In this document: piece by piece, positions 1-64,000 of the stretch
Layout: the number at the start of each line of letters is the position of its first letter
Numbering within the stretch: position 1 is the first letter of the stretch
Assembly (NCBI GenBank): GCA_945890705.1
Contig: CAMDCY010000001.1
Span: forward strand, 1-64,000
Direction of reading: 5' to 3'
DNA length: 64,000 nt
Source of the DNA: Hydrogenophaga intermedia
GTDB lineage: Bacteria; Pseudomonadota; Gammaproteobacteria; Burkholderiales; Burkholderiaceae_C
The notes under the pieces: model-generated
Seen by the model: the letters and a program-made list of their open reading frames with translations, nothing else
The model's database searches: none
Told to the model about the DNA's origin: nothing
Made by a program: the position numbers and the translations under genes

Positions 1-38
1 AACTGGTGCGCGAAGGTGAGCCAGGTGGTGGGGGTCAT
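1..38 (-). CDS. 5' end of an unidentified gene downstream of coxE (cut by window edge)
   Basis: Only twelve codons are visible, reading MTPTTWLTFAHQ. The ATG at 38 lies 15 bases after the coxE stop and has a GAGGAA ribosome binding site about six bases upstream, so it is very likely the next gene of the cox operon. In other CO dehydrogenase loci the genes after coxE encode maturation proteins (coxF and relatives), but twelve residues are too few to assign a family. Confidence 0.5.
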   Translation of the reverse strand, partial: MTPTTWLTFAHQ

Positions 39-53
39 GGTGGCGTTCCTCGT

Positions 54-1220
54 TTAGTGAAGCAGGTGCTGGGCGCGCTGCAAATCGGCCAAGTGCGACA
101 GGGGCACAAAGCGGTCAATGCACGATTTTGCCTGCTGGATGGCATGAGAGTTGGGGCGCTGCGCGTTGGGGTAGAACCAAGTGATGCGGGCACCGTGCTG
201 TTTGAGTTGCAGCAGCGACTGGCGCAGCTGCTCGGGCGGGTCGGTGTCGTAGCCATCGGACATCACCCACACATGGCAGGGCCGGCGCAATTGTGCGCGA
301 GCGTGTTGGCGGACCATGGCGCTCAGGTTACTGGCGATGCGCGTGCCCGAACCAAAACCCGCGGTCACGGCGTTGATTTTTTCTTGCACGTACGGGCTGT
401 CGCGCAACAATAGCGGTGTGACCTCGGACAGGCGAACATGGAATACAAACGCCCGTGCCTGTGCGCTTTGCACAAAGGCGCGGCACAGCCGCAAATAAAA
501 AGCTGCGTGGGTTTCCATGGATCGGCTGACATCGGCCAACAAAAACAACCGCGGTGGCACGGTTTTGCGGCTGCTCCAAGACGGCGTCAAGGGCAAGCCC
601 CCAAAGGCCAGGCTGGAGCGCAGGGTGTGACGAATGTCGAGCCGGTGGCCGCGCGGGTCCAAGGTCCAGCGGCGCGTCGGACGCGGCTGCAACTGCCGGT
701 GAATCTGTTGGGCCAAGCGCTGCAAGCGGTGCAGGTCTTCGGGCATCCACATCTGTTGGCTGCGGTCGTGCAAGGCGTCGACCGCACTGGCACCGGCTTG
801 GGCTTTTTCAACAGCGGGCGCGGCCGTGTCGCTGCGGCTGTCGGTGCTGGGGGTCGGGCTGTTGGCACCGCTGCTGGGCGTGCTACTGCCAGCGTCCACA
901 GCGTTGTCTTGGATCTGTTGCACCAAGCTGCGCAGGTCGCGTCGAGCGCGGGTTTGGCCCGACACCTTGACGGTACCTTTGATGCGGTGGGGAAACCAAA
1001 ACTGCTCGAACACGTCAGGCCACAGGCGCCACTGGCGCGCATTGCCACAGGCGATGGCACGCCAAGCGGCCGACGCGGTATCGGACTGACCGCTGGGCAA
1101 ACAACACAAGGCACGCAACATCTGGGTTTGCTCACCCGGCCCCACGTTGAAGCCCTGTTCGCGCAGGTAATGGGCAAAGCCCGCTAAGCGCTCGGTGGCG
1201 GCTTGGGGGGCGCTGCGCAT
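54..1220 (-). CDS. coxE: CoxE-like VWA-domain protein, CO dehydrogenase maturation
   Basis: This 388-residue protein has the CoxE-family von Willebrand A fold. A MIDAS metal site is visible as D230-x-S232-x-S234, followed later by an MSDGYDTD stretch that fits the last MIDAS strand. The N-terminal half is helical, with a low-complexity Ser/Thr/Pro/Ala linker near residues 108-145. CoxE works with the AAA+ protein CoxD when the Cu-S-Mo centre of CoxL is assembled in the cytoplasm. Its ATG directly abuts the coxD stop and the GGAGAG ribosome binding site lies inside coxD, so the two are probably translationally coupled. VWA proteins paired with MoxR ATPases also serve other enzymes; the coxMSL context decides the call here. 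Confidence 0.88.
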   Translation of the reverse strand: MRSAPQAATERLAGFAHYLREQGFNVGPGEQTQMLRALCCLPSGQSDTASAAWRAIACGNARQWRLWPDVFEQFWFPHRIKGTVKVSGQTRARRDLRSLVQQIQDNAVDAGSSTPSSGANSPTPSTDSRSDTAAPAVEKAQAGASAVDALHDRSQQMWMPEDLHRLQRLAQQIHRQLQPRPTRRWTLDPRGHRLDIRHTLRSSLAFGGLPLTPSWSSRKTVPPRLFLLADVSRSMETHAAFYLRLCRAFVQSAQARAFVFHVRLSEVTPLLLRDSPYVQEKINAVTAGFGSGTRIASNLSAMVRQHARAQLRRPCHVWVMSDGYDTDPPEQLRQSLLQLKQHGARITWFYPNAQRPNSHAIQQAKSCIDRFVPLSHLADLQRAQHLLH

Positions 1221-2144
1221 TCAGCTCTCCGCGGTGGCGGCCTGCGAGATGGCCACACCGCTCGGTGTGGTGCGTTCGATGAGTTGCTGCAAACGCTCGG
1301 GGCTGAGCATGAAGGCGTCTTCGCGCGTTTTGAGCAAACAGGCCATGGCCTGCATGACCACCGCGATGTCTTGCGGCATGGACTGGGGGTGCAAGGCGTG
1401 CAAGGCGCGCACCCAATCCAAGGTCTCGGCGATGCCGGGGGTCTTGGCCAAGTCTTCGCGGCGCAAGCGGTGAACCAAGGCCACGGCTTCTTCGGCCAGG
1501 TGCAGATCCACCTCAGGCAAGGTTTGTTTGACGATGGCGATTTCTCGCGCCAGCGTCGGGTATTCGAGGTAGTGGTACAGACAGCGGCGACGCAGCGCGT
1601 CAGACAACTCGCGCGTGCCGTTGCTGGTGAGCACAACCAAAGGCGGGTGTTTGGCCACCAAGGTGCCCAGCTCGGGCACGGTGATTTGGTTTTCGGCCAG
1701 GACCTCGAGCAAGAAGGCCTCAAAGGCCTCGTCGGCGCGGTCAACCTCGTCGATCAGCAATACCACCGGCTCGTCGGACACCATGGCTTTGAGCAAGGGG
1801 CGCGAGAGCAAATAGTCTTGGGTGAACAAGTCGGCTTCGCGCAAGGCCGGCCCGTCGGTGTTTTCGTGCAAACGGATGGCCATGAGCTGTTTGCCGTAAT
1901 TCCATTCGTACGCGGCTTGCGCCATGTCCAAGCCTTCAAAGCACTGCAAACGCACCAAGGGACGTTGCAACGCTTTGGACAGGGCCAGGGCCAGCGCGGT
2001 TTTGCCCACGCCCGCATCGCCTTCGAGCATGACCGGGCGTTGCAGCTGGGTGGCCAGCCACACCGTGGTGCTCAAGCCCGGGTCGGGCAAGTAGCCGACC
2101 CGGCTCAACTGGGTTTGCAACTCGGCTTGCGTGGCGGGCGTCAT
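1221..2144 (-). CDS. coxD: CoxD-like MoxR-family AAA+ ATPase
   Basis: A MoxR-type AAA+ ATPase of 307 residues. The Walker A motif (EGDAGVGKT) lies near residues 41-49 and Walker B (LLIDEVDRAD) near 129-138; a VLTSNGTREL sensor segment follows. In aerobic CO dehydrogenase systems CoxD is a chaperone-like ATPase needed to insert sulfur and copper into the molybdenum centre. I place the start at ATG 2144 because AGGAG sits five bases upstream; the GTG at 2150 lies too close to that site. It sits between coxG (14 bases upstream) and coxE (abutting). Confidence 0.88.
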   Translation of the reverse strand: MTPATQAELQTQLSRVGYLPDPGLSTTVWLATQLQRPVMLEGDAGVGKTALALALSKALQRPLVRLQCFEGLDMAQAAYEWNYGKQLMAIRLHENTDGPALREADLFTQDYLLSRPLLKAMVSDEPVVLLIDEVDRADEAFEAFLLEVLAENQITVPELGTLVAKHPPLVVLTSNGTRELSDALRRRCLYHYLEYPTLAREIAIVKQTLPEVDLHLAEEAVALVHRLRREDLAKTPGIAETLDWVRALHALHPQSMPQDIAVVMQAMACLLKTREDAFMLSPERLQQLIERTTPSGVAISQAATAES

Positions 2145-2158
2145 CCTCACTCCTGGTC

Positions 2159-2761
2159 TTAAGCACGCTTGCCGAAGATGCCGGAGAACCAGCCTTTGAC
2201 CAAGGCCCAGAAGATGGCCAGACCGTTGATCTCGCCAGCCACTTGGGGCTTGACCGCTGCAGCGGGCGCATCAACAGGTGCCGTAGCGGCTGCGCCGGCG
2301 GGCATGGCCAGCGCGGTTTGGCGGAAGTTTTCCACGAACTGGCCGAGGATCATTTCCGAAACCTGCACCATCATGCGGCCGCCGAACTGCGCGAACTTGC
2401 CGTTGACGATGACCGCCGCCGAACCGTTCAAGATGCAGTGTGCCGGATTGGCGGGATCGGGGACGATGGTGGCGGTCAGGTCCATGCTCGCCGAAGAGCC
2501 ACCTTTGTCGGCGCCCTTGCCCAGCATCACGACCTTGCGCTCAGCGTCCAATTTCTGCAGCACGTCCACGGTGCCACCAAACTGGGCCACGGCCGGGCCG
2601 ACCTTGACCTTCACGCCGCCTTTGTACGAGGTCTCGGACAGCTGCTCGGTGATCTCGGCACCGGGCATGCACGCCGCGGTGGCCTTGAGATCGGAGAGCA
2701 GCGCCCAAGCACGCGCGGCGTCCACGTCCAGTGGGTATTGTTTGTCTAGTTTGACTTCCAT
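2159..2761 (-). CDS. coxG: CoxG, SRPBCC-fold CO dehydrogenase accessory subunit
   Basis: A 200-residue CoxG-family protein. Residues 1-150 form the SRPBCC/CoxG domain, seen in the opening pattern VKLDKQYPLDVDAARAWALL and the CMPGAEI segment near residue 31. An Ala/Pro linker follows, then a hydrophobic C-terminal stretch (about residues 180-195) rich in Trp, Phe and Ile. In Oligotropha-type systems CoxG is thought to anchor or recruit CO dehydrogenase to the inner membrane, and this tail fits that role. The start has an AAGGA ribosome binding site. It lies 12 bases after coxL, so it belongs to the same transcript. Confidence 0.9.
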   Translation of the reverse strand: MEVKLDKQYPLDVDAARAWALLSDLKATAACMPGAEITEQLSETSYKGGVKVKVGPAVAQFGGTVDVLQKLDAERKVVMLGKGADKGGSSASMDLTATIVPDPANPAHCILNGSAAVIVNGKFAQFGGRMMVQVSEMILGQFVENFRQTALAMPAGAAATAPVDAPAAAVKPQVAGEINGLAIFWALVKGWFSGIFGKRA

Positions 2762-2773
2762 GGGGGTCCTTGA

Positions 2774-5185
2774 TTACAAGTTGGCACCGTGCTCGCGCAG
2801 CGCTTTCCAGGTACGGAATGCGTTGTGTGGCATGTCCAAGTGCGTGACACCCAGGTGAGAGAAGGCATCGACCACGGCCGAGGTGAAGGTGGGGATGGAG
2901 CCAACGTGGGGCGACTCGGCCACGCCCTTGGCGCCCAGTGGGTGGTGCGGCGATGGCGTGACGGTGTGGTCGGTTTCCCAATGTGGTGTTTCCACAAAAG
3001 TGGGCAAGAAGTAGTCCATCAGCGTGTTGCCCAACAGATTACCCTGTGCGTCGAACGGCATTTGCTGGCCCATGGCCACCGCAAAACCTTCGGTCAAACC
3101 GCCGTGAATTTGGCCGTCGATGATCATCGGGTTGATGCGGGTGCCGCAGTCGTCCAGCGCATAGAAGCGACGGACTTTGGTTTCACCCGTGGTGCGGTCG
3201 ATATCGACCACACACAGGTAAATGCCGAAGGGGAAGGTGAAGTTCGGTGGGTCGTAGTAGTGCACGGCCTCCAAGCCCGGCTCCATGCCGTCCGGTGGCA
3301 GGTGGTAAGCCTGCCAAGCCACGTCGGCCATGGTTTTGAACTTGCTGTCGTCGCCCTTGACCTTGAAGCGGTCGACTTCCCAATCGAGGTCGGCTTCGTT
3401 GACTTCGAGCATGTGGGCCGCGATCTTGCGGGCCTTGGCGTGGATCTTTCGCGCAGCCAAGGCAATGGCGGCGCCAGCCACGGGGGTGGAGCGCGAACCA
3501 TAGGTGCCCAAGCCGTAAGGGGCGGTGCTGGTGTCGCCCTCTTCCACCTGAATCACCTCAGACGGAATGCCCAGCTCGGTGGCGATGATCTGCGCGTAGG
3601 TGGTCTGGTGTCCCTGACCTTGCGTGATCGTGCCCATGCGAGCGATGGCGCTGCCGGTGGGGTGGATGCGGATTTCGCAGGAGTCGAACATGCCCACGCC
3701 CAAGATGTCGCACATCTTGGAGGGACCGGCACCGACCACTTCGGTGAAGGTGACCAAGCCAATGCCCATCAGCGTGGGGCTGTTGGGGTCGGCGCGTTTG
3801 GCCGCTTGCTCGGCGCGCAGACCTTTGTAGTCCACGGCCGCCAGCACCTTGTCCAGCGCGGTTTGGTAGTCGCCCGAGTCGTACTCAAAACCGAAGGCGC
3901 TGGTGTAGGGGAACTGGTCTTTCTTGACGAAGTTCTTGGCGCGGATCTCGGCCTTGTCCATGCCCAACTTTTGCGCTAACACGTCGACCATGCGCTCGAT
4001 CAGGTACACGGCTTCGGTCACGCGGAAAGAGCAGCGGTACGCCACGCCACCGGGGGCCTTGTTGGTGTAGACGCCCTTGACGCTCGCGTGCGCAGCGGGG
4101 ATGTCGTAGGAACCCGAGACGATGTGAAACATGCCAGCGGGGAACTTGGTCGGGTCGGCACAAGCGTCGAACGCGCCGTGGTCGGCGATGACGTTGACGC
4201 GCAAACCGGTGATCTTGCCGTCGGCGGTGGCGGCCAATTCGCCGTCCATGTGGTAGTCGCGGGCGAAGGCCGTCGACGAGATGTTTTCGATGCGGTCTTC
4301 CACCCATTTCACGGGGCGGCCCAAGACGATGGAGGCCACGATGGCGCACACATAACCGGGGTAGATACCGACCTTGTTGCCAAAGCCGCCACCGATGTCG
4401 GGGCTGACGATGCGCACCTTGGATTCGGGGATACCCGACAACATGGACACCACGGTCCGCACCACGTGGGGCGCTTGGCTGGTGATGAAGGTGGTCAGGT
4501 CGCCCTTGATCGGGTCGAAGCTGGCCACACAACCGCAGGTCTCCAGCGGGCAAGGGTGCACGCGGGGGTAGTACATGTGCTGCGAGACGGTCACGGCAGC
4601 GTTGGCAAACGCGGCATCGGCTGCGGCCTTATCGCCCGCGTCCCAAGTGAAAATGTGGTTGTGGTGATCGCGCTTGCCGTGCGCACCTTCGGTCTTGCCG
4701 GCCAAATCGTCACGGATGACGGGTGCGCCGGGCTGCAGTGCAGCGTAAGGATCCATGACCACGGGCAGCTCTTCGTATTCGACTTCCACGGCCTCCACCG
4801 CATCGGCCGCGATGTAGCGGTCATCGGCGATCACAATGGCCACTTCTTGCATTTGGAAGTGCACTTTTTCATCGGCCAACACCGCGGCCACGTCACCCGC
4901 CAAGGTGGGCATCCAGTGCAGTTTCAGGGGCTTCAAGTCGTCGGCGGTGAGCACGGCGTGCACGCCGGGAATGGCCAGCGCGGCTTCTTTGTTGATGCGC
5001 TTGATGCGGCCGTGGGCGATGGGGCTACGCACGATGTCCATGTGCAGCATGCCGGCCATTTTGATGTCGTCAACGTAGTTGCCCTTGCCTTGGATAAAGC
5101 GAGCATCTTCTTTGCGCAGGCGCGATGCGCCCATGCCTGCCAGCGCGAGTTCGCGGGCTTCTGCGGATGGTACCGGTGCGTTCAT
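2774..5185 (-). CDS. coxL: Form I aerobic carbon monoxide dehydrogenase, large subunit
   Basis: An 803-residue molybdenum hydroxylase large subunit that would oxidise CO with water to CO2 and pass electrons to the quinone pool through CoxS and CoxM. The diagnostic active-site loop AYRCSFR is present with its copper-binding cysteine at residue 385; form II relatives have AYRGAGR instead. The catalytic glutamate is visible in GVAES near residue 757, and GGGFGNK near 265-271 is the usual cofactor-contacting loop. Length matches characterised form I CoxL (about 809 residues). The start is preceded by GGAG. It follows coxS by 29 bases. Sequence alone cannot show that the Cu-Mo centre is assembled, but every key residue I can place is intact. 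Confidence 0.97.
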   Translation of the reverse strand: MNAPVPSAEARELALAGMGASRLRKEDARFIQGKGNYVDDIKMAGMLHMDIVRSPIAHGRIKRINKEAALAIPGVHAVLTADDLKPLKLHWMPTLAGDVAAVLADEKVHFQMQEVAIVIADDRYIAADAVEAVEVEYEELPVVMDPYAALQPGAPVIRDDLAGKTEGAHGKRDHHNHIFTWDAGDKAAADAAFANAAVTVSQHMYYPRVHPCPLETCGCVASFDPIKGDLTTFITSQAPHVVRTVVSMLSGIPESKVRIVSPDIGGGFGNKVGIYPGYVCAIVASIVLGRPVKWVEDRIENISSTAFARDYHMDGELAATADGKITGLRVNVIADHGAFDACADPTKFPAGMFHIVSGSYDIPAAHASVKGVYTNKAPGGVAYRCSFRVTEAVYLIERMVDVLAQKLGMDKAEIRAKNFVKKDQFPYTSAFGFEYDSGDYQTALDKVLAAVDYKGLRAEQAAKRADPNSPTLMGIGLVTFTEVVGAGPSKMCDILGVGMFDSCEIRIHPTGSAIARMGTITQGQGHQTTYAQIIATELGIPSEVIQVEEGDTSTAPYGLGTYGSRSTPVAGAAIALAARKIHAKARKIAAHMLEVNEADLDWEVDRFKVKGDDSKFKTMADVAWQAYHLPPDGMEPGLEAVHYYDPPNFTFPFGIYLCVVDIDRTTGETKVRRFYALDDCGTRINPMIIDGQIHGGLTEGFAVAMGQQMPFDAQGNLLGNTLMDYFLPTFVETPHWETDHTVTPSPHHPLGAKGVAESPHVGSIPTFTSAVVDAFSHLGVTHLDMPHNAFRTWKALREHGANL

Positions 5186-5214
5186 GTGTGTCTCCGATCA
5201 AATGGGGGTGTGCT

Positions 5215-5700
5215 TCAAGCCGCGACGGGCTCTTGCAGCTTTTTGGCGGCGTACTGGACGGCTTTGATGATGTTTTGGTAGCCCGTGCAGCGGCACAGGT
5301 TGCCGGCCATGCCGTGGCGGATTTCGTCTTCGGTGGGGTTGGGGTTCTCTTGTAAGAATCGGTAGGCGCGCATGAGCATGCCGGGGGTGCAGAAGCCGCA
5401 CTGCAGGCCGTGCTCTTTGTAGAAGCCCTCTTGCACGGCGTGCAACACACCTTTGTTGGCCAAGCCTTCAACGGTCAGCACTTCCGAGCCATCGCACTGC
5501 ACCGCCAAATGGGTGCACGACTTGACCGAGCGGCCGTCGATGTCCACGGTGCACACGCCGCAGTGGCTGGTCTCACAACCGATGTGGGCGCCAGTGAGGT
5601 TGAGCTCTTCGCGCAAAAAGTGGATCAGCAGGGTGCGGGGCTCAACGGCTTTCTCTTCTTTCTTGCCGTTGATCGAAACGGTGATGAGTTTTTTCGTCAT
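5215..5700 (-). CDS. coxS: CO dehydrogenase small subunit, two [2Fe-2S] clusters
   Basis: A 161-residue iron-sulfur subunit. All eight cluster cysteines are visible: C42, C47, C50 and C62 for the ferredoxin-like N-terminal cluster, and C101, C104, C136 and C138 for the helical C-terminal cluster (CGFC and CRC motifs). It relays electrons from the Mo-Cu site of CoxL to the FAD of CoxM. A GGAG ribosome binding site precedes the ATG. Gene order coxM-coxS-coxL is the standard one and spacing is short on both sides. Small subunits of xanthine-oxidase relatives look alike; CoxL decides the substrate. Confidence 0.96.
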
Positions 5701-5715
5701 GGGGGTTTCTCCGGT

Positions 5716-6579
5716 TTATGAGCACTGAGCCCAGGCTTTGTTGAGGGCACGCTTGACCATGGCACCGGCCATGGCGGTTTTGTATTCCACGTCACCGCGC
5801 AGGTCTTCGGCCGGGTCGCATATAGCGATGGCCGCATCCACCGCGGCTTGCACGTTGGCGGCGTTGAAGGGTTTGCCCAGCAAGGCGGCTTCGGCGGCTT
5901 CGGCGCGCAAAGCGGTGGGCGCGACGTTGGTCAGGCCAATGCGCACGTGGCTGACTTGGTCGCCGCTTTTGCGGATCACCACCGCGCAACCGGCCGTGGC
6001 CCAGTCACCGGTTTTGCGTTTGAGTTTTTCGTAAGCGCTGCCGGTGCCCTTGGCGAACGCCGGCACGCGAATGGCCACCATCACCTCGTTTTCTTCGAGC
6101 AGCGTCATGTAGGTGCCCAAGAAGAAACCGTTGGCGGCCACGGTACGGCGGCCCTTGGGGCCTTCGAGCACGAACTCGGCGTCGCACACCAAGGACAGCG
6201 CGGGGTGGTCGTTGCCGGGGTCACCGTGGGCGATGTCACCACCGATGGTGCCGCGGTTGCGTACCTGAGGGTCGGCGATCAGCTTGGCCGCTTCGGATAA
6301 CAAAGGCACCTTGGCTTGCAAAATGGGGGAGTCGATCAGGTCGTTTTCGACCGTCATCGCGCCAATCACCACGGTATTGCCGTCTTCGCAAATGCCGCGC
6401 AACTCGGGAATGCGGTTGATGTCGATCAGGTGCTCAGGCTGCGCAAAACGCAGCTTCATCATGGGCAAGAGGCTGTGGCCGCCGGCCAGCAGTTTGGCGT
6501 CGGAGCCGTATTGGCCCAGCAAGGCCACGGCCTCGCCGATGGACTTGGGTGCGTGGTACTCAAAACTCGGTGGGATCAT
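5716..6579 (-). CDS. coxM: CO dehydrogenase medium subunit, FAD-binding
   Basis: A 287-residue FAD subunit of the CO dehydrogenase-MSL complex. FAD-binding motifs AGGHS (residues 32-36) and TIGGD (111-115) are intact. I chose the ATG at 6579 rather than the longer frame: the protein then begins MIPPSFEYHAPKS like characterised CoxM, and AAGGAG lies six bases upstream. It is the first gene of the cox operon. Its 200-base upstream gap from rcoM carries 21-bp phased repeats and two dyads, which suggests the main regulated promoter lies there. Confidence 0.96.
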   Translation of the reverse strand: MIPPSFEYHAPKSIGEAVALLGQYGSDAKLLAGGHSLLPMMKLRFAQPEHLIDINRIPELRGICEDGNTVVIGAMTVENDLIDSPILQAKVPLLSEAAKLIADPQVRNRGTIGGDIAHGDPGNDHPALSLVCDAEFVLEGPKGRRTVAANGFFLGTYMTLLEENEVMVAIRVPAFAKGTGSAYEKLKRKTGDWATAGCAVVIRKSGDQVSHVRIGLTNVAPTALRAEAAEAALLGKPFNAANVQAAVDAAIAICDPAEDLRGDVEYKTAMAGAMVKRALNKAWAQCS

Positions 6580-6591
6580 GGTATCTCCTTG

Positions 6592-6628
6592 TTTGTCATT
6601 GACAAATATCAATGTAAGGGGATTGATA
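6592..6628. promoter_or_regulatory. Two abutting inverted repeats in the coxM leader
   Basis: Two dyads sit back to back just before the coxM ribosome binding site. One is TTTGTCA-T-TGACAAA (6592-6606), perfect over seven bases per arm. The other is TATCAAT-N8-ATTGATA (6607-6628), also seven per arm. In the coxM mRNA an alternative stem (AUUGA with UCAAU) can form across the junction. They could be operators for a second regulator or a leader RNA switch; the sequence does not decide which. Confidence 0.55.
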
Positions 6629-6683
6629 ACCTGACTGCAATAAGGGGTTATTAAGCGTCACGAGCCCCTAAGTCCTACCTCTA

Positions 6684-6732
6684 GCACGAAACGCTCAGGA
6701 TCGTGCACGAACCGCTTTGTTCTGAACAAAAT
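6684..6732 (-). promoter_or_regulatory. Candidate RcoM operator: direct repeats phased at 21 bp
   Basis: Read on the minus strand, GCGGTTCGTGC (6715-6705) and GCGTTTCGTGC (6694-6684) are direct repeats exactly 21 bp apart. A weaker third copy (ATTTTG core, 6732-6727) lies another 21 bp upstream. RcoM from Burkholderia xenovorans is known to bind three direct repeats spaced 21 bp with a TTnnnG core; both good copies here contain TTCGTG. Position between rcoM and coxM fits an activator site for the cox operon. I could not identify a convincing promoter hexamer pair. Confidence 0.65.
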
Positions 6733-6777
6733 GCAAAAAATCGGACGGGAAAACCCCAACAAAAAAGGACCTATCGT

Positions 6778-7518
6778 TTACCCTAGGCCGAGCTGTTTTT
6801 TGAGCCGACTGGCGATCACGCGGGAAACCGGCACCAAAATTTCAGGGTGGTGGTGAAACTGCAGCAAGGTCTTGGCACCGTCGCGCTGCAGGCAATCGAT
6901 CGCCCCCACGTTGACCAAGTAGCGCCGGTGCACGCGCATAAAAACCTCGGGGTCAAGCCGGTCTTGCAGGTCACCGATGCTGAGGTTGCAGAAGTGCCAA
7001 CCTTCCATGGTCAAAACACGGCAATAGTGGCCGTCGGACTCGATGGCGCACACTGTGTTCACGTCCAAAAAACTCACCCGGTTGTCCACCGCCACGGGCA
7101 AGCGCAACAGGCGGCGTGAGTTGGCCGGTTCGGGCTCGGTCTCTTGGGTGCTGACGATTGCGGTGACGTCGTAGAACACCAGCACAAAGCCGCTGAGCTG
7201 CTGCGCCATGTCGGTCAGACGGGTGACTTTGATGAGCAAAATTTGCTCGGGAATGTTGATGATCATCGTCATCGGCACGTTCTGCGCCACTGGGCAAGTG
7301 CTGGCCTGATCGATGAGGAAGTTGACCTTGGGGCGCGAGCGTTCGGGGTGGAAGTCCAGCACGAAGCGGTCGAAGGGCTTCATTGTGTCGATGGGCAAAA
7401 TGCGGCGCGCAAAATCGTTCAAACCCACGACGTGGCGCTGGGCGTTGAGGTGGATCACACCGGCTTCGAACTTTTCAAACAAGTACAGCGGTGAATGGGG
7501 GAATGGGGCAGCGCTCAT
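6778..7518 (-). CDS. rcoM: RcoM-like haem-PAS/LytTR CO-responsive transcription factor
   Basis: A 246-residue single-component regulator. Residues about 12-122 form a PAS domain and about 140-246 a LytTR DNA-binding domain (DGHYCRVLT, MRVHRRYLVN and LVPVSRV are typical). It matches RcoM, the CO sensor of Burkholderia xenovorans: the haem ligand His is at H57 in FHPERSR, the redox-exchanged thiolate at C75 in TCPV, and the CO-displaced Met at M85, ten residues after the Cys as in RcoM. I chose ATG 7518, preceded by GGAAAG; an upstream GTG at 7629 would add 37 unrelated residues. It lies directly upstream of coxM on the same strand and is divergent from umuDC. It most likely activates cox when CO is present. 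Confidence 0.9.
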   Translation of the reverse strand: MSAAPFPHSPLYLFEKFEAGVIHLNAQRHVVGLNDFARRILPIDTMKPFDRFVLDFHPERSRPKVNFLIDQASTCPVAQNVPMTMIINIPEQILLIKVTRLTDMAQQLSGFVLVFYDVTAIVSTQETEPEPANSRRLLRLPVAVDNRVSFLDVNTVCAIESDGHYCRVLTMEGWHFCNLSIGDLQDRLDPEVFMRVHRRYLVNVGAIDCLQRDGAKTLLQFHHHPEILVPVSRVIASRLKKQLGLG

Positions 7519-7587
7519 GGTTCGGTCTTTCCGGGGCAGAGGGTAGCCGATGGAGCACCCAAACCACAATTTGGCTACAAACCCCTT

Positions 7588-7622
7588 CAAAAAGAAAGCC
7601 CCTTCGTCGTGGACAAAGGGGC
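7588..7622 (-). terminator. Terminator-like hairpin in the rcoM 5' leader
   Basis: On the minus strand GCCCCTT and AAGGGGC form a seven-pair stem with an 11-base loop, followed by TTTCTTTTT. It lies between the divergent rcoM and umuD genes and points toward rcoM, so it would stop transcripts coming from the umuD side or attenuate rcoM itself. No minus-strand gene ends here. Confidence 0.5.
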
Positions 7623-7669
7623 CCAACACCGCGAGGGTGACAGGGCAACTGCGCTTGTCCTGATTTCGC

Positions 7670-7694
7670 TATGATACTGTATATGCAAACAGTA
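7670..7694 (+). promoter_or_regulatory. LexA (SOS) box overlapping the umuDC promoter
   Basis: TACTGTATATGCAAACAGTA (7675-7694) is a near-consensus LexA box (CTG-N10-CAG), and the dyad extends to GATACTGT/ACAGTATC. A -10-like TATGAT (7670-7675) overlaps its left end, so LexA would block RNA polymerase. The box ends only two bases before the umuD ATG. Confidence 0.88.
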
Positions 7695-7696
7695 TC

Positions 7697-8140
7697 ATGA
7701 TGTTCACCTCCCTGCCCCCCTACACCCCCGTGCCCATGCCCGCCTGCCCGCTGTGGGTCAATGCCGCACAGGTCAGCGTGGCCGCGGGGTTTCCGAGCCC
7801 CGCCGAAGATCACCTGGTCGAGCGCATCGACCTCATGAAGCAGCTCGTACGCCACCCCCAAGCCACGTTTTTTGTGCGCGTGGCGGGCGACTCCATGCAA
7901 GGTGCGGGCATCTTGAGCGGCTCGGTGGTCTTGGTGGACAAGGCCATTCGGCCCGCGCATGGGCACATCGTGATCGCCGTGGTCGACGGCGACTTCACCT
8001 GCAAACGCCTGCACACGCGCGGCGGCCTGCTGCGCCTCAAACCCGAAAACCCCACCTACCCCGACCTGGTGCCGCGCGAAGGTCAGTCGGTGGAAATCTG
8101 GGGCGTGGTGGTGGCCTGCATCCACCAGTACCCGGTCTGA
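7697..8140 (+). CDS. umuD: UmuD, SOS mutagenesis protein and polymerase V subunit
   Basis: A 147-residue LexA/UmuD-type S24 protein. The self-cleavage site is A30-G31 in [12 protein letters not shown], with catalytic Ser66 (GDSM) and Lys103. RecA filaments would trigger cleavage to UmuD', which joins UmuC to form the error-prone polymerase V. The ATG at 7697 (or 7700) lies right after the LexA box with no ribosome binding site, so translation may be leaderless or nearly so; the next internal ATG at 7736 also lacks a site and would remove part of the N-terminal arm. umuC follows 11 bases after the stop. Confidence 0.92.
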
Positions 8141-8151
8141 TCGCTGCACCC

Positions 8152-9453
8152 ATGTTCGCTTTGATCGACGGCAACAACTTCTACGCCTCCTGCGAGCGCG
8201 TGTTTCGGCCCAGCCTGAACGGACGGCCCTTGGTGGTGCTGAGCAACAACGACGGCTGTGCCATCGCGCGCAGCGAAGAGGCTAAGGCGCTGGGGGTGCG
8301 CATGGGCGCGCCGCTGTTCAAAATCGCGCACCTGCTCGACGAGGCGGGGTTGGTGGCGGTATCGGCCAATTTTGAGTTGTATGGCGACATGAGCGAGCGC
8401 CTGATGAGCCTGGCCGCGGGCCTGGGCCACCGGCAAGAGGTCTACAGCATCGACGAGTGTTTTGTGGACCTCACGGGCGTACGCGGCGACTTAACGCTGC
8501 GCGCGCAGCGCTTGCGCGCACGCATCGCGCAGTGGATCGGTATCCCCACCTGCATCGGTATGGGCTCGACCAAAACCTTGGCCAAGCTGGCCAACCACAT
8601 CGCCAAAAACGCCGAACGCAAACCCGGCAGCTACCCCGTCGAGCACGCGCAGGTCTGTCATTTAGGGGCCGTCGGTGTGGACGCACGCGAGGCCTTGCTG
8701 GGCCAGACAGCGATCGCTGAGGTGTGGGGCGTGGGGCCGCGTTTGGCCGCGCAGCTCCAAGCCGAGGGCCTGCACACCGCGCTCGACTTGGCGCGCGCCA
8801 ACCCAGTGGTGGTGCAGCGCCGCTGGTCGGTGGTCTTGGCCAAAACCGCGCTGGAGCTCAGCGGCACCGCGTGCCTGGGCTTGGAAGACGTGACGCCCGA
8901 CAAGCAGCAACTGGCTTGCACACGCTCGTTCGGACAGCCGGTGCACGCCCTGCCCGAGTTGATCGAAGCGGTCAACGAGTTCGCCAGCCGCGCCGCCGAA
9001 AAACTGCGCCGCCAAGGCAGCGTGGCCGCGCAACTCATGGTGTTCATCCGCACCAGCCCGTTTCGCCGCCAAGACCGCCAACACAGCGCCCACCGCAGCT
9101 TGGCCTTGCCCGTGCCGACCCACGACAGCACGGTCTTGTGCGAAGCGGCCAGCGCCTTGGTGCGCCACCTCTACCAGCCCGGCCACGCGTACGCCAAAGC
9201 CGGCGTGATGCTCATGGACCTGCGCCCGGTGGGCTTGGAGCAAGGCCGGCTGGCCTTGGAGCCCGCGCTCTTGCCGCCGAGCAAGCCCGCGCTGATGCAG
9301 GCCATGGACGCCATCAACCAGCGCCACGGCCGCGGCAGCCTGCACGTGGCCAGCACGGGGGCCACACACCCGCGCGCATGGGGCATGAAACAGGCCAGAA
9401 AAACGCCCGCTTACACCACACGGTGGGCGGGCTTGTTGGTGGCCAGCGCCTGA
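8152..9453 (+). CDS. umuC: UmuC, Y-family DNA polymerase V catalytic subunit
   Basis: A 433-residue Y-family translesion polymerase. Catalytic acidic residues are visible at D6 ([12 protein letters not shown]) and at D101-E102 ([10 protein letters not shown]); a helix-hairpin-helix thumb segment ([12 protein letters not shown]) and a C-terminal UmuC-specific region follow. It copies damaged DNA with UmuD' and RecA. Length matches UmuC (about 422). I start at ATG 8152 because the protein then aligns with the family from MFALIDGNN; the frame is open much further upstream but overlaps umuD. It forms a two-gene SOS operon with umuD and converges on clpA. Confidence 0.95.
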
Positions 9454-9473
9454 GAGCCGATCCCAGGCGCTGG
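9443..9473. terminator. Hairpin between convergent umuC and clpA
   Basis: CCAGCGCCTG (9443-9452) pairs perfectly with CAGGCGCTGG (9464-9473) around an 11-base loop. It spans the umuC stop and sits between two converging genes, so it could terminate both. There is no T-run on either side, so it is not a classic intrinsic terminator. Confidence 0.45.
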
Positions 9474-9484
9474 TGTGGCGGCCA

Positions 9485-11827
9485 TTACGCGGCCGCGGCT
9501 TCTTCGGGTTTGGACTTGCCTTCTTTCTTGGGCAAGGGCTGGATGTCGAGCGAGACTTCGGGTGTTGTCTTGCCGTCTTCGCCGGTGCGCTCTTGCACGT
9601 CCACCGTCAAACGCCCACCGTCGGTCAGGCGACCGAACAGCAACTCGTCGGCCAAGGCCTTGCGGATGGTATCTTGGATGAGTCGCTGCATGGGGCGTGC
9701 GCCCATGAGCGGGTCGAAGCCTTTTTTGGCCAGGTGTTGGCGCAGCGCGTCGGTGAAGGTGACCTCGACTTTTTTCTCAGCCAGCTGGCCTTCGAGCTGC
9801 AGCAAGAACTTGTCGACCACGCGCATGATGACGTTTTCGTCGAGGGCTTTGAAGCTGACGGTAGCGTCCAAGCGGTTGCGAAACTCGGGCGTGAACAGGC
9901 GCTTGATGTCGGCCATCTCGTCGCCCGCTTCGCGCGGGTTGGTGAAGCCGATGGTGGCCTTGTTCATGGTCTCAGCACCCGCGTTGGTGGTCATGATGAT
10001 GATCACGTTGCGGAAGTCGGCCTTGCGTCCGTTGTTGTCGGTCAAGGTGCCGTGGTCCATGACTTGCAGCAAGACGTTGTAAATGTCGGGGTGGGCTTTT
10101 TCGATTTCGTCGAGCAAGAGCACGCAGTGCGGCTTCTTGGTGACGGTCTCGGTGAGCAAGCCCCCTTGGTCAAAGCCCACGTAGCCCGGAGGCGCACCGA
10201 TCAAGCGGCTGACCGCGTGGCGTTCCATGTACTCGGACATGTCAAAGCGCACCAAGTCGATGCCCATGATGTAAGCCAACTGCTTGGCCGCTTCGGTCTT
10301 GCCCACGCCAGTGGGGCCGCTGAACAGGAAGGCGCCGATGGGCTTGTCGGCTTTGCCCAAACCCGAGCGCGCCATCTTGACCGACGACGCCAGCACCTCG
10401 AGGGCCTTGTCTTGACCAAAGACCACGCTCTTCAAATCGCGCTCCAGCGTTTGCAGCTTGCTGCGGTCGTCGTTGGACACATTGGCCGGGGGGATGCGGG
10501 CGATCTTGGCCACGATCTCTTCGACCTCGGTTTTGCTGATGGTTTTCTTGCGCTTGGAGGCGGGCAAGATGCGTTGCGCCGCACCGGCCTCGTCGATCAC
10601 ATCGATGGCCTTATCGGGCAGGTGGCGGTCGTTGATGTACTTGGCCGAGAGCTCGGCCGCGGCTTGCAAAGCGCCCAAGGCGTATTTCACGCCGTGGTGT
10701 TCTTCGAAGCGCGACTTCAGGCCTTTGAGAATATCCACGGTTTCTTGCACCGAGGGCTCGAGCACATCGATTTTTTGGAAGCGGCGCGAGAGCGCGGCGT
10801 CTTTTTCGAAAATGCCGCGGTACTCGGTGAAGGTGGTCGCGCCGATGCACTTGAGCTGACCGCTGGAGAGCGCGGGCTTGAGCAAGTTGGATGCGTCCAG
10901 CGTGCCGCCCGACGCCGCACCCGCACCGATGAGGGTGTGGATTTCGTCGATGAACAGCACCGCGTGGGGCTTGCCCTGCAAGGCCTTGATCACGCCCTTC
11001 AAACGCTGCTCGAAGTCGCCGCGGTACTTGGTACCGGCCAGCAGCGCGCCCATGTCCAGCGAATACACGATGGCTTCGCTCAAGATGTCGGGCACTTCGT
11101 TTTGGGTGATGCGCCAAGCCAAACCCTCGGCGATGGCGGTTTTGCCCACGCCCGCCTCGCCCACCAAGAGCGGGTTGTTTTTGCGGCGGCGGCACAGGAT
11201 CTGAATGGTGCGCTCGACCTCGAACTCGCGCCCAATGAGCGGGTCGATCTTGCCGTCCTTGGCCATTTGGTTGAGGTTCTGCGTGTACTGCTCCAGCGGC
11301 GAGGCTTTTTCGTTGCCTTTGGCGTTGGCTTCGCTGCCCTCTTCCGCTTCAGGGTTGCCCTCGGCAGGCTTGCCGGCTTCGGGCGGGTCGCTCTTGCGGA
11401 TGCCGTGGGCGATGAAGTTCACCACGTCCAGGCGCGTGACGCCTTGTTGGTGGAGGTAATACACCGCGTGCGAGTCTTTCTCGCCAAAAATGGCCACCAA
11501 CACATTGGCGCCAGTGACTTCTTTTTTGCCGTTGCCCGTGGACTGCACGTGCATGATGGCGCGCTGAATGACGCGCTGAAAGCCCAATGTGGGCTGGGTA
11601 TCGACCTCATCGCTGCCCGCCACTTGGGGCGTGTTGTCCACGATGAAGTTGGTCAAAGACTTGCGCAAATCGTCGATGTTGGCCGAGCAGGCCTTGAGCA
11701 CCTCGGAGGCGCTGGGGTTGTCCAGCAGCGCCAACAGCAGGTGTTCGACGGTGATGAATTCGTGCCGTTGCTGGCGGGCCTCGACAAAGGCCATGTGCAA
11801 ACTGACTTCAAGTTCTTGGGCGATCAT
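9485..11827 (-). CDS. clpA: ClpA, AAA+ unfoldase of the ClpAP protease
   Basis: A 780-residue Hsp100 ATPase that unfolds substrates and feeds them to ClpP. The order is an N-domain (about 1-145), an acidic linker, AAA+ module D1 with Walker A GEAGVGKT (223-230) and Walker B LFIDEIH (291-297), then module D2 with Walker A GPTGVGKT (504-511). An IGF ClpP-contact tripeptide is visible in KATIGFTN. There is no coiled-coil middle domain, which separates it from ClpB. AAAGGA precedes the ATG. It sits just downstream of its adaptor clpS on the same strand. Confidence 0.97.
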
Positions 11828-11890
11828 GGAGAAGTCCTTTGGTGGGTGAATCGGTGAGTCAATGGTGGAGCAGTTGGCGACGAAAACGGC

Positions 11891-12247
11891 TTATTCAATG
11901 GGTTCGCTGACACATTGCAAGGGATGCCCTGAGGCGCGCGCGGCTTGGGACACTTGGTCGACCTTGGTGGACGCCACGTCGGGGGTGTAGACACCACACA
12001 CACCACGCCCATCGAGGTGGATTTTGAGCATGATTTGGGTGGCGCTTTCGCGGTCTTTGGAAAAAAACTCTTGCAGGGCCCAGACCACAAACTCCATGGG
12101 CGTGAAGTCGTCGTTGAGCATGAGCACTTGGTGCATTTGGGGTGGTTGGGTGCGCAGGGTTTTGCGCTCCAACACCACGGAATCCCCACCACCGGCAGGT
12201 GGTGTGGTGGGCACGGGAGGTTGTTCGGGCTTGGACATGAATTTCAT
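11891..12247 (-). CDS. clpS: ClpS, N-end rule adaptor for ClpAP
   Basis: A 118-residue ClpS adaptor. The conserved core begins at [18 protein letters not shown], containing the NDD-TPMEFV signature that binds N-degron residues, and ends in the expected region after a ZZ-like GVCGVYT loop. The Pro-rich N-terminal tail (about 25 residues) is the flexible segment that enters ClpA. Start is uncertain: ATG 12247 and ATG 12238 are both possible and neither has a strong ribosome binding site. It lies 63 bases upstream of clpA and is divergent from the DUF192 gene. Confidence 0.95.
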
Positions 12248-12328
12248 TCTAGCGCCCGAGCAGGGCACCCACCGCGCGTGCGGGGTATTCCCTGAGTCGG
12301 TGTGGCGCGCAAGGCTAATATCGGGGGC

Positions 12329-12820
12329 ATGAAACACCCCACCATTGACACCGTTCGCCGCGCCATGGGCCCAGCCTTGGTCTGGATGGCTTGTGTGGCG
12401 CTGGCCCCCGCCCGCGCCACACCCAGCATGGCCGATCAGCCACAAATGCATTTGCCACGCGTGCGTTTGCAAGCCGGCATGCACCTGATCGACGCGCAGG
12501 TCGCGCAAACGCCGCAAAGCCGTCAAATCGGCCTGATGCACCGTCGCAGCATGCCGCAGCCCGAAGGGATGTTGTTTGTGTTTGAACAATCTCAGGTGCA
12601 GTGCTTCTGGATGAAGAACACCTTGATACCGTTGAGCGCCGCGTTCATGCGCGAGGACGGCACCATCGTGAACATCGCCGACATGCAACCCTTGTCGGAA
12701 GTCACGCATTGCTCAAAAGAGCCGGTGCGTTTTGTGCTGGAGATGAACCAAGGCTGGTTTGCGCAGCGGCGCATCCAGCCCGGTCAGCGCCTCAGCGGCA
12801 AGCCGTTTGGCCCGCGCTGA
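12329..12820 (+). CDS. DUF192 family secreted protein
   Basis: A 163-residue protein with an N-terminal signal peptide (residues 1-30, hydrophobic core [13 protein letters not shown]) and a DUF192 domain. The family pattern is visible in [19 protein letters not shown] and [15 protein letters not shown]. The function of DUF192 proteins is unknown; the fold is a small beta barrel and export is expected here. A GGGGG stretch precedes the ATG. It is divergent from clpS and converges with sodB. Confidence 0.85.
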
Positions 12821-12832
12821 GGACGCGCGGTA

Positions 12833-13414
12833 TCAGCCGAAGTTCTTTTCGGCAAACGACCAGTTCACCAGTTGGTCGAGGAAAGTCTCGACGAACTTGG
12901 GGCGCATGTTGCGGTAGTCAATGTAATAGGCGTGCTCCCACACGTCCACGGTCAACAAAGCGGTGTCGCCAGTCGTCAGCGGGGTGCCTGCGGCGCCCAT
13001 GTTGACGATGTCGACCGAGCCGTCGGCCTTCTTGACCAACCAAGTCCAGCCCGAACCGAAATTGCCCACGGCGCTCTTGACGAAGGCTTCCTTGAAAGCG
13101 GCGTAGCTACCGAACTTGGCGTTGATGGCCGAGGCCAAAGCACCGCTGGGCTCACCGCCGCCGTTGGGCTTCATGCAGTTCCAGAAAAAGGTGTGGTTCC
13201 AGATTTGGGCCGAGTTGTTGTAGATGCCGCCGCTGGACTTCTTGACGATGGACTCCAAGTCCATGTTTTCGAACTCGGTGCCTTTTTGCAGGTTGTTCAG
13301 GTTCACGACGTAAGCGTTGTGGTGCTTGCCGTGGTGGTACTCAAAGGCTTCTTTGGAGTAGTGGGGGGCCAATGCATCGATGGCGTAAGGCAGTGCGGGC
13401 AGGGTGTGTTCCAT
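12833..13414 (-). CDS. sodB: Superoxide dismutase, iron type
   Basis: A 193-residue Fe/Mn superoxide dismutase. Metal ligands are H27, H74, D157 and H161 (DVWEHAYYIDY). Gln70 in the NNSAQ stretch occupies the position typical of iron enzymes, and the length equals E. coli SodB. It converts superoxide to peroxide and oxygen in the cytoplasm. AGAGGA precedes the ATG. The 71-base gap before xseA should hold its promoter. Confidence 0.96.
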   Translation of the reverse strand: MEHTLPALPYAIDALAPHYSKEAFEYHHGKHHNAYVVNLNNLQKGTEFENMDLESIVKKSSGGIYNNSAQIWNHTFFWNCMKPNGGGEPSGALASAINAKFGSYAAFKEAFVKSAVGNFGSGWTWLVKKADGSVDIVNMGAAGTPLTTGDTALLTVDVWEHAYYIDYRNMRPKFVETFLDQLVNWSFAEKNFG

Positions 13415-13485
13415 GTCGGTTCCTCTGATGTGTGAATGGGATGCTGCATTCTAGAGCCAGCGCCCCAACCCACACACCGTGGGGT

Positions 13486-14790
13486 TTAAGCCGAGGGTGG
13501 GTTTTGCACCCGCAAACCGACCGAGCCATCGGCCAAAGTGGCCGTGACGGCTTGATAGGCTTGAAAATCGGCAGCGGAAGTCAGGGCCCGACCGTCGGCG
13601 TCGGTGAGCCACGCGTAGCCACGCTCGAGCACCAAGCTCGGGTCGAGCAGGTTCAGCGCGGCTTGGCTGCGCTGCCAACGCTCTTGCTGGATGTGCAACG
13701 ATCGGCGCAGGACCCGCGGCAAGGCTTGCTCCAAAACACCCAAGCGGTGGCCTTGGGTTTGGGTTTTGCTGGCCACCGAGCGCTGCAATTGGTGGCCCAA
13801 GCTCACCAAACGCTGGTGGCTGGCCTGCACCCGGCCCGACGGGCGGCCCAGGTGTTGGGTGAGCCGGTCCAATCGCTGGGCGCGCAGGTCCAAGCCCTCA
13901 TGCACCGACGCGGTCAAGCGCTCGTGCAGGTAGGCCAACTCCGACAAACGCTGGCTGCGCGGCGCAGCGCACAGCTCAGCCGCCGCGGTGGGCGTGGGCG
14001 CGCGCAGGTCGGCGGCGAAGTCGCACAGGCTGAAGTCGGTTTCGTGTCCCACGCCGCAAATGAGCGGCATGGGCGCTTGCACCACGGTCCGCACCACGGC
14101 CTCGTCGTTGAACGCCCACAGGTCTTCCAACGAGCCGCCGCCGCGCACCAGCAAGAGCACGTCGCACTCGCCATGGCTGTGGTGGCGCGCATAAGCGGTT
14201 TGCAAGGCCGCGCACAACTCGGTCGGGGCTTGCACACCCTGTACCGATGCTGGGTAAATGACGACCGAGACGTGGGGCACGCGCCGCTGCAGGGCGGTGC
14301 ACACGTCGCGCAGGGCCGCTGCACCCAAGGAGGTCACCACCCCCACGCGCAGGGGATGCGCGGGCAAAGGTCGCTTGCGCGCCGCATCGAACAAGCCCTC
14401 GGCCTCCAGCTGGGCCTTCAAACGCAGGAAGCGCTCGTACCAAGTGCCCTGCCCGGCCACGTCCAGCCGCTCCACGATGAGCTGCAAGTCACCACGCGGG
14501 CCGTACACATCAAGTTTGCCGCTGGCTTGCACCCGCTGGCCGTCTTTGGGTACGAAGGTGAGTTGATCGGCGCTGCGTCGGAACATGGCGCAGCGGATTT
14601 GGCCGCTGTCGTCCTTGAGTGAGAAATAGCAATGCCCGCTGGCCGCTCTCGAAAAGCCGGAGATCTCTCCCTCGACCTTGACCGGGTTGAAGCGAGCCGA
14701 CAGCGCGTCAGCGATGGCGCGCATGAGCGGCCCCACGCCCCACACGTGCTCAGCGTGGGCGGGCTTTTCAAAGGAAGAAGCTTCAAACAA
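13486..14790 (-). CDS. xseA: Exodeoxyribonuclease VII large subunit
   Basis: The catalytic subunit of exonuclease VII, which degrades single-stranded DNA from both ends. An OB-fold domain comes first (VKVEGEISGFSRAASGHCYFSLKD region), then the exonuclease domain with VVTSLGAAALRD, VRGGGSLEDLWAFND and CGVGHETDFSLCD, then a coiled-coil tail that binds XseB. I prefer the TTG at 14790 (434 residues) because GGAGAG lies at ideal distance; GTG 14817 would add nine residues and has no such site. No xseB is seen in the window. Confidence 0.93.
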   Translation of the reverse strand: MFEASSFEKPAHAEHVWGVGPLMRAIADALSARFNPVKVEGEISGFSRAASGHCYFSLKDDSGQIRCAMFRRSADQLTFVPKDGQRVQASGKLDVYGPRGDLQLIVERLDVAGQGTWYERFLRLKAQLEAEGLFDAARKRPLPAHPLRVGVVTSLGAAALRDVCTALQRRVPHVSVVIYPASVQGVQAPTELCAALQTAYARHHSHGECDVLLLVRGGGSLEDLWAFNDEAVVRTVVQAPMPLICGVGHETDFSLCDFAADLRAPTPTAAAELCAAPRSQRLSELAYLHERLTASVHEGLDLRAQRLDRLTQHLGRPSGRVQASHQRLVSLGHQLQRSVASKTQTQGHRLGVLEQALPRVLRRSLHIQQERWQRSQAALNLLDPSLVLERGYAWLTDADGRALTSAADFQAYQAVTATLADGSVGLRVQNPPSA

Positions 14791-15103
14791 CGTGGCTCTC
14801 CGACGCAAGATATCCACACAAGCCTTGATGTATCAAGGCTGCAGCGTTCGTCCGACAGCATGGGCGCTGTGTGCCGATGGGCTTTGATTCCAAAGCTTTT
14901 TTTCTTGCCGAATTTTTCATCAAAGTGTCAAAACTGATATTTTGCGAGAGGGGCTGGTCTCAAATTTGGTGTTTTGCACAAAGTTATCCACAAAAACTGT
15001 GGACGACTGGGCCCCCGATCATTCCAGTTCGTGAAATGAACTCAGCGATAATCCACCTTCGAGCAATGGGGCGCACATGGGGCGCCAACTAGGGAGACGT
15101 TGA
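14791..15103. other. AT-rich intergenic region between divergent xseA and exbB
   Basis: This 313-base gap holds no convincing gene. It contains a hairpin dyad AGCCTTGA-TGTA-TCAAGGCT (14821-14840), a weak plus-strand stem GCTTTG-ATTC-CAAAGC followed by seven T (14881-14903), a perfect DnaA 9-mer TTATCCACA (14984-14992) paired with an inverted TGTGGA (14998-15003), and a one-mismatch DnaA 9-mer ATATCCACA (14810-14818). The promoters of xseA and exbB must lie here but I cannot place them with confidence. Confidence 0.6.
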
Positions 15104-15736
15104 GTGCTGTCCATCATACAAGCCGCTGGCTGGCCGATTTGGCCACTGATCGCCTGTTCCGTCATTGGCGTGGCCTTGGTCATTGAGCGATTTTTAAGTT
15201 TACAAACCCGCAAAGTGATGCCACCCCAGTTGCTTGAAGAGGCCATGTTGGTGTCGCAACGCGGCGTGCCCAAACGCGAGGTAATTGAGCAACTGCAGCA
15301 CAACTCGGTGCTCGGCGAGGTGCTCGCCTGCGGTCTGATGGCTTTGGGCGCCGCCCCGCACATCAGCGAAGAGGACTTGCGCGCCAGCCTACAAAACGCG
15401 GGGCGCCAAGCGGCCGCTCAACTGCAGCGCTACCTGGGCGCCTTAGCCACCATCGCCTCGGCCGCTCCCCTCATTGGTCTGTTGGGCACGGTCATCGGCA
15501 TGATCGAAATTTTTGCCTCTCAAGGCAGTGCAGGCTTGAGCGTGGGCAGCACCAACCCCGCTCAGCTCGCCCACGGCATTGCGATTGCGCTCTACAACAC
15601 CGCATTTGGCCTGATCGTGGCCATCCCTGCGCTCATGTTTTGGCGCTATTTCCGTGCCCGTGTCGACGCTTACTTGCTCGACATGGAAATTGCCGCCGAC
15701 CGCTTTGCGCGCCACTTGTTGACGCTGCGTCGCTGA
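15104..15736 (+). CDS. exbB: ExbB/TolQ-family proton channel protein
   Basis: A 210-residue MotA/TolQ/ExbB-family inner-membrane protein. Three transmembrane segments are visible: near residues 8-26, about 110-135 (ASAAPLIGLLGTVIGMI) and about 152-175. The GLLGTV motif is the family signature. With ExbD it forms a proton-motive-force motor that energises TonB or a Tol-like partner. The start is GTG 15104 with AGGGAG upstream. No TonB gene is in the window, so partner assignment (Ton or Tol) is open. It heads the run exbB-exbD-lpxK-kdsB. Confidence 0.85.
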   Translation: MLSIIQAAGWPIWPLIACSVIGVALVIERFLSLQTRKVMPPQLLEEAMLVSQRGVPKREVIEQLQHNSVLGEVLACGLMALGAAPHISEEDLRASLQNAGRQAAAQLQRYLGALATIASAAPLIGLLGTVIGMIEIFASQGSAGLSVGSTNPAQLAHGIAIALYNTAFGLIVAIPALMFWRYFRARVDAYLLDMEIAADRFARHLLTLRR

Positions 15737-15743
15737 AACCACC

Positions 15744-16166
15744 ATGGACTTTCGCACCGCCAGTCGGGACGAGCCCGACATCAACCTGATCCCCTTCATC
15801 GATATCTTGTTGGTGGTCGTGATCTTTTTGGTCATGACCACCACCTACAGCCAGTTCACCGAACTGAGCATCAACTTGCCCCAAGCCCAGGCCAATGCGC
15901 CCAAGGACAAACCGCAATCGGTGACGGTAGCGGTGGGCCGAGACGGTCGCTACATGGTCAACGACCAAGTCCTGCCCAGCACCCAAGTGGCGGCTTTGAC
16001 CCAGGCCCTCAAGGTGGCGGCGGGCAGCCAAGCGAACACCATCGTGGTCATCAACGCCGACGCCGCGGCGAGCCACCAATCGGTGATCGCGGTGATGGAC
16101 GCAGCGCGCCGTGCTGGCTTGGGCCAACTCGCTTTTGCCACCCAACAACCGAACAATGCACGCTGA
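15744..16166 (+). CDS. exbD: ExbD/TolR-family motor protein
   Basis: A 140-residue single-pass inner-membrane protein. The N-terminal tail DEPDINLIPFIDILLVVVIF holds the conserved membrane aspartate (D20) that carries protons, and the rest is the periplasmic ExbD/TolR domain. It pairs with the upstream exbB, seven bases away. Its last 11 bases overlap the start of lpxK. Confidence 0.88.
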   Translation: MDFRTASRDEPDINLIPFIDILLVVVIFLVMTTTYSQFTELSINLPQAQANAPKDKPQSVTVAVGRDGRYMVNDQVLPSTQVAALTQALKVAAGSQANTIVVINADAAASHQSVIAVMDAARRAGLGQLAFATQQPNNAR

Positions 16167-17208
16167 GCGTCGCGCCTTTCTGGCCACCGCTTGGCAAGCC
16201 ATGGCCATGCGCCAAGGCCCCATGGCTTGGGCGCTTCGTCCCTTGTCTTGGCTCTACGGTGCCGCCGTGGCGTTCAAACGCGCTGCCCACCGCTGGGGCT
16301 GGTTAACCACCGAACAACTGGACGTACCGGTGATCGTGGTGGGCAACGTCGTCGTGGGTGGTGCTGGCAAAACACCGGCCGTGATCGCCTTGGTGCAGGC
16401 CCTGCGGGAAGCCGGGTGGACGCCGGGGGTGATCAGCCGTGGTCACGGCCGGGCACGCAGCCCCGCGCCGCTGCCCGTTTTGGCCGACAGCCTCGCCCGC
16501 GATGTGGGCGACGAGCCTTTGCAAATTCAGCGCGCCACGGGCGCACCGGTCTTTGTCGCCCAGCGCCGCATCGAGGCCGGGCGAGCCTTGCGCCTGGCCC
16601 ATCCCGAGGTCAACGTAGTGCTCACCGACGACGGCCTGCAGCACTGGGCCTTGCACCGCGACGTGAGTGTGGTGGTGATGGACGACCGCGGCGTGGGCAA
16701 CGGCTGCTTGTTGCCCGCCGGCTTGCTGCGCGAGCCTTGGCCCCCTGCCCGCAGAGACTGGCCCAGCTTGGTGCTGCACCAGCGCCCACAACACCAGCCC
16801 TCTGCCGACTGCCCCATGCCGCCCGGCCTGCCGCAGTTTGAAGCCACCCGCTCGCTCAGCCCGATGGCCATCAACGGTTTGGGTGAAGCGCGGGCTTGGG
16901 CCGATTGGGGCAACACACCCCTCACAGCTTTGGCGGGTGTGGCCCGGCCCGAGGTGTTTTTTGACATGCTGCGCCAAGGCGGCCTCAAGGCGTTGAGCAC
17001 CCACGCATTGCCCGATCACGCCAGCTTGGACGACTATGCCGCTTGGGTATCCCATGACACCTCCCTACTGTGCACCGACAAAGACGCGGTCAAGCTCTTT
17101 GCTGTGCCGGGTATCGACCTAGGGCGCGTTTGGCGCGTGCCCTTGGTGCTCAAGCATTCGCGCGATTGGACCGATGCCGTGATCGCCCGCCTGCCACCCC
17201 GACTATGA
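16156..17208 (+). CDS. lpxK: Tetraacyldisaccharide 4'-kinase (lipid A synthesis)
   Basis: A 350-residue LpxK, which phosphorylates the 4' position of the lipid A disaccharide precursor at the inner membrane. An N-terminal hydrophobic helix (about residues 22-40) precedes the P-loop [11 protein letters not shown] (63-73); the DDGLQHW motif that follows later is diagnostic. The start at ATG 16156 overlaps exbD by 11 bases and has no ribosome binding site, so translation is probably coupled. The coupling with kdsB downstream groups two lipopolysaccharide steps in one operon. Confidence 0.95.
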
Positions 17209-17216
17209 TCAAGACC

Positions 17217-17420
17217 ATGGACACCCAACTCACCGAACTGCTGGTTTGCCCCGTCACCAAAGGGCCTTTGACGCTCGACCGCGAACGCCAAGAATGGCTT
17301 TCGCGCAGCGCCCGATTGGCCTACCCCATTCGCGACGGCATCCCGATCTTGCTGGAACACGAAGCACGAGTGATCACGGAAGCTGAGGCCGAACGACTGG
17401 CCAAGCCCTTGGCCACATGA
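17217..17420 (+). CDS. Trm112-like small protein (YcaR/UPF0434 family)
   Basis: A 67-residue protein of the YcaR/Trm112 family. The pattern [18 protein letters not shown], then [17 protein letters not shown], is the family hallmark. It keeps only one cysteine (LVCP), so it would not hold the zinc site of eukaryotic Trm112. Role is unknown; it nearly always lies between lpxK and kdsB. The start could also be ATG 17205, which overlaps the lpxK stop as ATGA. Its stop overlaps the kdsB start by four bases. Confidence 0.85.
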
Positions 17421-18211
17421 GCACCGCCATCCCAAACGCCTTTACCGTGCTGATCCCAGCGCGCATGGCGTCGAGTCGATTGCCCAAAAAACCCCTGGCC
17501 GATATCGGCGGCGCACCGATGGTGGTTCGCGTGGCCCAGCAATCTCAGCTCAGCGGCGCTCAGCGCTGCGTAGTCGCGGCCGACGACGAACGCATCGTTC
17601 AAGCTTGTCAAACTCACGGCATCGAGGCCATCCTCACCCGTGTGGACCACGTCTCGGGCAGCGACCGCTTGGCCGAGGCTTGCGACTTGCTGGGCTTGAG
17701 CGATGAGGCCTTGGTAGTCAATGTGCAAGGCGACGAACCCCTCATCGACCCGACCTTGATCAACGCGGTCGCGCACGAGTTGCAGCGCCGCAGCGACTGC
17801 GTGATGAGCACCGCCGCGCACCCGATCGCCCGCATGGCCGATTTCATCAACCCCAACGTGGTCAAGGTGGTCACAGACAAGCACCACACGGCGCTGTACT
17901 TCAGCCGCTCGCCCATGCCGTGGCCGCGCGATCGCATGCCAGCGGACACCGCACAGGCCACAGACGCCCACCTGCCCCAACCCGCGCCGCTGCGCCACGT
18001 GGGCATTTATGGCTACCGCGCGGGCTTTCTGCGCCAATTCCCGCGCTTGAGCACGGCCCCCTTGGAGTTGAGCGAATCGCTTGAGCAGCTGCGGGTCTTG
18101 TGGCATGGCGAGCGCATCGCCGTGCACATCACCGACCAAGCCCCCGCCGGCGGCGTGGACACGCCCGACGATTTGGCGCGCGTTCGAGCCCATTGGGTAT
18201 CGACTTTGTAA
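17417..18211 (+). CDS. kdsB: CMP-KDO synthetase
   Basis: A 264-residue 3-deoxy-manno-octulosonate cytidylyltransferase, which activates KDO for lipopolysaccharide core synthesis. The nucleotide-binding opening [16 protein letters not shown] (about residues 11-26) and [10 protein letters not shown] near residue 96 are diagnostic. It starts in an ATGA overlap with the Trm112-like gene. Length is close to E. coli KdsB (248) with a short insertion after AHPIARM. Confidence 0.95.
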
Positions 18212-18312
18212 GCCAGCGTCAGGGGGCTCGTGCTATCCTCAAATCCAGTCCTTGGTAGCCAACGCTCGGGGCTGGCACTCGCGCCCAAATCGCCATGGCT
18301 TTGGGCCCTTGA

Positions 18313-18987
<675 letters not shown>

Positions 18988-19004
18988 TCCATCGACGCTC
19001 AAAC

Positions 19005-19032
19005 AAAAGCCCCGCACTGCGGGGCTTTTTTG
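19005..19032. terminator. Intrinsic terminator between convergent adk and the asparaginase gene
   Basis: GCCCCGC-ACT-GCGGGGC (19009-19025) is flanked by AAAA on the left and six T on the right, so it can act in both directions. It lies between two converging genes. Confidence 0.9.
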
Positions 19033-19050
19033 TTGGCGTGTGCCCAGCCA

Positions 19051-20019
19051 TCACACCATCAAGTCGAGCATCAAACTCACGCGCGCCTTGAATGCGTTGA
19101 GCTCGCGCGGGGCGCAGGTGATGGCCGTGGTCTCGCCTACGATGGGGCCGTGGGCGCAACGGGTGCACAAACGCAAGGCCACACCGGCTTGGGCGGCGGT
19201 TTGCAAGGCGCTGAGCAATGCCGTGTGCAGGGTGCCGTTGCCGGTGCCGGCGACGACCAGGCCTTGAACACCGGCGCTCACCCACGCATCGATCTGGCGT
19301 GGGTCTACCCCCGCGTGGCTGCTCACGACCGCCACCCAAGGCCACTGCTCCACGGGCCGCGTCAGGGCCGTGGCCGCGTGAGCATGAGGCTGGTTGGGGT
19401 TGGGTAGGGATGACCAACGCAAGCGCCCCGACTCCACCCAAGCCAGCGGGCCACTGGGGCCGGACGAGAGCGCGTCCAAACGGTAGGGGTGTTCTTTTTG
19501 AACGTGCGCGGGGCTGTGTACTGTGCCCGCGGCCACCACCAACACACCCCGCGCTTGCGGGTCGCGCGAGACGGTCACGGCGTCCAAGAGGTTTTGTGGT
19601 CCGTCTTGCAGCACCGCGGTAGCCGGGCGCATGGCGCAGGTCAAGACTACCGGCTTGTGCGTCTGCAGAACCTGTTGCAAAAACCAAGCGGTCTCTTCCA
19701 AGGTGTCGGTGCCGTGGGTGATGACCACGCTGCACACCTCGTCTTGCGCCAGCCAGTGCGTGCAGCGCTGCGCCAGGGCTTGCCAATGCGCGTGGCTCAT
19801 GTCTTTGCTGTCGATTTGGGCAACCTGCTCCGATAAGAGCGGGGGCAAGGGGTCGCTGCCCAAACCCGAGAGCAGCTCAGCCACAGGCACTTGGCCGGCC
19901 ACATAGCCCACGGTGTCGCTGGCGGCGGCGGCGCGCCCGGCGATCGTGCCGCCCATGCCCAGCACGACGGTGCTGCGGGGTGCTGGGGCCTCTGCGGCCA
20001 CTTTTTTTGCATCGAACAC
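19051..20019 (-). CDS. L-asparaginase family protein
   Basis: A 322-residue bacterial-type asparaginase that would hydrolyse asparagine to aspartate and ammonia. The nucleophile loop MGGTIAG puts the first catalytic Thr at T25, and the second motif HGTDTLEET carries the Thr-Asp pair. There is no clear signal peptide, so a cytoplasmic enzyme is likely. I place the start at GTG 20019, with GAGGG eight bases upstream; TTG 20034 has no site. It is divergent from lexA, and one LexA box (20037-20052) lies within 20 bases of its start, so it could be damage-responsive. Confidence 0.85.
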   Translation of the reverse strand: MFDAKKVAAEAPAPRSTVVLGMGGTIAGRAAAASDTVGYVAGQVPVAELLSGLGSDPLPPLLSEQVAQIDSKDMSHAHWQALAQRCTHWLAQDEVCSVVITHGTDTLEETAWFLQQVLQTHKPVVLTCAMRPATAVLQDGPQNLLDAVTVSRDPQARGVLVVAAGTVHSPAHVQKEHPYRLDALSSGPSGPLAWVESGRLRWSSLPNPNQPHAHAATALTRPVEQWPWVAVVSSHAGVDPRQIDAWVSAGVQGLVVAGTGNGTLHTALLSALQTAAQAGVALRLCTRCAHGPIVGETTAITCAPRELNAFKARVSLMLDLMV

Positions 20020-20036
20020 TTGCCAAACCCTCAAAA

Positions 20037-20071
20037 CTGGTGAAAAATACAGTCACTGGATAAACAAACAG
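20037..20071. promoter_or_regulatory. Two tandem LexA boxes between lexA and the asparaginase gene
   Basis: CTGGTGAAAAATACAG (20037-20052) and CTGGATAAACAAACAG (20056-20071) both fit CTG-N10-CAG, with centres 19 bp apart. Twin boxes before lexA are known in enteric bacteria and would allow tight self-repression. The left box is close enough to the divergent gene to affect it as well. Confidence 0.75.
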
Positions 20072-20087
20072 CCCAAAGGCCCATCCC

Positions 20088-20765
20088 ATGACCGACAGCA
20101 CGCTCAAACTGACCGCCCGACAGTCGCAAATCTTGCAACTGATCCAAACGAGCATCGCACGCACCGGCGCGCCCCCCACCCGGGCCGAAATTGCCCAAGA
20201 GCTGGGCTTCAAATCGGCCAACGCGGCCGAAGAACACCTGCAAGCCTTGGCGCGCAAAGGCGCCATTGAACTCGTCAGCGGCACCTCGCGCGGCATTCGC
20301 TTGCGCAGCCAAGACCTACAAACCATCAACGATGCCCGAGACCGCCAACTCAGTTTGCCACTGGCCGGCTTGTCGCAACTCATGCTGCCCCTCATCGGTC
20401 GGGTCGCCGCCGGCTCGCCCATCTTGGCCCAAGAACACGTGGACCAAACCTACCACGTCGAGCGCAGCCTGTTCACGCGCCAGCCGGATTATCTGCTCAA
20501 GGTGCGCGGCATGTCGATGCGCGACGCCGGCATCATGGACGGCGACCTCTTGGCCGTGCACGCCACCCAAGACGTGAAAAACGGTCAAATCGTCGTGGCG
20601 CGTTTGGGTGACGACGTCACCGTCAAGCGCTTCATGCGCCGTGCCCACGCCATCGAACTGCTGGCCGAAAACCCCGATTACAAAACCATCGTGGTCGAGC
20701 CCGGCGAGCCCTTTGCCATTGAAGGCATCGCCGTGGGCCTGATCCGCAACGGCTTCCAACACTGA
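20088..20765 (+). CDS. lexA: LexA, SOS repressor
   Basis: A 225-residue LexA. The winged helix domain fills residues about 5-75 (ILQLIQTSI then [13 protein letters not shown]), the self-cleavage site is A108-G109 in RVAAGSP, and the catalytic dyad is S143 (GMSM) and K180. RecA filaments trigger cleavage and release SOS genes such as the umuDC operon at 7.7 kb in this window. It is followed 27 bases later by a small gene of unknown function, probably on the same transcript. Confidence 0.97.
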
Positions 20766-20792
20766 CACCCATCGAACACCCCGGAGAACGTC

Positions 20793-21029
20793 ATGAATTT
20801 GCTCACCCCCTCACGCTCTTGGAGCAGCCCTTTGGTCTTGATTGAAGGCTGGCAGCCCCAAGTCGGCGCATCCCGCAGCCACAGCGGCATGGGCAAGCGC
20901 CTGAGCCGCTGGTTCAGCCACACACCCAACGCCAGTTCGGCCGCCGACGCACGCTTGGTGCTCTCGGGCCGCATCAACGACGTCTGCGCTGAGCTGGAGC
21001 GCTTGGCCGCCCTCGAAGACAAACACTGA
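20793..21029 (+). CDS. Small hypothetical protein downstream of lexA
   Basis: A 78-residue protein I do not recognise. A good ribosome binding site (CGGAGAACGTC before ATG) and codon use like the neighbours support it. It has no signal peptide or membrane segment. The N-terminal half is rich in Ser, Trp and Arg (SRSWSSPLVLIEGW, GKRLSRWFSH); the C-terminal 25 residues look like an amphipathic helix (RINDVCAELERLAALED). It lies 27 bases after lexA and would share its LexA control. SOS-linked cell-division inhibitors are often small proteins next to lexA, but I see no SulA motif. Confidence 0.6.
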   Translation: MNLLTPSRSWSSPLVLIEGWQPQVGASRSHSGMGKRLSRWFSHTPNASSAADARLVLSGRINDVCAELERLAALEDKH

Positions 21030-21074
21030 CATCGCCCGGCGCTGCGTGCCCCAGACCGGGCACAATCGGGCGTC

Positions 21075-22076
21075 ATGAATATCTTTGTTCTCGATGATTA
21101 CCAAGACGTGGTGCGCAAGCTGGCTTGTGCGCGCAAGCTCGACGGTCACAACCTGAAGGTGCACACCAACACCGTCAAAGGCATGGGCCAATTGGCGGTT
21201 CGCCTGCGAGACGCCGAGGTCTTGGTCTTGATTCGGGAACGCACATCGCTCAACCGCCTGCTGCTGAGCAAGTTGCCCAACCTCAAACTGATCGCTCAAA
21301 CCGGACGAGTCGGCCCGCACATCGATGTGCCCGCCTGCACCGAGCTGGGCATTGCCGTGGCCGAGGGCGTGGGCTCGCCAGTGGCCCCGGCCGAATTGAC
21401 CTGGTCCTTGATCATGACGGCCATGCGCCGCCTGCCCCAATACATTGGCAACCTCAAACATGGGGCTTGGCAACAAGCCGGGCTCAAAGCCGCTTCCATG
21501 CCGTCCAATTTTGGTTTGGGCGTGGCCCTGCAGGGGAGAACACTGGGCATTTGGGGCTATGGCCGCATCGGCACCTTGGTGGCCGGTTATGGCCGCGCCT
21601 TCGGTATGCGCGTGATGATTTGGGGCAGCGAGTCCTCGCGCGAGCGTGCCCGCGCCGATGGTCACGGTACCTTCAGCAGCAAAGAGCAGCTGTTTACCGA
21701 GTCCGACGTCCTCAGCCTGCACCTGCGTTTGTCTGAGCAGACGCAGGCCACCATCACCGCTGACGATCTGGGGCTCATGAAGCGCACGGCCTTGTTGGTG
21801 AACACCTCACGCGCCGAACTGCTGGCCGTCGACGCTTTGTCGCTGGCCCTCAACCGTGGTCGCCCTGGCATGGCCGCGGTCGATGTGTTTGAGTCCGAAC
21901 CGATTTTGCAAGGCCACCCCTTGCTGCGTTTGGAAAACTGCATCTGCACACCGCATTTGGGATACGTCGAACAAGACAGCTACGAGTTGTATTTCGGCTC
22001 AGCCTTTGACAACGTGTTGAACTTTATCCAAGGCAAGCCCACCCATATCGTCAACCCCGAGGTCTCCCCAAGATGA
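21075..22076 (+). CDS. D-2-hydroxyacid dehydrogenase family protein
   Basis: A 333-residue NAD-dependent dehydrogenase of the D-isomer 2-hydroxyacid family. The dinucleotide site GIWGYGRIG lies near residue 157-165. The catalytic Arg is in VNTSRAE, an acidic residue in DVFESEP and the His in CTPHLGY. The substrate cannot be told from sequence; phosphoglycerate, glyoxylate and other 2-keto acids are possible. It ends in an ATGA overlap with the enoyl-CoA hydratase gene, so the two are co-transcribed. Confidence 0.85.
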   Translation: MNIFVLDDYQDVVRKLACARKLDGHNLKVHTNTVKGMGQLAVRLRDAEVLVLIRERTSLNRLLLSKLPNLKLIAQTGRVGPHIDVPACTELGIAVAEGVGSPVAPAELTWSLIMTAMRRLPQYIGNLKHGAWQQAGLKAASMPSNFGLGVALQGRTLGIWGYGRIGTLVAGYGRAFGMRVMIWGSESSRERARADGHGTFSSKEQLFTESDVLSLHLRLSEQTQATITADDLGLMKRTALLVNTSRAELLAVDALSLALNRGRPGMAAVDVFESEPILQGHPLLRLENCICTPHLGYVEQDSYELYFGSAFDNVLNFIQGKPTHIVNPEVSPR

Positions 22077-22852
22077 GCGCCAGCTTGAAAAGCCACAGCC
22101 AAGGTAAGACCTTGGTGCTGACGATCAGCAACCCCGAACACCACAACGCCTTGGACGCCACCGTGTGCGCCGCCGCCGTCGAGGCCTTGGGCGTAGCCGA
22201 GAGCAGCGACGACATCCGCAGCGTGGTGATCGCGGGCGAGGGCTTGCACTTTTGTGCCGGCCTGGATTTGCACGCCCTCAACGAAGACCGCCAACTCGGT
22301 GCCACACATAACCTCCAACAGATCGAGAGCCACCACAACTGGATCGAAGCCATCCGCACCTTCCCCAAGCCTGTGGTGGCTGCGGTGGAAGGTGCGTGTG
22401 CCGCCACGGGGTTTTCGCTGGCCTTGGCCTGCGACCTGTTGGTGGCCGCACACAACAGCGTCTTTGTGATGTCGCACAGCACCGTGGGTTTGTCGCCCGA
22501 TGGCGGTGCCACCCAGCAACTCTTGGCCGCCCTGCCCCGCGCCGCGGCCACGCACCTGCTCATGAGCGGCGAACGCGTGAGCGCCGATCGCTTGCACCAA
22601 TGGGGTGTTGTCACCCAATTGAGCAACCCGGGCGAAGCGCTGAGCGACGCCTTGGCACTGTGCGAACGGCTCAACGCTCGGTCCCCGCAGGCCGTGGCCA
22701 GCATCAAAGAGCTGGTCAACGAAGCCCCGGGGCAATCGCTCACCGCCCAACTGCGCTCGGAACGCGACCACTTTGTGCGCAACTTGCTGCACCCCAACGC
22801 CGCAGAGGGCCTCAAGGCCTTTTTGGACAAACGCCCACCCCAATACCGCTGA
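22073..22852 (+). CDS. Enoyl-CoA hydratase/isomerase family protein
   Basis: A 259-residue crotonase-fold enzyme. The oxyanion-hole segments are visible as HFCAGLDL (near residue 59) and GACAATGFSLALACD (near 107). At the second catalytic position it has Asp (GLSPDGGATQ), as in PaaG-type isomerases, and the usual first Glu is not evident, so isomerase activity is as likely as hydratase. It overlaps the upstream dehydrogenase by four bases and precedes a glutathione transferase, suggesting a small catabolic operon whose substrate is unknown. Confidence 0.82.
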   Translation: MSASLKSHSQGKTLVLTISNPEHHNALDATVCAAAVEALGVAESSDDIRSVVIAGEGLHFCAGLDLHALNEDRQLGATHNLQQIESHHNWIEAIRTFPKPVVAAVEGACAATGFSLALACDLLVAAHNSVFVMSHSTVGLSPDGGATQQLLAALPRAAATHLLMSGERVSADRLHQWGVVTQLSNPGEALSDALALCERLNARSPQAVASIKELVNEAPGQSLTAQLRSERDHFVRNLLHPNAAEGLKAFLDKRPPQYR

Positions 22853-22872
22853 CCTGCAACCGGAGACTCCCC

Positions 22873-23565
22873 ATGATCGACCTTTACACCTGGCCCACGC
22901 CCAACGGACACAAAATCCACATCATGCTCGAGGAGTGCGGCCTGCCCTACCGCGTGCACCCCATCAACATCGGCACGGGCGACCAGTTCCAGCCCGAGTT
23001 CTTGCGCATCAGCCCGAACAACAAAATTCCCGCCATCGTCGACAGCGAAGGGCCCGACGGCCAGCCCATCTCCTTGTTTGAATCGGGCGCGATTTTGTTG
23101 TACTTGGCCAGCAAGACGGGTCGCTTCTTGCCCCAAGGCGCGCGCGAGCGCTACGACGTGCTGCAGTGGCTCATGTTCCAAATGGGCGGCTTGGGCCCCA
23201 TGCTGGGCCAAGCGCACCACTTTCGCATCTACGCGCCCGAGAAAATCGATTACGCGGTGAACCGTTACACGCAAGAAGCCAAGCGCCTGTACGGTGTGCT
23301 GAACCAACAGGTGGGCCAGCACCGCTTCATCGCGGCCGACGAATACAGCATCGCCGACATCGCGGTGTTCCCTTGGTTGCGCAGCTGGCAAAACCAAGGC
23401 ATCGACTGGGCCGATTACCCCCACCTCAAAGACTGGTTCGACCGTGTGGCTGAGCGCCCTGCGGTGCAACGGGGGGTAGAGGTGCTGGCCAGCGCCCGCA
23501 AACCCCTGACCGACGACCGCGCCCGTGCCGTGCTCTTCGGGGCACCCACCACGCCCAAAACCTGA
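22873..23565 (+). CDS. Glutathione S-transferase, YfcG-like
   Basis: A 230-residue glutathione transferase. The thioredoxin-fold half opens MIDLYTWPTPNGHKIHIMLEE, as in the Nu-class YfcG group, with the glutathione-binding stretch KIPAIVD and FESGAILLYLA; the all-helical half follows from about residue 90. Nu-class enzymes often act as disulfide reductases on glutathione conjugates. GGAG precedes the ATG at 22873. It is the last gene of the run from 21075. Confidence 0.9.
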   Translation: MIDLYTWPTPNGHKIHIMLEECGLPYRVHPINIGTGDQFQPEFLRISPNNKIPAIVDSEGPDGQPISLFESGAILLYLASKTGRFLPQGARERYDVLQWLMFQMGGLGPMLGQAHHFRIYAPEKIDYAVNRYTQEAKRLYGVLNQQVGQHRFIAADEYSIADIAVFPWLRSWQNQGIDWADYPHLKDWFDRVAERPAVQRGVEVLASARKPLTDDRARAVLFGAPTTPKT

Positions 23566-23613
23566 GCACCAGAGTTTTTTTGGTGCCTCGGCGAGAAGCT
23601 GTTTTTGTGCGGT

Positions 23614-23619
23614 TACAAT
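23614..23619 (+). promoter_or_regulatory. -10 element of the tRNA-Pro promoter
   Basis: TACAAT is followed by a GC-rich discriminator (ACGGGCTCG) and the tRNA starts 11 bases further on, which is the normal layout for a stable RNA promoter. No convincing -35 hexamer was found. Confidence 0.5.
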
Positions 23620-23629
23620 ACGGGCTCGT

Positions 23630-23706
23630 CGGAGCGTAGCGCAGCCTGGTAGCGCATCTGCTTTGGGAGCAGAGGGTCGCGAGTTCGAATCCCGCCGCTC
23701 CGACCA
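23630..23706 (+). tRNA. tRNA-Pro (anticodon UGG)
   Basis: The sequence folds as a full cloverleaf: acceptor CGGAGCG/CGCTCCG, anticodon stem TCTGC/GCAGA with loop TTTGGGA (anticodon TGG), T-arm GTTCGAATC, discriminator A and an encoded CCA at 23704-23706. Confidence 0.97.
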
Positions 23707-23713
23707 CCCCTTC

Positions 23714-23741
23714 AAAAAGGCCCACTCGTGGGCCTTTTTTT
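23714..23741 (+). terminator. Intrinsic terminator after tRNA-Pro
   Basis: GGCCCA-CTCG-TGGGCC (with extra C/G closure) is followed by seven T at 23735-23741 and preceded by five A. It ends the tRNA-Pro transcript eight bases after the CCA. Confidence 0.9.
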
Positions 23742-23778
23742 CTGTGTATCCTCTTCTCCATAGATATCCCGTTTTTGC

Positions 23779-23855
23779 CTACCCGTAGCTCAACTGGATA
23801 GAGCAGCTGCCTTCTAAGCAGCAGGTCGGGGGTTCGAGTCCCTCCGGGTAGGCCA
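23779..23855 (+). tRNA. tRNA-Arg (anticodon UCU)
   Basis: The sequence folds as a cloverleaf: acceptor CTACCCG/CGGGTAG, D-arm GCTC...GAGC, anticodon stem GCTGC/GCAGC with loop CTTCTAA (anticodon TCT), T-arm GTTCGAGTC, discriminator G and an encoded CCA at 23853-23855. It converges on ygiQ, whose stop lies 20 bases away. No integrase or att duplication is seen next to it. Confidence 0.96.
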
Positions 23856-23874
23856 CCGAATGCTGGGCACCCAC

Positions 23875-26229
<2,355 letters not shown>

Positions 26230-26332
26230 GGAGGGCTTTGGTTAACCCTTGATTGTAAGTTTTTGTGCAGACCCAGCCACCATCAGGGGCAATGGGCGCG
26301 AGATAATGCCCCACCCCAGCTGGAGAATCACC

Positions 26333-27076
26333 ATGACGCGTTTGAACGGAAAAATCAGCCTCATCACCGGGGCAGCCCAAGGCATCGGTTTGGCCACCGC
26401 CAAGAAATTCGCCCAAGAAGGCGCCACGGTGGTCATTTGTGACGTCAAGGCAGAGGCGGTGAACGCGGCCGTGGCCGAATGCCACGCCTTGGGCGCACAG
26501 GCCGAAGGCCACACCATGGACGTGACCCAGCGCGATCAGGTGGATGCGGTGATCGCCGCGGTGATCGCGAAACACGGGCGCATCGACGTGCTGGTCAACA
26601 ACGCCGGCATCACCCAAGACGCTCGCTTGCAAAACATGAGCATCGAACAATTCGACCGCGTGATCGACGTCAACCTGCGCGGTGTGTTCCATTGCGCGCA
26701 GGCCGTGGCCAACACCATGGTCGCGCAAGGCCGTGGCGTGATCCTCAACGCTTCCTCAGTGGTGGGCATCTACGGCAACTTTGGCCAGACCAATTACGCC
26801 GCGAGCAAATTCGGTGTGATCGGCTTCACCAAGACCTGGAGCCGCGAACTCGGCCCCAAAGGCGTGCGCGTGAACGCCGTGGCGCCAGGCTTCATCGCCA
26901 CGCCCATCTTGAACACCATTCCCGAGAAGGTGATCGCCGAGATGGCGCAACGCGTGCCCCTGCGCCGCTTGGGCCAACCCGAAGAAATCGCCAACGTCTA
27001 CGCCTTCTTGGCCAGCGACGAGGCCAGCTACATCAACGGTGAGGTCATTGAGGTCTCGGGCGGGATGACGGTGTGA
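26333..27076 (+). CDS. SDR reductase, FabG/PhaB-like
   Basis: A 247-residue short-chain dehydrogenase. The cofactor loop TGAAQGIG (12-19), NNAG (89-92), and the catalytic Ser141/142, Tyr155 and Lys159 (YAASK) are all present. It would reduce a 3-oxoacyl thioester with NAD(P)H; whether the carrier is ACP (FabG) or CoA (PhaB) cannot be told, and no fatty acid or PHB genes adjoin it. A TGGAG ribosome binding site supports ATG 26333. Its stop overlaps the start of the first chromate transporter gene. Confidence 0.88.
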
Positions 27077-27666
27077 ACGAGCACGAGGTGCCCGCTTTGG
27101 CTAGCCCGGCCTCGCGCCGGGCTTTGTTTTGGACCTTCACCACGCTGGCCTTGCAAGGCTTCGGTGGCGTATTGGCCATCGTGCAGCGCGAGATGGTCGA
27201 ACACAAACGCTGGATGACGCGCGAGCAGTTCGTGGACGACTGGTCGGTGGCGCAAATCCTGCCCGGGGCCAACGTCATCAACCTCTCGCTCATGATCGGC
27301 GACCGTTATTTTGGCTGGACTGGGGCCGCCGCGGCGGTGGCCGGCATGCTCCTGCCACCGCTCTTGGTCTTGCTGGGGGTTGTGGTGCTCTACAGCACCG
27401 TGGCGCAAACGGCGCTGGCGCAAGGCGCCTTGCGCGGCATGGGTGCGGTGGCGGCAGGGCTGATCATCGCCACCGGCATGAAGCTATTGGGCGCTTTGGT
27501 CAAGAACCCCATGGGCTTGTGGATGTGCAGCGCGTTGGCCGCCCTGACCTTCGTGGCCGTGGCCTTGCTGCGCTGGCCACTGGTGTGGGTGCTGTTGGGC
27601 TTAGGGGGCGTGGCCTGTGTATGGACCTACCGCTTGCTGAGCCCGGGCGATGGAGACGCGGCATGA
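27073..27666 (+). CDS. chrA: Chromate transporter, N-terminal-half type (short CHR)
   Basis: A 197-residue CHR-family membrane protein made of a single CHR domain. The family features are visible: QGFGG near residue 31, [13 protein letters not shown], and [13 protein letters not shown]; five or six hydrophobic segments follow. Short CHR proteins work as pairs that export chromate or exchange it with sulfate. The start is GTG 27073, overlapping the SDR stop. The second half is the next gene, joined by an ATGA overlap. Confidence 0.85.
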
Positions 27667-28262
27667 ACGCGCTAGAAGCCTGGGGCCAGAGCACCTTGTG
27701 GTGGCCTTTGTTTTTGCACTTCGCTGCGCTGTCTTTGTTGGCCGTGGGTGGCGCCCTCACCACCGCACCGGACATGCACCGCTACCTCGTGGGTGAACAA
27801 GCGTGGCTGAGCGAGGCTCAGTTCAACGCCTCCATCGCTTTGTCACAAGCCGCACCCGGGCCCAATGTGTTGTTCGTGGCTTTACTCGGCTGGCATGTGG
27901 GCCTAAACGCCGGTGGTGGTGTGAGCCCGGGGGCCTGGGCCTGGGCTTTGCTGGGCGTTTTGGTGGCGATGGTGGGCACGCTGCTGCCCTCCACCGTGCT
28001 GACTTTTGCCGCCACGCGCTGGGCCCACCGCAACCGCGAACGCCGTGTGGTGCGTGCCTTCAAGGCCGGCATGGCCCCGATCGTGATCGCCTTGCTCATG
28101 GCGACGGGCTGGGTGCTCAGCAGCGCCCACAGCAAGCCCGCCGAGGACTGGCGCTTGTGGCTGCTCACAGTGGTGGTCACCGGGGTGGTGTGGCGCACGC
28201 GGGTGCCGCTGCTGTGGCTGATCGCCGCCGGCGGCGTGGTCGGCATGCTGGGCTGGGTCTGA
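27663..28262 (+). CDS. Chromate transporter, C-terminal-half type (short CHR)
   Basis: A 199-residue CHR-domain membrane protein, partner of the gene before it. VGGALTTAPDMHRYLV, the segment with ASIALSQAAPGPNVLFVALLG, and several hydrophobic helices are typical. The two halves overlap as ATGA, which favours equal synthesis and a heteromeric transporter. Substrate may be chromate, sulfate or another anion; only transport tests would show. It converges with the lipoprotein gene. Confidence 0.85.
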   Translation: MNALEAWGQSTLWWPLFLHFAALSLLAVGGALTTAPDMHRYLVGEQAWLSEAQFNASIALSQAAPGPNVLFVALLGWHVGLNAGGGVSPGAWAWALLGVLVAMVGTLLPSTVLTFAATRWAHRNRERRVVRAFKAGMAPIVIALLMATGWVLSSAHSKPAEDWRLWLLTVVVTGVVWRTRVPLLWLIAAGGVVGMLGWV

Positions 28263-28280
28263 ACCCACGCAGGGCCTAGC

Positions 28281-28628
28281 TCAGCGCGGGCTCTCGAAGA
28301 ACACCGAGTTGGTGTAATCGCTGATCTCGAAATAGACCTTCTTCTCACCCGCATCGACCTGCATGTTGAGGTTTTCATCGAGCACGCCGTAGCCGTAGCG
28401 GTAAGCGCGTGGCATCCCATCGTCGGTGCCCAAAGCGGTGCTGATTTTGTCGATCTTGAGGAAACGGCGCGCGACTTTATCGCCTGCATACACCTCCAGC
28501 ACGCCGTTGGTACCAGTCCAGTTTTGGATGCTGCGGCCGATTTTGTTTTGTTGCTCTTGGGTGCAGGCCGAGCCCAGCAGCAAGGCCGCCACACCTGCAG
28601 CGATGGAGGTGATTTTTTGGATGTTCAT
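28281..28628 (-). CDS. Small lipoprotein of unknown function
   Basis: A 115-residue protein with a lipoprotein signal peptide: hydrophobic core AAGVAALLLGS and lipobox LGSAC, which makes C22 the lipidated residue. The mature part is polar, with YAGDKVARRFLKIDKIST and a YRYGYGVLDENLN segment; I do not recognise a family. The start is ATG 28628; a longer frame overlaps rlmB. It follows rlmB by four bases and is probably co-transcribed. Confidence 0.75.
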   Translation of the reverse strand: MNIQKITSIAAGVAALLLGSACTQEQQNKIGRSIQNWTGTNGVLEVYAGDKVARRFLKIDKISTALGTDDGMPRAYRYGYGVLDENLNMQVDAGEKKVYFEISDYTNSVFFESPR

Positions 28629-28632
28629 GGTC

Positions 28633-29394
28633 TTATCCCTGTGGATGATCGCGGCGCTGGCGCAAGGCCTCGTACAAACACACCCCACTGGCCACCGACA
28701 CGTTCAAGCTCTCGACCGCGCCTTGCATGGGGATGCTGACGAGTTCGTCGCAGGTCTTGCGGGTGAGTTGGCGCATGCCCGCGCCTTCGGCTCCCAAGAC
28801 CAAGGCCACGGGGCCTTTGAGGTCGACCTCGTAAATGCTTTTGTCGGCGTCGTCGCTGGTGCCGATGATCCAGATGTTGCGCTCTTTGAGTTCGTTCAAG
28901 GTGCGCGCCAAGTTGGTGACCATGAAGTAGGGCATGGTCTCGGCCGCGCCACTGGCGACCTTGGCCACGGTGGCGTTGATGCCCGCGGCGTGGTCTTTGG
29001 GGGCGATGACGGCGTGTGCGCCCGCGCCATCGGCCACGCGCAAACACGCGCCGAGGTTGTGCGGGTCGGTGATGCCGTCGAGCACCAAGATCAGCGGTTG
29101 GTCGGTGCCCGAGGCCTCCAGGTTTTCGAGCAACTCGTCGAGCGAATGGACCTGCTCGATCGCTTGCACACGCGCGGCCACACCTTGGTGGCCGTGGCTG
29201 CCAGCGAGTTTGGATATGCGCAAGCCGTCGGACTCGATCAAGCGCACGCCCGCTTCTTTGACACGGTCGATGAACTGGCGCATGCGCGCGTCGCGTCGGG
29301 TGGGTTCGAAATGAATTTCGATGATGGATTGCGGTGCCATTTTCAGGCGCACGCCGACGGCGTGAAAGCCGAAAAGCACTTTGGGGGATGACAT
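28633..29394 (-). CDS. rlmB: 23S rRNA Gm2251 2'-O-methyltransferase
   Basis: A 253-residue SPOUT-class methyltransferase. It has the L30e-like substrate-binding domain (about 1-80), then the SPOUT knot with DPHNLGACLRVADGAGAHA (near residue 109), LVLGAEGAGMR and ESLNVSVASGVCLYE, the last holding the SAM-binding knot. It modifies G2251 in the peptidyl-transferase P loop. The start codon lies inside a perfect small dyad (29384-29398). Confidence 0.95.
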   Translation of the reverse strand: MSSPKVLFGFHAVGVRLKMAPQSIIEIHFEPTRRDARMRQFIDRVKEAGVRLIESDGLRISKLAGSHGHQGVAARVQAIEQVHSLDELLENLEASGTDQPLILVLDGITDPHNLGACLRVADGAGAHAVIAPKDHAAGINATVAKVASGAAETMPYFMVTNLARTLNELKERNIWIIGTSDDADKSIYEVDLKGPVALVLGAEGAGMRQLTRKTCDELVSIPMQGAVESLNVSVASGVCLYEALRQRRDHPQG

Positions 29395-29398
29395 CCCC
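29384..29398. promoter_or_regulatory. Dyad spanning the rlmB start codon
   Basis: GGGGATG-A-CATCCCC is a perfect seven-base inverted repeat on the rlmB initiation region. In the mRNA a five-pair GGGGA/UCCCC stem would present the AUG in its loop. It could affect translation or be chance in GC-rich DNA. Confidence 0.4.
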
Positions 29399-29421
29399 GC
29401 ATTATCCCCGAGTGCTGAGAC

Positions 29422-30093
29422 TCAGTCGGCGACGCGACCCGCTTCGATGGTGATTCGGCGCTCGCAACGCTCGGCGATGGCGCGGTCGTGGGTGACCATC
29501 ACCAGGGTGGTGCCCAGCTCTTGGTTGAGCTCGAACATCAAAGCCATCACTTTTTCGCCCGTGGCAAAGTCCAAACTGCCCGTGGGCTCATCGGCCAAGA
29601 GCACCGCGGGCTTGACCACAAAGGCGCGCGCCAAAGCCACGCGCTGTTGCTCGCCACCCGACAGCAGCTTGGGGTAGTGCCCCAAACGCTCGCCCAAGCC
29701 CACGCGCTCGAGCATGGCCGTGGCCGCCGCACGGGCGTCGCGCCGACCCGCCAACTCCAAGGGCAGCATCACGTTTTCCAAGGCGGTCAGGTTGCCCAGC
29801 AATTGGAAGCTCTGGAACACAAAGCCCACTTGGGCGGCACGCAGCGCGGCGCGCTCGTCTTCAGAGCGGGCAAACAGGTCTTGACCGTCGATGCTCACCG
29901 TGCCTTGGGTGGGCGTGTCCAAGCCCGCGATGATGGACAAGAGCGTGCTTTTGCCCGACCCCGAGGCCCCCACGATGGCGGCGGTTTCCCCTTTGCGCAG
30001 GGTGAAATCGATATCGCGCAAAATCGACAGGGTGCCCGTGGCATCGCTGACCGATTTGGACACATGGGACACGGCAATCATCACATCCGACAT
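29422..30093 (-). CDS. ABC transporter ATPase, LolD/YbbA-like
   Basis: A 223-residue ABC ATPase of the LolD/MacB/YbbA group. Walker A GASGSGKST, signature LSGGEQQRVALARA, Walker B VLLADEPTGSLD and the switch His in VMVTHD are all present. Like E. coli YbbA it is divergent from tesA (15 bases apart), but the permease (YbbP) that normally follows is absent: the next gene downstream is rlmB. ATG 30093 has GGAAAG upstream; the longer open frame overlaps tesA. Confidence 0.88.
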   Translation of the reverse strand: MSDVMIAVSHVSKSVSDATGTLSILRDIDFTLRKGETAAIVGASGSGKSTLLSIIAGLDTPTQGTVSIDGQDLFARSEDERAALRAAQVGFVFQSFQLLGNLTALENVMLPLELAGRRDARAAATAMLERVGLGERLGHYPKLLSGGEQQRVALARAFVVKPAVLLADEPTGSLDFATGEKVMALMFELNQELGTTLVMVTHDRAIAERCERRITIEAGRVAD

Positions 30094-30108
30094 TGAAGGG
30101 CTTTCCAG

Positions 30109-30765
30109 TTGAAACACCGACACTTTACCGCGCTGCTGCTGTTGGCCTGTTCTTGGGGACTTTCGCCGGTGGCTTTGGCCCAAACCGCAAGCACAACGAA
30201 AGCGCCATTGGTGCTGATCGTGGGCGACTCGCTGAGCGCCGAATACGGTTTGCGCCGCGGCAGCGGTTGGGTGGCGCTGTTGCAAGCCGAGATCGACCGG
30301 CAAGGGCCCGCGGCCCGCGTGGTCAACGCCAGCATCAGTGGCGACACCACCTCGGGCGGGCGCTCGCGCTTGCCCGCACTGCTGCGACAACACCAACCCG
30401 CGGTGGTGGTGATCGAACTCGGCGGCAACGACGCCCTGCGCGGCTTGCCCCTGACCATGACACAAGACAACCTCAACGACATGACGCGACAGTCCAAGGC
30501 CGCCGGTGCGCGCGTGCTGCTACTGGGCATGGAGATGCCCCCCAATTACGGCACTCAGTACAGCGAAGCCTTCAAACGGGTCTACACCCAAGTGGCCCAA
30601 ACGCACTCGGTGGCCTTGGTGCCGTTTTTCTTGACCGGCGTGGCCGATGCCCCAGATCCGCTGGCCCTGTTCCAGAGCGACCGCATCCACCCCAACGAAC
30701 AAGCCCAGCCCATCATGCTGCGCAACGTCTGGCCCCGCCTGAGACGATTGCTCGCACCGCGATAA
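30109..30765 (+). CDS. tesA: TesA-like periplasmic acyl-CoA thioesterase/arylesterase
   Basis: A 218-residue SGNH/GDSL hydrolase with a signal peptide (residues 1-25, ending VALAQ). Block I is IVGDSLSAEYG (nucleophile Ser), block III GGNDALRG, and the DxxH block is SDRIHPNEQAQ. In E. coli this enzyme is TesA, a periplasmic thioesterase, esterase and lysophospholipase. The start is TTG 30109 with GAAGGG upstream. selU follows six bases after the stop. Confidence 0.9.
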   Translation: MKHRHFTALLLLACSWGLSPVALAQTASTTKAPLVLIVGDSLSAEYGLRRGSGWVALLQAEIDRQGPAARVVNASISGDTTSGGRSRLPALLRQHQPAVVVIELGGNDALRGLPLTMTQDNLNDMTRQSKAAGARVLLLGMEMPPNYGTQYSEAFKRVYTQVAQTHSVALVPFFLTGVADAPDPLALFQSDRIHPNEQAQPIMLRNVWPRLRRLLAPR

Positions 30766-30771
30766 TCCCGC

Positions 30772-31833
30772 ATGCCTGTTCAAACCACCACCGCCGCCAA
30801 CGCACTGACCCGCTTGGCGTCTTTTGACGCCATCATCGACGCCCGCACCGAAGACGAGCACGCACTGGACCACGTGCCCGGCGCCATCAACTGGCCCACG
30901 CTCAACAACCAGGAGCGCATCGACATCGGCACGATGTACAAGCAGGTCAATGCCTTTGAGGCCAAAAAACGGGGGGCGGCCTTGTCGGCGCGCAACATCG
31001 CCGCGCACATCGAGCGCGAGGTGATCGACTTGCCACGCGATTGGAAACCCTTGGTCTACTGCTGGCGCGGGGGCAACCGCAGCGGCGCTTTGGCCACCAT
31101 CTTGGGCGCCATCGGGTTTCAGGTCACCTTGATCGAAGGCGGCTACAAAGCGTGGCGCGCGGCCTTGGTCGACGACCTGCCCGCCTTGGCGCCGTCTTTT
31201 CAATACCGCGTCGTCTGCGGCCCCACGGGCAGCGGCAAAACCCGTTTGTTGCAGGCCTTGGCCACACAAGGCGCGCAGGTGCTGGATCTCGAGGCCTTGG
31301 CCTGTCACCGCAGCTCGGTGCTCGGCCACGTGCCAGGCCAGCCCCAACCCAGCCAAAAACACTTTGACACCCTCATCTGGGCGCGCCTGCGCGAGCTGGA
31401 CGCCAGTCGGGTGGTCTACGTGGAGTGTGAAAGCAAAAAAGTGGGCAATGTGCGCGTGCCCGACGCCCTGATCGACGCCATGCGCGCCAGCACTTGCATC
31501 GACGTGCAGCTCCCCGACGAGGCCCGAGTGGCCTTGCTGTTGGAGGACTACGCGTACTTCGTCAAAGACAGCGCCCACTTCGTCGAACGCCTACAGGCCT
31601 TGAACGACATCCGGGGTAAGTCCGTGATCGAGCGCTGGAGCGAATGGGTGCGCGATGGACAAACGCCCGCGGTGGTGCACGAGTTGCTGCGTGACCATTA
31701 CGACCCGGTGTACCGCCAATCGATTGACCGCAACTTCGTGCAATACCCGCAGGCGCAGGTGTTCGAATCGCAGGACCACAGCGCAGCGGCTTTCGAGCGG
31801 ATGGCCCAAGCCATCTTGGCCGCCGAGCGCTGA
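30772..31833 (+). CDS. selU: tRNA 2-selenouridine synthase
   Basis: A 353-residue SelU (MnmH). An N-terminal rhodanese domain carries the selenium-transfer Cys97 in YCWRGGNRSG, and a P-loop domain starts with GPTGSGKT (150-157). It converts 2-thiouridine to 2-selenouridine at the wobble position of Lys, Glu and Gln tRNAs through a geranylated intermediate. It needs selenophosphate, hence selD elsewhere in the genome. It is probably co-transcribed with tesA. Confidence 0.94.
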   Translation: MPVQTTTAANALTRLASFDAIIDARTEDEHALDHVPGAINWPTLNNQERIDIGTMYKQVNAFEAKKRGAALSARNIAAHIEREVIDLPRDWKPLVYCWRGGNRSGALATILGAIGFQVTLIEGGYKAWRAALVDDLPALAPSFQYRVVCGPTGSGKTRLLQALATQGAQVLDLEALACHRSSVLGHVPGQPQPSQKHFDTLIWARLRELDASRVVYVECESKKVGNVRVPDALIDAMRASTCIDVQLPDEARVALLLEDYAYFVKDSAHFVERLQALNDIRGKSVIERWSEWVRDGQTPAVVHELLRDHYDPVYRQSIDRNFVQYPQAQVFESQDHSAAAFERMAQAILAAER

Positions 31834-31834
31834 A

Positions 31835-32008
31835 TCAGGCCGGGTCGCTGGCGCCGGCTGCGGGCGATTGGTCGGTGCCCTCAGGGGTTTCAGGCTCGTC
31901 GCCATCGCCGTGCTTGCGCTCGGTTTTGGACTTGAGCTTCTCTTCCTTCTTCTTTTTCTTGGCGAGTTCGCGTTGGCGTTTTTCGTAGCCGTAATTGGGT
32001 GTTGCCAA
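31835..32008 (-). CDS. Small Lys/Glu-rich protein, TTG start
   Basis: A 57-residue charged protein (start TTG 32008) that opens MATPNYGYEKRQRELAKKKK and ends in a Pro/Ala-rich tail. A weak GAAAGA site precedes the TTG. The pattern YEKRQRELAKKKKKEEK predicts a strongly charged helix. I recall similar unnamed proteins in Burkholderiales; no function is known. A longer frame (to 32119) would overlap the next gene's end and is less likely. It lies 34 bases downstream of the lyase gene. Confidence 0.6.
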   Translation of the reverse strand: MATPNYGYEKRQRELAKKKKKEEKLKSKTERKHGDGDEPETPEGTDQSPAAGASDPA

Positions 32009-32042
32009 AGCAGTCTTTCGGTTCGGTGAAGTAAAAAAGAGC

Positions 32043-33236
32043 TCAGCCGGCTTGCAGCGCAGGCCAGGCCTGTTGCAGATCGGCTTGTAAATCAGAGACG
32101 GCTTCGAGGCCGATGGCAAAACGCGCCAAACCGCCCGCGTGGGGCCAAGGCTGGGTGCGCATGGCGCTCACATGGTAAGGCGCGCACAGGCTGATAGGGC
32201 CGGCCCAGCTCCAGCCCAACTTGAAGCGCTGCAAACGGTCCAGGAAGGCATCGATGCGCGCTTGGGGAATGGCCGCGTCGAACACCACGCTGAACAAACA
32301 GCCCGCGGCGTGTGCATCGCGCAACCACGTCTCGTGGCCGGGCGAGCCGGGCAAGGCTGGGTGCAGCACTTGGGCCACCCCAGGCTGGCTTTGCATCCAT
32401 TTGGCCAAGGCGCGCGTAGCGGTGTCGTGCGCGTGGTAGCGCAGGTCCATGGTGTTGAGGCCGCGCAAGACCAGTTCGGTGTCGTTGCCCGACACACCCA
32501 AGCCCAAACGCATGTGGCACATCAAGAGCGCTTGGTGTAAGGCCGGGTCGCGGGTGACGACCGAGCCCATCAAGACATCGGCGCCGCCGCTGGGGTATTT
32601 GGTCAAGGCTTGCATGGACACGTCCACGCCCAGATCAAACGCGCCAAACGCCACGCCCGCACCCCAGGTGTTGTCCAAGGCCGTGATCACACGGCGATCG
32701 GCTGAGCGATCGGCATTGGCCGCTTGCACCACGGCCACCAAGGCCGGTACATCGGGGTATTCGAGCGTGATCGAACCGGGCACTTCCAGCCACACCAAGC
32801 GCGTGGCGCTGGAGAGCTTGGCGGCCAAGTCGGCCGGGTCCATGGGGTTGTATCGGCGGTGGGTGATGCCCCACTGAGCCAATTCACCTTCGGCAAACGC
32901 CACGTTGGGCCCATACGCGTTGTCGGGGATGAGCAGCTCATCTCCGGTGCGCAAAAACGCCATGTCCACCAAAGCCAAGGCCGACAAACCGCTGGGCGCG
33001 AGCACACAGAACTGGCCGCCTTCGAGCGTGGCGATGCGCTCCTCGAGCAAGTAAGTCGTGGGCGTGCCGTGCAGGCCGTAGGTGTAGCCGCTTTTATTTT
33101 TCCACTCCTGGGTGCGCAAGGCGTGCACGTTCGGGAAAAACACGGTCGATGCTTTGTGCACCGCGGGCGCCACCGCCGCAAAGCCCTCAGGGGCTTGGTA
33201 GGGGTGGTGAATCAGGGCCGTGCTGCGCTCGGTCAC
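32043..33236 (-). CDS. metC: Cystathionine beta-lyase-like PLP enzyme
   Basis: A 397-residue enzyme of the Cys/Met metabolism PLP family. The PLP lysine is K213 in MQALTKYPSGG, the phosphate-binding loop SGLSALAL near 82-89, and the cofactor-contacting ALDNTWG near 186-192. It resembles bacterial MetC, which cleaves cystathionine to homocysteine. gamma-Lyases share the fold, so the exact reaction is inferred. The start is GTG 33236, directly after the phosphoribosyltransferase stop. Confidence 0.85.
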   Translation of the reverse strand: MTERSTALIHHPYQAPEGFAAVAPAVHKASTVFFPNVHALRTQEWKNKSGYTYGLHGTPTTYLLEERIATLEGGQFCVLAPSGLSALALVDMAFLRTGDELLIPDNAYGPNVAFAEGELAQWGITHRRYNPMDPADLAAKLSSATRLVWLEVPGSITLEYPDVPALVAVVQAANADRSADRRVITALDNTWGAGVAFGAFDLGVDVSMQALTKYPSGGADVLMGSVVTRDPALHQALLMCHMRLGLGVSGNDTELVLRGLNTMDLRYHAHDTATRALAKWMQSQPGVAQVLHPALPGSPGHETWLRDAHAAGCLFSVVFDAAIPQARIDAFLDRLQRFKLGWSWAGPISLCAPYHVSAMRTQPWPHAGGLARFAIGLEAVSDLQADLQQAWPALQAG

Positions 33237-33761
33237 TTACAAGGTCCACTTGGCGAGCAACTGCTCGGGGCGCATGCTGTCGTAAGTTTCGAACGGCTGG
33301 TGGATCCACGGGTTGGTCGGTAAGAACTCAACCGAGTAGTCGGGCGCAAACGTCGAGACCTGCTTGGTCCAAATGACCGCGCTGCGCAGCTCGGTGATGG
33401 GTGCGTAGTTGTTTTTGAGCATACCGATGACGGCGTTGAGCGTGTGGCCCGAGTCGGCCAAATCATCGACCAACAACACGCGCCCCGCGATCTCGCCTTT
33501 GGGCGTGGTGATGTAGCGCGCGATGTCCAAATTGCCCTGCTCGGTGCCGGCGTTGGCGCGGTAAGAGCTGGTGGACATGATGGCCAAGGGTTTGTCGAAG
33601 ATGCGCGACAAGATGTCGCCCGGTCGCATGCCGCCGCGGGCCAGGCACAGAATGGTGTCGAACTGCCAACCCGACTGGTGCACTTGCAGGGCCAGTTTCT
33701 CGATCAGGTTGTGGTACTCGTCATAAGACACGTACAGGTGTTTTCCGTCTTCGGTCAGCAT
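33237..33761 (-). CDS. Purine phosphoribosyltransferase (Gpt/XPRT-like)
   Basis: A 174-residue type I phosphoribosyltransferase. The PRPP motif VLLVDDLADSGHT spans residues 95-107, and LCLARGGMRPGDIL is the pyrophosphate loop. It likely salvages xanthine, guanine or hypoxanthine. Position after purA (AMP synthesis) fits purine metabolism. GGAG precedes the ATG. The lyase gene abuts its stop. Confidence 0.85.
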   Translation of the reverse strand: MLTEDGKHLYVSYDEYHNLIEKLALQVHQSGWQFDTILCLARGGMRPGDILSRIFDKPLAIMSTSSYRANAGTEQGNLDIARYITTPKGEIAGRVLLVDDLADSGHTLNAVIGMLKNNYAPITELRSAVIWTKQVSTFAPDYSVEFLPTNPWIHQPFETYDSMRPEQLLAKWTL

Positions 33762-33792
33762 GCGGTCTCCATTGGGTCAGTGGGTCACAGGC

Positions 33793-35199
<1,407 letters not shown>

Positions 35200-36375
35200 T
35201 TAAAGGGGTTCAAGGTGCCAAGCACCGGCGCGCTGCACCAACTGTCGGTCACACAAAAATTCGTCAACCTCGTGTTCATGGCCGGGCAAGACACAAACCA
35301 CGGTGTGGCCCTGGGCACGGCAATCGGCTACAGCGCGGCGCAAAGCAGCGTCTGTGCTCCAAGGGGCGCGGATGGCCGCTTGCAAGGGGCGCGGCACGAC
35401 GGCCTGCACCAACTCTTTGAGGTCCAGACTGAAACCCACGGCTGGGCGTTTGCGGCCGAACACCGCCCCCACCTCGTCGTAACGTCCGCCGCGCACCAAC
35501 TCCATGGGCGATGCGCTGGGCGCGGCAGCGTCGGGCTTGGCGAACATGGCGAAGCGCATGCCGGTGTAATAGGCGTAGCCGCGCAGATCGGCCAAATCGA
35601 TGGACACGTCCATGCCTTGCACTTGGGCCGCAAGCCAGCGCAGGTTGTCCAAGGCGGCTTGCAAACGCGCTGAAGGCGTCAAACGCTGCTGCGCGACTTC
35701 GATCACCTCCACCCCACCAAACAAAGACGGCAAAGCTCGCAGGTCGCGCTGCACGGCCGAGGGCAAGTGGGCCGAGAGGGCGTCGAGTTCGGCTTGGTCT
35801 TTGCCAGCCAGGGCCGCATGGACCCGCGCCAACCACACGGGATCGGCGGGTACATCGGCCAAAACGGCGTCGATCACACGAACGTCGGACATGTCCAACA
35901 AGAGCTGACCGATGCCCGCTTGCCGCACACAGGCATGTGCCAGCTCGATGATTTCCAAATCGGCTTCCACGCCAGCATGGCCGTATATTTCGGCGCCCAG
36001 CTGCATGGGCTCCCGGCTGGCTTGGGCGCGGTCGATGCGCGTGTGCACCACCGGGCCGCAGTAGCTCAGGCGGGTGACCCCAGCGCGGTTGAGCAAATGG
36101 GCGTCGATGCGGGCCACTTGCGGTGTGCTGTCGGCGCGCAAACCCAAGGTGCGTCCCGAGAGCTGGTCGACGAGCTTGAAGGTTTGCAAATCCAAGGCCT
36201 CGCCTGTGCCCGTGAGCAAAGACTCGAGGTGTTCGACCATGGGCGGCATCACCAACTCGTAGCCATAGCCACGGGCGGTGTCGAGCAAGGCTCGGCGGAG
36301 TTCTTCGATGTGACGCGCCTCTGAAGGCAGTACATCGGCAATATGATCCGGCAGGACCCAAGCAGACATGGACAT
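35200..36375 (-). CDS. hisZ: HisZ, ATP phosphoribosyltransferase regulatory subunit
   Basis: A 391-residue class II aminoacyl-tRNA synthetase paralogue (HisS-like fold) that forms a complex with short-form HisG. Motifs resembling HisRS are seen ([49 protein letters not shown]), but it lacks an anticodon-binding domain. A short hisG elsewhere is expected. Start is ATG 36375 or 36369; neither has a clear ribosome binding site. It lies between a terminator and purA in the usual betaproteobacterial order. Confidence 0.93.
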
Positions 36376-36420
36376 AGGGGGTGCTGTTAAAACAGAGATT
36401 TTACCGGGTCTCGCGAGCCC

Positions 36421-36450
36421 CAAAACAGAAAACCCGCCACGAGGGCGGGT
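36421..36450 (-). terminator. Intrinsic terminator after hflC
   Basis: On the minus strand ACCCGCC and GGCGGGT form a seven-pair stem with a five-base loop, followed by TTTTCTGTTTT. It separates the hfq-hflX-hflK-hflC run from hisZ-purA. Confidence 0.85.
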
Positions 36451-36468
36451 CCTAAGGGTACGTGAGGA

Positions 36469-37356
36469 TCAACGTCCCAAGTTGCTGCTGCGCAAAGCCT
36501 TGAAGAAGTCGCTCGATGGGTCAAGCACCATCAGGTCTTGCTTGTTGGCAAACGTCGACTTGTAGGCTTCCAAGCTGCGGTAGAACTGGGCAAACGCTGG
36601 GTCGCGACCAAAGGCGGAGGCGTACAGGGCCGAAGCCTTTGCATCGCCTTCACCCTTGACTTTTTGGGCATCGCGGAAGGCGTTGGCCAAAATCACCTCG
36701 CGCTGGCGATCGGCGTCAGCGCGGATTTTTTCACCCTCGGCGAAACCGGTCGAACGCAACTCGTTGGCCACCCGCTTGCGCTCGGCCTCCATGCGCTGGT
36801 AGACCGATGCGGTGATGCTCTCAGCGTAATCCACGCGCGTGATGCGCACGTCGACCACGTCCATACCCCAAGGTTTGTCGTCGCTTCGAACGGCCTTGAG
36901 GACCTCTCGTTTGACGTCGGCCATGAGTTCTTCACGGCGCGTGGACAAGAGTTCGGTAACGGTGCGTTTGTTCACTTCTTGCTGGAAGGAGTTGCGAACC
37001 ACGCGGTTGAGCTGCTGGGAACCCGCGTTCTCATTGACACCCACATTGCGGATGTAGGTTTGTGGCTCGCTGATGCGCCAGCGCACGTAGTAGTCGATGA
37101 CCACGCGCTGCTTTTCAGCGGTCAGCATGGGCTCGGTTTCGGTGCTCTCCAAGACCAACAAACGCTTGTCGATATAGGACACGTTTTGGAATGGCGGGGG
37201 CAGCTTGAAGTTCAAACCCGGCTCGGTGATGACCTTCTGAATTTGACCCAGCTGGAAAACCACGCCGAATTGGCGCTGGTCCACCACAAACAGCATGGAG
37301 CTGGCGATAGCCAAAGCCACCATCAGCGTCGAAAAAATAAAACCCAGTTTGTTCAT
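36469..37356 (-). CDS. hflC: HflC, FtsH protease modulator
   Basis: A 295-residue SPFH/prohibitin-domain protein. One N-terminal transmembrane helix (residues about 4-23) leads into the periplasmic SPFH domain, with VVDQRQFGVVFQLG at its start, then a coiled coil rich in Ala/Glu/Arg. With HflK it forms the large cage around FtsH that limits degradation of membrane proteins. It follows hflK by 33 bases. Confidence 0.95.
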   Translation of the reverse strand: MNKLGFIFSTLMVALAIASSMLFVVDQRQFGVVFQLGQIQKVITEPGLNFKLPPPFQNVSYIDKRLLVLESTETEPMLTAEKQRVVIDYYVRWRISEPQTYIRNVGVNENAGSQQLNRVVRNSFQQEVNKRTVTELLSTRREELMADVKREVLKAVRSDDKPWGMDVVDVRITRVDYAESITASVYQRMEAERKRVANELRSTGFAEGEKIRADADRQREVILANAFRDAQKVKGEGDAKASALYASAFGRDPAFAQFYRSLEAYKSTFANKQDLMVLDPSSDFFKALRSSNLGR

Positions 37357-37389
37357 GAAAATACTTTCTGTTCGCTCGGGGTTCGGGGT

Positions 37390-38757
37390 TCAGCGGACGT
37401 CGCGCTCACGCGAGCGGGCGGCGTTGTCCAAACTTCGGGAGGCGGGGTTGCTGGCCGGTGCCGTGCTCGACGGCAACGACGGCGCAGGCGCGGCCGTGTT
37501 CGCGGCGCCCGTGGGGCCTGTCAGCTGCATGATTTTGTCCAAAGGCAAATACAAGAGGTTGTTGCCCGACTTGGAGTCCACCAAGACCTTGGTCACGTTG
37601 CTGTAGACCTCTTGCATGGCATCCACATACAGACGCTCACGCGTGACTTGTGGGGCTTTTTGGTACTCGGTGAGGATAGAGCGAAAGCGCTGCGAATCAC
37701 CTTCGGCCTGCGCCACGATACGGGCTCGGTAGCCTTCGGCTTCTTCGTTCAATCGGTCGGCCGCACCACGGGCACGCGGCACGACGTCGTTGGCGTAGGC
37801 TTCGGCTTCGTTCTTGGCGCGCTCGCGCTCTTGAGCGGCTTTGAGCACATCGTCAAACGAGGCTTGCACTTGCTCGGGCGGTCGCACACCACCTTGCTGC
37901 AAGTTGATGCCCACCACCTCAACGCCTACCTTGTAGCGGTCCAAAATGGTCTGCATCAATTCGCGCACGCGGGGGCCAATTTGGTCGCGCTCTTCGGCCA
38001 GTGCCGCGTCCATGCGCATCTTGCCCACCACTTCGCGTACGGCGGTCTCAGCGGCCTTGACCACGGCGGCCTCGGGGTCGCGGCTCTCAAACAAGAAATC
38101 GCGCGCGTTACTCAGGCGGTATTGCACGGCGAACTTGATCTCAACGATGTTCTCGTCCACCGTCAACATGGCCGACTCGCGCAAGCCCGTGGCCGGCACG
38201 ATGGCATCGCGGCCCACATCCACCGAACGGATCTGGGTCACGGCCACGGTTTCGTGGCGCTGAATGGGGAAAGGCAAGCGCCAATTGAAACCGGCACCCA
38301 CGGTGCTGTGGTATTTGCCGAATTGGGTGATAACAGATTGCTGACCTTCTTGCACGATGAAGAAGCCCGAACCCAACCAGATCAAGGCCACCACGCCTGC
38401 GATCAAGCCGGCACCAATGCTGGTGGACTTTGGGGAGGGATTGAAGGGGGGCATGCCACCCCCTTGGCCGCCTTGACCCGAACCGCCGCCCCGGCCACCG
38501 AACAACTTGCCCAGTTTGCGGTTGAAATCGCGCCACAACTCATCGAGGTCTGGCGGGCCTTGGTTGGGGCCCGACGGACGCTGGTCACGGGGTGGGGGTG
38601 TCTCAGCACCCGGCTCTTGCTTGTTGCCATCATCCCCTCTGCCCCAGCGAGGGTCGTTGAGGTTGAAGACGCCTAACCAGCGTGCCCAGCGGGAACGGGG
38701 TTGCGTCGCACCAGGGGTGGTGTTGGACGACGCGGGTCGGGGGAATTTCAAATCCAT
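37390..38757 (-). CDS. hflK: HflK, FtsH protease modulator
   Basis: A 455-residue SPFH-domain partner of HflC. The cytoplasmic N-terminus is Pro/Gly-rich with a GGRGGGSGQGGQGGG run, followed by a transmembrane helix (IGAGLIAGVVALIWLGSGFF) and the SPFH domain (VQEGQQSVITQFGKY). The C-terminal tail is Ala/Ser-rich. I chose ATG 38757; a longer frame adds 14 residues that do not match the family. Confidence 0.95.
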   Translation of the reverse strand: MDLKFPRPASSNTTPGATQPRSRWARWLGVFNLNDPRWGRGDDGNKQEPGAETPPPRDQRPSGPNQGPPDLDELWRDFNRKLGKLFGGRGGGSGQGGQGGGMPPFNPSPKSTSIGAGLIAGVVALIWLGSGFFIVQEGQQSVITQFGKYHSTVGAGFNWRLPFPIQRHETVAVTQIRSVDVGRDAIVPATGLRESAMLTVDENIVEIKFAVQYRLSNARDFLFESRDPEAAVVKAAETAVREVVGKMRMDAALAEERDQIGPRVRELMQTILDRYKVGVEVVGINLQQGGVRPPEQVQASFDDVLKAAQERERAKNEAEAYANDVVPRARGAADRLNEEAEGYRARIVAQAEGDSQRFRSILTEYQKAPQVTRERLYVDAMQEVYSNVTKVLVDSKSGNNLLYLPLDKIMQLTGPTGAANTAAPAPSLPSSTAPASNPASRSLDNAARSRERDVR

Positions 38758-38799
38758 ATGAGCAAGTTCGGTGAAGTTGTAACTGTCTATTGTGCCCAA

Positions 38800-39978
38800 T
38801 CAGCCGGGCGCGGGTTCATCGTGTGAAAATATACCAAGGTCGGCGTGGGGCGACGGGCTGCGTTGCAACACCCACTGGGCCAGATGCTCACGCAAATCGG
38901 CCACACCCGTGCCCTCTTGGGCACTGAGAAAGATACGATCCATGCTGCGGTCGTGCAGTTCCATCGAATCGAGGGTTTTGTGCGGTAAGCGCTCGGGAGG
39001 TAAGGCATCGAGCTTGTTGAAAATCAGCATTTGCGGCACGTCGGCGGCGCCAATGTCGCGCAGCACCGACATCACCGACTCGATTTGCTCTGGATGGTCG
39101 GGATTGGAGGCGTCCACCACGTGCAGCAACAAGTCCGCATCCGCGGCCTCTTGCAAGGTCGCGGCGAAGGCATCGACCAAGCCGTGCGGCAGGTTGCGGA
39201 TGAAGCCGACCGTGTCGGAGAGCGACACCGAGCGGCCCGCCGCGCCCAAATACAGCTGACGTGTGGTGGTGTCCAGGGTGGCGAACAGCTGGTCGGCGGC
39301 GTAAGCGCGCGCCTTGACCAAGGCGTTGAACAACGAGGACTTGCCTGCGTTGGTGTACCCGACCAAGGAAATACTGAAGGTCTCACGGCGCTCGCGCTGG
39401 CGGCGCTGGGTAGCGCGTTGTTTTTTGACCTTTTCCAAGCGCTCCTTGGTGCGCTTGATCGAGTCGGCGATCATGCGTCGATCCAACTCGATTTGGGTCT
39501 CGCCAGGGCCGCCGCGCATGCCGATGCCACCGCTTTGGCGCTCCAAGTGCGACCAGCGGCGCACCAAGCGGGTGCTGAGGTATTGCAACTTGGCCAGCTC
39601 GACCTGCAGCTTGCCCTCGTGGCTGCGCGCGCGCTGGGCGAAGATTTCCAAGATCAGCAAGGTGCGGTCGTTGACCGGGCGACCCATGTGTCGCTCCAAG
39701 TTGCGCTGCTGCGCAGGGCTCAGGGCTTGGTCAAACAGGATTTCGGCGGCACCCGTGGCGTCGGCCAAAAACTTGATCTCATCGGCCTTGCCCGAGCCCA
39801 CGAACAAGGCCGGGTCAGGTGCGCGGCGTTTGCACGAGACGCGGTCGGCCACTTGGTAGCCGGCGGTCTGCGCGAGCAAACCGAGCTCTTGGAGTTCGCC
39901 GTCGAAGTGGTCGTCACCGAAGTCCACGCCCACCAAAATGACGCTGGGCGTGGTGTTGCCCCCCTCGGTCGGCTTCAA
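38800..39978 (-). CDS. hflX: HflX, ribosome-associated GTPase
   Basis: A 392-residue HflX GTPase, which splits stalled 70S ribosomes. The glycine-rich N-domain motif [19 protein letters not shown] is diagnostic; the G domain follows with GYTNAGKSS (G1), [10 protein letters not shown] (G3) and NKLD (G4). The start is TTG 39978, overlapping the hfq stop as TTGA, so it is translationally coupled to hfq. Confidence 0.95.
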
Positions 39979-40220
39979 GCCGCTGGCTCTTCGGGCGTGG
40001 CCGCAGCGAATTGCACAGGGCGGCCGGGAACGATGGTGGAAATGGCGTGCTTGTAAACCATTTGGGTAACGGTGTTGCGCAGCAAGACCACGTATTGATC
40101 AAAGGACTCGATCTGGCCTTGCAACTTAATGCCGTTGACCAAATAGATCGAGACCGGCACGTGCTCTCGGCGAAGTTGGTTCAGGAAGGGGTCTTGCAAG
40201 AGCTGGCCTTTGTTGTTCAC
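39975..40220 (-). CDS. hfq: Hfq, RNA chaperone
   Basis: An 81-residue Hfq that forms a hexameric ring and pairs small RNAs with mRNAs. Sm1 ([32 protein letters not shown] region) and Sm2 ([10 protein letters not shown]) are intact. The start is GTG 40220, with GGAG seven bases upstream, which gives the usual N-terminus ([12 protein letters not shown]); the longer open frame is not supported. The C-terminal tail is short, as in many betaproteobacteria. Confidence 0.97.
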
Positions 40221-40299
40221 GATATGCTCCGTGTTGAAAAGTGATAAGTGAACAGACCATACCACAGGCCACTTTCAAGCACACCCCGCTTGGCTCAAA

Positions 40300-41637
40300 T
40301 CAGTCGTCTTTGAATGGGTTTTGCGAGGACTTGAATTCGATGCGCAGGGGCGTGCCGACCAAATCAAAGGCTTTGCGAAACCGAGCTTCCAAAAAGCGCT
40401 TGTAGCTGTCGGTCACGTGCTCGAGCGAATTGCCGTGGATCACGATGACCGGTGGGTTCATGCCGCCTTGGTGGGCGTAGCGCATCTTGGGGCGGAACAT
40501 GCCGCTGCGCTGGGGCGACTGGAAGGCCGTGGCCTCTTGTAACAAGCGCGTGAGCATGGGCGTGGGCATTTTGCGTTTGGCCGAGGCGTGCGCCAAGGCA
40601 ATTGACTTCCACACCGGGCCCAAGCCTTGGCGCTTTTGCGCCGAGATCAGGTGCAAGGAGGCGAACTTCAGGAAGGCCAAGCGGTTTTCGATGCTGCGCT
40701 CGACCTGCTCGCGCTGGTACGCGTCCACCGCGTCCCATTTGTTGATGGCCAGCACCACGGCGCGGCCACTCTCCAAAATGAAGCCTGCGATGTGGGCGTC
40801 TTGGTCGGTCACGCCCTGTGTGGCGTCGAGCAAGAGCAAGACCACGTTGGCGCTCTCAATGGCTTGCAGGGTTTTGACGACCGAGAATTTTTCGATCGCC
40901 TCGAATACCTTGCCTTTGCGGCGCAGACCGGCGGTGTCGATCAATTCGAAACGCTGGCCGCCGCGCTCAAAGGGCACGGTGATGGCGTCACGTGTGGTGC
41001 CGGGCATGTCAAAGGCCACCAAGCGCTCCTCGCCCAACCAAGCGTTGATGAGCGTGGACTTGCCCACGTTGGGGCGCCCGGCCACGGCCAAGCGGATCAC
41101 GCCGTCGTCCTCGGCCGCTTCCTCGTCGTCGTCCAACTCGGGGATGTTCAAGGCGTCCAAGGCCGCGTCGAGCATGCTGCGGATGCCCTGCCCGTGCGCG
41201 CCCGAGACGGGCACCACTTCGCCCAAACCCAACTCGTAAAACTCCACGAGTTGCAAGCCCTGGGTCAAGCCCTCGGCTTTATTGGCCACCAGCAAGGTGG
41301 GTTTGCCCAGCTTGCGCAGGTACTGCGCGATGTCGTGGTCTTGGGTGTTGACGCCCGCGCGGGCATCCACCACAAAAATCACCACATCGGACTCGGCCAC
41401 GGCCTGGCGGGTTTGTTTGGCCATCTCGCGGTAAATGCCCGCGCTGGCGTCGGGCTCAAAGCCCCCGGTGTCGATGACGATGTATTCCCGCGAACCCGCA
41501 CGACCGTTGCCATAGTGGCGATCGCGCGTGAGGCCGGCAAAGTCGGCCACGATAGCATCGCGACTGTGGGTCAAACGGTTGAACAGGGTAGATTTGCCCA
41601 CATTGGGCCGGCCCACGAGGGCGATAACGGGTTTCAC
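40300..41637 (-). CDS. der: Der (EngA), double-G-domain ribosome assembly GTPase
   Basis: A 445-residue Der GTPase for 50S subunit maturation. Both G domains show GRPNVGKST (near residues 9-17 and about 187-195), separated by an acidic linker ([12 protein letters not shown]), and a KH-like C-terminal domain follows. I place the start at GTG 41637 with AAAGG upstream; TTG 41643 is too close to that site. It follows bamB by 46 bases. Confidence 0.96.
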
Positions 41638-41683
41638 AAACAATACCTTTTAAAAGACCTCAGCGCCCTTGCGGCGCAGGCCA

Positions 41684-42820
41684 TCACGGTGCACGCCAAG
41701 CGTACACGCCACCCTTGCGGGTTTGAACCAAGACCATCCCAGCGGCCGTCACGGGTGCGCCCACGATGGCCGAGCCATCGGCACGCCAGCGGGCCACATC
41801 GGCAGCGGTCGCGAGGTTGAGCCAATGCACCACGCCTTGCTCGTCGCCCACAGCCGCATGGCCATTGAGGACCACGGGCGCGGTCAAACCACGGAATTTG
41901 AAACGATCCAAAGACCAAACCGGTTCGCCGCTGTCGCGACGCCAGGCCACCAAGCGGCCATCGCTGTCAGCGCCCACGACGTGCTGCGTATCGCCGCCCA
42001 CGCCGACCGCGCCCTGTGAGGCCCGCGTCCACACCACACTCCCGGTGCTGGCATCGACGCAGCCCACCGAGGCGTTGAAGGCCCGCGCGCACACGCTGTT
42101 GCCCACGCGGCTCACCGGTCCGACGGTGTCGACCAAACGTTCGACCTCGTTGGTGCCGCGCGAGGTGGCCAAGGGCGCATCCCAAACCACGCGGCCATTG
42201 GCGGGGTTCAAGCCTTGCAGTCGGCCCAAACCACCGGAGACCAAGGTGTCACCGACCGCCAGTAACACGCCCGCTTGCCGCAAGACCAAGGGGTCACCGG
42301 CCCGGGGTTGGGTCCACAAACGCGCACCCGTACTGCCATCAAAGGCCATGGTGGAACGGTCCGAGAGGGCCACGAACACGCGACCGCCGGCCACCAAAGG
42401 CGGCGTCAACACGCGCGCGGGCAAGCGCACGCGCCAGCGAACCTCGCCCGATTCAATCGACAATAGCTCGTTGTTCAAGGTCACCACCGCCACGCGGTTG
42501 GCATCGCCACCCACACCGGCCGACAAACCTTCGGGCACGCGCATGCGCCACAACACACGCCCGGTGCTGGCTTCGAGCGCCAACAAGTCACCGGTGTCGG
42601 TCGCGGCGTACACGGTCTGGCCCACGACCTGCAATCGCAAAACGCCCGAACCCTCGCCCATCGGGACGTGCCAAGCCCAAGCCGCGGCTTGCACCACAGG
42701 CTGGGCGGTCAATTCGGTGGGTTTGGGCGGGTTGGTACTCGCACAAGCGACCACGCTGGCGATCATGACACCGGCGCTGGTCCAAGCCAGCACGCGCCGC
42801 AACACAGGGCCGCGCGTCAT
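41684..42820 (-). CDS. bamB: BamB, outer-membrane assembly lipoprotein
   Basis: A 378-residue lipoprotein of the BAM complex. The signal peptide ends in the lipobox VVAC (C26). The remainder is a PQQ-like eight-bladed propeller, visible in recurring blades such as GDLLALEASTGRVLWRMRV and DGRLVAWRRDSGEPVWSL. It supports BamA in folding outer-membrane proteins. Its ATG overlaps the yfgM-like stop by four bases. Confidence 0.95.
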   Translation of the reverse strand: MTRGPVLRRVLAWTSAGVMIASVVACASTNPPKPTELTAQPVVQAAAWAWHVPMGEGSGVLRLQVVGQTVYAATDTGDLLALEASTGRVLWRMRVPEGLSAGVGGDANRVAVVTLNNELLSIESGEVRWRVRLPARVLTPPLVAGGRVFVALSDRSTMAFDGSTGARLWTQPRAGDPLVLRQAGVLLAVGDTLVSGGLGRLQGLNPANGRVVWDAPLATSRGTNEVERLVDTVGPVSRVGNSVCARAFNASVGCVDASTGSVVWTRASQGAVGVGGDTQHVVGADSDGRLVAWRRDSGEPVWSLDRFKFRGLTAPVVLNGHAAVGDEQGVVHWLNLATAADVARWRADGSAIVGAPVTAAGMVLVQTRKGGVYAWRAP

Positions 42821-43476
42821 GGGGCCCCCAGTGTGCTGGCGTCCACACCCATGGTCGCCAATTTGGCCGCCACCAAGGTGCGGTAAGCGTCTTCAGCGCC
42901 CAAGGCTTTGTAAGCGGTTTCGTAGGCCTGCCGGGCTTCAAGGGCTTTGCCTTGGGCCATCAAGACATCGCCACGGCGGTCGGCGACCAAGCCAGCAAAA
43001 GCCACTGGCACGGGTGCCGCCAATTGGGCCAAGGCCGCATCCCAGGCTTGGTCTTGGATGTCCAAGGCGCTCAAGCGCAAACGGGCAATGGCTTTCAAAG
43101 CGTCGTCGCTGGCCGATTGGACCACCCAATTCAAGGCCTCTCGCGCCGGGGCAGGCTGTTGGCGGTCCACATGAGTTTTGGCGGCGAACAAGGCCGCTTG
43201 GGCGGTCAACACCGTGCCACCGTATTGGGCTTGCATGTCGCTCAAGGCGCGCTGCATGCGGTCGGTTTCACCGGCTTTTGCGGCCCGGTCAAACTCATCG
43301 AACAGCACGGCGACTTCCGTGGCTTGCTTGTTTTGCCAGTATTGCCAACCGTTCCAAGCCGCAATCGAGCCGAACACCACGATGAGCACCGCGCTGATCG
43401 CATTGCCGTACTTGGCCCAAAAATGCTTGATCTGGTCCAGTTGTTCTTGTTCGTCGAGATCGAGGGGTTTGGCCAT
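42817..43476 (-). CDS. YfgM-like membrane-anchored TPR protein
   Basis: A 219-residue protein with a cytoplasmic N-terminus (LDLDEQEQLDQIKHFW), one transmembrane helix (about residues 24-42) and a periplasmic TPR-like domain. This matches the YfgM family, which binds the SecYEG translocon and periplasmic chaperones such as PpiD. The position between hisS and bamB is conserved in proteobacteria. The longer frame to 43656 overlaps hisS and was not used. Confidence 0.88.
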   Translation of the reverse strand: MAKPLDLDEQEQLDQIKHFWAKYGNAISAVLIVVFGSIAAWNGWQYWQNKQATEVAVLFDEFDRAAKAGETDRMQRALSDMQAQYGGTVLTAQAALFAAKTHVDRQQPAPAREALNWVVQSASDDALKAIARLRLSALDIQDQAWDAALAQLAAPVPVAFAGLVADRRGDVLMAQGKALEARQAYETAYKALGAEDAYRTLVAAKLATMGVDASTLGAP

Positions 43477-43519
43477 GACTGAAAAAGCTCTAAAAAGAAG
43501 GGATTGTAGGGGGCTGGAC

Positions 43520-44818
43520 TCAAACGGCGCGCAAGCCTGGGCCCCACTGGGCCACGCCCGAGAGTGGCTGCAGGGTTTGGGCGGGGGCGGACCCGCTCTG
43601 GTCGGCGCGCAAGGGCTTGACCGCGACCTGCCCTTGGGCGAGTTCGTCGGCGCCAAAAATCAGGGCCACGCGCGCGCCACTGCCGTCGGCTTTTTTGAAC
43701 TGCGACTTCATGCTGCCCATGGCTTGGGCCGCGGCGGCGTGCATCTGCACGTTCACGCCCAGGGCGCGCAACTCGCGCAGCACCGGCATGACCTGGGGCA
43801 TCGAAGCGGCCTCGGGCACCACCGCATACGCGTCGGGTACCGGATCGGCGGGCAAACGGTCTTGGGACTTGAGCAATTCCAGAATGCGCTCCATGCCCAA
43901 TGCCCAGCCCACGGCCGGGGCGGCCTTGCCACCGATTTGCTCAAACAAGCCGTCGTAACGGCCACCGGCACACACCGTGCCTTGTGAGCCCAACTCGGTG
44001 GTGACGAACTCGAACACCGAGAGGTTGTAGTAATCCATGCCACGCACCAAGCGCGGGTTGATGCGGTAGCTCACGCCGTGCGCGTCCAAGATGGCGCGCA
44101 AACCATTGAAATGAGCCAAAGATGCCTCGCCCAAGAAATCCATCAGGCGGGGCGCGGCTTCCACAACGGCTTGCATGTCGGGGTTCTTGGTGTCCAAGAT
44201 GCGCAAAGGGTTGCTGTGCAAACGGCGACGGGCTTCCTCGTCGAGCACGTCCATGTGCTGCGAAAGGTGCTTGATCAGGGCTTGGCGGTGGGCCAAGCGC
44301 TCAGCGGGCTGACCCAGGCTGTTGAGCTCCAGCGAGATGCCGCTCAAGCCCAAGGCCTTCCACAGGTCACACGCAATGAGGATGAGCTCGGCGTCCACAT
44401 CGGGGCCAGCAAAACCCAAGGCCTCGGCGCCGAATTGGTGGAACTGTCGGTACCGGCCGCGCTGCGGGCGCTCGTGGCGGAACATGGGGCCCATGTAGTA
44501 CAGGCGCTTGCCGCCGTCGTAAATCAGGGCGTGCTCGACCGCTGCGCGCACCACACCGGCGGTGTTCTCAGGACGCAAAGTGAGCTCTTCACCGTTCAAA
44601 CGGTCGGTGAAGGAGTACATCTCTTTCTCGACGATGTCGGTCACCTCGCCCAAGCCGCGCACGAAGAGCGCGGTGGGCTCCACGATGGGCGTGCGCAGGT
44701 TGCGGTAGCCATAACGCTGCATGAGGGTGCGCAGCTGTTCCTCGAGCCACTCCCAATGTGCGGAGGTCTCGGGGGTGATGTCGTTCATGCCTTTGACGGC
44801 GGTGATTTTCTCGGCCAT
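43520..44818 (-). CDS. hisS: Histidyl-tRNA synthetase
   Basis: A 432-residue class II synthetase. Motif 2 ([21 protein letters not shown]) and the histidine-binding segments LVRGMDYY and AGGRYDGL are intact, and the C-terminal anticodon-binding domain begins near residue 330. I chose ATG 44818 because the protein then begins [13 protein letters not shown] like the family. It follows ispG by 20 bases. Confidence 0.97.
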
Positions 44819-44838
44819 GTGTTGTTCTGATGGGCATC

Positions 44839-46098
44839 TCAAGCGGACACGCCAAACCTCTTCTGAATGTAGTTCTCGACCACGGTTTGAAACTCTTGGG
44901 CAATGCCCTCGCCGCGCAAGGTCATGGCTTTTTCGCCATCGATGAACACCGGGGCGGCGGGAGCCTCACCGGTGCCGGGCAAGCTGATGCCGATGTCGGC
45001 GTGTTTGCTCTCACCCGGGCCGTTGACGATACAACCCATCACCGCGACCTTGAGCTCTTCCACCCCGGGATATTGCTTGCGCCACACGGGCATGGAGTCG
45101 CGCAGGTAGTCGTCGATCTGTTTGGCCAACTCTTGGAAGGTGGTGCTGGTGGTGCGGCCGCAGCCGGGGCAGGCCGTGACGCTGGGCACGAAGTGGCGCA
45201 GGCCCAAGGCTTGCAAAATTTCGTTGGCAATCAAAACCTCTTGTGTGCGGGCCTCGCCCGGCTGGGGTGTGAGCGAGACGCGGATGGTGTCGCCAATGCC
45301 TTGCTGCAACAGGATCGACAAGGCGGCGCTGGAGGCCACCGCGCCCTTGGTGCCCATACCAGCCTCGGTCAAGCCTAGGTGCAAAGAGTAGTCGCAGCGC
45401 TGGGCCAAGGCTTGGTAGACGGTGATGAGGTCCTGCACACCGCTGAGCTTGCACGACAGCGTGATGTTGTCGCCGTTGAGGCCGATTTCTTCGGCCTTTT
45501 TTGCCGAATCCAGGGCCGAGGTCATGAGCGCTTCGTACATGACCTGCTTGGTGTCCCAAGGCTGGGCGCGTTGGGCGTTCTCGTCCATCATGCGGGCGAG
45601 CAAATCTTGGTCTAGGCTGCCCCAGTTGACCCCAATGCGGATGGCCTTGTTGTGGCGTGCGGCGATCTCCACCATTTGCGCAAATTGGCGATCGCCCTTG
45701 TCGCCGCGGCCCACGTTGCCGGGGTTGATGCGGTATTTGGAGAGGGCTTGGGCGCAATCGGGGAAGTCGGTGAGCAGGCGGTGGCCGTTGTAGTGAAAGT
45801 CGCCGATGAGCGGCACGTGGATGCCCATGCGGTCGAGCTGCTCGCGCACATAGGGCACGGCCTTGGCGGCGTCTTCGTTGTTCACGGTGATGCGCACCAA
45901 CTCCGAGCCAGCCACGGCCAATTCCTTGACCTGGATGGCGGTGGCCACGGCGTCGGCCGTGTCGGTGTTGGTCATGGACTGCACGCGCACCGGGGCGTTG
46001 CCACCGACGGTGACGTGGTGGTCGCCCCAAGACACCGTGGACTGGCGCGTGCGGCGCGGTGTGGGCACAAAGACAGGGGTGGGTTCAAAAGGTTTCAT
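44839..46098 (-). CDS. ispG: IspG, HMBPP synthase of the MEP isoprenoid pathway
   Basis: A 419-residue [4Fe-4S] enzyme that makes HMBPP from MEcPP. The TIM-barrel part starts with [19 protein letters not shown]; cluster cysteines are in [11 protein letters not shown] and in [11 protein letters not shown]. An insertion of about 40 residues compared with the E. coli protein lies in the middle ([21 protein letters not shown] region), as in many betaproteobacteria. It follows the rodZ-like gene by one base. Confidence 0.96.
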
Positions 46099-46099
46099 G

Positions 46100-46915
46100 T
46101 CATTTCACCTCGTAACGTGCCACATCCCCGCGGGTGTGTGGCGCCAAAGGAATGGCCTGTCCGCGCACAAAGACCTGCGCGGCACTGGCCCGGCCCAGCA
46201 CCACGGTGTAGGGCGGCGCACTGCCCATGTCCACCACGTCGCCGGTTTGGAGCAAACGGTCCATCAAGACCCGGCCATCGGGTCGAACGACCTGCAGCCA
46301 CGTTTCTTCTTGGGCGCTGACGCGCAGCACCACAGACCGGTTCGGCGCTACGGGCGCTGAGGCCGGCTCGACGGGCACTGGGGTCGGCGCGGGCAAGGTC
46401 GTTGTGGGCGCTTCGGTGGCGGGGGCTGGCGCAGGCTCGGCGGCAGGCGCAGCATCCACCGGTGCGGGATCGGTCGCTTCGGGCAAGCTGTAGAGCAGCC
46501 CCGCGGCCAGTAGCAAGGCCAAGGCCACCAATACCGGTGGGCGACGCACAAAGCTCACCGGGGTCAAGGCCAAGCCCTCGCCTGTGGCGTACATGGTGTC
46601 ACCGCCGACCACGCCCTGGTCCCCCAAACGGGTCACATGCGCCAAAGGCATGCGCTCTAGCACCACCTGCGAATCGATCTGCAAATACCGACACACGCTC
46701 ATGGCCAAGGCCCGCGCGAAGGTCATGTCGGGCAATTCGTTGTAGCGTCCGGACTCCAAAGATTCCAAGCGTTTGACGGGGACTTTGAGGGCCAAGGACA
46801 AGGCATCCAAGGGTATGCCTGCGGCCTGGCGGGCTTCGACCAACAACAAGTGGCCATTGGTGAGCACGGCGTCTGGGGCCTCCACGGTCGCCGTGGGGCT
46901 GGTGTTATCGGTCAT
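46100..46915 (-). CDS. RodZ-like helix-turn-helix membrane protein
   Basis: A 271-residue RodZ-type protein. A cytoplasmic HTH_25 domain (about 20-90) precedes a transmembrane helix (about 127-144) and a Pro/Ala-rich periplasmic linker, and the C-terminal DUF4115-type domain follows (about 195-271). RodZ links MreB to the cell wall machinery; the position between pilF and ispG is standard. ATG 46915 overlaps the pilF-like stop by 11 bases. The HTH probably binds MreB, not DNA. Confidence 0.87.
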
Positions 46916-47657
46916 GCACAAACTTTCGTTGGTAAGCGTTCCACTGCGGGGATTGCGGGTAGCGCTGCCCCAGCGCTTGTCCCCACTGAAACACGGCCTC
47001 AGTGTCACCCAATTCTTGGGCACCGAGGATGGCCAGCCACAGGCTCTCAGCGTTGGCGTGGGGTGAGGTGTTGAGGCTTTGCAAGGCCCACTGCGCCTGC
47101 GCCCATTGGCCGCGCGACTGTTGAACATGGGCCCAATGGTATTGCGCCACTGGGTTCTGAGGCTCGAGGTCCAAGGCCTGCGTCAGGCGCTGCTCAGCCC
47201 GGTCCCAGGCTTGGGCACGCGCAGCGCAGACACCATCGACCATCAAGGCCTGCGCGCGCTCGGCGCCCGAGGCCCAGACCAAGGCCTGAGCGAAGTCGGC
47301 TTGGGCTGAGGCCCACTGCCCTTCTTGGCAGGACAACCAAGCCCGGTTGTGCCAAGCCGAGACCAAGCGACCATCCAAAGCCAAGGCACGGTCCAAACTG
47401 CTGCGGGCGGGCTCGAGCTGGCGCAAGGCCATCAAAATCAGGCCGTGCAGCACATGTGCGGTGGCTTGTTGGGCGTCAATGGCCAAGCTGCGCTCGACCT
47501 CTTCCAAAGCCACGCGGTGCTGGCCTTCTTCGTGGTACGCCTGGGCCAAGGCCAAGCGGATACTGGCGCGTTCGCGCGCAGCGGTGTCGATGGGCGCGGG
47601 CCCTGCGCAAGCCATCAGCACCGCGCAGGCGCTCAAGACCCAGAGCGCGCGGCGCAT
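46905..47657 (-). CDS. pilF: PilF/PilW-like TPR lipoprotein
   Basis: A 250-residue lipoprotein with signal peptide and lipobox LMAC (C17), then about six TPR repeats. PilF (PilW) places the type IV pilus secretin in the outer membrane. The start ATG 47657 overlaps the rlmN stop (TGATG). The longer open frame overlapping rlmN is not used. Secretin genes are not in the window, so the pilus role is inferred from family and gene order. Confidence 0.87.
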   Translation of the reverse strand: MRRALWVLSACAVLMACAGPAPIDTAARERASIRLALAQAYHEEGQHRVALEEVERSLAIDAQQATAHVLHGLILMALRQLEPARSSLDRALALDGRLVSAWHNRAWLSCQEGQWASAQADFAQALVWASGAERAQALMVDGVCAARAQAWDRAEQRLTQALDLEPQNPVAQYHWAHVQQSRGQWAQAQWALQSLNTSPHANAESLWLAILGAQELGDTEAVFQWGQALGQRYPQSPQWNAYQRKFVHDR

Positions 47658-48799
47658 CACAGCGTGCGCTCCTTGGGCATCCAGCGCACAGTCTGCTCGG
47701 TCTGGCGTGCAGTGGCCAATCGCGCCGCAGCGTTGGTGCGGTCCAGGACATCGCCCGCGAGTTGGCCACAGGCCGCGTCGATGTCGTCGCCCCGGGTTTT
47801 GCGCACCGTGGTGACCAAACCCGCGGCCAGCAAAATTTGCGCAAAGCGCTGAACCGCCGCAGGGGGCGAGCACATCAAGCCGGAATCGGGGAAAGGGTTG
47901 AACGGGATCAGGTTGAGCTTGCAAGCCACCCCTCGCCCACCGTGGCGCTGCATCAAGGCCACCAACTGCTGCGCGTGCTCGACCTGGTCGTTCACCCCGT
48001 CGAGCATGCAGTATTCAAAGGTGATGAAGTCGCGCGGCGCGGCCGGCAAGTAGCGCAAGCAGGCGTCGAGCAACTCGGCCAGCGGGTATTTTTTGTTCAG
48101 AGGCACCAAGGAGTCGCGCAGCGCATCGTTGGGCGCGTGCAGCGACACCGCCAAGGCCACCGGCACGTCTTGGGCCATGCGGTCGATCATGGGTACCACA
48201 CCCGAGGTCGACACGGTCAAGCGCCGGCGCGACAGGCCGTAGGCGTGGTCGTCGAGCATGACGCGCAACGCCGGCACCAAGGCCGAGTAGTTTTGCAGCG
48301 GCTCGCCCATGCCCATCATCACCACGTTGGTGATGACGCGCTCGCCCTGTCCAAACTGGGCGCGCAGGTGGTGCTCGGCGTACCAAAGTTGGGCCAAGAT
48401 TTCGCCGGTGCTGAGGTTGCGCGAAAAGCCTTGGTGGCCGGTGGAGCAAAAGCGGCAGCCCACGGCACAACCGGCTTGCGAAGACACGCACAGCGTGCCG
48501 CGGTCGGCTTCGGGGATGAAGACGGTTTCCACCGCATTGCCACCGCCCACGTCGAACAGCCATTTGATGGTGCCGTCGCTCGATTGCTGGCGCGAGAGCA
48601 CAGGCAAGGGCGTGATGTGGCAGACGCAGGGGAGCTTGTCGCGCAGGCTGCGCGCCAAGTCGGTCATTTGGGAGAAGTCGGACGCACCACGCTGGTGGAT
48701 CCAACGGAACAGCTGGGTGGCGCGGAAGCGCTTTTCACCGAGCTGTTCGCAAAACGCAGCCAAGCCGTCGAGGTCGAAATCGAGCAGGTTGGCGGTCAT
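47657..48799 (-). CDS. rlmN: RlmN, dual 23S rRNA/tRNA m2A methyltransferase
   Basis: A 380-residue radical SAM methyltransferase (A2503 of 23S rRNA and A37 of some tRNAs). The cluster cysteines are C111, C115 and C118 (CAVGCRFC); the methyl-carrying Cys lies in DIDAACGQL near residue 348. It follows ndk by 19 bases and overlaps pilF, in the order ndk-rlmN-pilF-rodZ-ispG-hisS typical of proteobacteria. Confidence 0.96.
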
Positions 48800-48818
48800 G
48801 TCATGGCGTGGTCGCGGA

Positions 48819-49244
48819 TCAGCGCGAGTACACGTTCATGCCGGGGAAGAAGAAAGCGATTTCCACGGCAGCGGTTTCAGGGGCGTCGGAGCCGTGCACG
48901 GCGTTGGCGTCGATGCTGTCGGCGAAGTCGGCGCGGATGGTGCCAGCAGCGGCCTTCTTGGGGTCGGTGGCGCCCATGAGGTCGCGGTTTTTACCGATGG
49001 CGCCTTCGCCTTCGAGGGCTTGGATCATCACGGGGCCGGAGATCATGAACTCAACCAGGTCCTTGAAGAAAGGACGGGCTTTGTGCACGCCGTAGAACTG
49101 CTCGGCTTCGCCGCGCGACAGGTGCACCATCTTGGCGGCGACGACCTTCAGGCCAGCGGCTTCAAAACGGGCGTAAATTTGGCCGATGACGTTTTTGGCA
49201 ACGGCGTCGGGTTTGATGATGGAGAGGGTGCGTTCGATGGCCAT
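48819..49244 (-). CDS. ndk: Nucleoside diphosphate kinase
   Basis: A 141-residue kinase that balances nucleoside triphosphates. The phospho-His is H117 in [12 protein letters not shown], and the opening [12 protein letters not shown] is typical. Length is that of the bacterial enzyme. An 80-base gap separates it from rluB. Confidence 0.97.
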
Positions 49245-49324
49245 AAAAATCCCAATAGGTGTGAAAAATCAACGGGTTTTTGCAGGTGCTGCAAAGCCTG
49301 TGATTCTACATCGCCCGCTGGGGT

Positions 49325-50554
49325 TCAACGGTCGTTTCGGCGGCGCGACCCCATGCGGGTACCGCCCGCGCCTTTTTGGTCACGTTTGCGTTGCAAAGCG
49401 TCGTGACCGATGTAACCCACCGAGGTTTTCAAAGGATCGGGCTGGGCCGCCGCCTCCACACCTTTGTTCTTGCGCACCGGGGCATCGAATTTGCCCGGCC
49501 CACGGTCGTTGACCCGTCCACCGGGGCCAGAACGGAAGTTACCCCCCCGGCGCTCAGCCCCCATGCCGCCACCACCGCCGCGGCGGTTTGGAGCAGCACC
49601 GCGGCGATCGGGCAGGCGCTCGGCTTCGGGCAAGGCCATGCCCGCGGCGTTGGCCAAACGATCGATGTCTTTTTCGTCCAATTCCAGCCACACGCCGCGC
49701 TTGAGCCCGCGCGGCAAAAGCATGGCGCCGTAGCGGATGCGGATGAGTCGGCTCACGGCGTGGCCCACAGCCTCAAACATGCGGCGTACCTCGCGGTTGC
49801 GGCCCTCGGCGATGGTCACGCGGTACCAGCAGTTGGCGCCCTCGCCGCCGCCGTCTTCCATGGACTCGAACTTGGCCATGCCATCCTCGAGCTTGACGCC
49901 CTCAAGCAAGCGTTTTTTCTCTTCGTTGGACAAGGCGCCGAGCACGCGCACGGCGTATTCGCGCTGCAAACCAAACCGCGGGTGCATCAAGCGATTGGCC
50001 AACTCACCGGAGTTGGTGAACAGCAGCAAACCTTCGGTGTTCAGGTCTAGGCGGCCCACCGACTGCCACTTGCCGTTTTGCAAACGCGGCAAACGGCGAA
50101 ACACCGTGGGGCGGTTTTGCGGATCGTCCATGGTGACGACCTCGCCCACGGGCTTGTGGTAGGCCAAGACCCGGGGAGGCGGGGGCGTCATGCGCACGCG
50201 CACAGGCTTGCCATTGACCTTAAGGATGTCGCCAAATTGGATGCGCTGGCCGACGTGGGCGGGTTGACCGTTGACGGTGATGCGGCCCTGAACGATCAGC
50301 GCCTCCATCTCCAAGCGCGAGCCCATGCCGGCTTGCGCCAACACCTTGTGCAGCTTGGGCGAATCGGCCTGTGGCGCCAAGACACGCTTGGTCTCTACCG
50401 GCGCGGCAGGCTCCTCGGCCTGCTCGGCATCGAAGTCGCCACTGACCACATCGAGAAAGCGTGCAGCGGCCGCAGGGTCGGCACCGTCCATCGGGGTGGT
50501 GTCGGGCGTGATGTCGATCGGTGGGGTCTGTGCGCCGGGGTCGGTGGGGTTCAT
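49325..50554 (-). CDS. rluB: RluB-family 23S rRNA pseudouridine synthase
   Basis: A 409-residue RsuA/RluB-type pseudouridine synthase. After an acidic N-terminal stretch (about 1-65) comes an S4 RNA-binding domain ([20 protein letters not shown]), then the catalytic domain with [15 protein letters not shown], where Asp is the nucleophile. The last 100 residues are an Arg/Gly-rich disordered tail ([14 protein letters not shown] and more). It would modify U2605 of 23S rRNA. The ATG overlaps the scpB stop by four bases. Confidence 0.93.
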
Positions 50555-51240
50555 GGGGCTCCTGGGGGGGTGGAATCCGTGGCCGCCGGGTCGGTCGCTT
50601 CGCTGTCGGATGAAAGGGGGGTGGCGTCGGCGCTGGGCACAGCGGCCTCGGGCGCAAACAAATCGCTGGCGTCCAGCCGGGCGGACAAGGCCTCAAAGTC
50701 CAAGCGCTCCAAGGCCGACTCTTGCACATCGTTGCCGTCCAAGGCGGGCAGCTGGTCCAAAGAGGCCAGGCCCAAATCGTCCAAAAATTGGCGCGTCGTG
50801 GCGTACAAAGCGGGTCGGCCCACGGTCTCGCGGTGGCCAATGACCTCCACCCAACCGCGGTCCTCGAGCTGCTTGAGCAAGACCGAGTTGATGGTGACGC
50901 CGCGGATGTCTTCCATGTCGCCGCGCGTCACGGGTTGGCGGTAGGCAATGATGGCCAAGGTTTCCAAGGTGGCACGGGTGTAGCGCGGGGGCTTCTCGGG
51001 GTGCAAGCGGTCCAAAAAAGGACGCATGTCCGGGCGGCTTTGGAAGCGCCACCCCGAGGCGATGCACACCAACTCCACGCCACGCGAGGTCCAATCGAGT
51101 TGCAACTCGGCCAACAAGGTTTTGAGGGTATCGGCTGAGAGCTGGTCTTCAAACAAGGTGCCCATCTCCCGCACGCTGAGCGCTTGGGGGGCACAAATCA
51201 AGGCCGTCTCCAGGATACGCTTGGCATCCGCGGTGTTCAT
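50551..51240 (-). CDS. scpB: ScpB, condensin-like chromosome segregation protein
   Basis: A 229-residue ScpB, partner of SMC and ScpA. Two winged-helix domains fill residues about 1-175 ([18 protein letters not shown] and [19 protein letters not shown] are typical), followed by an acidic tail rich in Ala, Asp and Pro. I prefer ATG 51240; a longer frame adds 20 residues. scpA is not in the window. Its stop overlaps the rluB start by four bases. Confidence 0.93.
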
Positions 51241-51359
51241 CGCTGTGGTTCGTCGTGAAAGTGTGAGGTACGGCCCAAGGCCGAGAGAAAGTGGGTTCAC
51301 CCGCCAACAGCGGGGCCCTGCGGGGGCCGAGGGACATGGCCCAAGCCCGTCAACGGCGC

Positions 51360-52385
51360 TCAGGGGAGCGGCGCGCTGGTGCCCTCATTGTAATGGAGCC
51401 CCGCCTCTGCCACCGCGGCCAAGAAATCGCTAGGGGGTTCGGCCAAAAAGGCCAGCGGCTGGCCGCCCACAGGGTGCAAAAAACGCAACTCGCGCGCGTG
51501 CAGCGCTTGGCGCTGCAGCCCCCAGACCACCCGGCCCCCATACACCGTGTCGCCCACCAAGGGGTGGCCCAACCACGCCAAGTGAACCCGGATTTGGTGC
51601 GTGCGCCCGGTGTGCAATTTGCACTTCACCAAGGTCGCCTGTGGGCTGCCGTCCAAACGGTAGACGGTGGTTTGGGCTGGCTTGGCCCCACTGCCGTCGC
51701 CCGAAACCACGGCCATGCGCAAACGGTTGCGGCTGTCGCGGCCAATGGCTTGGTCCACCGTGAGGTTCAGCGGTGAGCGCCATAGGCCATGCGCCAAGGC
51801 CACGTATTCCCGATGCACCTCACGCGCCGCGATGGCTTGCACCAAAGCGTCCATGGCCGTGCGGCTTTTGGCCACCATCATCAGGCCCGAGGTGTCCTTG
51901 TCCAAGCGGTGAACAATGCCGGCCCTGGGCAAATGGCGAGCGCCCTCATGCCAAGCCAACAAACCGTTGAGCAAGGTGCCGTTCCAGTTGCCCGCCGCGG
52001 GGTGTACCACCAAGCCCGCAGGCTTGACGATGACCATCAGGTGCTCATCTTCGAAGACGACCTCAAGCGCCATGGGCTCGGCTTTGAAGGCCTGGGTTTG
52101 CTGGGTCGGGCGCAGCTGCACGCTGAGCGAATCGCCCACCGAGACCTTGGCCGAGGCTTTGCTCGCCGTGACGCCGCGCCACTGCACCGCGCCCTCTTCC
52201 AACAACTGCTGAAGGTAAGAACGTGAAAACTCGGGCACCAGTTCTGCCAGGGCGCGATCGATGCGCCAGCCGTGCATGGACAAAGGTATTTGCAGCGGCC
52301 GGTTTTCTGCCGCCTCAGGCGCACCGTCCCAAGCCACATCGGTTTCGTCGTCGGCGGGAGGCGTCGATATAATTTGCTCAGCCAA
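51360..52385 (-). CDS. rluD: RluD, 23S rRNA pseudouridine synthase
   Basis: A 341-residue RluA/RluD-type pseudouridine synthase. An acidic N-terminus precedes the S4 domain ([24 protein letters not shown]), then the catalytic core with [15 protein letters not shown], whose Asp is the nucleophile; [11 protein letters not shown] near the end is typical. It would modify U1911, U1915 and U1917 of helix 69. I place the start at TTG 52385, with AGGA nine bases upstream; the longer frame would overlap bamD. Divergence from bamD is conserved in proteobacteria. Confidence 0.94.
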
Positions 52386-52419
52386 CTTGGGTTGTCCTGT
52401 TTCTAAAGGTGTGCGTACT

Positions 52420-53181
52420 GTGCGTTTATTACCATTATCGACGCTGCGTTTGACGCTGCTCCTCACCGCCGGCATCTTGAGCGCTTGCAGCACCACGGCG
52501 GTCGACCTCACGGTGGGATGGACGCCCGAACAAATTTACGCCGAGGCCTTGGACGAACGTGCGGCGGGCAACACCGACAAAGCCGTCGAATACTTCGAGA
52601 AGCTCGAAGGCCGCGCCGCCGGCACGCCCTTGGCGCAACAGGCCCAGCTCGACAAGGCCTACACACACTACAAAGTCGGCGAGTTGCCTCAAGCACAAGT
52701 CACACTCGACCGCTTCATGCGCCTGCATCCCGCCAGCCCGGCCATGGACTACGCGCTCTACCTCAAAGGCTTGGTGACCTTCAACGACAACCTCGGCTTC
52801 TTGGGCGCCTTGTCCCAGCAAGACCTGTCGGAGCGCGACCAGAAAGCCGCCAAGGATTCGTTCGAGTCCTTTCGCCAACTCATCAGCCGATTCCCCCAAT
52901 CCAAGTACACACCCGACGCGCGAACACGCTTGACGCACATCGTCAACTCCCTCTCGCAATACGAGGTGCACGTGGCGCGTTACTACCACCGCCGAGGCGC
53001 TCACGTGGCAGCCATCAACCGCGCACAAACGGCCATCACCGATTACCCCGGCACGCCGGCTTTGGAAGAGGCGCTGCACCTTTTGGTGTCGTCTTACGAC
53101 GCTCTGGGTATGAACGACTTGCGCAACGACGCGCGGCGCGTGCTCAACGCGAGCTATCCCAACTCTCGCTACCTGCGCTGA
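52420..53181 (+). CDS. bamD: BamD, outer-membrane assembly lipoprotein
   Basis: A 253-residue essential lipoprotein of the BAM complex with a signal peptide and lipobox LSAC (C23), then five TPR-like repeats (for example EQIYAEALDERAAGNTDKAV). I chose GTG 52420, with AAAGG ten bases upstream; GTG 52411 is too close to that site. It is the only plus-strand gene in the last 32 kb and is divergent from rluD, with a 34-base gap. Confidence 0.95.
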   Translation: MRLLPLSTLRLTLLLTAGILSACSTTAVDLTVGWTPEQIYAEALDERAAGNTDKAVEYFEKLEGRAAGTPLAQQAQLDKAYTHYKVGELPQAQVTLDRFMRLHPASPAMDYALYLKGLVTFNDNLGFLGALSQQDLSERDQKAAKDSFESFRQLISRFPQSKYTPDARTRLTHIVNSLSQYEVHVARYYHRRGAHVAAINRAQTAITDYPGTPALEEALHLLVSSYDALGMNDLRNDARRVLNASYPNSRYLR

Positions 53182-53193
53182 GCCGAGGCCCGC

Positions 53194-54297
53194 TCAGGCC
53201 TGACCCAGGTCGCGCAAAGGGTGGTCCTTCGCGGCCCAAGGGCTGACAAAAAACGGCGCCACCATGGCCTCGTTCACGGCCTCCCAGCGCTCAGGTTGCC
53301 AGCGTGGCGCGTGGTCTTTGTCCACCACCAAAGCCCGGATGCCCTCCACCGTTTCGCTGCTCGCGCCGCGTCGCTGCAAATGCCGCGTGTCAAAACAGTG
53401 TTCCACCATGTCGCGCTCCAGGCGCAACTCATCGGCCAAGCCCATGCCGCGCGCGCGGCGGATCTGTACCCACACCACGCGCAGCATCAAGGGCGAGCGT
53501 TGACGCAAGGCGGCCAATGTCGCCAGCGACCATTCGTTGTTGAGGGCCTGCAAGGCTGCGATGGCCTCGTCCCAAGTGGCCGCGCCGAACACCGCGTGGA
53601 TGTCGGCCATGGGCAAGGTGGGCGCCGCGCCGTGGCGTTGTTCGTGCGAGCGGCACCAGTGCACCACCGCCGCTCCGTTTTCAAACGGGGTCTGTGCCAA
53701 GCTCTCCCACAAGCCGGGCAAGCGTGCGGACTCCACGACGCCGTCGGCCAAGCCCACGGCCAGCGCGTCCGCCGCACCCAAAGATTGACCGCTGAGGCCT
53801 AGGTACTCGCCCACGTGGCCTGGGCAGCGGCTCAGGAAGTAACCCCCGCCCACGTCCGGAAACAAACCGATCATCGTCTCGGGCATGGCCAAGCGGCTGC
53901 GCTCGGTGGCCAAGCGCAGGCTGGCCCCTTGCGCCAAGCCCATGCCACCGCCCATGACGATGCCATCCATGAAGGCAATAACCGGTTTGGGGTAGGTGTG
54001 GATCAGGTGGTTGAGTCGGTACTCCTCGGTGAAGAAGTGCCCAAGATCGGGGTCATCGGCGAGCGCAGCTTGATGAAAAAACCGGATGTCACCGCCAGCA
54101 CAAAACGCACCAAACGGCCCAGCTTTGCCCTGCCCGCGAAAAGCCACGGCCAAGACCGCGGGGTCATCGCGCCAAGCCAGCAGCGCCTGGGTCAGCGCGC
54201 GCACCATGTCCAAAGACAAGGCATTGAGGGCTTGGGGGCGGTTGAGTGTGAGGCAGGCCACGCGCCCACGCAGCTCGGCCAAAACGGTGTCGGTCAT
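53194..54297 (-). CDS. 3-hydroxyisobutyryl-CoA hydrolase-like protein (crotonase family)
   Basis: A 367-residue member of the HIBYL-CoA hydrolase group of the crotonase family. GAFCAGGDIRFF, GIVMGGGMGLAQGASLRLATE and MPETMIGLFPDVGGGYFLSR carry the oxyanion and catalytic Glu/Asp positions typical of the hydrolase rather than of simple hydratases. The C-terminal extension (about 250-367) also fits. It would act in valine breakdown, but no other valine genes adjoin it. It converges with bamD. Confidence 0.87.
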   Translation of the reverse strand: MTDTVLAELRGRVACLTLNRPQALNALSLDMVRALTQALLAWRDDPAVLAVAFRGQGKAGPFGAFCAGGDIRFFHQAALADDPDLGHFFTEEYRLNHLIHTYPKPVIAFMDGIVMGGGMGLAQGASLRLATERSRLAMPETMIGLFPDVGGGYFLSRCPGHVGEYLGLSGQSLGAADALAVGLADGVVESARLPGLWESLAQTPFENGAAVVHWCRSHEQRHGAAPTLPMADIHAVFGAATWDEAIAALQALNNEWSLATLAALRQRSPLMLRVVWVQIRRARGMGLADELRLERDMVEHCFDTRHLQRRGASSETVEGIRALVVDKDHAPRWQPERWEAVNEAMVAPFFVSPWAAKDHPLRDLGQA

Positions 54298-54352
54298 GTT
54301 GAATCTCCTGGGCCCATCATCGCCCAGTCGGGGCGCTGAGTGGCCCCAAGGG

Positions 54353-55342
54353 TCAGGCGATGGTATGGCGTTCGCGCCAACCCAAGACTTCGTTGAGCAC
54401 CAAAGCCAAAATCACCAAGCCGCCACCCACCAAGACCTCGCTGGACGGCACCTCGTTGACAAAAGCCCAGGTCAAGGCAATGCCGAAGATCACCTCCAAC
54501 AAGCCCAGGAGCGAAACCTCAGCAGCCTTGAGCACCTGCGCGCACACGACTGACAAGGTGCAAGGCACGGACAACTGCAACCAACCCAACATCGCCAACC
54601 AAGCCACATCGCTGGCGCTGGCCGTGCCAGGCAAAGCCGCGGGCAAGGTGAACAAGGTGGACAGGATCGCACCGAGCAACACCGCGGGCACCAAGTCGAT
54701 GCGCTCGCCTTTGTGTTGCACGCGCTGCACCGCGGTCCAATTGATCGCGCCCGCCAAGGGCACGCACAAAGCCAGACCCGAGCCGATCAGCAGGTCACCG
54801 ATCGGCGTTTGTGGGTCGGCCATGGCCGACCAAAACTGGCTGCCATACATGTACACAATGCCCAGCGCCGCCACCACGATGGTCAACCACGTGCGGTTGG
54901 CCAAACGCTGACCCAAGACCACGCGCGCGAGCAATGCGGTCAACAAAGGCCCCAAGGCCATCAGGATCAACACATTGGCCACGCTGGTGAAGCCCAAGGC
55001 CAGCATGAAGGCGGTGAACATCACCGACCAGCACACCCCTGAGAGCCAGAACGTGCGGGATTCGGGCAGAAAACCCCAATGCCGATGCAGGGTCTCGCCC
55101 CACGCCGATCGCGCGCTGGGGGTGAGCGACGCGGCCTGGGGGGCTTGGCGGCGCGACCAAGCTCGCCACAGCGGCAGCATCCACATCAGGGACAGCACCG
55201 TGAAGGCGCTGCGGTAGAAGGTCACCTCAAAACGCCCGGCCGACTCCAGCACGCGCGAGACCACACCCGCGGTGGACCACAAAATCGTGACCAAGACCAT
55301 CAAAAAGACGGCCTGGGTGTGGGTGAGGCGAACCTGGGCCAT
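54353..55342 (-). CDS. EamA/DMT-family transporter
   Basis: A 329-residue membrane protein with about ten hydrophobic helices and two EamA repeats (ILWSTAGVVSRVLES near residue 20 and a second repeat from about residue 185). Family members export amino acids or other metabolites; the substrate cannot be told. Its ATG overlaps the typA stop by one base (TGATG), so it is co-transcribed with typA. Confidence 0.87.
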   Translation of the reverse strand: MAQVRLTHTQAVFLMVLVTILWSTAGVVSRVLESAGRFEVTFYRSAFTVLSLMWMLPLWRAWSRRQAPQAASLTPSARSAWGETLHRHWGFLPESRTFWLSGVCWSVMFTAFMLALGFTSVANVLILMALGPLLTALLARVVLGQRLANRTWLTIVVAALGIVYMYGSQFWSAMADPQTPIGDLLIGSGLALCVPLAGAINWTAVQRVQHKGERIDLVPAVLLGAILSTLFTLPAALPGTASASDVAWLAMLGWLQLSVPCTLSVVCAQVLKAAEVSLLGLLEVIFGIALTWAFVNEVPSSEVLVGGGLVILALVLNEVLGWRERHTIA

Positions 55343-57165
55343 CAGCTGCGGCTGGCGCGCTTACGGTCGTGTTCCGACAGGTGGCGCTTGCGCAGGCGCA
55401 CGCTCTTGGGCGTGATTTCTACCAACTCGTCGTCCTCGATGAATTCCACACCGTATTCCAGCGTGAGTTCGATCGGGGGCGTGATCTTGATGGCGTCTTC
55501 TTTGCCCGAGACGCGGAAGTTGGTCAGCTGCTTGGTGCGCGTGGCGTTGACCACCAAGTCGTTGTCGCGGCTGTGTATGCCCACGATCATGCCTTCGTAC
55601 ACGGGGTCGTTGGGCTTGACGAACATGCGGCCACGGTCGTCGAGCTTGCCCAAGGCATAGGTGAAGATTTCACCGTCGTCCATGGAGATCAACACACCGT
55701 TTTTGCGGCTGGCGATCTCGCCTTTGTGCGGCTCGTAGCTGTCAAAGATGTTGGAGATCAGGCCAGAGCCACGGGTCAAGTTCAAGAACTCGTTGGTGAA
55801 ACCGATCAGACCACGCGCGGGGATGCGGTACTCCAATCGCACACGGCCTTTGCCGTCGGGCAACATATTGGCCAACTCACCCTTGCGCTCGCCCAGGGCT
55901 TGCATCACGCCGCCTTGGTGCTGCTCTTCGATGTCGGCGGTCACCAACTCGATGGGCTCGCACTTCTCGCCGTTGATTTCGCGGAACACCACGCGGGGCT
56001 TGGACACAGCCAATTCGTAGCCTTCGCGGCGCATGTTTTCCAACAGGATGGTCAGGTGCAATTCGCCGCGACCCATGACTTCAAAAATGCCGTCTTCGTC
56101 GGTTTCGCGCACGCGCAAAGCCACGTTCGATTGCAGTTCTTTTTGCAGGCGGTCCCAGATTTGGCGGCTGGTGACGTACTTGCCTTCTCGACCGGCCAAG
56201 GGGCTGGTGTTGACGCAGAAGTTCATGGTCAGGGTAGGCTCGTCCACCTTGAGCATGGGCAGCGGCGCGGGGTTGGCGACGTCGGTCACGGTCACGCCAA
56301 TGCCGATGTCGGTGATACCGTTGATCAAGACGATGTCGCCAGGGCCGGCTTCGGTGGCTTGCACACGGTCCAGACCTTGAAAGGTCAAGACTTGGTTGAT
56401 GCGACCTTTGATGGACTTGCCATCGGGACCTTCCATGACCATCACGTCCATGTTGGGCTTGATCGTGCCTTGGCTGATGCGGCCCACGCCGATACGACCG
56501 ACGAAGGTCGAGAAGTCCAGCGCAGAGATTTGCAACTGCAGGGGGGCAGCCGGGTCGCCTTTTTGGGCGGGCACGTGCTTGAGAACGGTGCTGAACAGGG
56601 CCGACATATCGGGGCCCCACTGCTCACCGGCTGGACCTTCTTCCAAAGAGGTCCAACCGTTGATGCCCGAGGCGTACACCACGGGGAATTCCAACTGCTC
56701 GTCGGTGGCACCCAGGTTGGCGAACAGGTCGAACGCTTCGTTGATCACCTGCGTTGGGTTGGCACCGGGCTTGTCGACCTTGTTGACCACGACGATGGGC
56801 TTCAAGCCCAAGGCCAAGGCCTTCTTGGTCACGAAGCGGGTTTGGGGCATGGGGCCTTCTTGCGCGTCGATCAACAGCACCACGCCGTCGACCATGGACA
56901 AGGCGCGCTCGACCTCACCACCGAAGTCCGCGTGGCCGGGGGTGTCGACGATGTTGATGTGGGTGCCTTCCCAGCTCACGGCGCAGTTCTTGGCCAGAAT
57001 GGTGATGCCACGCTCGCGTTCGATGGCGTTGTTGTCCATCACGGTGTCCACGACTTTTTCGTGTTCAGCGAAGGTGCCCGACTGGCGAAGCAGCTGGTCC
57101 ACCATGGTGGTTTTGCCGTGGTCAACGTGGGCGATGATGGCGATATTGCGGATTTGTTTCGTCAT
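55342..57165 (-). CDS. typA: TypA/BipA translational GTPase
   Basis: A 607-residue ribosome-binding GTPase of the EF-G group. G1 is AHVDHGKTT (12-20), G3 DTPGHADFG and G4 NKVD; EF-G-like domains III and V and a BipA-specific C-terminal domain follow. It aids 50S assembly and stress adaptation, notably at low temperature. I chose ATG 57165, which overlaps the truB stop as ATGA; upstream frame is inside truB. Confidence 0.96.
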
Positions 57166-58127
57166 GTTGCGGTTTCCTGGATTTGCTGGATTTCGATGGG
57201 GCTCAGCAGCCGCCCCGGGATCAACTCGCCGCCTTGTGTGTGGGCAGAACCCAGCAACACGGCAGCACCTTGTGGGGCCATGGCAGGACCGTACACCGCC
57301 CAATGGGGGTGATCGGCCCAATCGCCACGGCGACGCACGCCACTCAAAAAACGCCCTGCACTCTCGGCCTCGAGGCTCAGCGGCGTGTGATCGCTCAGCA
57401 GTTGCTGCACGGGCAGCAAACGCGCCAAGCGTTCGGATTCGGTCATGGCCTCAAGCGCCTCCAGGCCCACACAGTCGGCCTCTTGGAAGGGGCCCGTGGC
57501 CACGCGGCGCAAGGCCGTGAGGTGGCCCCCACAGCCCAAGGCTTCGCCAATGTCTTCACCCAAGGTGCGGATGTAGGTGCCTTTGCTGCAGCTCACGCGC
57601 AGGCGCAGGTAAGGTACCTCACCGCTCAAATCCATGTCCAAGAGCAAGAGCTCGTGGATCACCACCGAGCGCGCAGCGCGCTCCACGGTTTGCCCATCAC
57701 GGGCGTATTCGTACAAGGCCTTGCCGTCTTTTTTGAGGGCGCTGTGCATGGGTGGCACTTGTTCGATGGGGCCGGTGAAGCGGTCGAGCACCTCGACCAC
57801 CTGACCCACCGTGCACTGCACCTGGCGCGTCTGGATGACCTCGCCTTCAGCATCGGCGGTGCTGGTTTGGATGCCCAAACGCACGGTCGTTTCGTAAGTT
57901 TTATCGGCGTCCAAATGCAGCTGACTGAACTTGGTGGCCGCGCCAAAACACAATGGCAAGACGCCGGTGGCCAAGGGGTCGAGCGTACCGGTGTGGCCGG
58001 CTTTTTCGGCGCGCAGCAACCACTTGGCTTTTTGCAAAGCTTGGTTGCTGGACAGGCCCAGCGGTTTATCGAGCAACAGCACCCCATGCACAGGGCGCCG
58101 CTGCACCCGGGTGCGTGGCGCGTGCAT
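57162..58127 (-). CDS. truB: TruB, tRNA pseudouridine-55 synthase
   Basis: A 321-residue TruB. The opening [17 protein letters not shown] and [17 protein letters not shown] (nucleophile D50) are diagnostic; a PUA-like C-terminal domain follows. It makes Psi55 in the T loop of tRNAs. It follows rbfA by three bases and overlaps typA by four. Confidence 0.96.
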
Positions 58128-58130
58128 GGT

Positions 58131-58502
58131 TCAGTCGTCCTGGGCGCGAGAAGACACCGCCTTGGCGATCAAAGCGTTCATATCGGCCGCGCGCTCGGTG
58201 GTGCGGTCAAACAGAAAGTGCAAGGTCGGCACGGTGTGGATGTGCAGGCGCTTGAACAAGCCGCTGCGCAAAAAACCCGCGGCTTGCGTCAAGGCAGCCT
58301 GGGTGTCGTCGGGGTCGCCCACCAAGATGCTGTAGAACACCTTGGCATGCGCGTAATCGGGGGTGACCTCGACCGCCTGGATCGTGACCATGCCCACCCG
58401 TTGGTCTTTGAGCTCGCGCGCGATGAGCTCCGTCAGATCGCGTTGGATCTGATCGGCGACTCGAAAACCGCGGTTGGGCGTGGAAGACTTTTTGGCTGGC
58501 AT
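58131..58502 (-). CDS. rbfA: RbfA, 30S ribosome-binding factor
   Basis: A 123-residue KH-fold factor needed for 16S rRNA 5' end maturation and cold growth. [17 protein letters not shown] and [13 protein letters not shown] are typical. The start is ATG 58502; the longer frame overlaps infB. It follows infB by 11 bases. Confidence 0.95.
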
Positions 58503-58513
58503 GGTGCGGGCGA

Positions 58514-61315
58514 TCAGAGGCTGCGGGCCACTTCCTTGATTTCGAAGAACTCGAGCTGGTCGCCTTCTTTGATCTCGTTGTAGTTCTTGAGCTTGACACC
58601 GCACTCAAAGCCTTCTTTGACTTCGCGAACGTCGTCTTTGAGGCGTTTGAGTGAGTCGAGTTCGCCGGTGTAGACCACCACGTTGTTGCGCAAGAGTCGG
58701 AAATGGGCGCTGCGCGTGACCATGCCGGAGGTGACCATACAGCCGGCAATGGTACCGATCTTGGTGGCCACGAACACGGTGCGGATCTCGGCCATGCCGA
58801 TGATCTCTTCGCGCTTCTCGGGCGCCAACATGCCCGACATGGCGGCCTTGAGCTCGTCGACCGCGTCGTAAATGATGTTGTAGTAACGCAGGTCGATGTC
58901 GTTGCCTTCGGCCAATTTGCGCGCACCCACATCGGCGCGCACGTTAAAGCCAATGATCACGGCCTTGGACGCAATGGCCAAGTTCACATCGGATTCGCTG
59001 ATCGCACCCACGCCGGCATAGACCATCTGCAACTTGATCTCGTCGGTGGAGAGCTTGAGCAAAGACGAAGCCAAGGCTTCTTGTGAACCCTGCACGTCGG
59101 ACTTGATGATGATCGGCAATACCTTGACCTCGCCCGCCGACAGGTCGGTGAACATCGAGTCGAGCTTGGCGGCTTGCTGCTTGGCCAGCTTGGTGTTGCG
59201 GAACTTGCCTGCGCGGTAAGTGGCGATTTCGCGGGCACGGCGCTCATCGGCCATGACCATGAAGTCGTCACCGGCTTGCGGCACATCCGACAGACCTTGG
59301 ATTTCCACAGGAATCGAAGGACCGGCTTCCTTGATGGTTTTGCCGTTTTCGTCGAGCATGGCGCGCACGCGGCCCGAGGTTTGACCCACCAGCACCACAT
59401 CGCCGGTTTTGAGCGTACCGCTTTGCACCAGCACCGTGGCCACCGAGCCACGGCCCTTGTCCAAACGGGCTTCAATGACCAGGCCCTTGGCCATGGCTTG
59501 CACCGGGGCCTTGAGCTCCAGCACTTCGGCTTGCAAGAGCACTTGCTCGAGCAAGGCGTCGATGCCTTCGCCGGACTTGGCCGAAACACCCACAAAGGGG
59601 ACTTCGCCGCCGAACTCTTCAGGCACCACCTCTTCGGCGATCAGCTCGGAGCGCACGCGCTCCAGGTTGATGCCGGGCTTATCGATTTTCGTCAAAGCCA
59701 CGACCATGGGCACACCCGCCGCTTTGGCGTGTTTGATGGCCTCTTTGGTCTGGGGCATGACACCATCGTCGGCCGCACACACCAAGATCACGATGTCGGT
59801 GGCCTGGGCGCCACGGGCGCGCATGGCCGTGAAGGCCTCGTGACCAGGGGTGTCCAAGAACGAGATCATGCCGCGTGGGGTTTCCACATGGTAAGCACCG
59901 ATGTGCTGCGTGATGCCGCCAGCTTCGCCCGCGGCCACTTTGGCACGGCGGATGTAGTCGAGCAGCGAGGTCTTGCCGTGGTCAACGTGGCCCATGACGG
60001 TTACCACAGGGGCGCGGGGCAAGAGCTCCGCGCTTTGAGAAGACACCTCGTCCACGGTGAACGCTTCCGGATCGTCCAACGCCGCCACCACCGCTTGGTG
60101 GCCCATTTCTTCAACCACGATCATGGCCGTGTCTTGGTCCAGCGACTGGTTGATGGTGACCATCTGGCCGAGCTTCATCAGGTGCTTGATAACCTCAGAG
60201 GATTTCACGCTCATCTTGTGCGCGAGTTCACCCACGGTGATGGTCTCAGGCACGTGCACCTCGATGGCCTTGAATTCGGTCGGGGCCGAAAATTGACCCC
60301 CTCCGTCGCGCGAATCGCGGTCGTTGCGACGACCACCGCCACGCGGACCCGAGCGCCAATTGCTGGAGCGACCGGCCGTGGTGTCGCCACGGGTTTTGAT
60401 TTCTTTTTTCTTGCTGGCGTCGTCCTTCCAGGTCGACGACAGGTTCTCAGATTTGACTTCTTTTTTACCGGCGACACCGGTGGTGGTGCTCACCGCGGGG
60501 CGTGCGCTGGGCGTGCCCGCAGGCTTGTGCAGCGTGCCCTTGGCCGCAGCGGGTTTTTCTGGCGGTGGCTCGGGCTTCTTGGCCACCAAGGTGCGCGACG
60601 GCGTGGCCATCATGGCGCGGATACTGGCGGCTTCGGTTTCGGCCTTGCGCCGGCGGTCCACCAAATCGGTGGCTTTGGCCTCCTCCACCTTTTTGGCTTC
60701 GGCTTTTTTCTCTTTGTCGGCTTGCACGGCGACCACGCGGGCGGCTTCCTCAGCGGCAGCCGCAGCGGAGGGTTCAGCCGACGCCGACGCAGCGGCCGAA
60801 GCGGCTTTGGCCGCCACGCGATCGGCTTCGGCTTGGGCTTCGCGGGCCTCTTGGGCTTCGCGCTCCAAGCGCTTTTGTGTCAACTCTTCTTCTTGGCGAC
60901 GCAACAACTCAGCTTGGCGACGCGCGTCTTCTTCGCGACGGGCCAATTCTTCGTGGTCAATGACGGACACCGGTTCGGCGGCGGCAGGCGCCTCGAGCGC
61001 AGGCACCACCTCATCGTCGCGCTGAATGAAGGTGCGTTTTTTGCGCACCTCCACCTGGATCGTGCGGGCACGACCGGTGGCGTCGGCTTGTTTGATCTCG
61101 CTGGTGGATTTCTTCACCAAGGTGATCTTCTTGCGCTCGCCCGTGGCGGTGCCGTGGCTGGTTTTGAGGTGGTTGAGCAAGGCGTGTTTGTCCGCCTCCG
61201 AGACGGCATCGGTCTCGGATTTTTTGCTCACGCCAGCCGCGCTGAGTTGCTCCAACAAAACGTTGGTGGGCTTGTTCAACTCGGCGGCCAATTCGGCTAC
61301 TGTGTTACTGGTCAT
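58514..61315 (-). CDS. infB: Translation initiation factor IF-2
   Basis: A 933-residue IF-2. An N-terminal IF2_N domain (residues 1-50) precedes a long charged, Ala/Glu/Arg-rich helix (about 115-245) and a basic Gly/Arg-rich linker, then a second IF2_N domain (near 350) and the G domain with GHVDHGKTS (442-450). It places initiator tRNA on the 30S subunit with GTP. It lies between nusA (31 bases) and rbfA. Confidence 0.97.
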
Positions 61316-61346
61316 TGGGTGTTATCTCCGCTTGGGCCTCCGCTGT

Positions 61347-62846
61347 TCACGATGTTTGCTGCGAGTCGTCACTGGTGAACCAGTGCTCGCGCGCCTTCAT
61401 GATCAGCGCGGTGGCCTCCTCGGCGGTCTGATCCGTGATGTCGGTCAACTCGTCGGTGGCAAGGTCGGCCAAGTCGTCGCGGGTGTGAACACCGGCTTCG
61501 GCCAACTTGGCAATCAGGTCCACGGTCAAGCCAGCCAGATCGCGCAGGTCTTGAGAGACCGTCTCCACGCTTTCTTCTTTGGCAATTTCCATGGTCAACA
61601 GGGCATCTTTGGCGCGAGTGCGCAACTCATTGACGGTGTCTTCGTCGAAAGACTCGATTTCCAACATTTCTTGGATCGGCACATACGCCACCTCTTCCAA
61701 GCTGGTGAAACCTTCGTCGATCAGGATATCGGCAATTTCTTGGTCCACGTCCAATTTGGCCATGAACAACTTGCGGATGCCGTCGGACTCTTCGGCCTGC
61801 TTCTGAGCGGACTCGTCGGCGGTCATGATGTTGATGCGCCAGCCGGTGAGCTCGGAGGCCAAGCGCACGTTTTGACCGCCGCGACCGATCGCGATGGCCA
61901 GGTTTTCTTCGTCCACCACCACGTCCATGGCGTGGCGCTCTTCGTCCACCACGATGGACTGCACGTTGGCCGGGGCCAAAGCACCGATCACGAACTGGGC
62001 AGGGTCTTCGCTCCACAACACAATGTCCACGCGCTCACCGGCGAGCTCATTGGTCACGCCGTTCACACGTGAGCCCCGAACACCCACGCAGGTGCCGATG
62101 GGGTCGATGCGCTTGTCAAAGCTGTGCACGGCGATCTTGGCGCGAGAGCCGGCATCGCGAGCGCAGCCCTTGATGTCGAGCAAGCCTTGTTCGATTTCGG
62201 GCACCTCTTGGCGGAACAACTCCACCATGAATTCGGGTGCCGAACGCGACAGGATGATGGGCGCGCCGCGCAACGTCAGGTCCACTTCCATGATCATGGC
62301 GCGAACGCGGTCACCGGTGCGGAAGTTTTCTTTGGGGATCAGTTCGCCGCGCTTCAAGCGGCCTTCGACGCGGCCCGACTCGATGATCAGGTCGCCCTTG
62401 TCCATGCGCTTGACGGTGCCAACAAACACTTTATCGCCACGCGACATGAAGTCGGTGAGCAGCATCTCGCGCTCAGCGTCGCGGATTTTTTGCAAGATCA
62501 CTTGTTTGGCGGCCATGGCGCCGATGCGGCCAATAGGCACACTCTCGACGGGCTTCTCGAGGTGATCGCCCTCTTCGATGTCGGCGAGTTCGTCACGCGC
62601 GTCGGTGAGCAGCTCTTCGGCGTCGGGGTTTTGCAAACCGGCCGAATCGGGCACCACCAACCAGCGGCGGAAGGTCTCATACGCGCCGGTGTCGGGGTCC
62701 ACGGAGACGCGGATGTCCACATCACCCTTGTAGAGTTTTTTGGTGGCCGAAGCCAGCGCCAATTCAACAGCCCCTAAGACAACGTCACGTTCGACGTTTT
62801 TCTCGCGGGAAATGGCATCGATCAGCATCAACATTTCGCGGTTCAT
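61347..62846 (-). CDS. nusA: NusA, transcription termination/antitermination factor
   Basis: A 499-residue NusA with the N-terminal RNA-polymerase-binding domain, an S1 domain ([20 protein letters not shown]), two KH domains ([17 protein letters not shown] and [17 protein letters not shown]) and two C-terminal acidic repeats, as in E. coli. I chose ATG 62846 with AAGGTGG upstream; GTG 62858 would add four residues and its site is too close. It follows rimP by 54 bases. Confidence 0.97.
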
Positions 62847-62900
62847 ATCAGTGGCCACCTTTCCAATTCACGTGTTCATTCAATTCAATACACCAGACCA

Positions 62901-63506
62901 TCACAAGCCTTCAGCGCCTTCGGCGCTGGGCTCTGCCGCGGGCGCGGCTTGCCGCCCCCGAAAATTCACCAGTGGCGCCAAGCGGGCTTGGGCCACCTCA
63001 TCGAGCGTGAAGGCCATGGCCTGCACGGGCACGGGCGGGCGCTTCTTGCTCACGCGCTGACCGGGCTTGACAGGTGGCGCATCGCTCCAAACGATTTGCC
63101 AACGTCCGTCTTCGGCGCGCTCCAGCGTGCCTCGAAATTTTTTGCGGTTCGCCGCGATGTCGGTGCCCGTCACACCAATCGCCTCTTTCAAGGTGATGTC
63201 GATCACCTGACCGGCAAAACGCTGGTAATCCAATTCGTGGCGCAGCGGCCGATCAATGCCAGGCGAGCCCACTTCCAATCGGCGGTACTCGACCGCTTCG
63301 ACTTCAAGCAAATACTGCAACTGGCGCGTGACGCGCTCGCAATCTTCGACCGTGACAAAACGCTCTTCGGCCACTTGGCCCTCTGAGGGAAACTCAAACG
63401 GCCAATCGATGGTGATGCGCAACAAGCCCCCGGCGGAACGCTCAATTTCCACCAAGTCAAAACCCAGTCCTGTGACAGTTTGTTCTAAGCTTGTTTGCCA
63501 GCTCAT
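62901..63506 (-). CDS. rimP: RimP, ribosome maturation factor
   Basis: A 201-residue RimP for 30S assembly. The opening LEQTVTGLGFDLVEIERS and the SPGIDRPLRHELDYQRFAGQ stretch are typical. There is an insertion with a basic VSKKRPPV segment near the end and an Ala/Pro tail longer than in E. coli (about 150 residues). It is the first gene of the rimP-nusA-infB-rbfA-truB-typA run. A terminator-like hairpin lies in its leader. Confidence 0.94.
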   Translation of the reverse strand: MSWQTSLEQTVTGLGFDLVEIERSAGGLLRITIDWPFEFPSEGQVAEERFVTVEDCERVTRQLQYLLEVEAVEYRRLEVGSPGIDRPLRHELDYQRFAGQVIDITLKEAIGVTGTDIAANRKKFRGTLERAEDGRWQIVWSDAPPVKPGQRVSKKRPPVPVQAMAFTLDEVAQARLAPLVNFRGRQAAPAAEPSAEGAEGL

Positions 63507-63564
63507 CGGATGAAAAAAGCCCTTTGCTCACCACAGCACCCAGAGGGTGCAAAAACGTTCGGCC

Positions 63565-63597
63565 AAAAAAAATGGGCCGGTAATAACCCGCCCATTT
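63565..63597 (-). terminator. Intrinsic terminator-like hairpin between DUF2788 gene and rimP
   Basis: On the minus strand AAATGGGC pairs with GCCCATTT, with an inner GGT/ACC extension, and the T-run totals eight (plus-strand A at 63565-63572). It ends the upstream transcript or attenuates rimP-nusA-infB; the position in the rimP leader allows both. Confidence 0.75.
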
Positions 63598-63612
63598 GGT
63601 CGTGAAGTCCGC

Positions 63613-63643
63613 ATTGTAACCGCAAACCACCGTCAGTTTTCAA
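63613..63643 (-). promoter_or_regulatory. Candidate promoter upstream of the rimP leader hairpin
   Basis: On the minus strand TTGAAA (63643-63638) and TACAAT (63618-63613) form a possible -35/-10 pair with a long 19-base spacer. If used, transcription would start about ten bases before the hairpin at 63597. The -35 overlaps the end of the DUF2788 gene. Confidence 0.35.
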
Positions 63644-63854
63644 GTGTCCATTGAATGACGTTTTTGGCTAGGAAACCCAACATGCCAAAGGACAGCACCA
63701 AAAACAACACAAAAGTACCAAACTTACCGGCTTTGGAGGCCACCGCCAAATTCAAGACGATGAACAACATGTAAAGAATAAAAGCACCAATGCCAAAGGT
63801 CAGCCCAAACTGGGCGATTTGCAGCTCGGTATAGCCAAAGAGGGTGTTCTCCAT
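63633..63854 (-). CDS. DUF2788 family small membrane protein
   Basis: A 73-residue protein with two transmembrane helices (about 15-37 and 46-64) and the family-like opening ENTLFGYTELQIAQFGLTFGIGAFILYMLF. The function is unknown. ATG 63854 has GAAGG about ten bases upstream. It lies two bases after the stop of the truncated membrane protein gene and just before the terminator. Confidence 0.8.
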   Translation of the reverse strand: MENTLFGYTELQIAQFGLTFGIGAFILYMLFIVLNLAVASKAGKFGTFVLFLVLSFGMLGFLAKNVIQWTLEN

Positions 63855-63856
63855 AG

Positions 63857-64000
63857 TCAAACGGCCTTCAAAGCGACCGTTCCACTGCTGGACAAACCCT
63901 GCAGTTCACAGTAAGCGTGCCAACTGGCGTGGGCCAACCAAGGCACGACCACGATCAAGCCCACCAAGCCCAAGATCATTGACAGACCGGTGAGCACCGA
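63857..64000 (-). CDS. C-terminal part of an integral membrane protein (cut by window edge)
   Basis: The last 47 codons are visible, ending with a stop at 63859-63857. They begin with a hydrophobic helix (MILGLVGLIVVVPWLAHASWHAY) and end in a short polar tail. The PWLAHASWHAY stretch resembles DUF2189 family membrane proteins, but this fragment is too short for a firm call. Very close spacing links it to the DUF2788 gene. Confidence 0.55.
   Translation of the reverse strand, partial: SVLTGLSMILGLVGLIVVVPWLAHASWHAYCELQGLSSSGTVALKAV

Follow-up and report, generated by a model that had tools for sequence, protein, structure and literature searches.

Two conserved direct repeats ahead of coxMSL in Hydrogenophaga intermedia as a predicted operator of the CO sensor RcoM

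The window analysed here, a stretch of 64,000 nucleotides, harbours two direct repeats, R1 and R2, in the gap between rcoM and coxM, and we conclude with high confidence from sequence comparisons that they form the operator through which the adjacent CO sensor RcoM controls coxMSL. The first-pass annotation had already read them as an RcoM operator, and this reading is upheld by the conservation of the repeats and of their phase, by their fit to the published RcoM1 motif and spacing (PMC11347149) and by the observation that the motif follows rcoM and not cox. The repeats are very probably where RcoM binds, and sites of this kind are already known; what is new is that the site could be traced through many relatives, with a consensus and candidate promoter partners. 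In the open-licence literature, we found no mapped RcoM site for Hydrogenophaga or Limnohabitans.

The locus comprises the following genes.
6778 to 7518, minus strand: rcoM, coding for a regulator of 246 residues with a PAS-like and a LytTR region
5716 to 6579, minus strand: coxM, predicted first gene under the predicted operator
5215 to 5700, minus strand: coxS
2774 to 5185, minus strand: coxL, coding for the large subunit of aerobic CO dehydrogenase (TIGR02416), with the AYRCSFR motif present

On the minus strand, the order is thus rcoM, a 198-bp gap, coxM, coxS and coxL, with rcoM ending at 6778 and coxM starting at 6579; the site lies both beside rcoM and upstream of the CO-oxidation genes. 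CoxL scores 1551.6 bits against TIGR02416, above the curated cut-off of 991.15. Between the window and genome G260, CoxL is 98% identical and RcoM (6778-7518) is 56% identical, and this disparity suggests either a mosaic cluster or a very strong constraint on CoxL. On the other side of rcoM, a LexA-type box, CTGTATATGCAAACAG (7677-7692), precedes a umuD-like gene (7697-8140), which is followed by a umuC-like ORF.

The C-terminal part of RcoM (7518-6778) belongs to the LytTR family (PF04397, 57.6 bits, cut-off 22.6), which was the only match in the Pfam search; the PAS domain was not found in this way. The structure model is confident for the LytTR half and poor (low pLDDT) for the N-terminal half, and the matches of the latter to PAS domains, haem PAS domains among them, have E values of about 1e-3 in that region of low pLDDT. 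A sequence search of the PDB returned no match for RcoM. In an alignment, its residues His57, Cys75 and Met85 correspond to His75, Cys95 and Met105 in the protein from Paraburkholderia aromaticivorans (numbers counted by hand), and Met85 is invariant across 28 aligned proteins. The P. aromaticivorans positions are one residue on from the RcoM-1 haem ligands His74, Cys94 and Met104, the last of which is named in the title of a reference. His57, Cys75 and Met85 are likely the haem ligands of the window's RcoM. One coxM-adjacent RcoM homologue (locus L026, genome G019) lacks the His and Cys ligand positions and is found with a weaker operator (12/16); this homologue is perhaps blind to CO.

The two repeats are as follows.
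6704 to 6715, minus strand: R1, RcoM-type repeat GCGGTTCGTGCA, whose core TTCGTGCA (6711-6704) matches the family core in 8 of 8 letters
6683 to 6694, minus strand: R2, RcoM-type repeat GCGTTTCGTGCT, whose core TTCGTGCT (6690-6683) matches the family core in 7 of 8 letters

It had been claimed that GCGGTTCGTGC and GCGTTTCGTGC are exactly 21 bp apart, and this is correct: on the minus strand, their TTC triplets start at +6711 and +6690, and 10 of 11 letters are identical. When the 198-bp gap was shuffled, P for a match of at least 10/11 was 0.00085 if the spacing had to be exactly 21 bp and 0.07 if any spacing between 11 and 99 bp was allowed, so that the window taken by itself is suggestive. 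We scored the window with a matrix built from the relatives, the window excluded (two versions of the matrix differ in their pseudocounts). R1 (16.9 bits) and R2 (15.6 bits) are the top two single sites in the 64 kb on both strands, the third reaching 15.3 bits, and as a pair they total 32.5 bits, the next pair sharing neither copy having 15.6 bits. R1 has all six, and R2 five of the six, fixed letters of the published RcoM1 motif TTCNNGCA, and their 21-bp period agrees with the published spacing of 12-13 bp between 8-bp repeats, i.e. a period of 20-21 bp.

At E <= 1e-20, RcoM was detected in 26 genomes out of 299 at the level of the family, in 5 out of 399 at that of the order and in 14 out of 67 at that of the genus (overlapping counts that include the window's genome); from a further scan of named genomes, the best 80 of 264 relatives were retained. 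In a first set of 113 loci, 107 have rcoM immediately ahead of coxM in the same orientation, five are otherwise arranged and one is devoid of coxM. Tandem gaps with a length of 60 bp or more numbered 106, and removal of 16 near-duplicates left 90 non-redundant ones; L077 (10-bp gap), L151 (coxM not found) and L152 (same place as L147) were left out.

A pair of TTCGTGCA-type repeats with at least 13/16 matching letters at a distance of 20 or 21 bp is present in 83 of the 90 gaps (67 at 21 bp and 16 at 20 bp), compared with a rate of 0.00094 in shuffled sequences. Pairs reach 12/16 in 88 gaps; the seven below 13/16 are L006, L015, L026, L059, L083, L098 and L104, two of which stand at 11. Over the range of 9-63 bp, the best spacing includes 20 or 21 bp in 77 gaps and does not in the remaining 13. 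Secondary spacings of 9 bp (35/90 gaps) and 12 bp (22/90) were also seen; the second repeat is preceded, at a distance of 9 bp, by an incomplete GCGTGCA word. The consensus of 164 repeats from the 83 gaps, the window excluded, is GC(A/G)(T/G)TTCGTGCA, with a G at position 5 in 99% of them, and the distance from the pair to coxM is mostly similar among these gaps. In all 14 congeners with rcoM, including the window, a pair spaced by 21 bp matches in 14/16 letters or more; these loci overlap the set of 90 gaps. The first-pass annotation had held that a lack of conservation in related genomes would speak against its reading; instead, both letters and phase are kept in 83/90 gaps and in 14/14 congeners with rcoM. 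It is this comparison among relatives, rather than the window alone, that settles that the repeats are real.

The number of repeats is less uniform. RcoM1 and the congeners show three, and the window has two strong ones. A weaker third core, ATTTTG, had been proposed 21 bp upstream; its letters are present, but the first T of TTnnnG is missing, and this register scores -12.9 bits. Its place does not agree with the relatives either: the upstream slot is negative in 13/13 other congeners, and the downstream slot, R2+21, is positive in 11/13. The candidates for a third repeat in the window are the following.
6662 to 6673, minus strand: R3 slot (R2+21), ACTTAGGGGCTC, -22.3 bits, decayed
6723 to 6734, minus strand: upstream look-alike GCATTTTGTTCA (8.8 bits), located 19 bp ahead of R1 and overlapping a palindrome at 6730-6716

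Congeners often have GCATTTGATGCC in the R3 slot. In the window, the better of the 20- and 21-bp downstream positions scores -5.1 bits, and a TTnnnG-type TTAGGG (6671-6666) is found 19 bp from R2. Of the 83 gaps, 11 have a site above 4 bits on the upstream side at a distance of 20-22 bp and 17 have one on the downstream side, compared with 0 or 1 at control distances. We read the window as a two-repeat operator whose third repeat has decayed; since the R3 slot is decayed in this genome, predicted binding should rest on R1 and R2.

Alternatively, the RcoM operator might be a triplet completed by the upstream GCATTTTGTTCA rather than by the downstream slot. This look-alike, which scores 8.8 bits and agrees with the consensus at 10 of 12 letters, is the best third site in the window's gap, and spacings of 18-21 bp are tolerated by CoxC according to PMC11347149. 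However, it does not have the near-invariant G found in 99% of the training sites, the third slot of the congeners sits downstream, and among the 83 gaps profiled an upstream site above 0 bits at 19 bp occurs in one, namely that of the window. We consider this triplet unlikely and take the look-alike to be accidental.

A second alternative is that the repeats are bound by a different LytTR regulator, akin to CoxC or YpdB, as a direct-repeat period of two helical turns is common to LytTR proteins. YpdB binds GGCATTTCAT repeats that are 21 bp apart, as counted on the oligonucleotide printed in PMC4847170, and CoxC is described in PMC11347149 as binding three TTNNNGCN repeats at 18-21 bp. Against this, RcoM is the sole LytTR match in the window's genome (G000), though a second such protein could be missing from view because the genome is 83% complete. 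The other argument comes from loci in which RcoM and cox are dissociated. Four coxM promoters of genomes without RcoM at E <= 1e-20 have best pairs of 10, 10, 11 and 11 of 16. The fifth (G017) is ambiguous and no clean control, because its pair reaches 12/16 (12.3 bits in sum) with one good repeat, in a neighbourhood that is partly masked. Conversely, a distant RcoM (34% identity; locus L030, genome G569) is encoded divergently from cowN, a nitrogenase-protecting gene identified by the Pfam CowN family, in a genome where coxL has no hit at E <= 1e-250. Between these two genes, at 2219-2270 of L030, are the repeats GTCGTTCGTGCA, GTCGTTCATGCA and GCCGTTGGTGCA, 20 bp apart, with scores of 13.7, 11.1 and 13.1 bits; at three cowN loci in which RcoM has no match, the pairs do not exceed 9.6 bits, compared with 24.9 bits at L030. 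Thus, in the sequences compared, the motif accompanies RcoM rather than cox, since it is absent from four RcoM-less cox promoters and present at the RcoM-cowN locus, and binding by another LytTR regulator appears very improbable.

We also looked for exact TTCGTGC pairs at 20 or 21 bp in 20 whole genomes. Sixteen genomes were positive, with 20 matches, about 12 of which are cox sites by their coordinates. The other eight or so lie away from cox (e.g. in L114, genome G699), and one in the window's genome falls inside a coding ORF; it is possible that these non-cox pairs are further RcoM targets or that they occur by chance. No site above -0.4 bits was found in 7519-7760, where auto-regulation of rcoM was considered.

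The sequence also contains palindromes, TCGTGCACGA (6710-6701) over R1 and TTTGTTCAGAACAAA (6730-6716) upstream of it, which might be bound by a helix-turn-helix dimer. However, the relatives keep the letters and the period of the direct repeats and not the CACGA half (conservation of 0.48, 0.28 and 0.34 at positions 8-10 after R1), and the upstream TTTGTTCAGAACAAA has no counterpart among the 45 aligned gaps listed. As neither palindrome is conserved in the relatives, we rejected both, and binding by such a dimer is harder still to credit than the LytTR alternative. Lastly, that R1 and R2 are functionless chance repeats, for which the any-spacing P value in the window alone would leave room, is refuted by the retention of letters, phase and a mostly similar distance to coxM in 83/90 gaps of diverged genomes, and its probability is negligible.

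Downstream and upstream of the pair, the gap contains additional elements.
6611 to 6616, minus strand: predicted -10 TACATT, at R2+74
6747 to 6757, minus strand: weak remnant GGGGTTTTCCC of an upstream box, 46 bp before R1; it agrees with the consensus of the relatives at 11 of 17 letters, which within the window by itself does not reach significance
6599 to 6612, no strand assigned: Fnr/Anr-type box TTGATATTTGTCAA, an exact TTGAYN4RTCAA that overlaps the end of the predicted -10
6593 to 6605, no strand assigned: inverted repeat TTGTCAATGACAA (TTGTC-GACAA), overlapping the Fnr-type box

The predicted coxM promoter has a recognisable -10 and no clear -35, and a promoter scan returned a single poor site, over the coxM start. 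In 12/13 other congeners, TACACT or CAGACT is present at R2+75/76. If TACATT is the -10, R2 would begin at about -86, R1 at about -107 and the R3 slot at about -65, which is the place of a class-I activator. The comparisons show the repeats, their phase, their conservation and consensus and their co-occurrence with rcoM, whereas RcoM binding, its dependence on CO, activation and the start site are what we infer. CO would displace the Met ligand of the ferrous haem in the PAS domain of RcoM, and the RcoM dimer would then contact R1 and R2 through its LytTR domains, both from the same face of the helix. RcoM so bound, at about 86 to 107 bp ahead of the predicted start, would recruit RNA polymerase. 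In relatives, the slot closest to the promoter, R2+21 (about -65), holds a weaker third repeat.

The relatives' gaps also share a conserved box upstream of the pair, approximately CCTAGGRCWTWCCCTGATTGC (~GGRCWTWCCC). At least 14 of its 17 letters are found in 55/90 gaps (0.0007 in shuffles), a count that is partly circular because the consensus was drawn from the same gaps, which does not affect the position of the box. The box keeps a helical phase with the pair, lying 44 or 65 bp ahead of it: at 13/17, the distance from the start of the box to the pair is 43-46 bp in 55 gaps and 63-67 bp in another 12, the remaining 23, including the window, belonging to neither group. The 63-67 bp group is one repeat period further away, and its upstream slot holds a weak repeat. 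In the window's gap, the best 17-letter match (12/17) lies elsewhere than the remnant, and with a loose pattern a GG-CC core is found at 44-46 bp in 14/14 congeners. Genome-wide, the exact or one-mismatch box was confined to one place per genome in 7 of 12 genomes searched.

One of the RcoM-less cox promoters (L147) keeps the box as CCTAGGGTATTCCCTTGGTGC (14/17, shuffle P 0.0025), 184 bp from the start codon, compared with a median box-to-start-codon distance of 182 bp in the main group; a stricter box pattern overlooks it. In the other four RcoM-less cox promoters, a significant box was not found. The retention of the box without RcoM at L147 hints that it may be bound by another factor. Two other readings of the box were considered. 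In the window, TGGGGTTTTCCCG plus a T-run was flagged as a terminator of rcoM, which we think unlikely because relatives have no T-run after the box and because the distance between box and repeats is constant in gaps of up to 998 bp. A sigma-54 promoter was rejected since its spacing, judged by eye, does not fit.

Exact TTGAYN4RTCAA boxes are present in 8/90 gaps, all of them 33-48 bp from the start codon, compared with 0.0002 per shuffled gap. Of the 14 congeners with rcoM, a number that includes the window, nine carry such a box near the predicted -10/+1, and in one of them it is TTGATATATATCAA. Fnr is encoded in the genome (240 bits, cut-off 228), with a CX2CX5C motif recognised by eye. 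It is a fair prediction that Fnr represses coxM without oxygen in part of the lineage.

Taking these elements together, we tentatively propose, as a novel prediction of this analysis and one about which we are more doubtful than hopeful, that the coxM promoter might be a composite gate, switched on by RcoM with CO, dependent on a second, RcoM-independent factor at the CCTAGGRCWTWCCCTGATTGC box, and switched off by Fnr near -10/+1 when oxygen is absent. If so, aerobic CO oxidation would need CO, oxygen and a further signal, the box for which is retained even in an RcoM-less relative. With these further boxes, it becomes possible to test how freshwater bacteria control the oxidation of CO at atmospheric levels.

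RcoM is among the few CO-sensing transcription factors known. The consensus from 83 gaps provides a sharp motif for finding RcoM targets, of which a cowN promoter is a first example. It could also help in designing CO biosensors and in testing why repeats differ in number and strength from one operator to another.

The closest known system is the RcoM1 operator in Paraburkholderia xenovorans LB400, which PMC11347149 describes as direct TTCNNGCA repeats with 12-13 bp spacers, near rcoM and cox genes; RcoM1 is reported to act as an activator, upstream of the -35. The window resembles it in its repeat motif, spacing and rcoM/cox context. It differs in having two strong repeats and a decayed third slot, and the family consensus GC(A/G)(T/G)TTCGTGCA is tighter than the RcoM1 motif as given there. 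In addition, rcoM is upstream of coxM on the same strand in the window, whereas the two are divergent in Paraburkholderia and Caballeronia relatives. The predicted operator shares most of the RcoM1-operator features that were compared and would work like that operator. Similarly, the CoxC operator at PcoxB of Afipia carboxidovorans OM5 consists of three TTNNNGCN direct repeats and serves CO-responsive control of cox (PMC11347149). Both involve a LytTR protein and direct repeats two turns apart; however, CoxC, a membrane-bound repressor of the MHYT type, has a site that lies over the -35, whereas the window site stops well short of the predicted -10 on its upstream side. Finally, the yhjX promoter in Escherichia coli contains GGCATTTCAT twice, as YpdB sites A and B (PMC4847170). 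These sites share with the window the 21-bp spacing, and the letters GCATTTC are common to the YpdB sites and the RcoM-family consensus. In contrast to RcoM, YpdB is a response regulator and not a gas sensor, and its promoter has two sites only.
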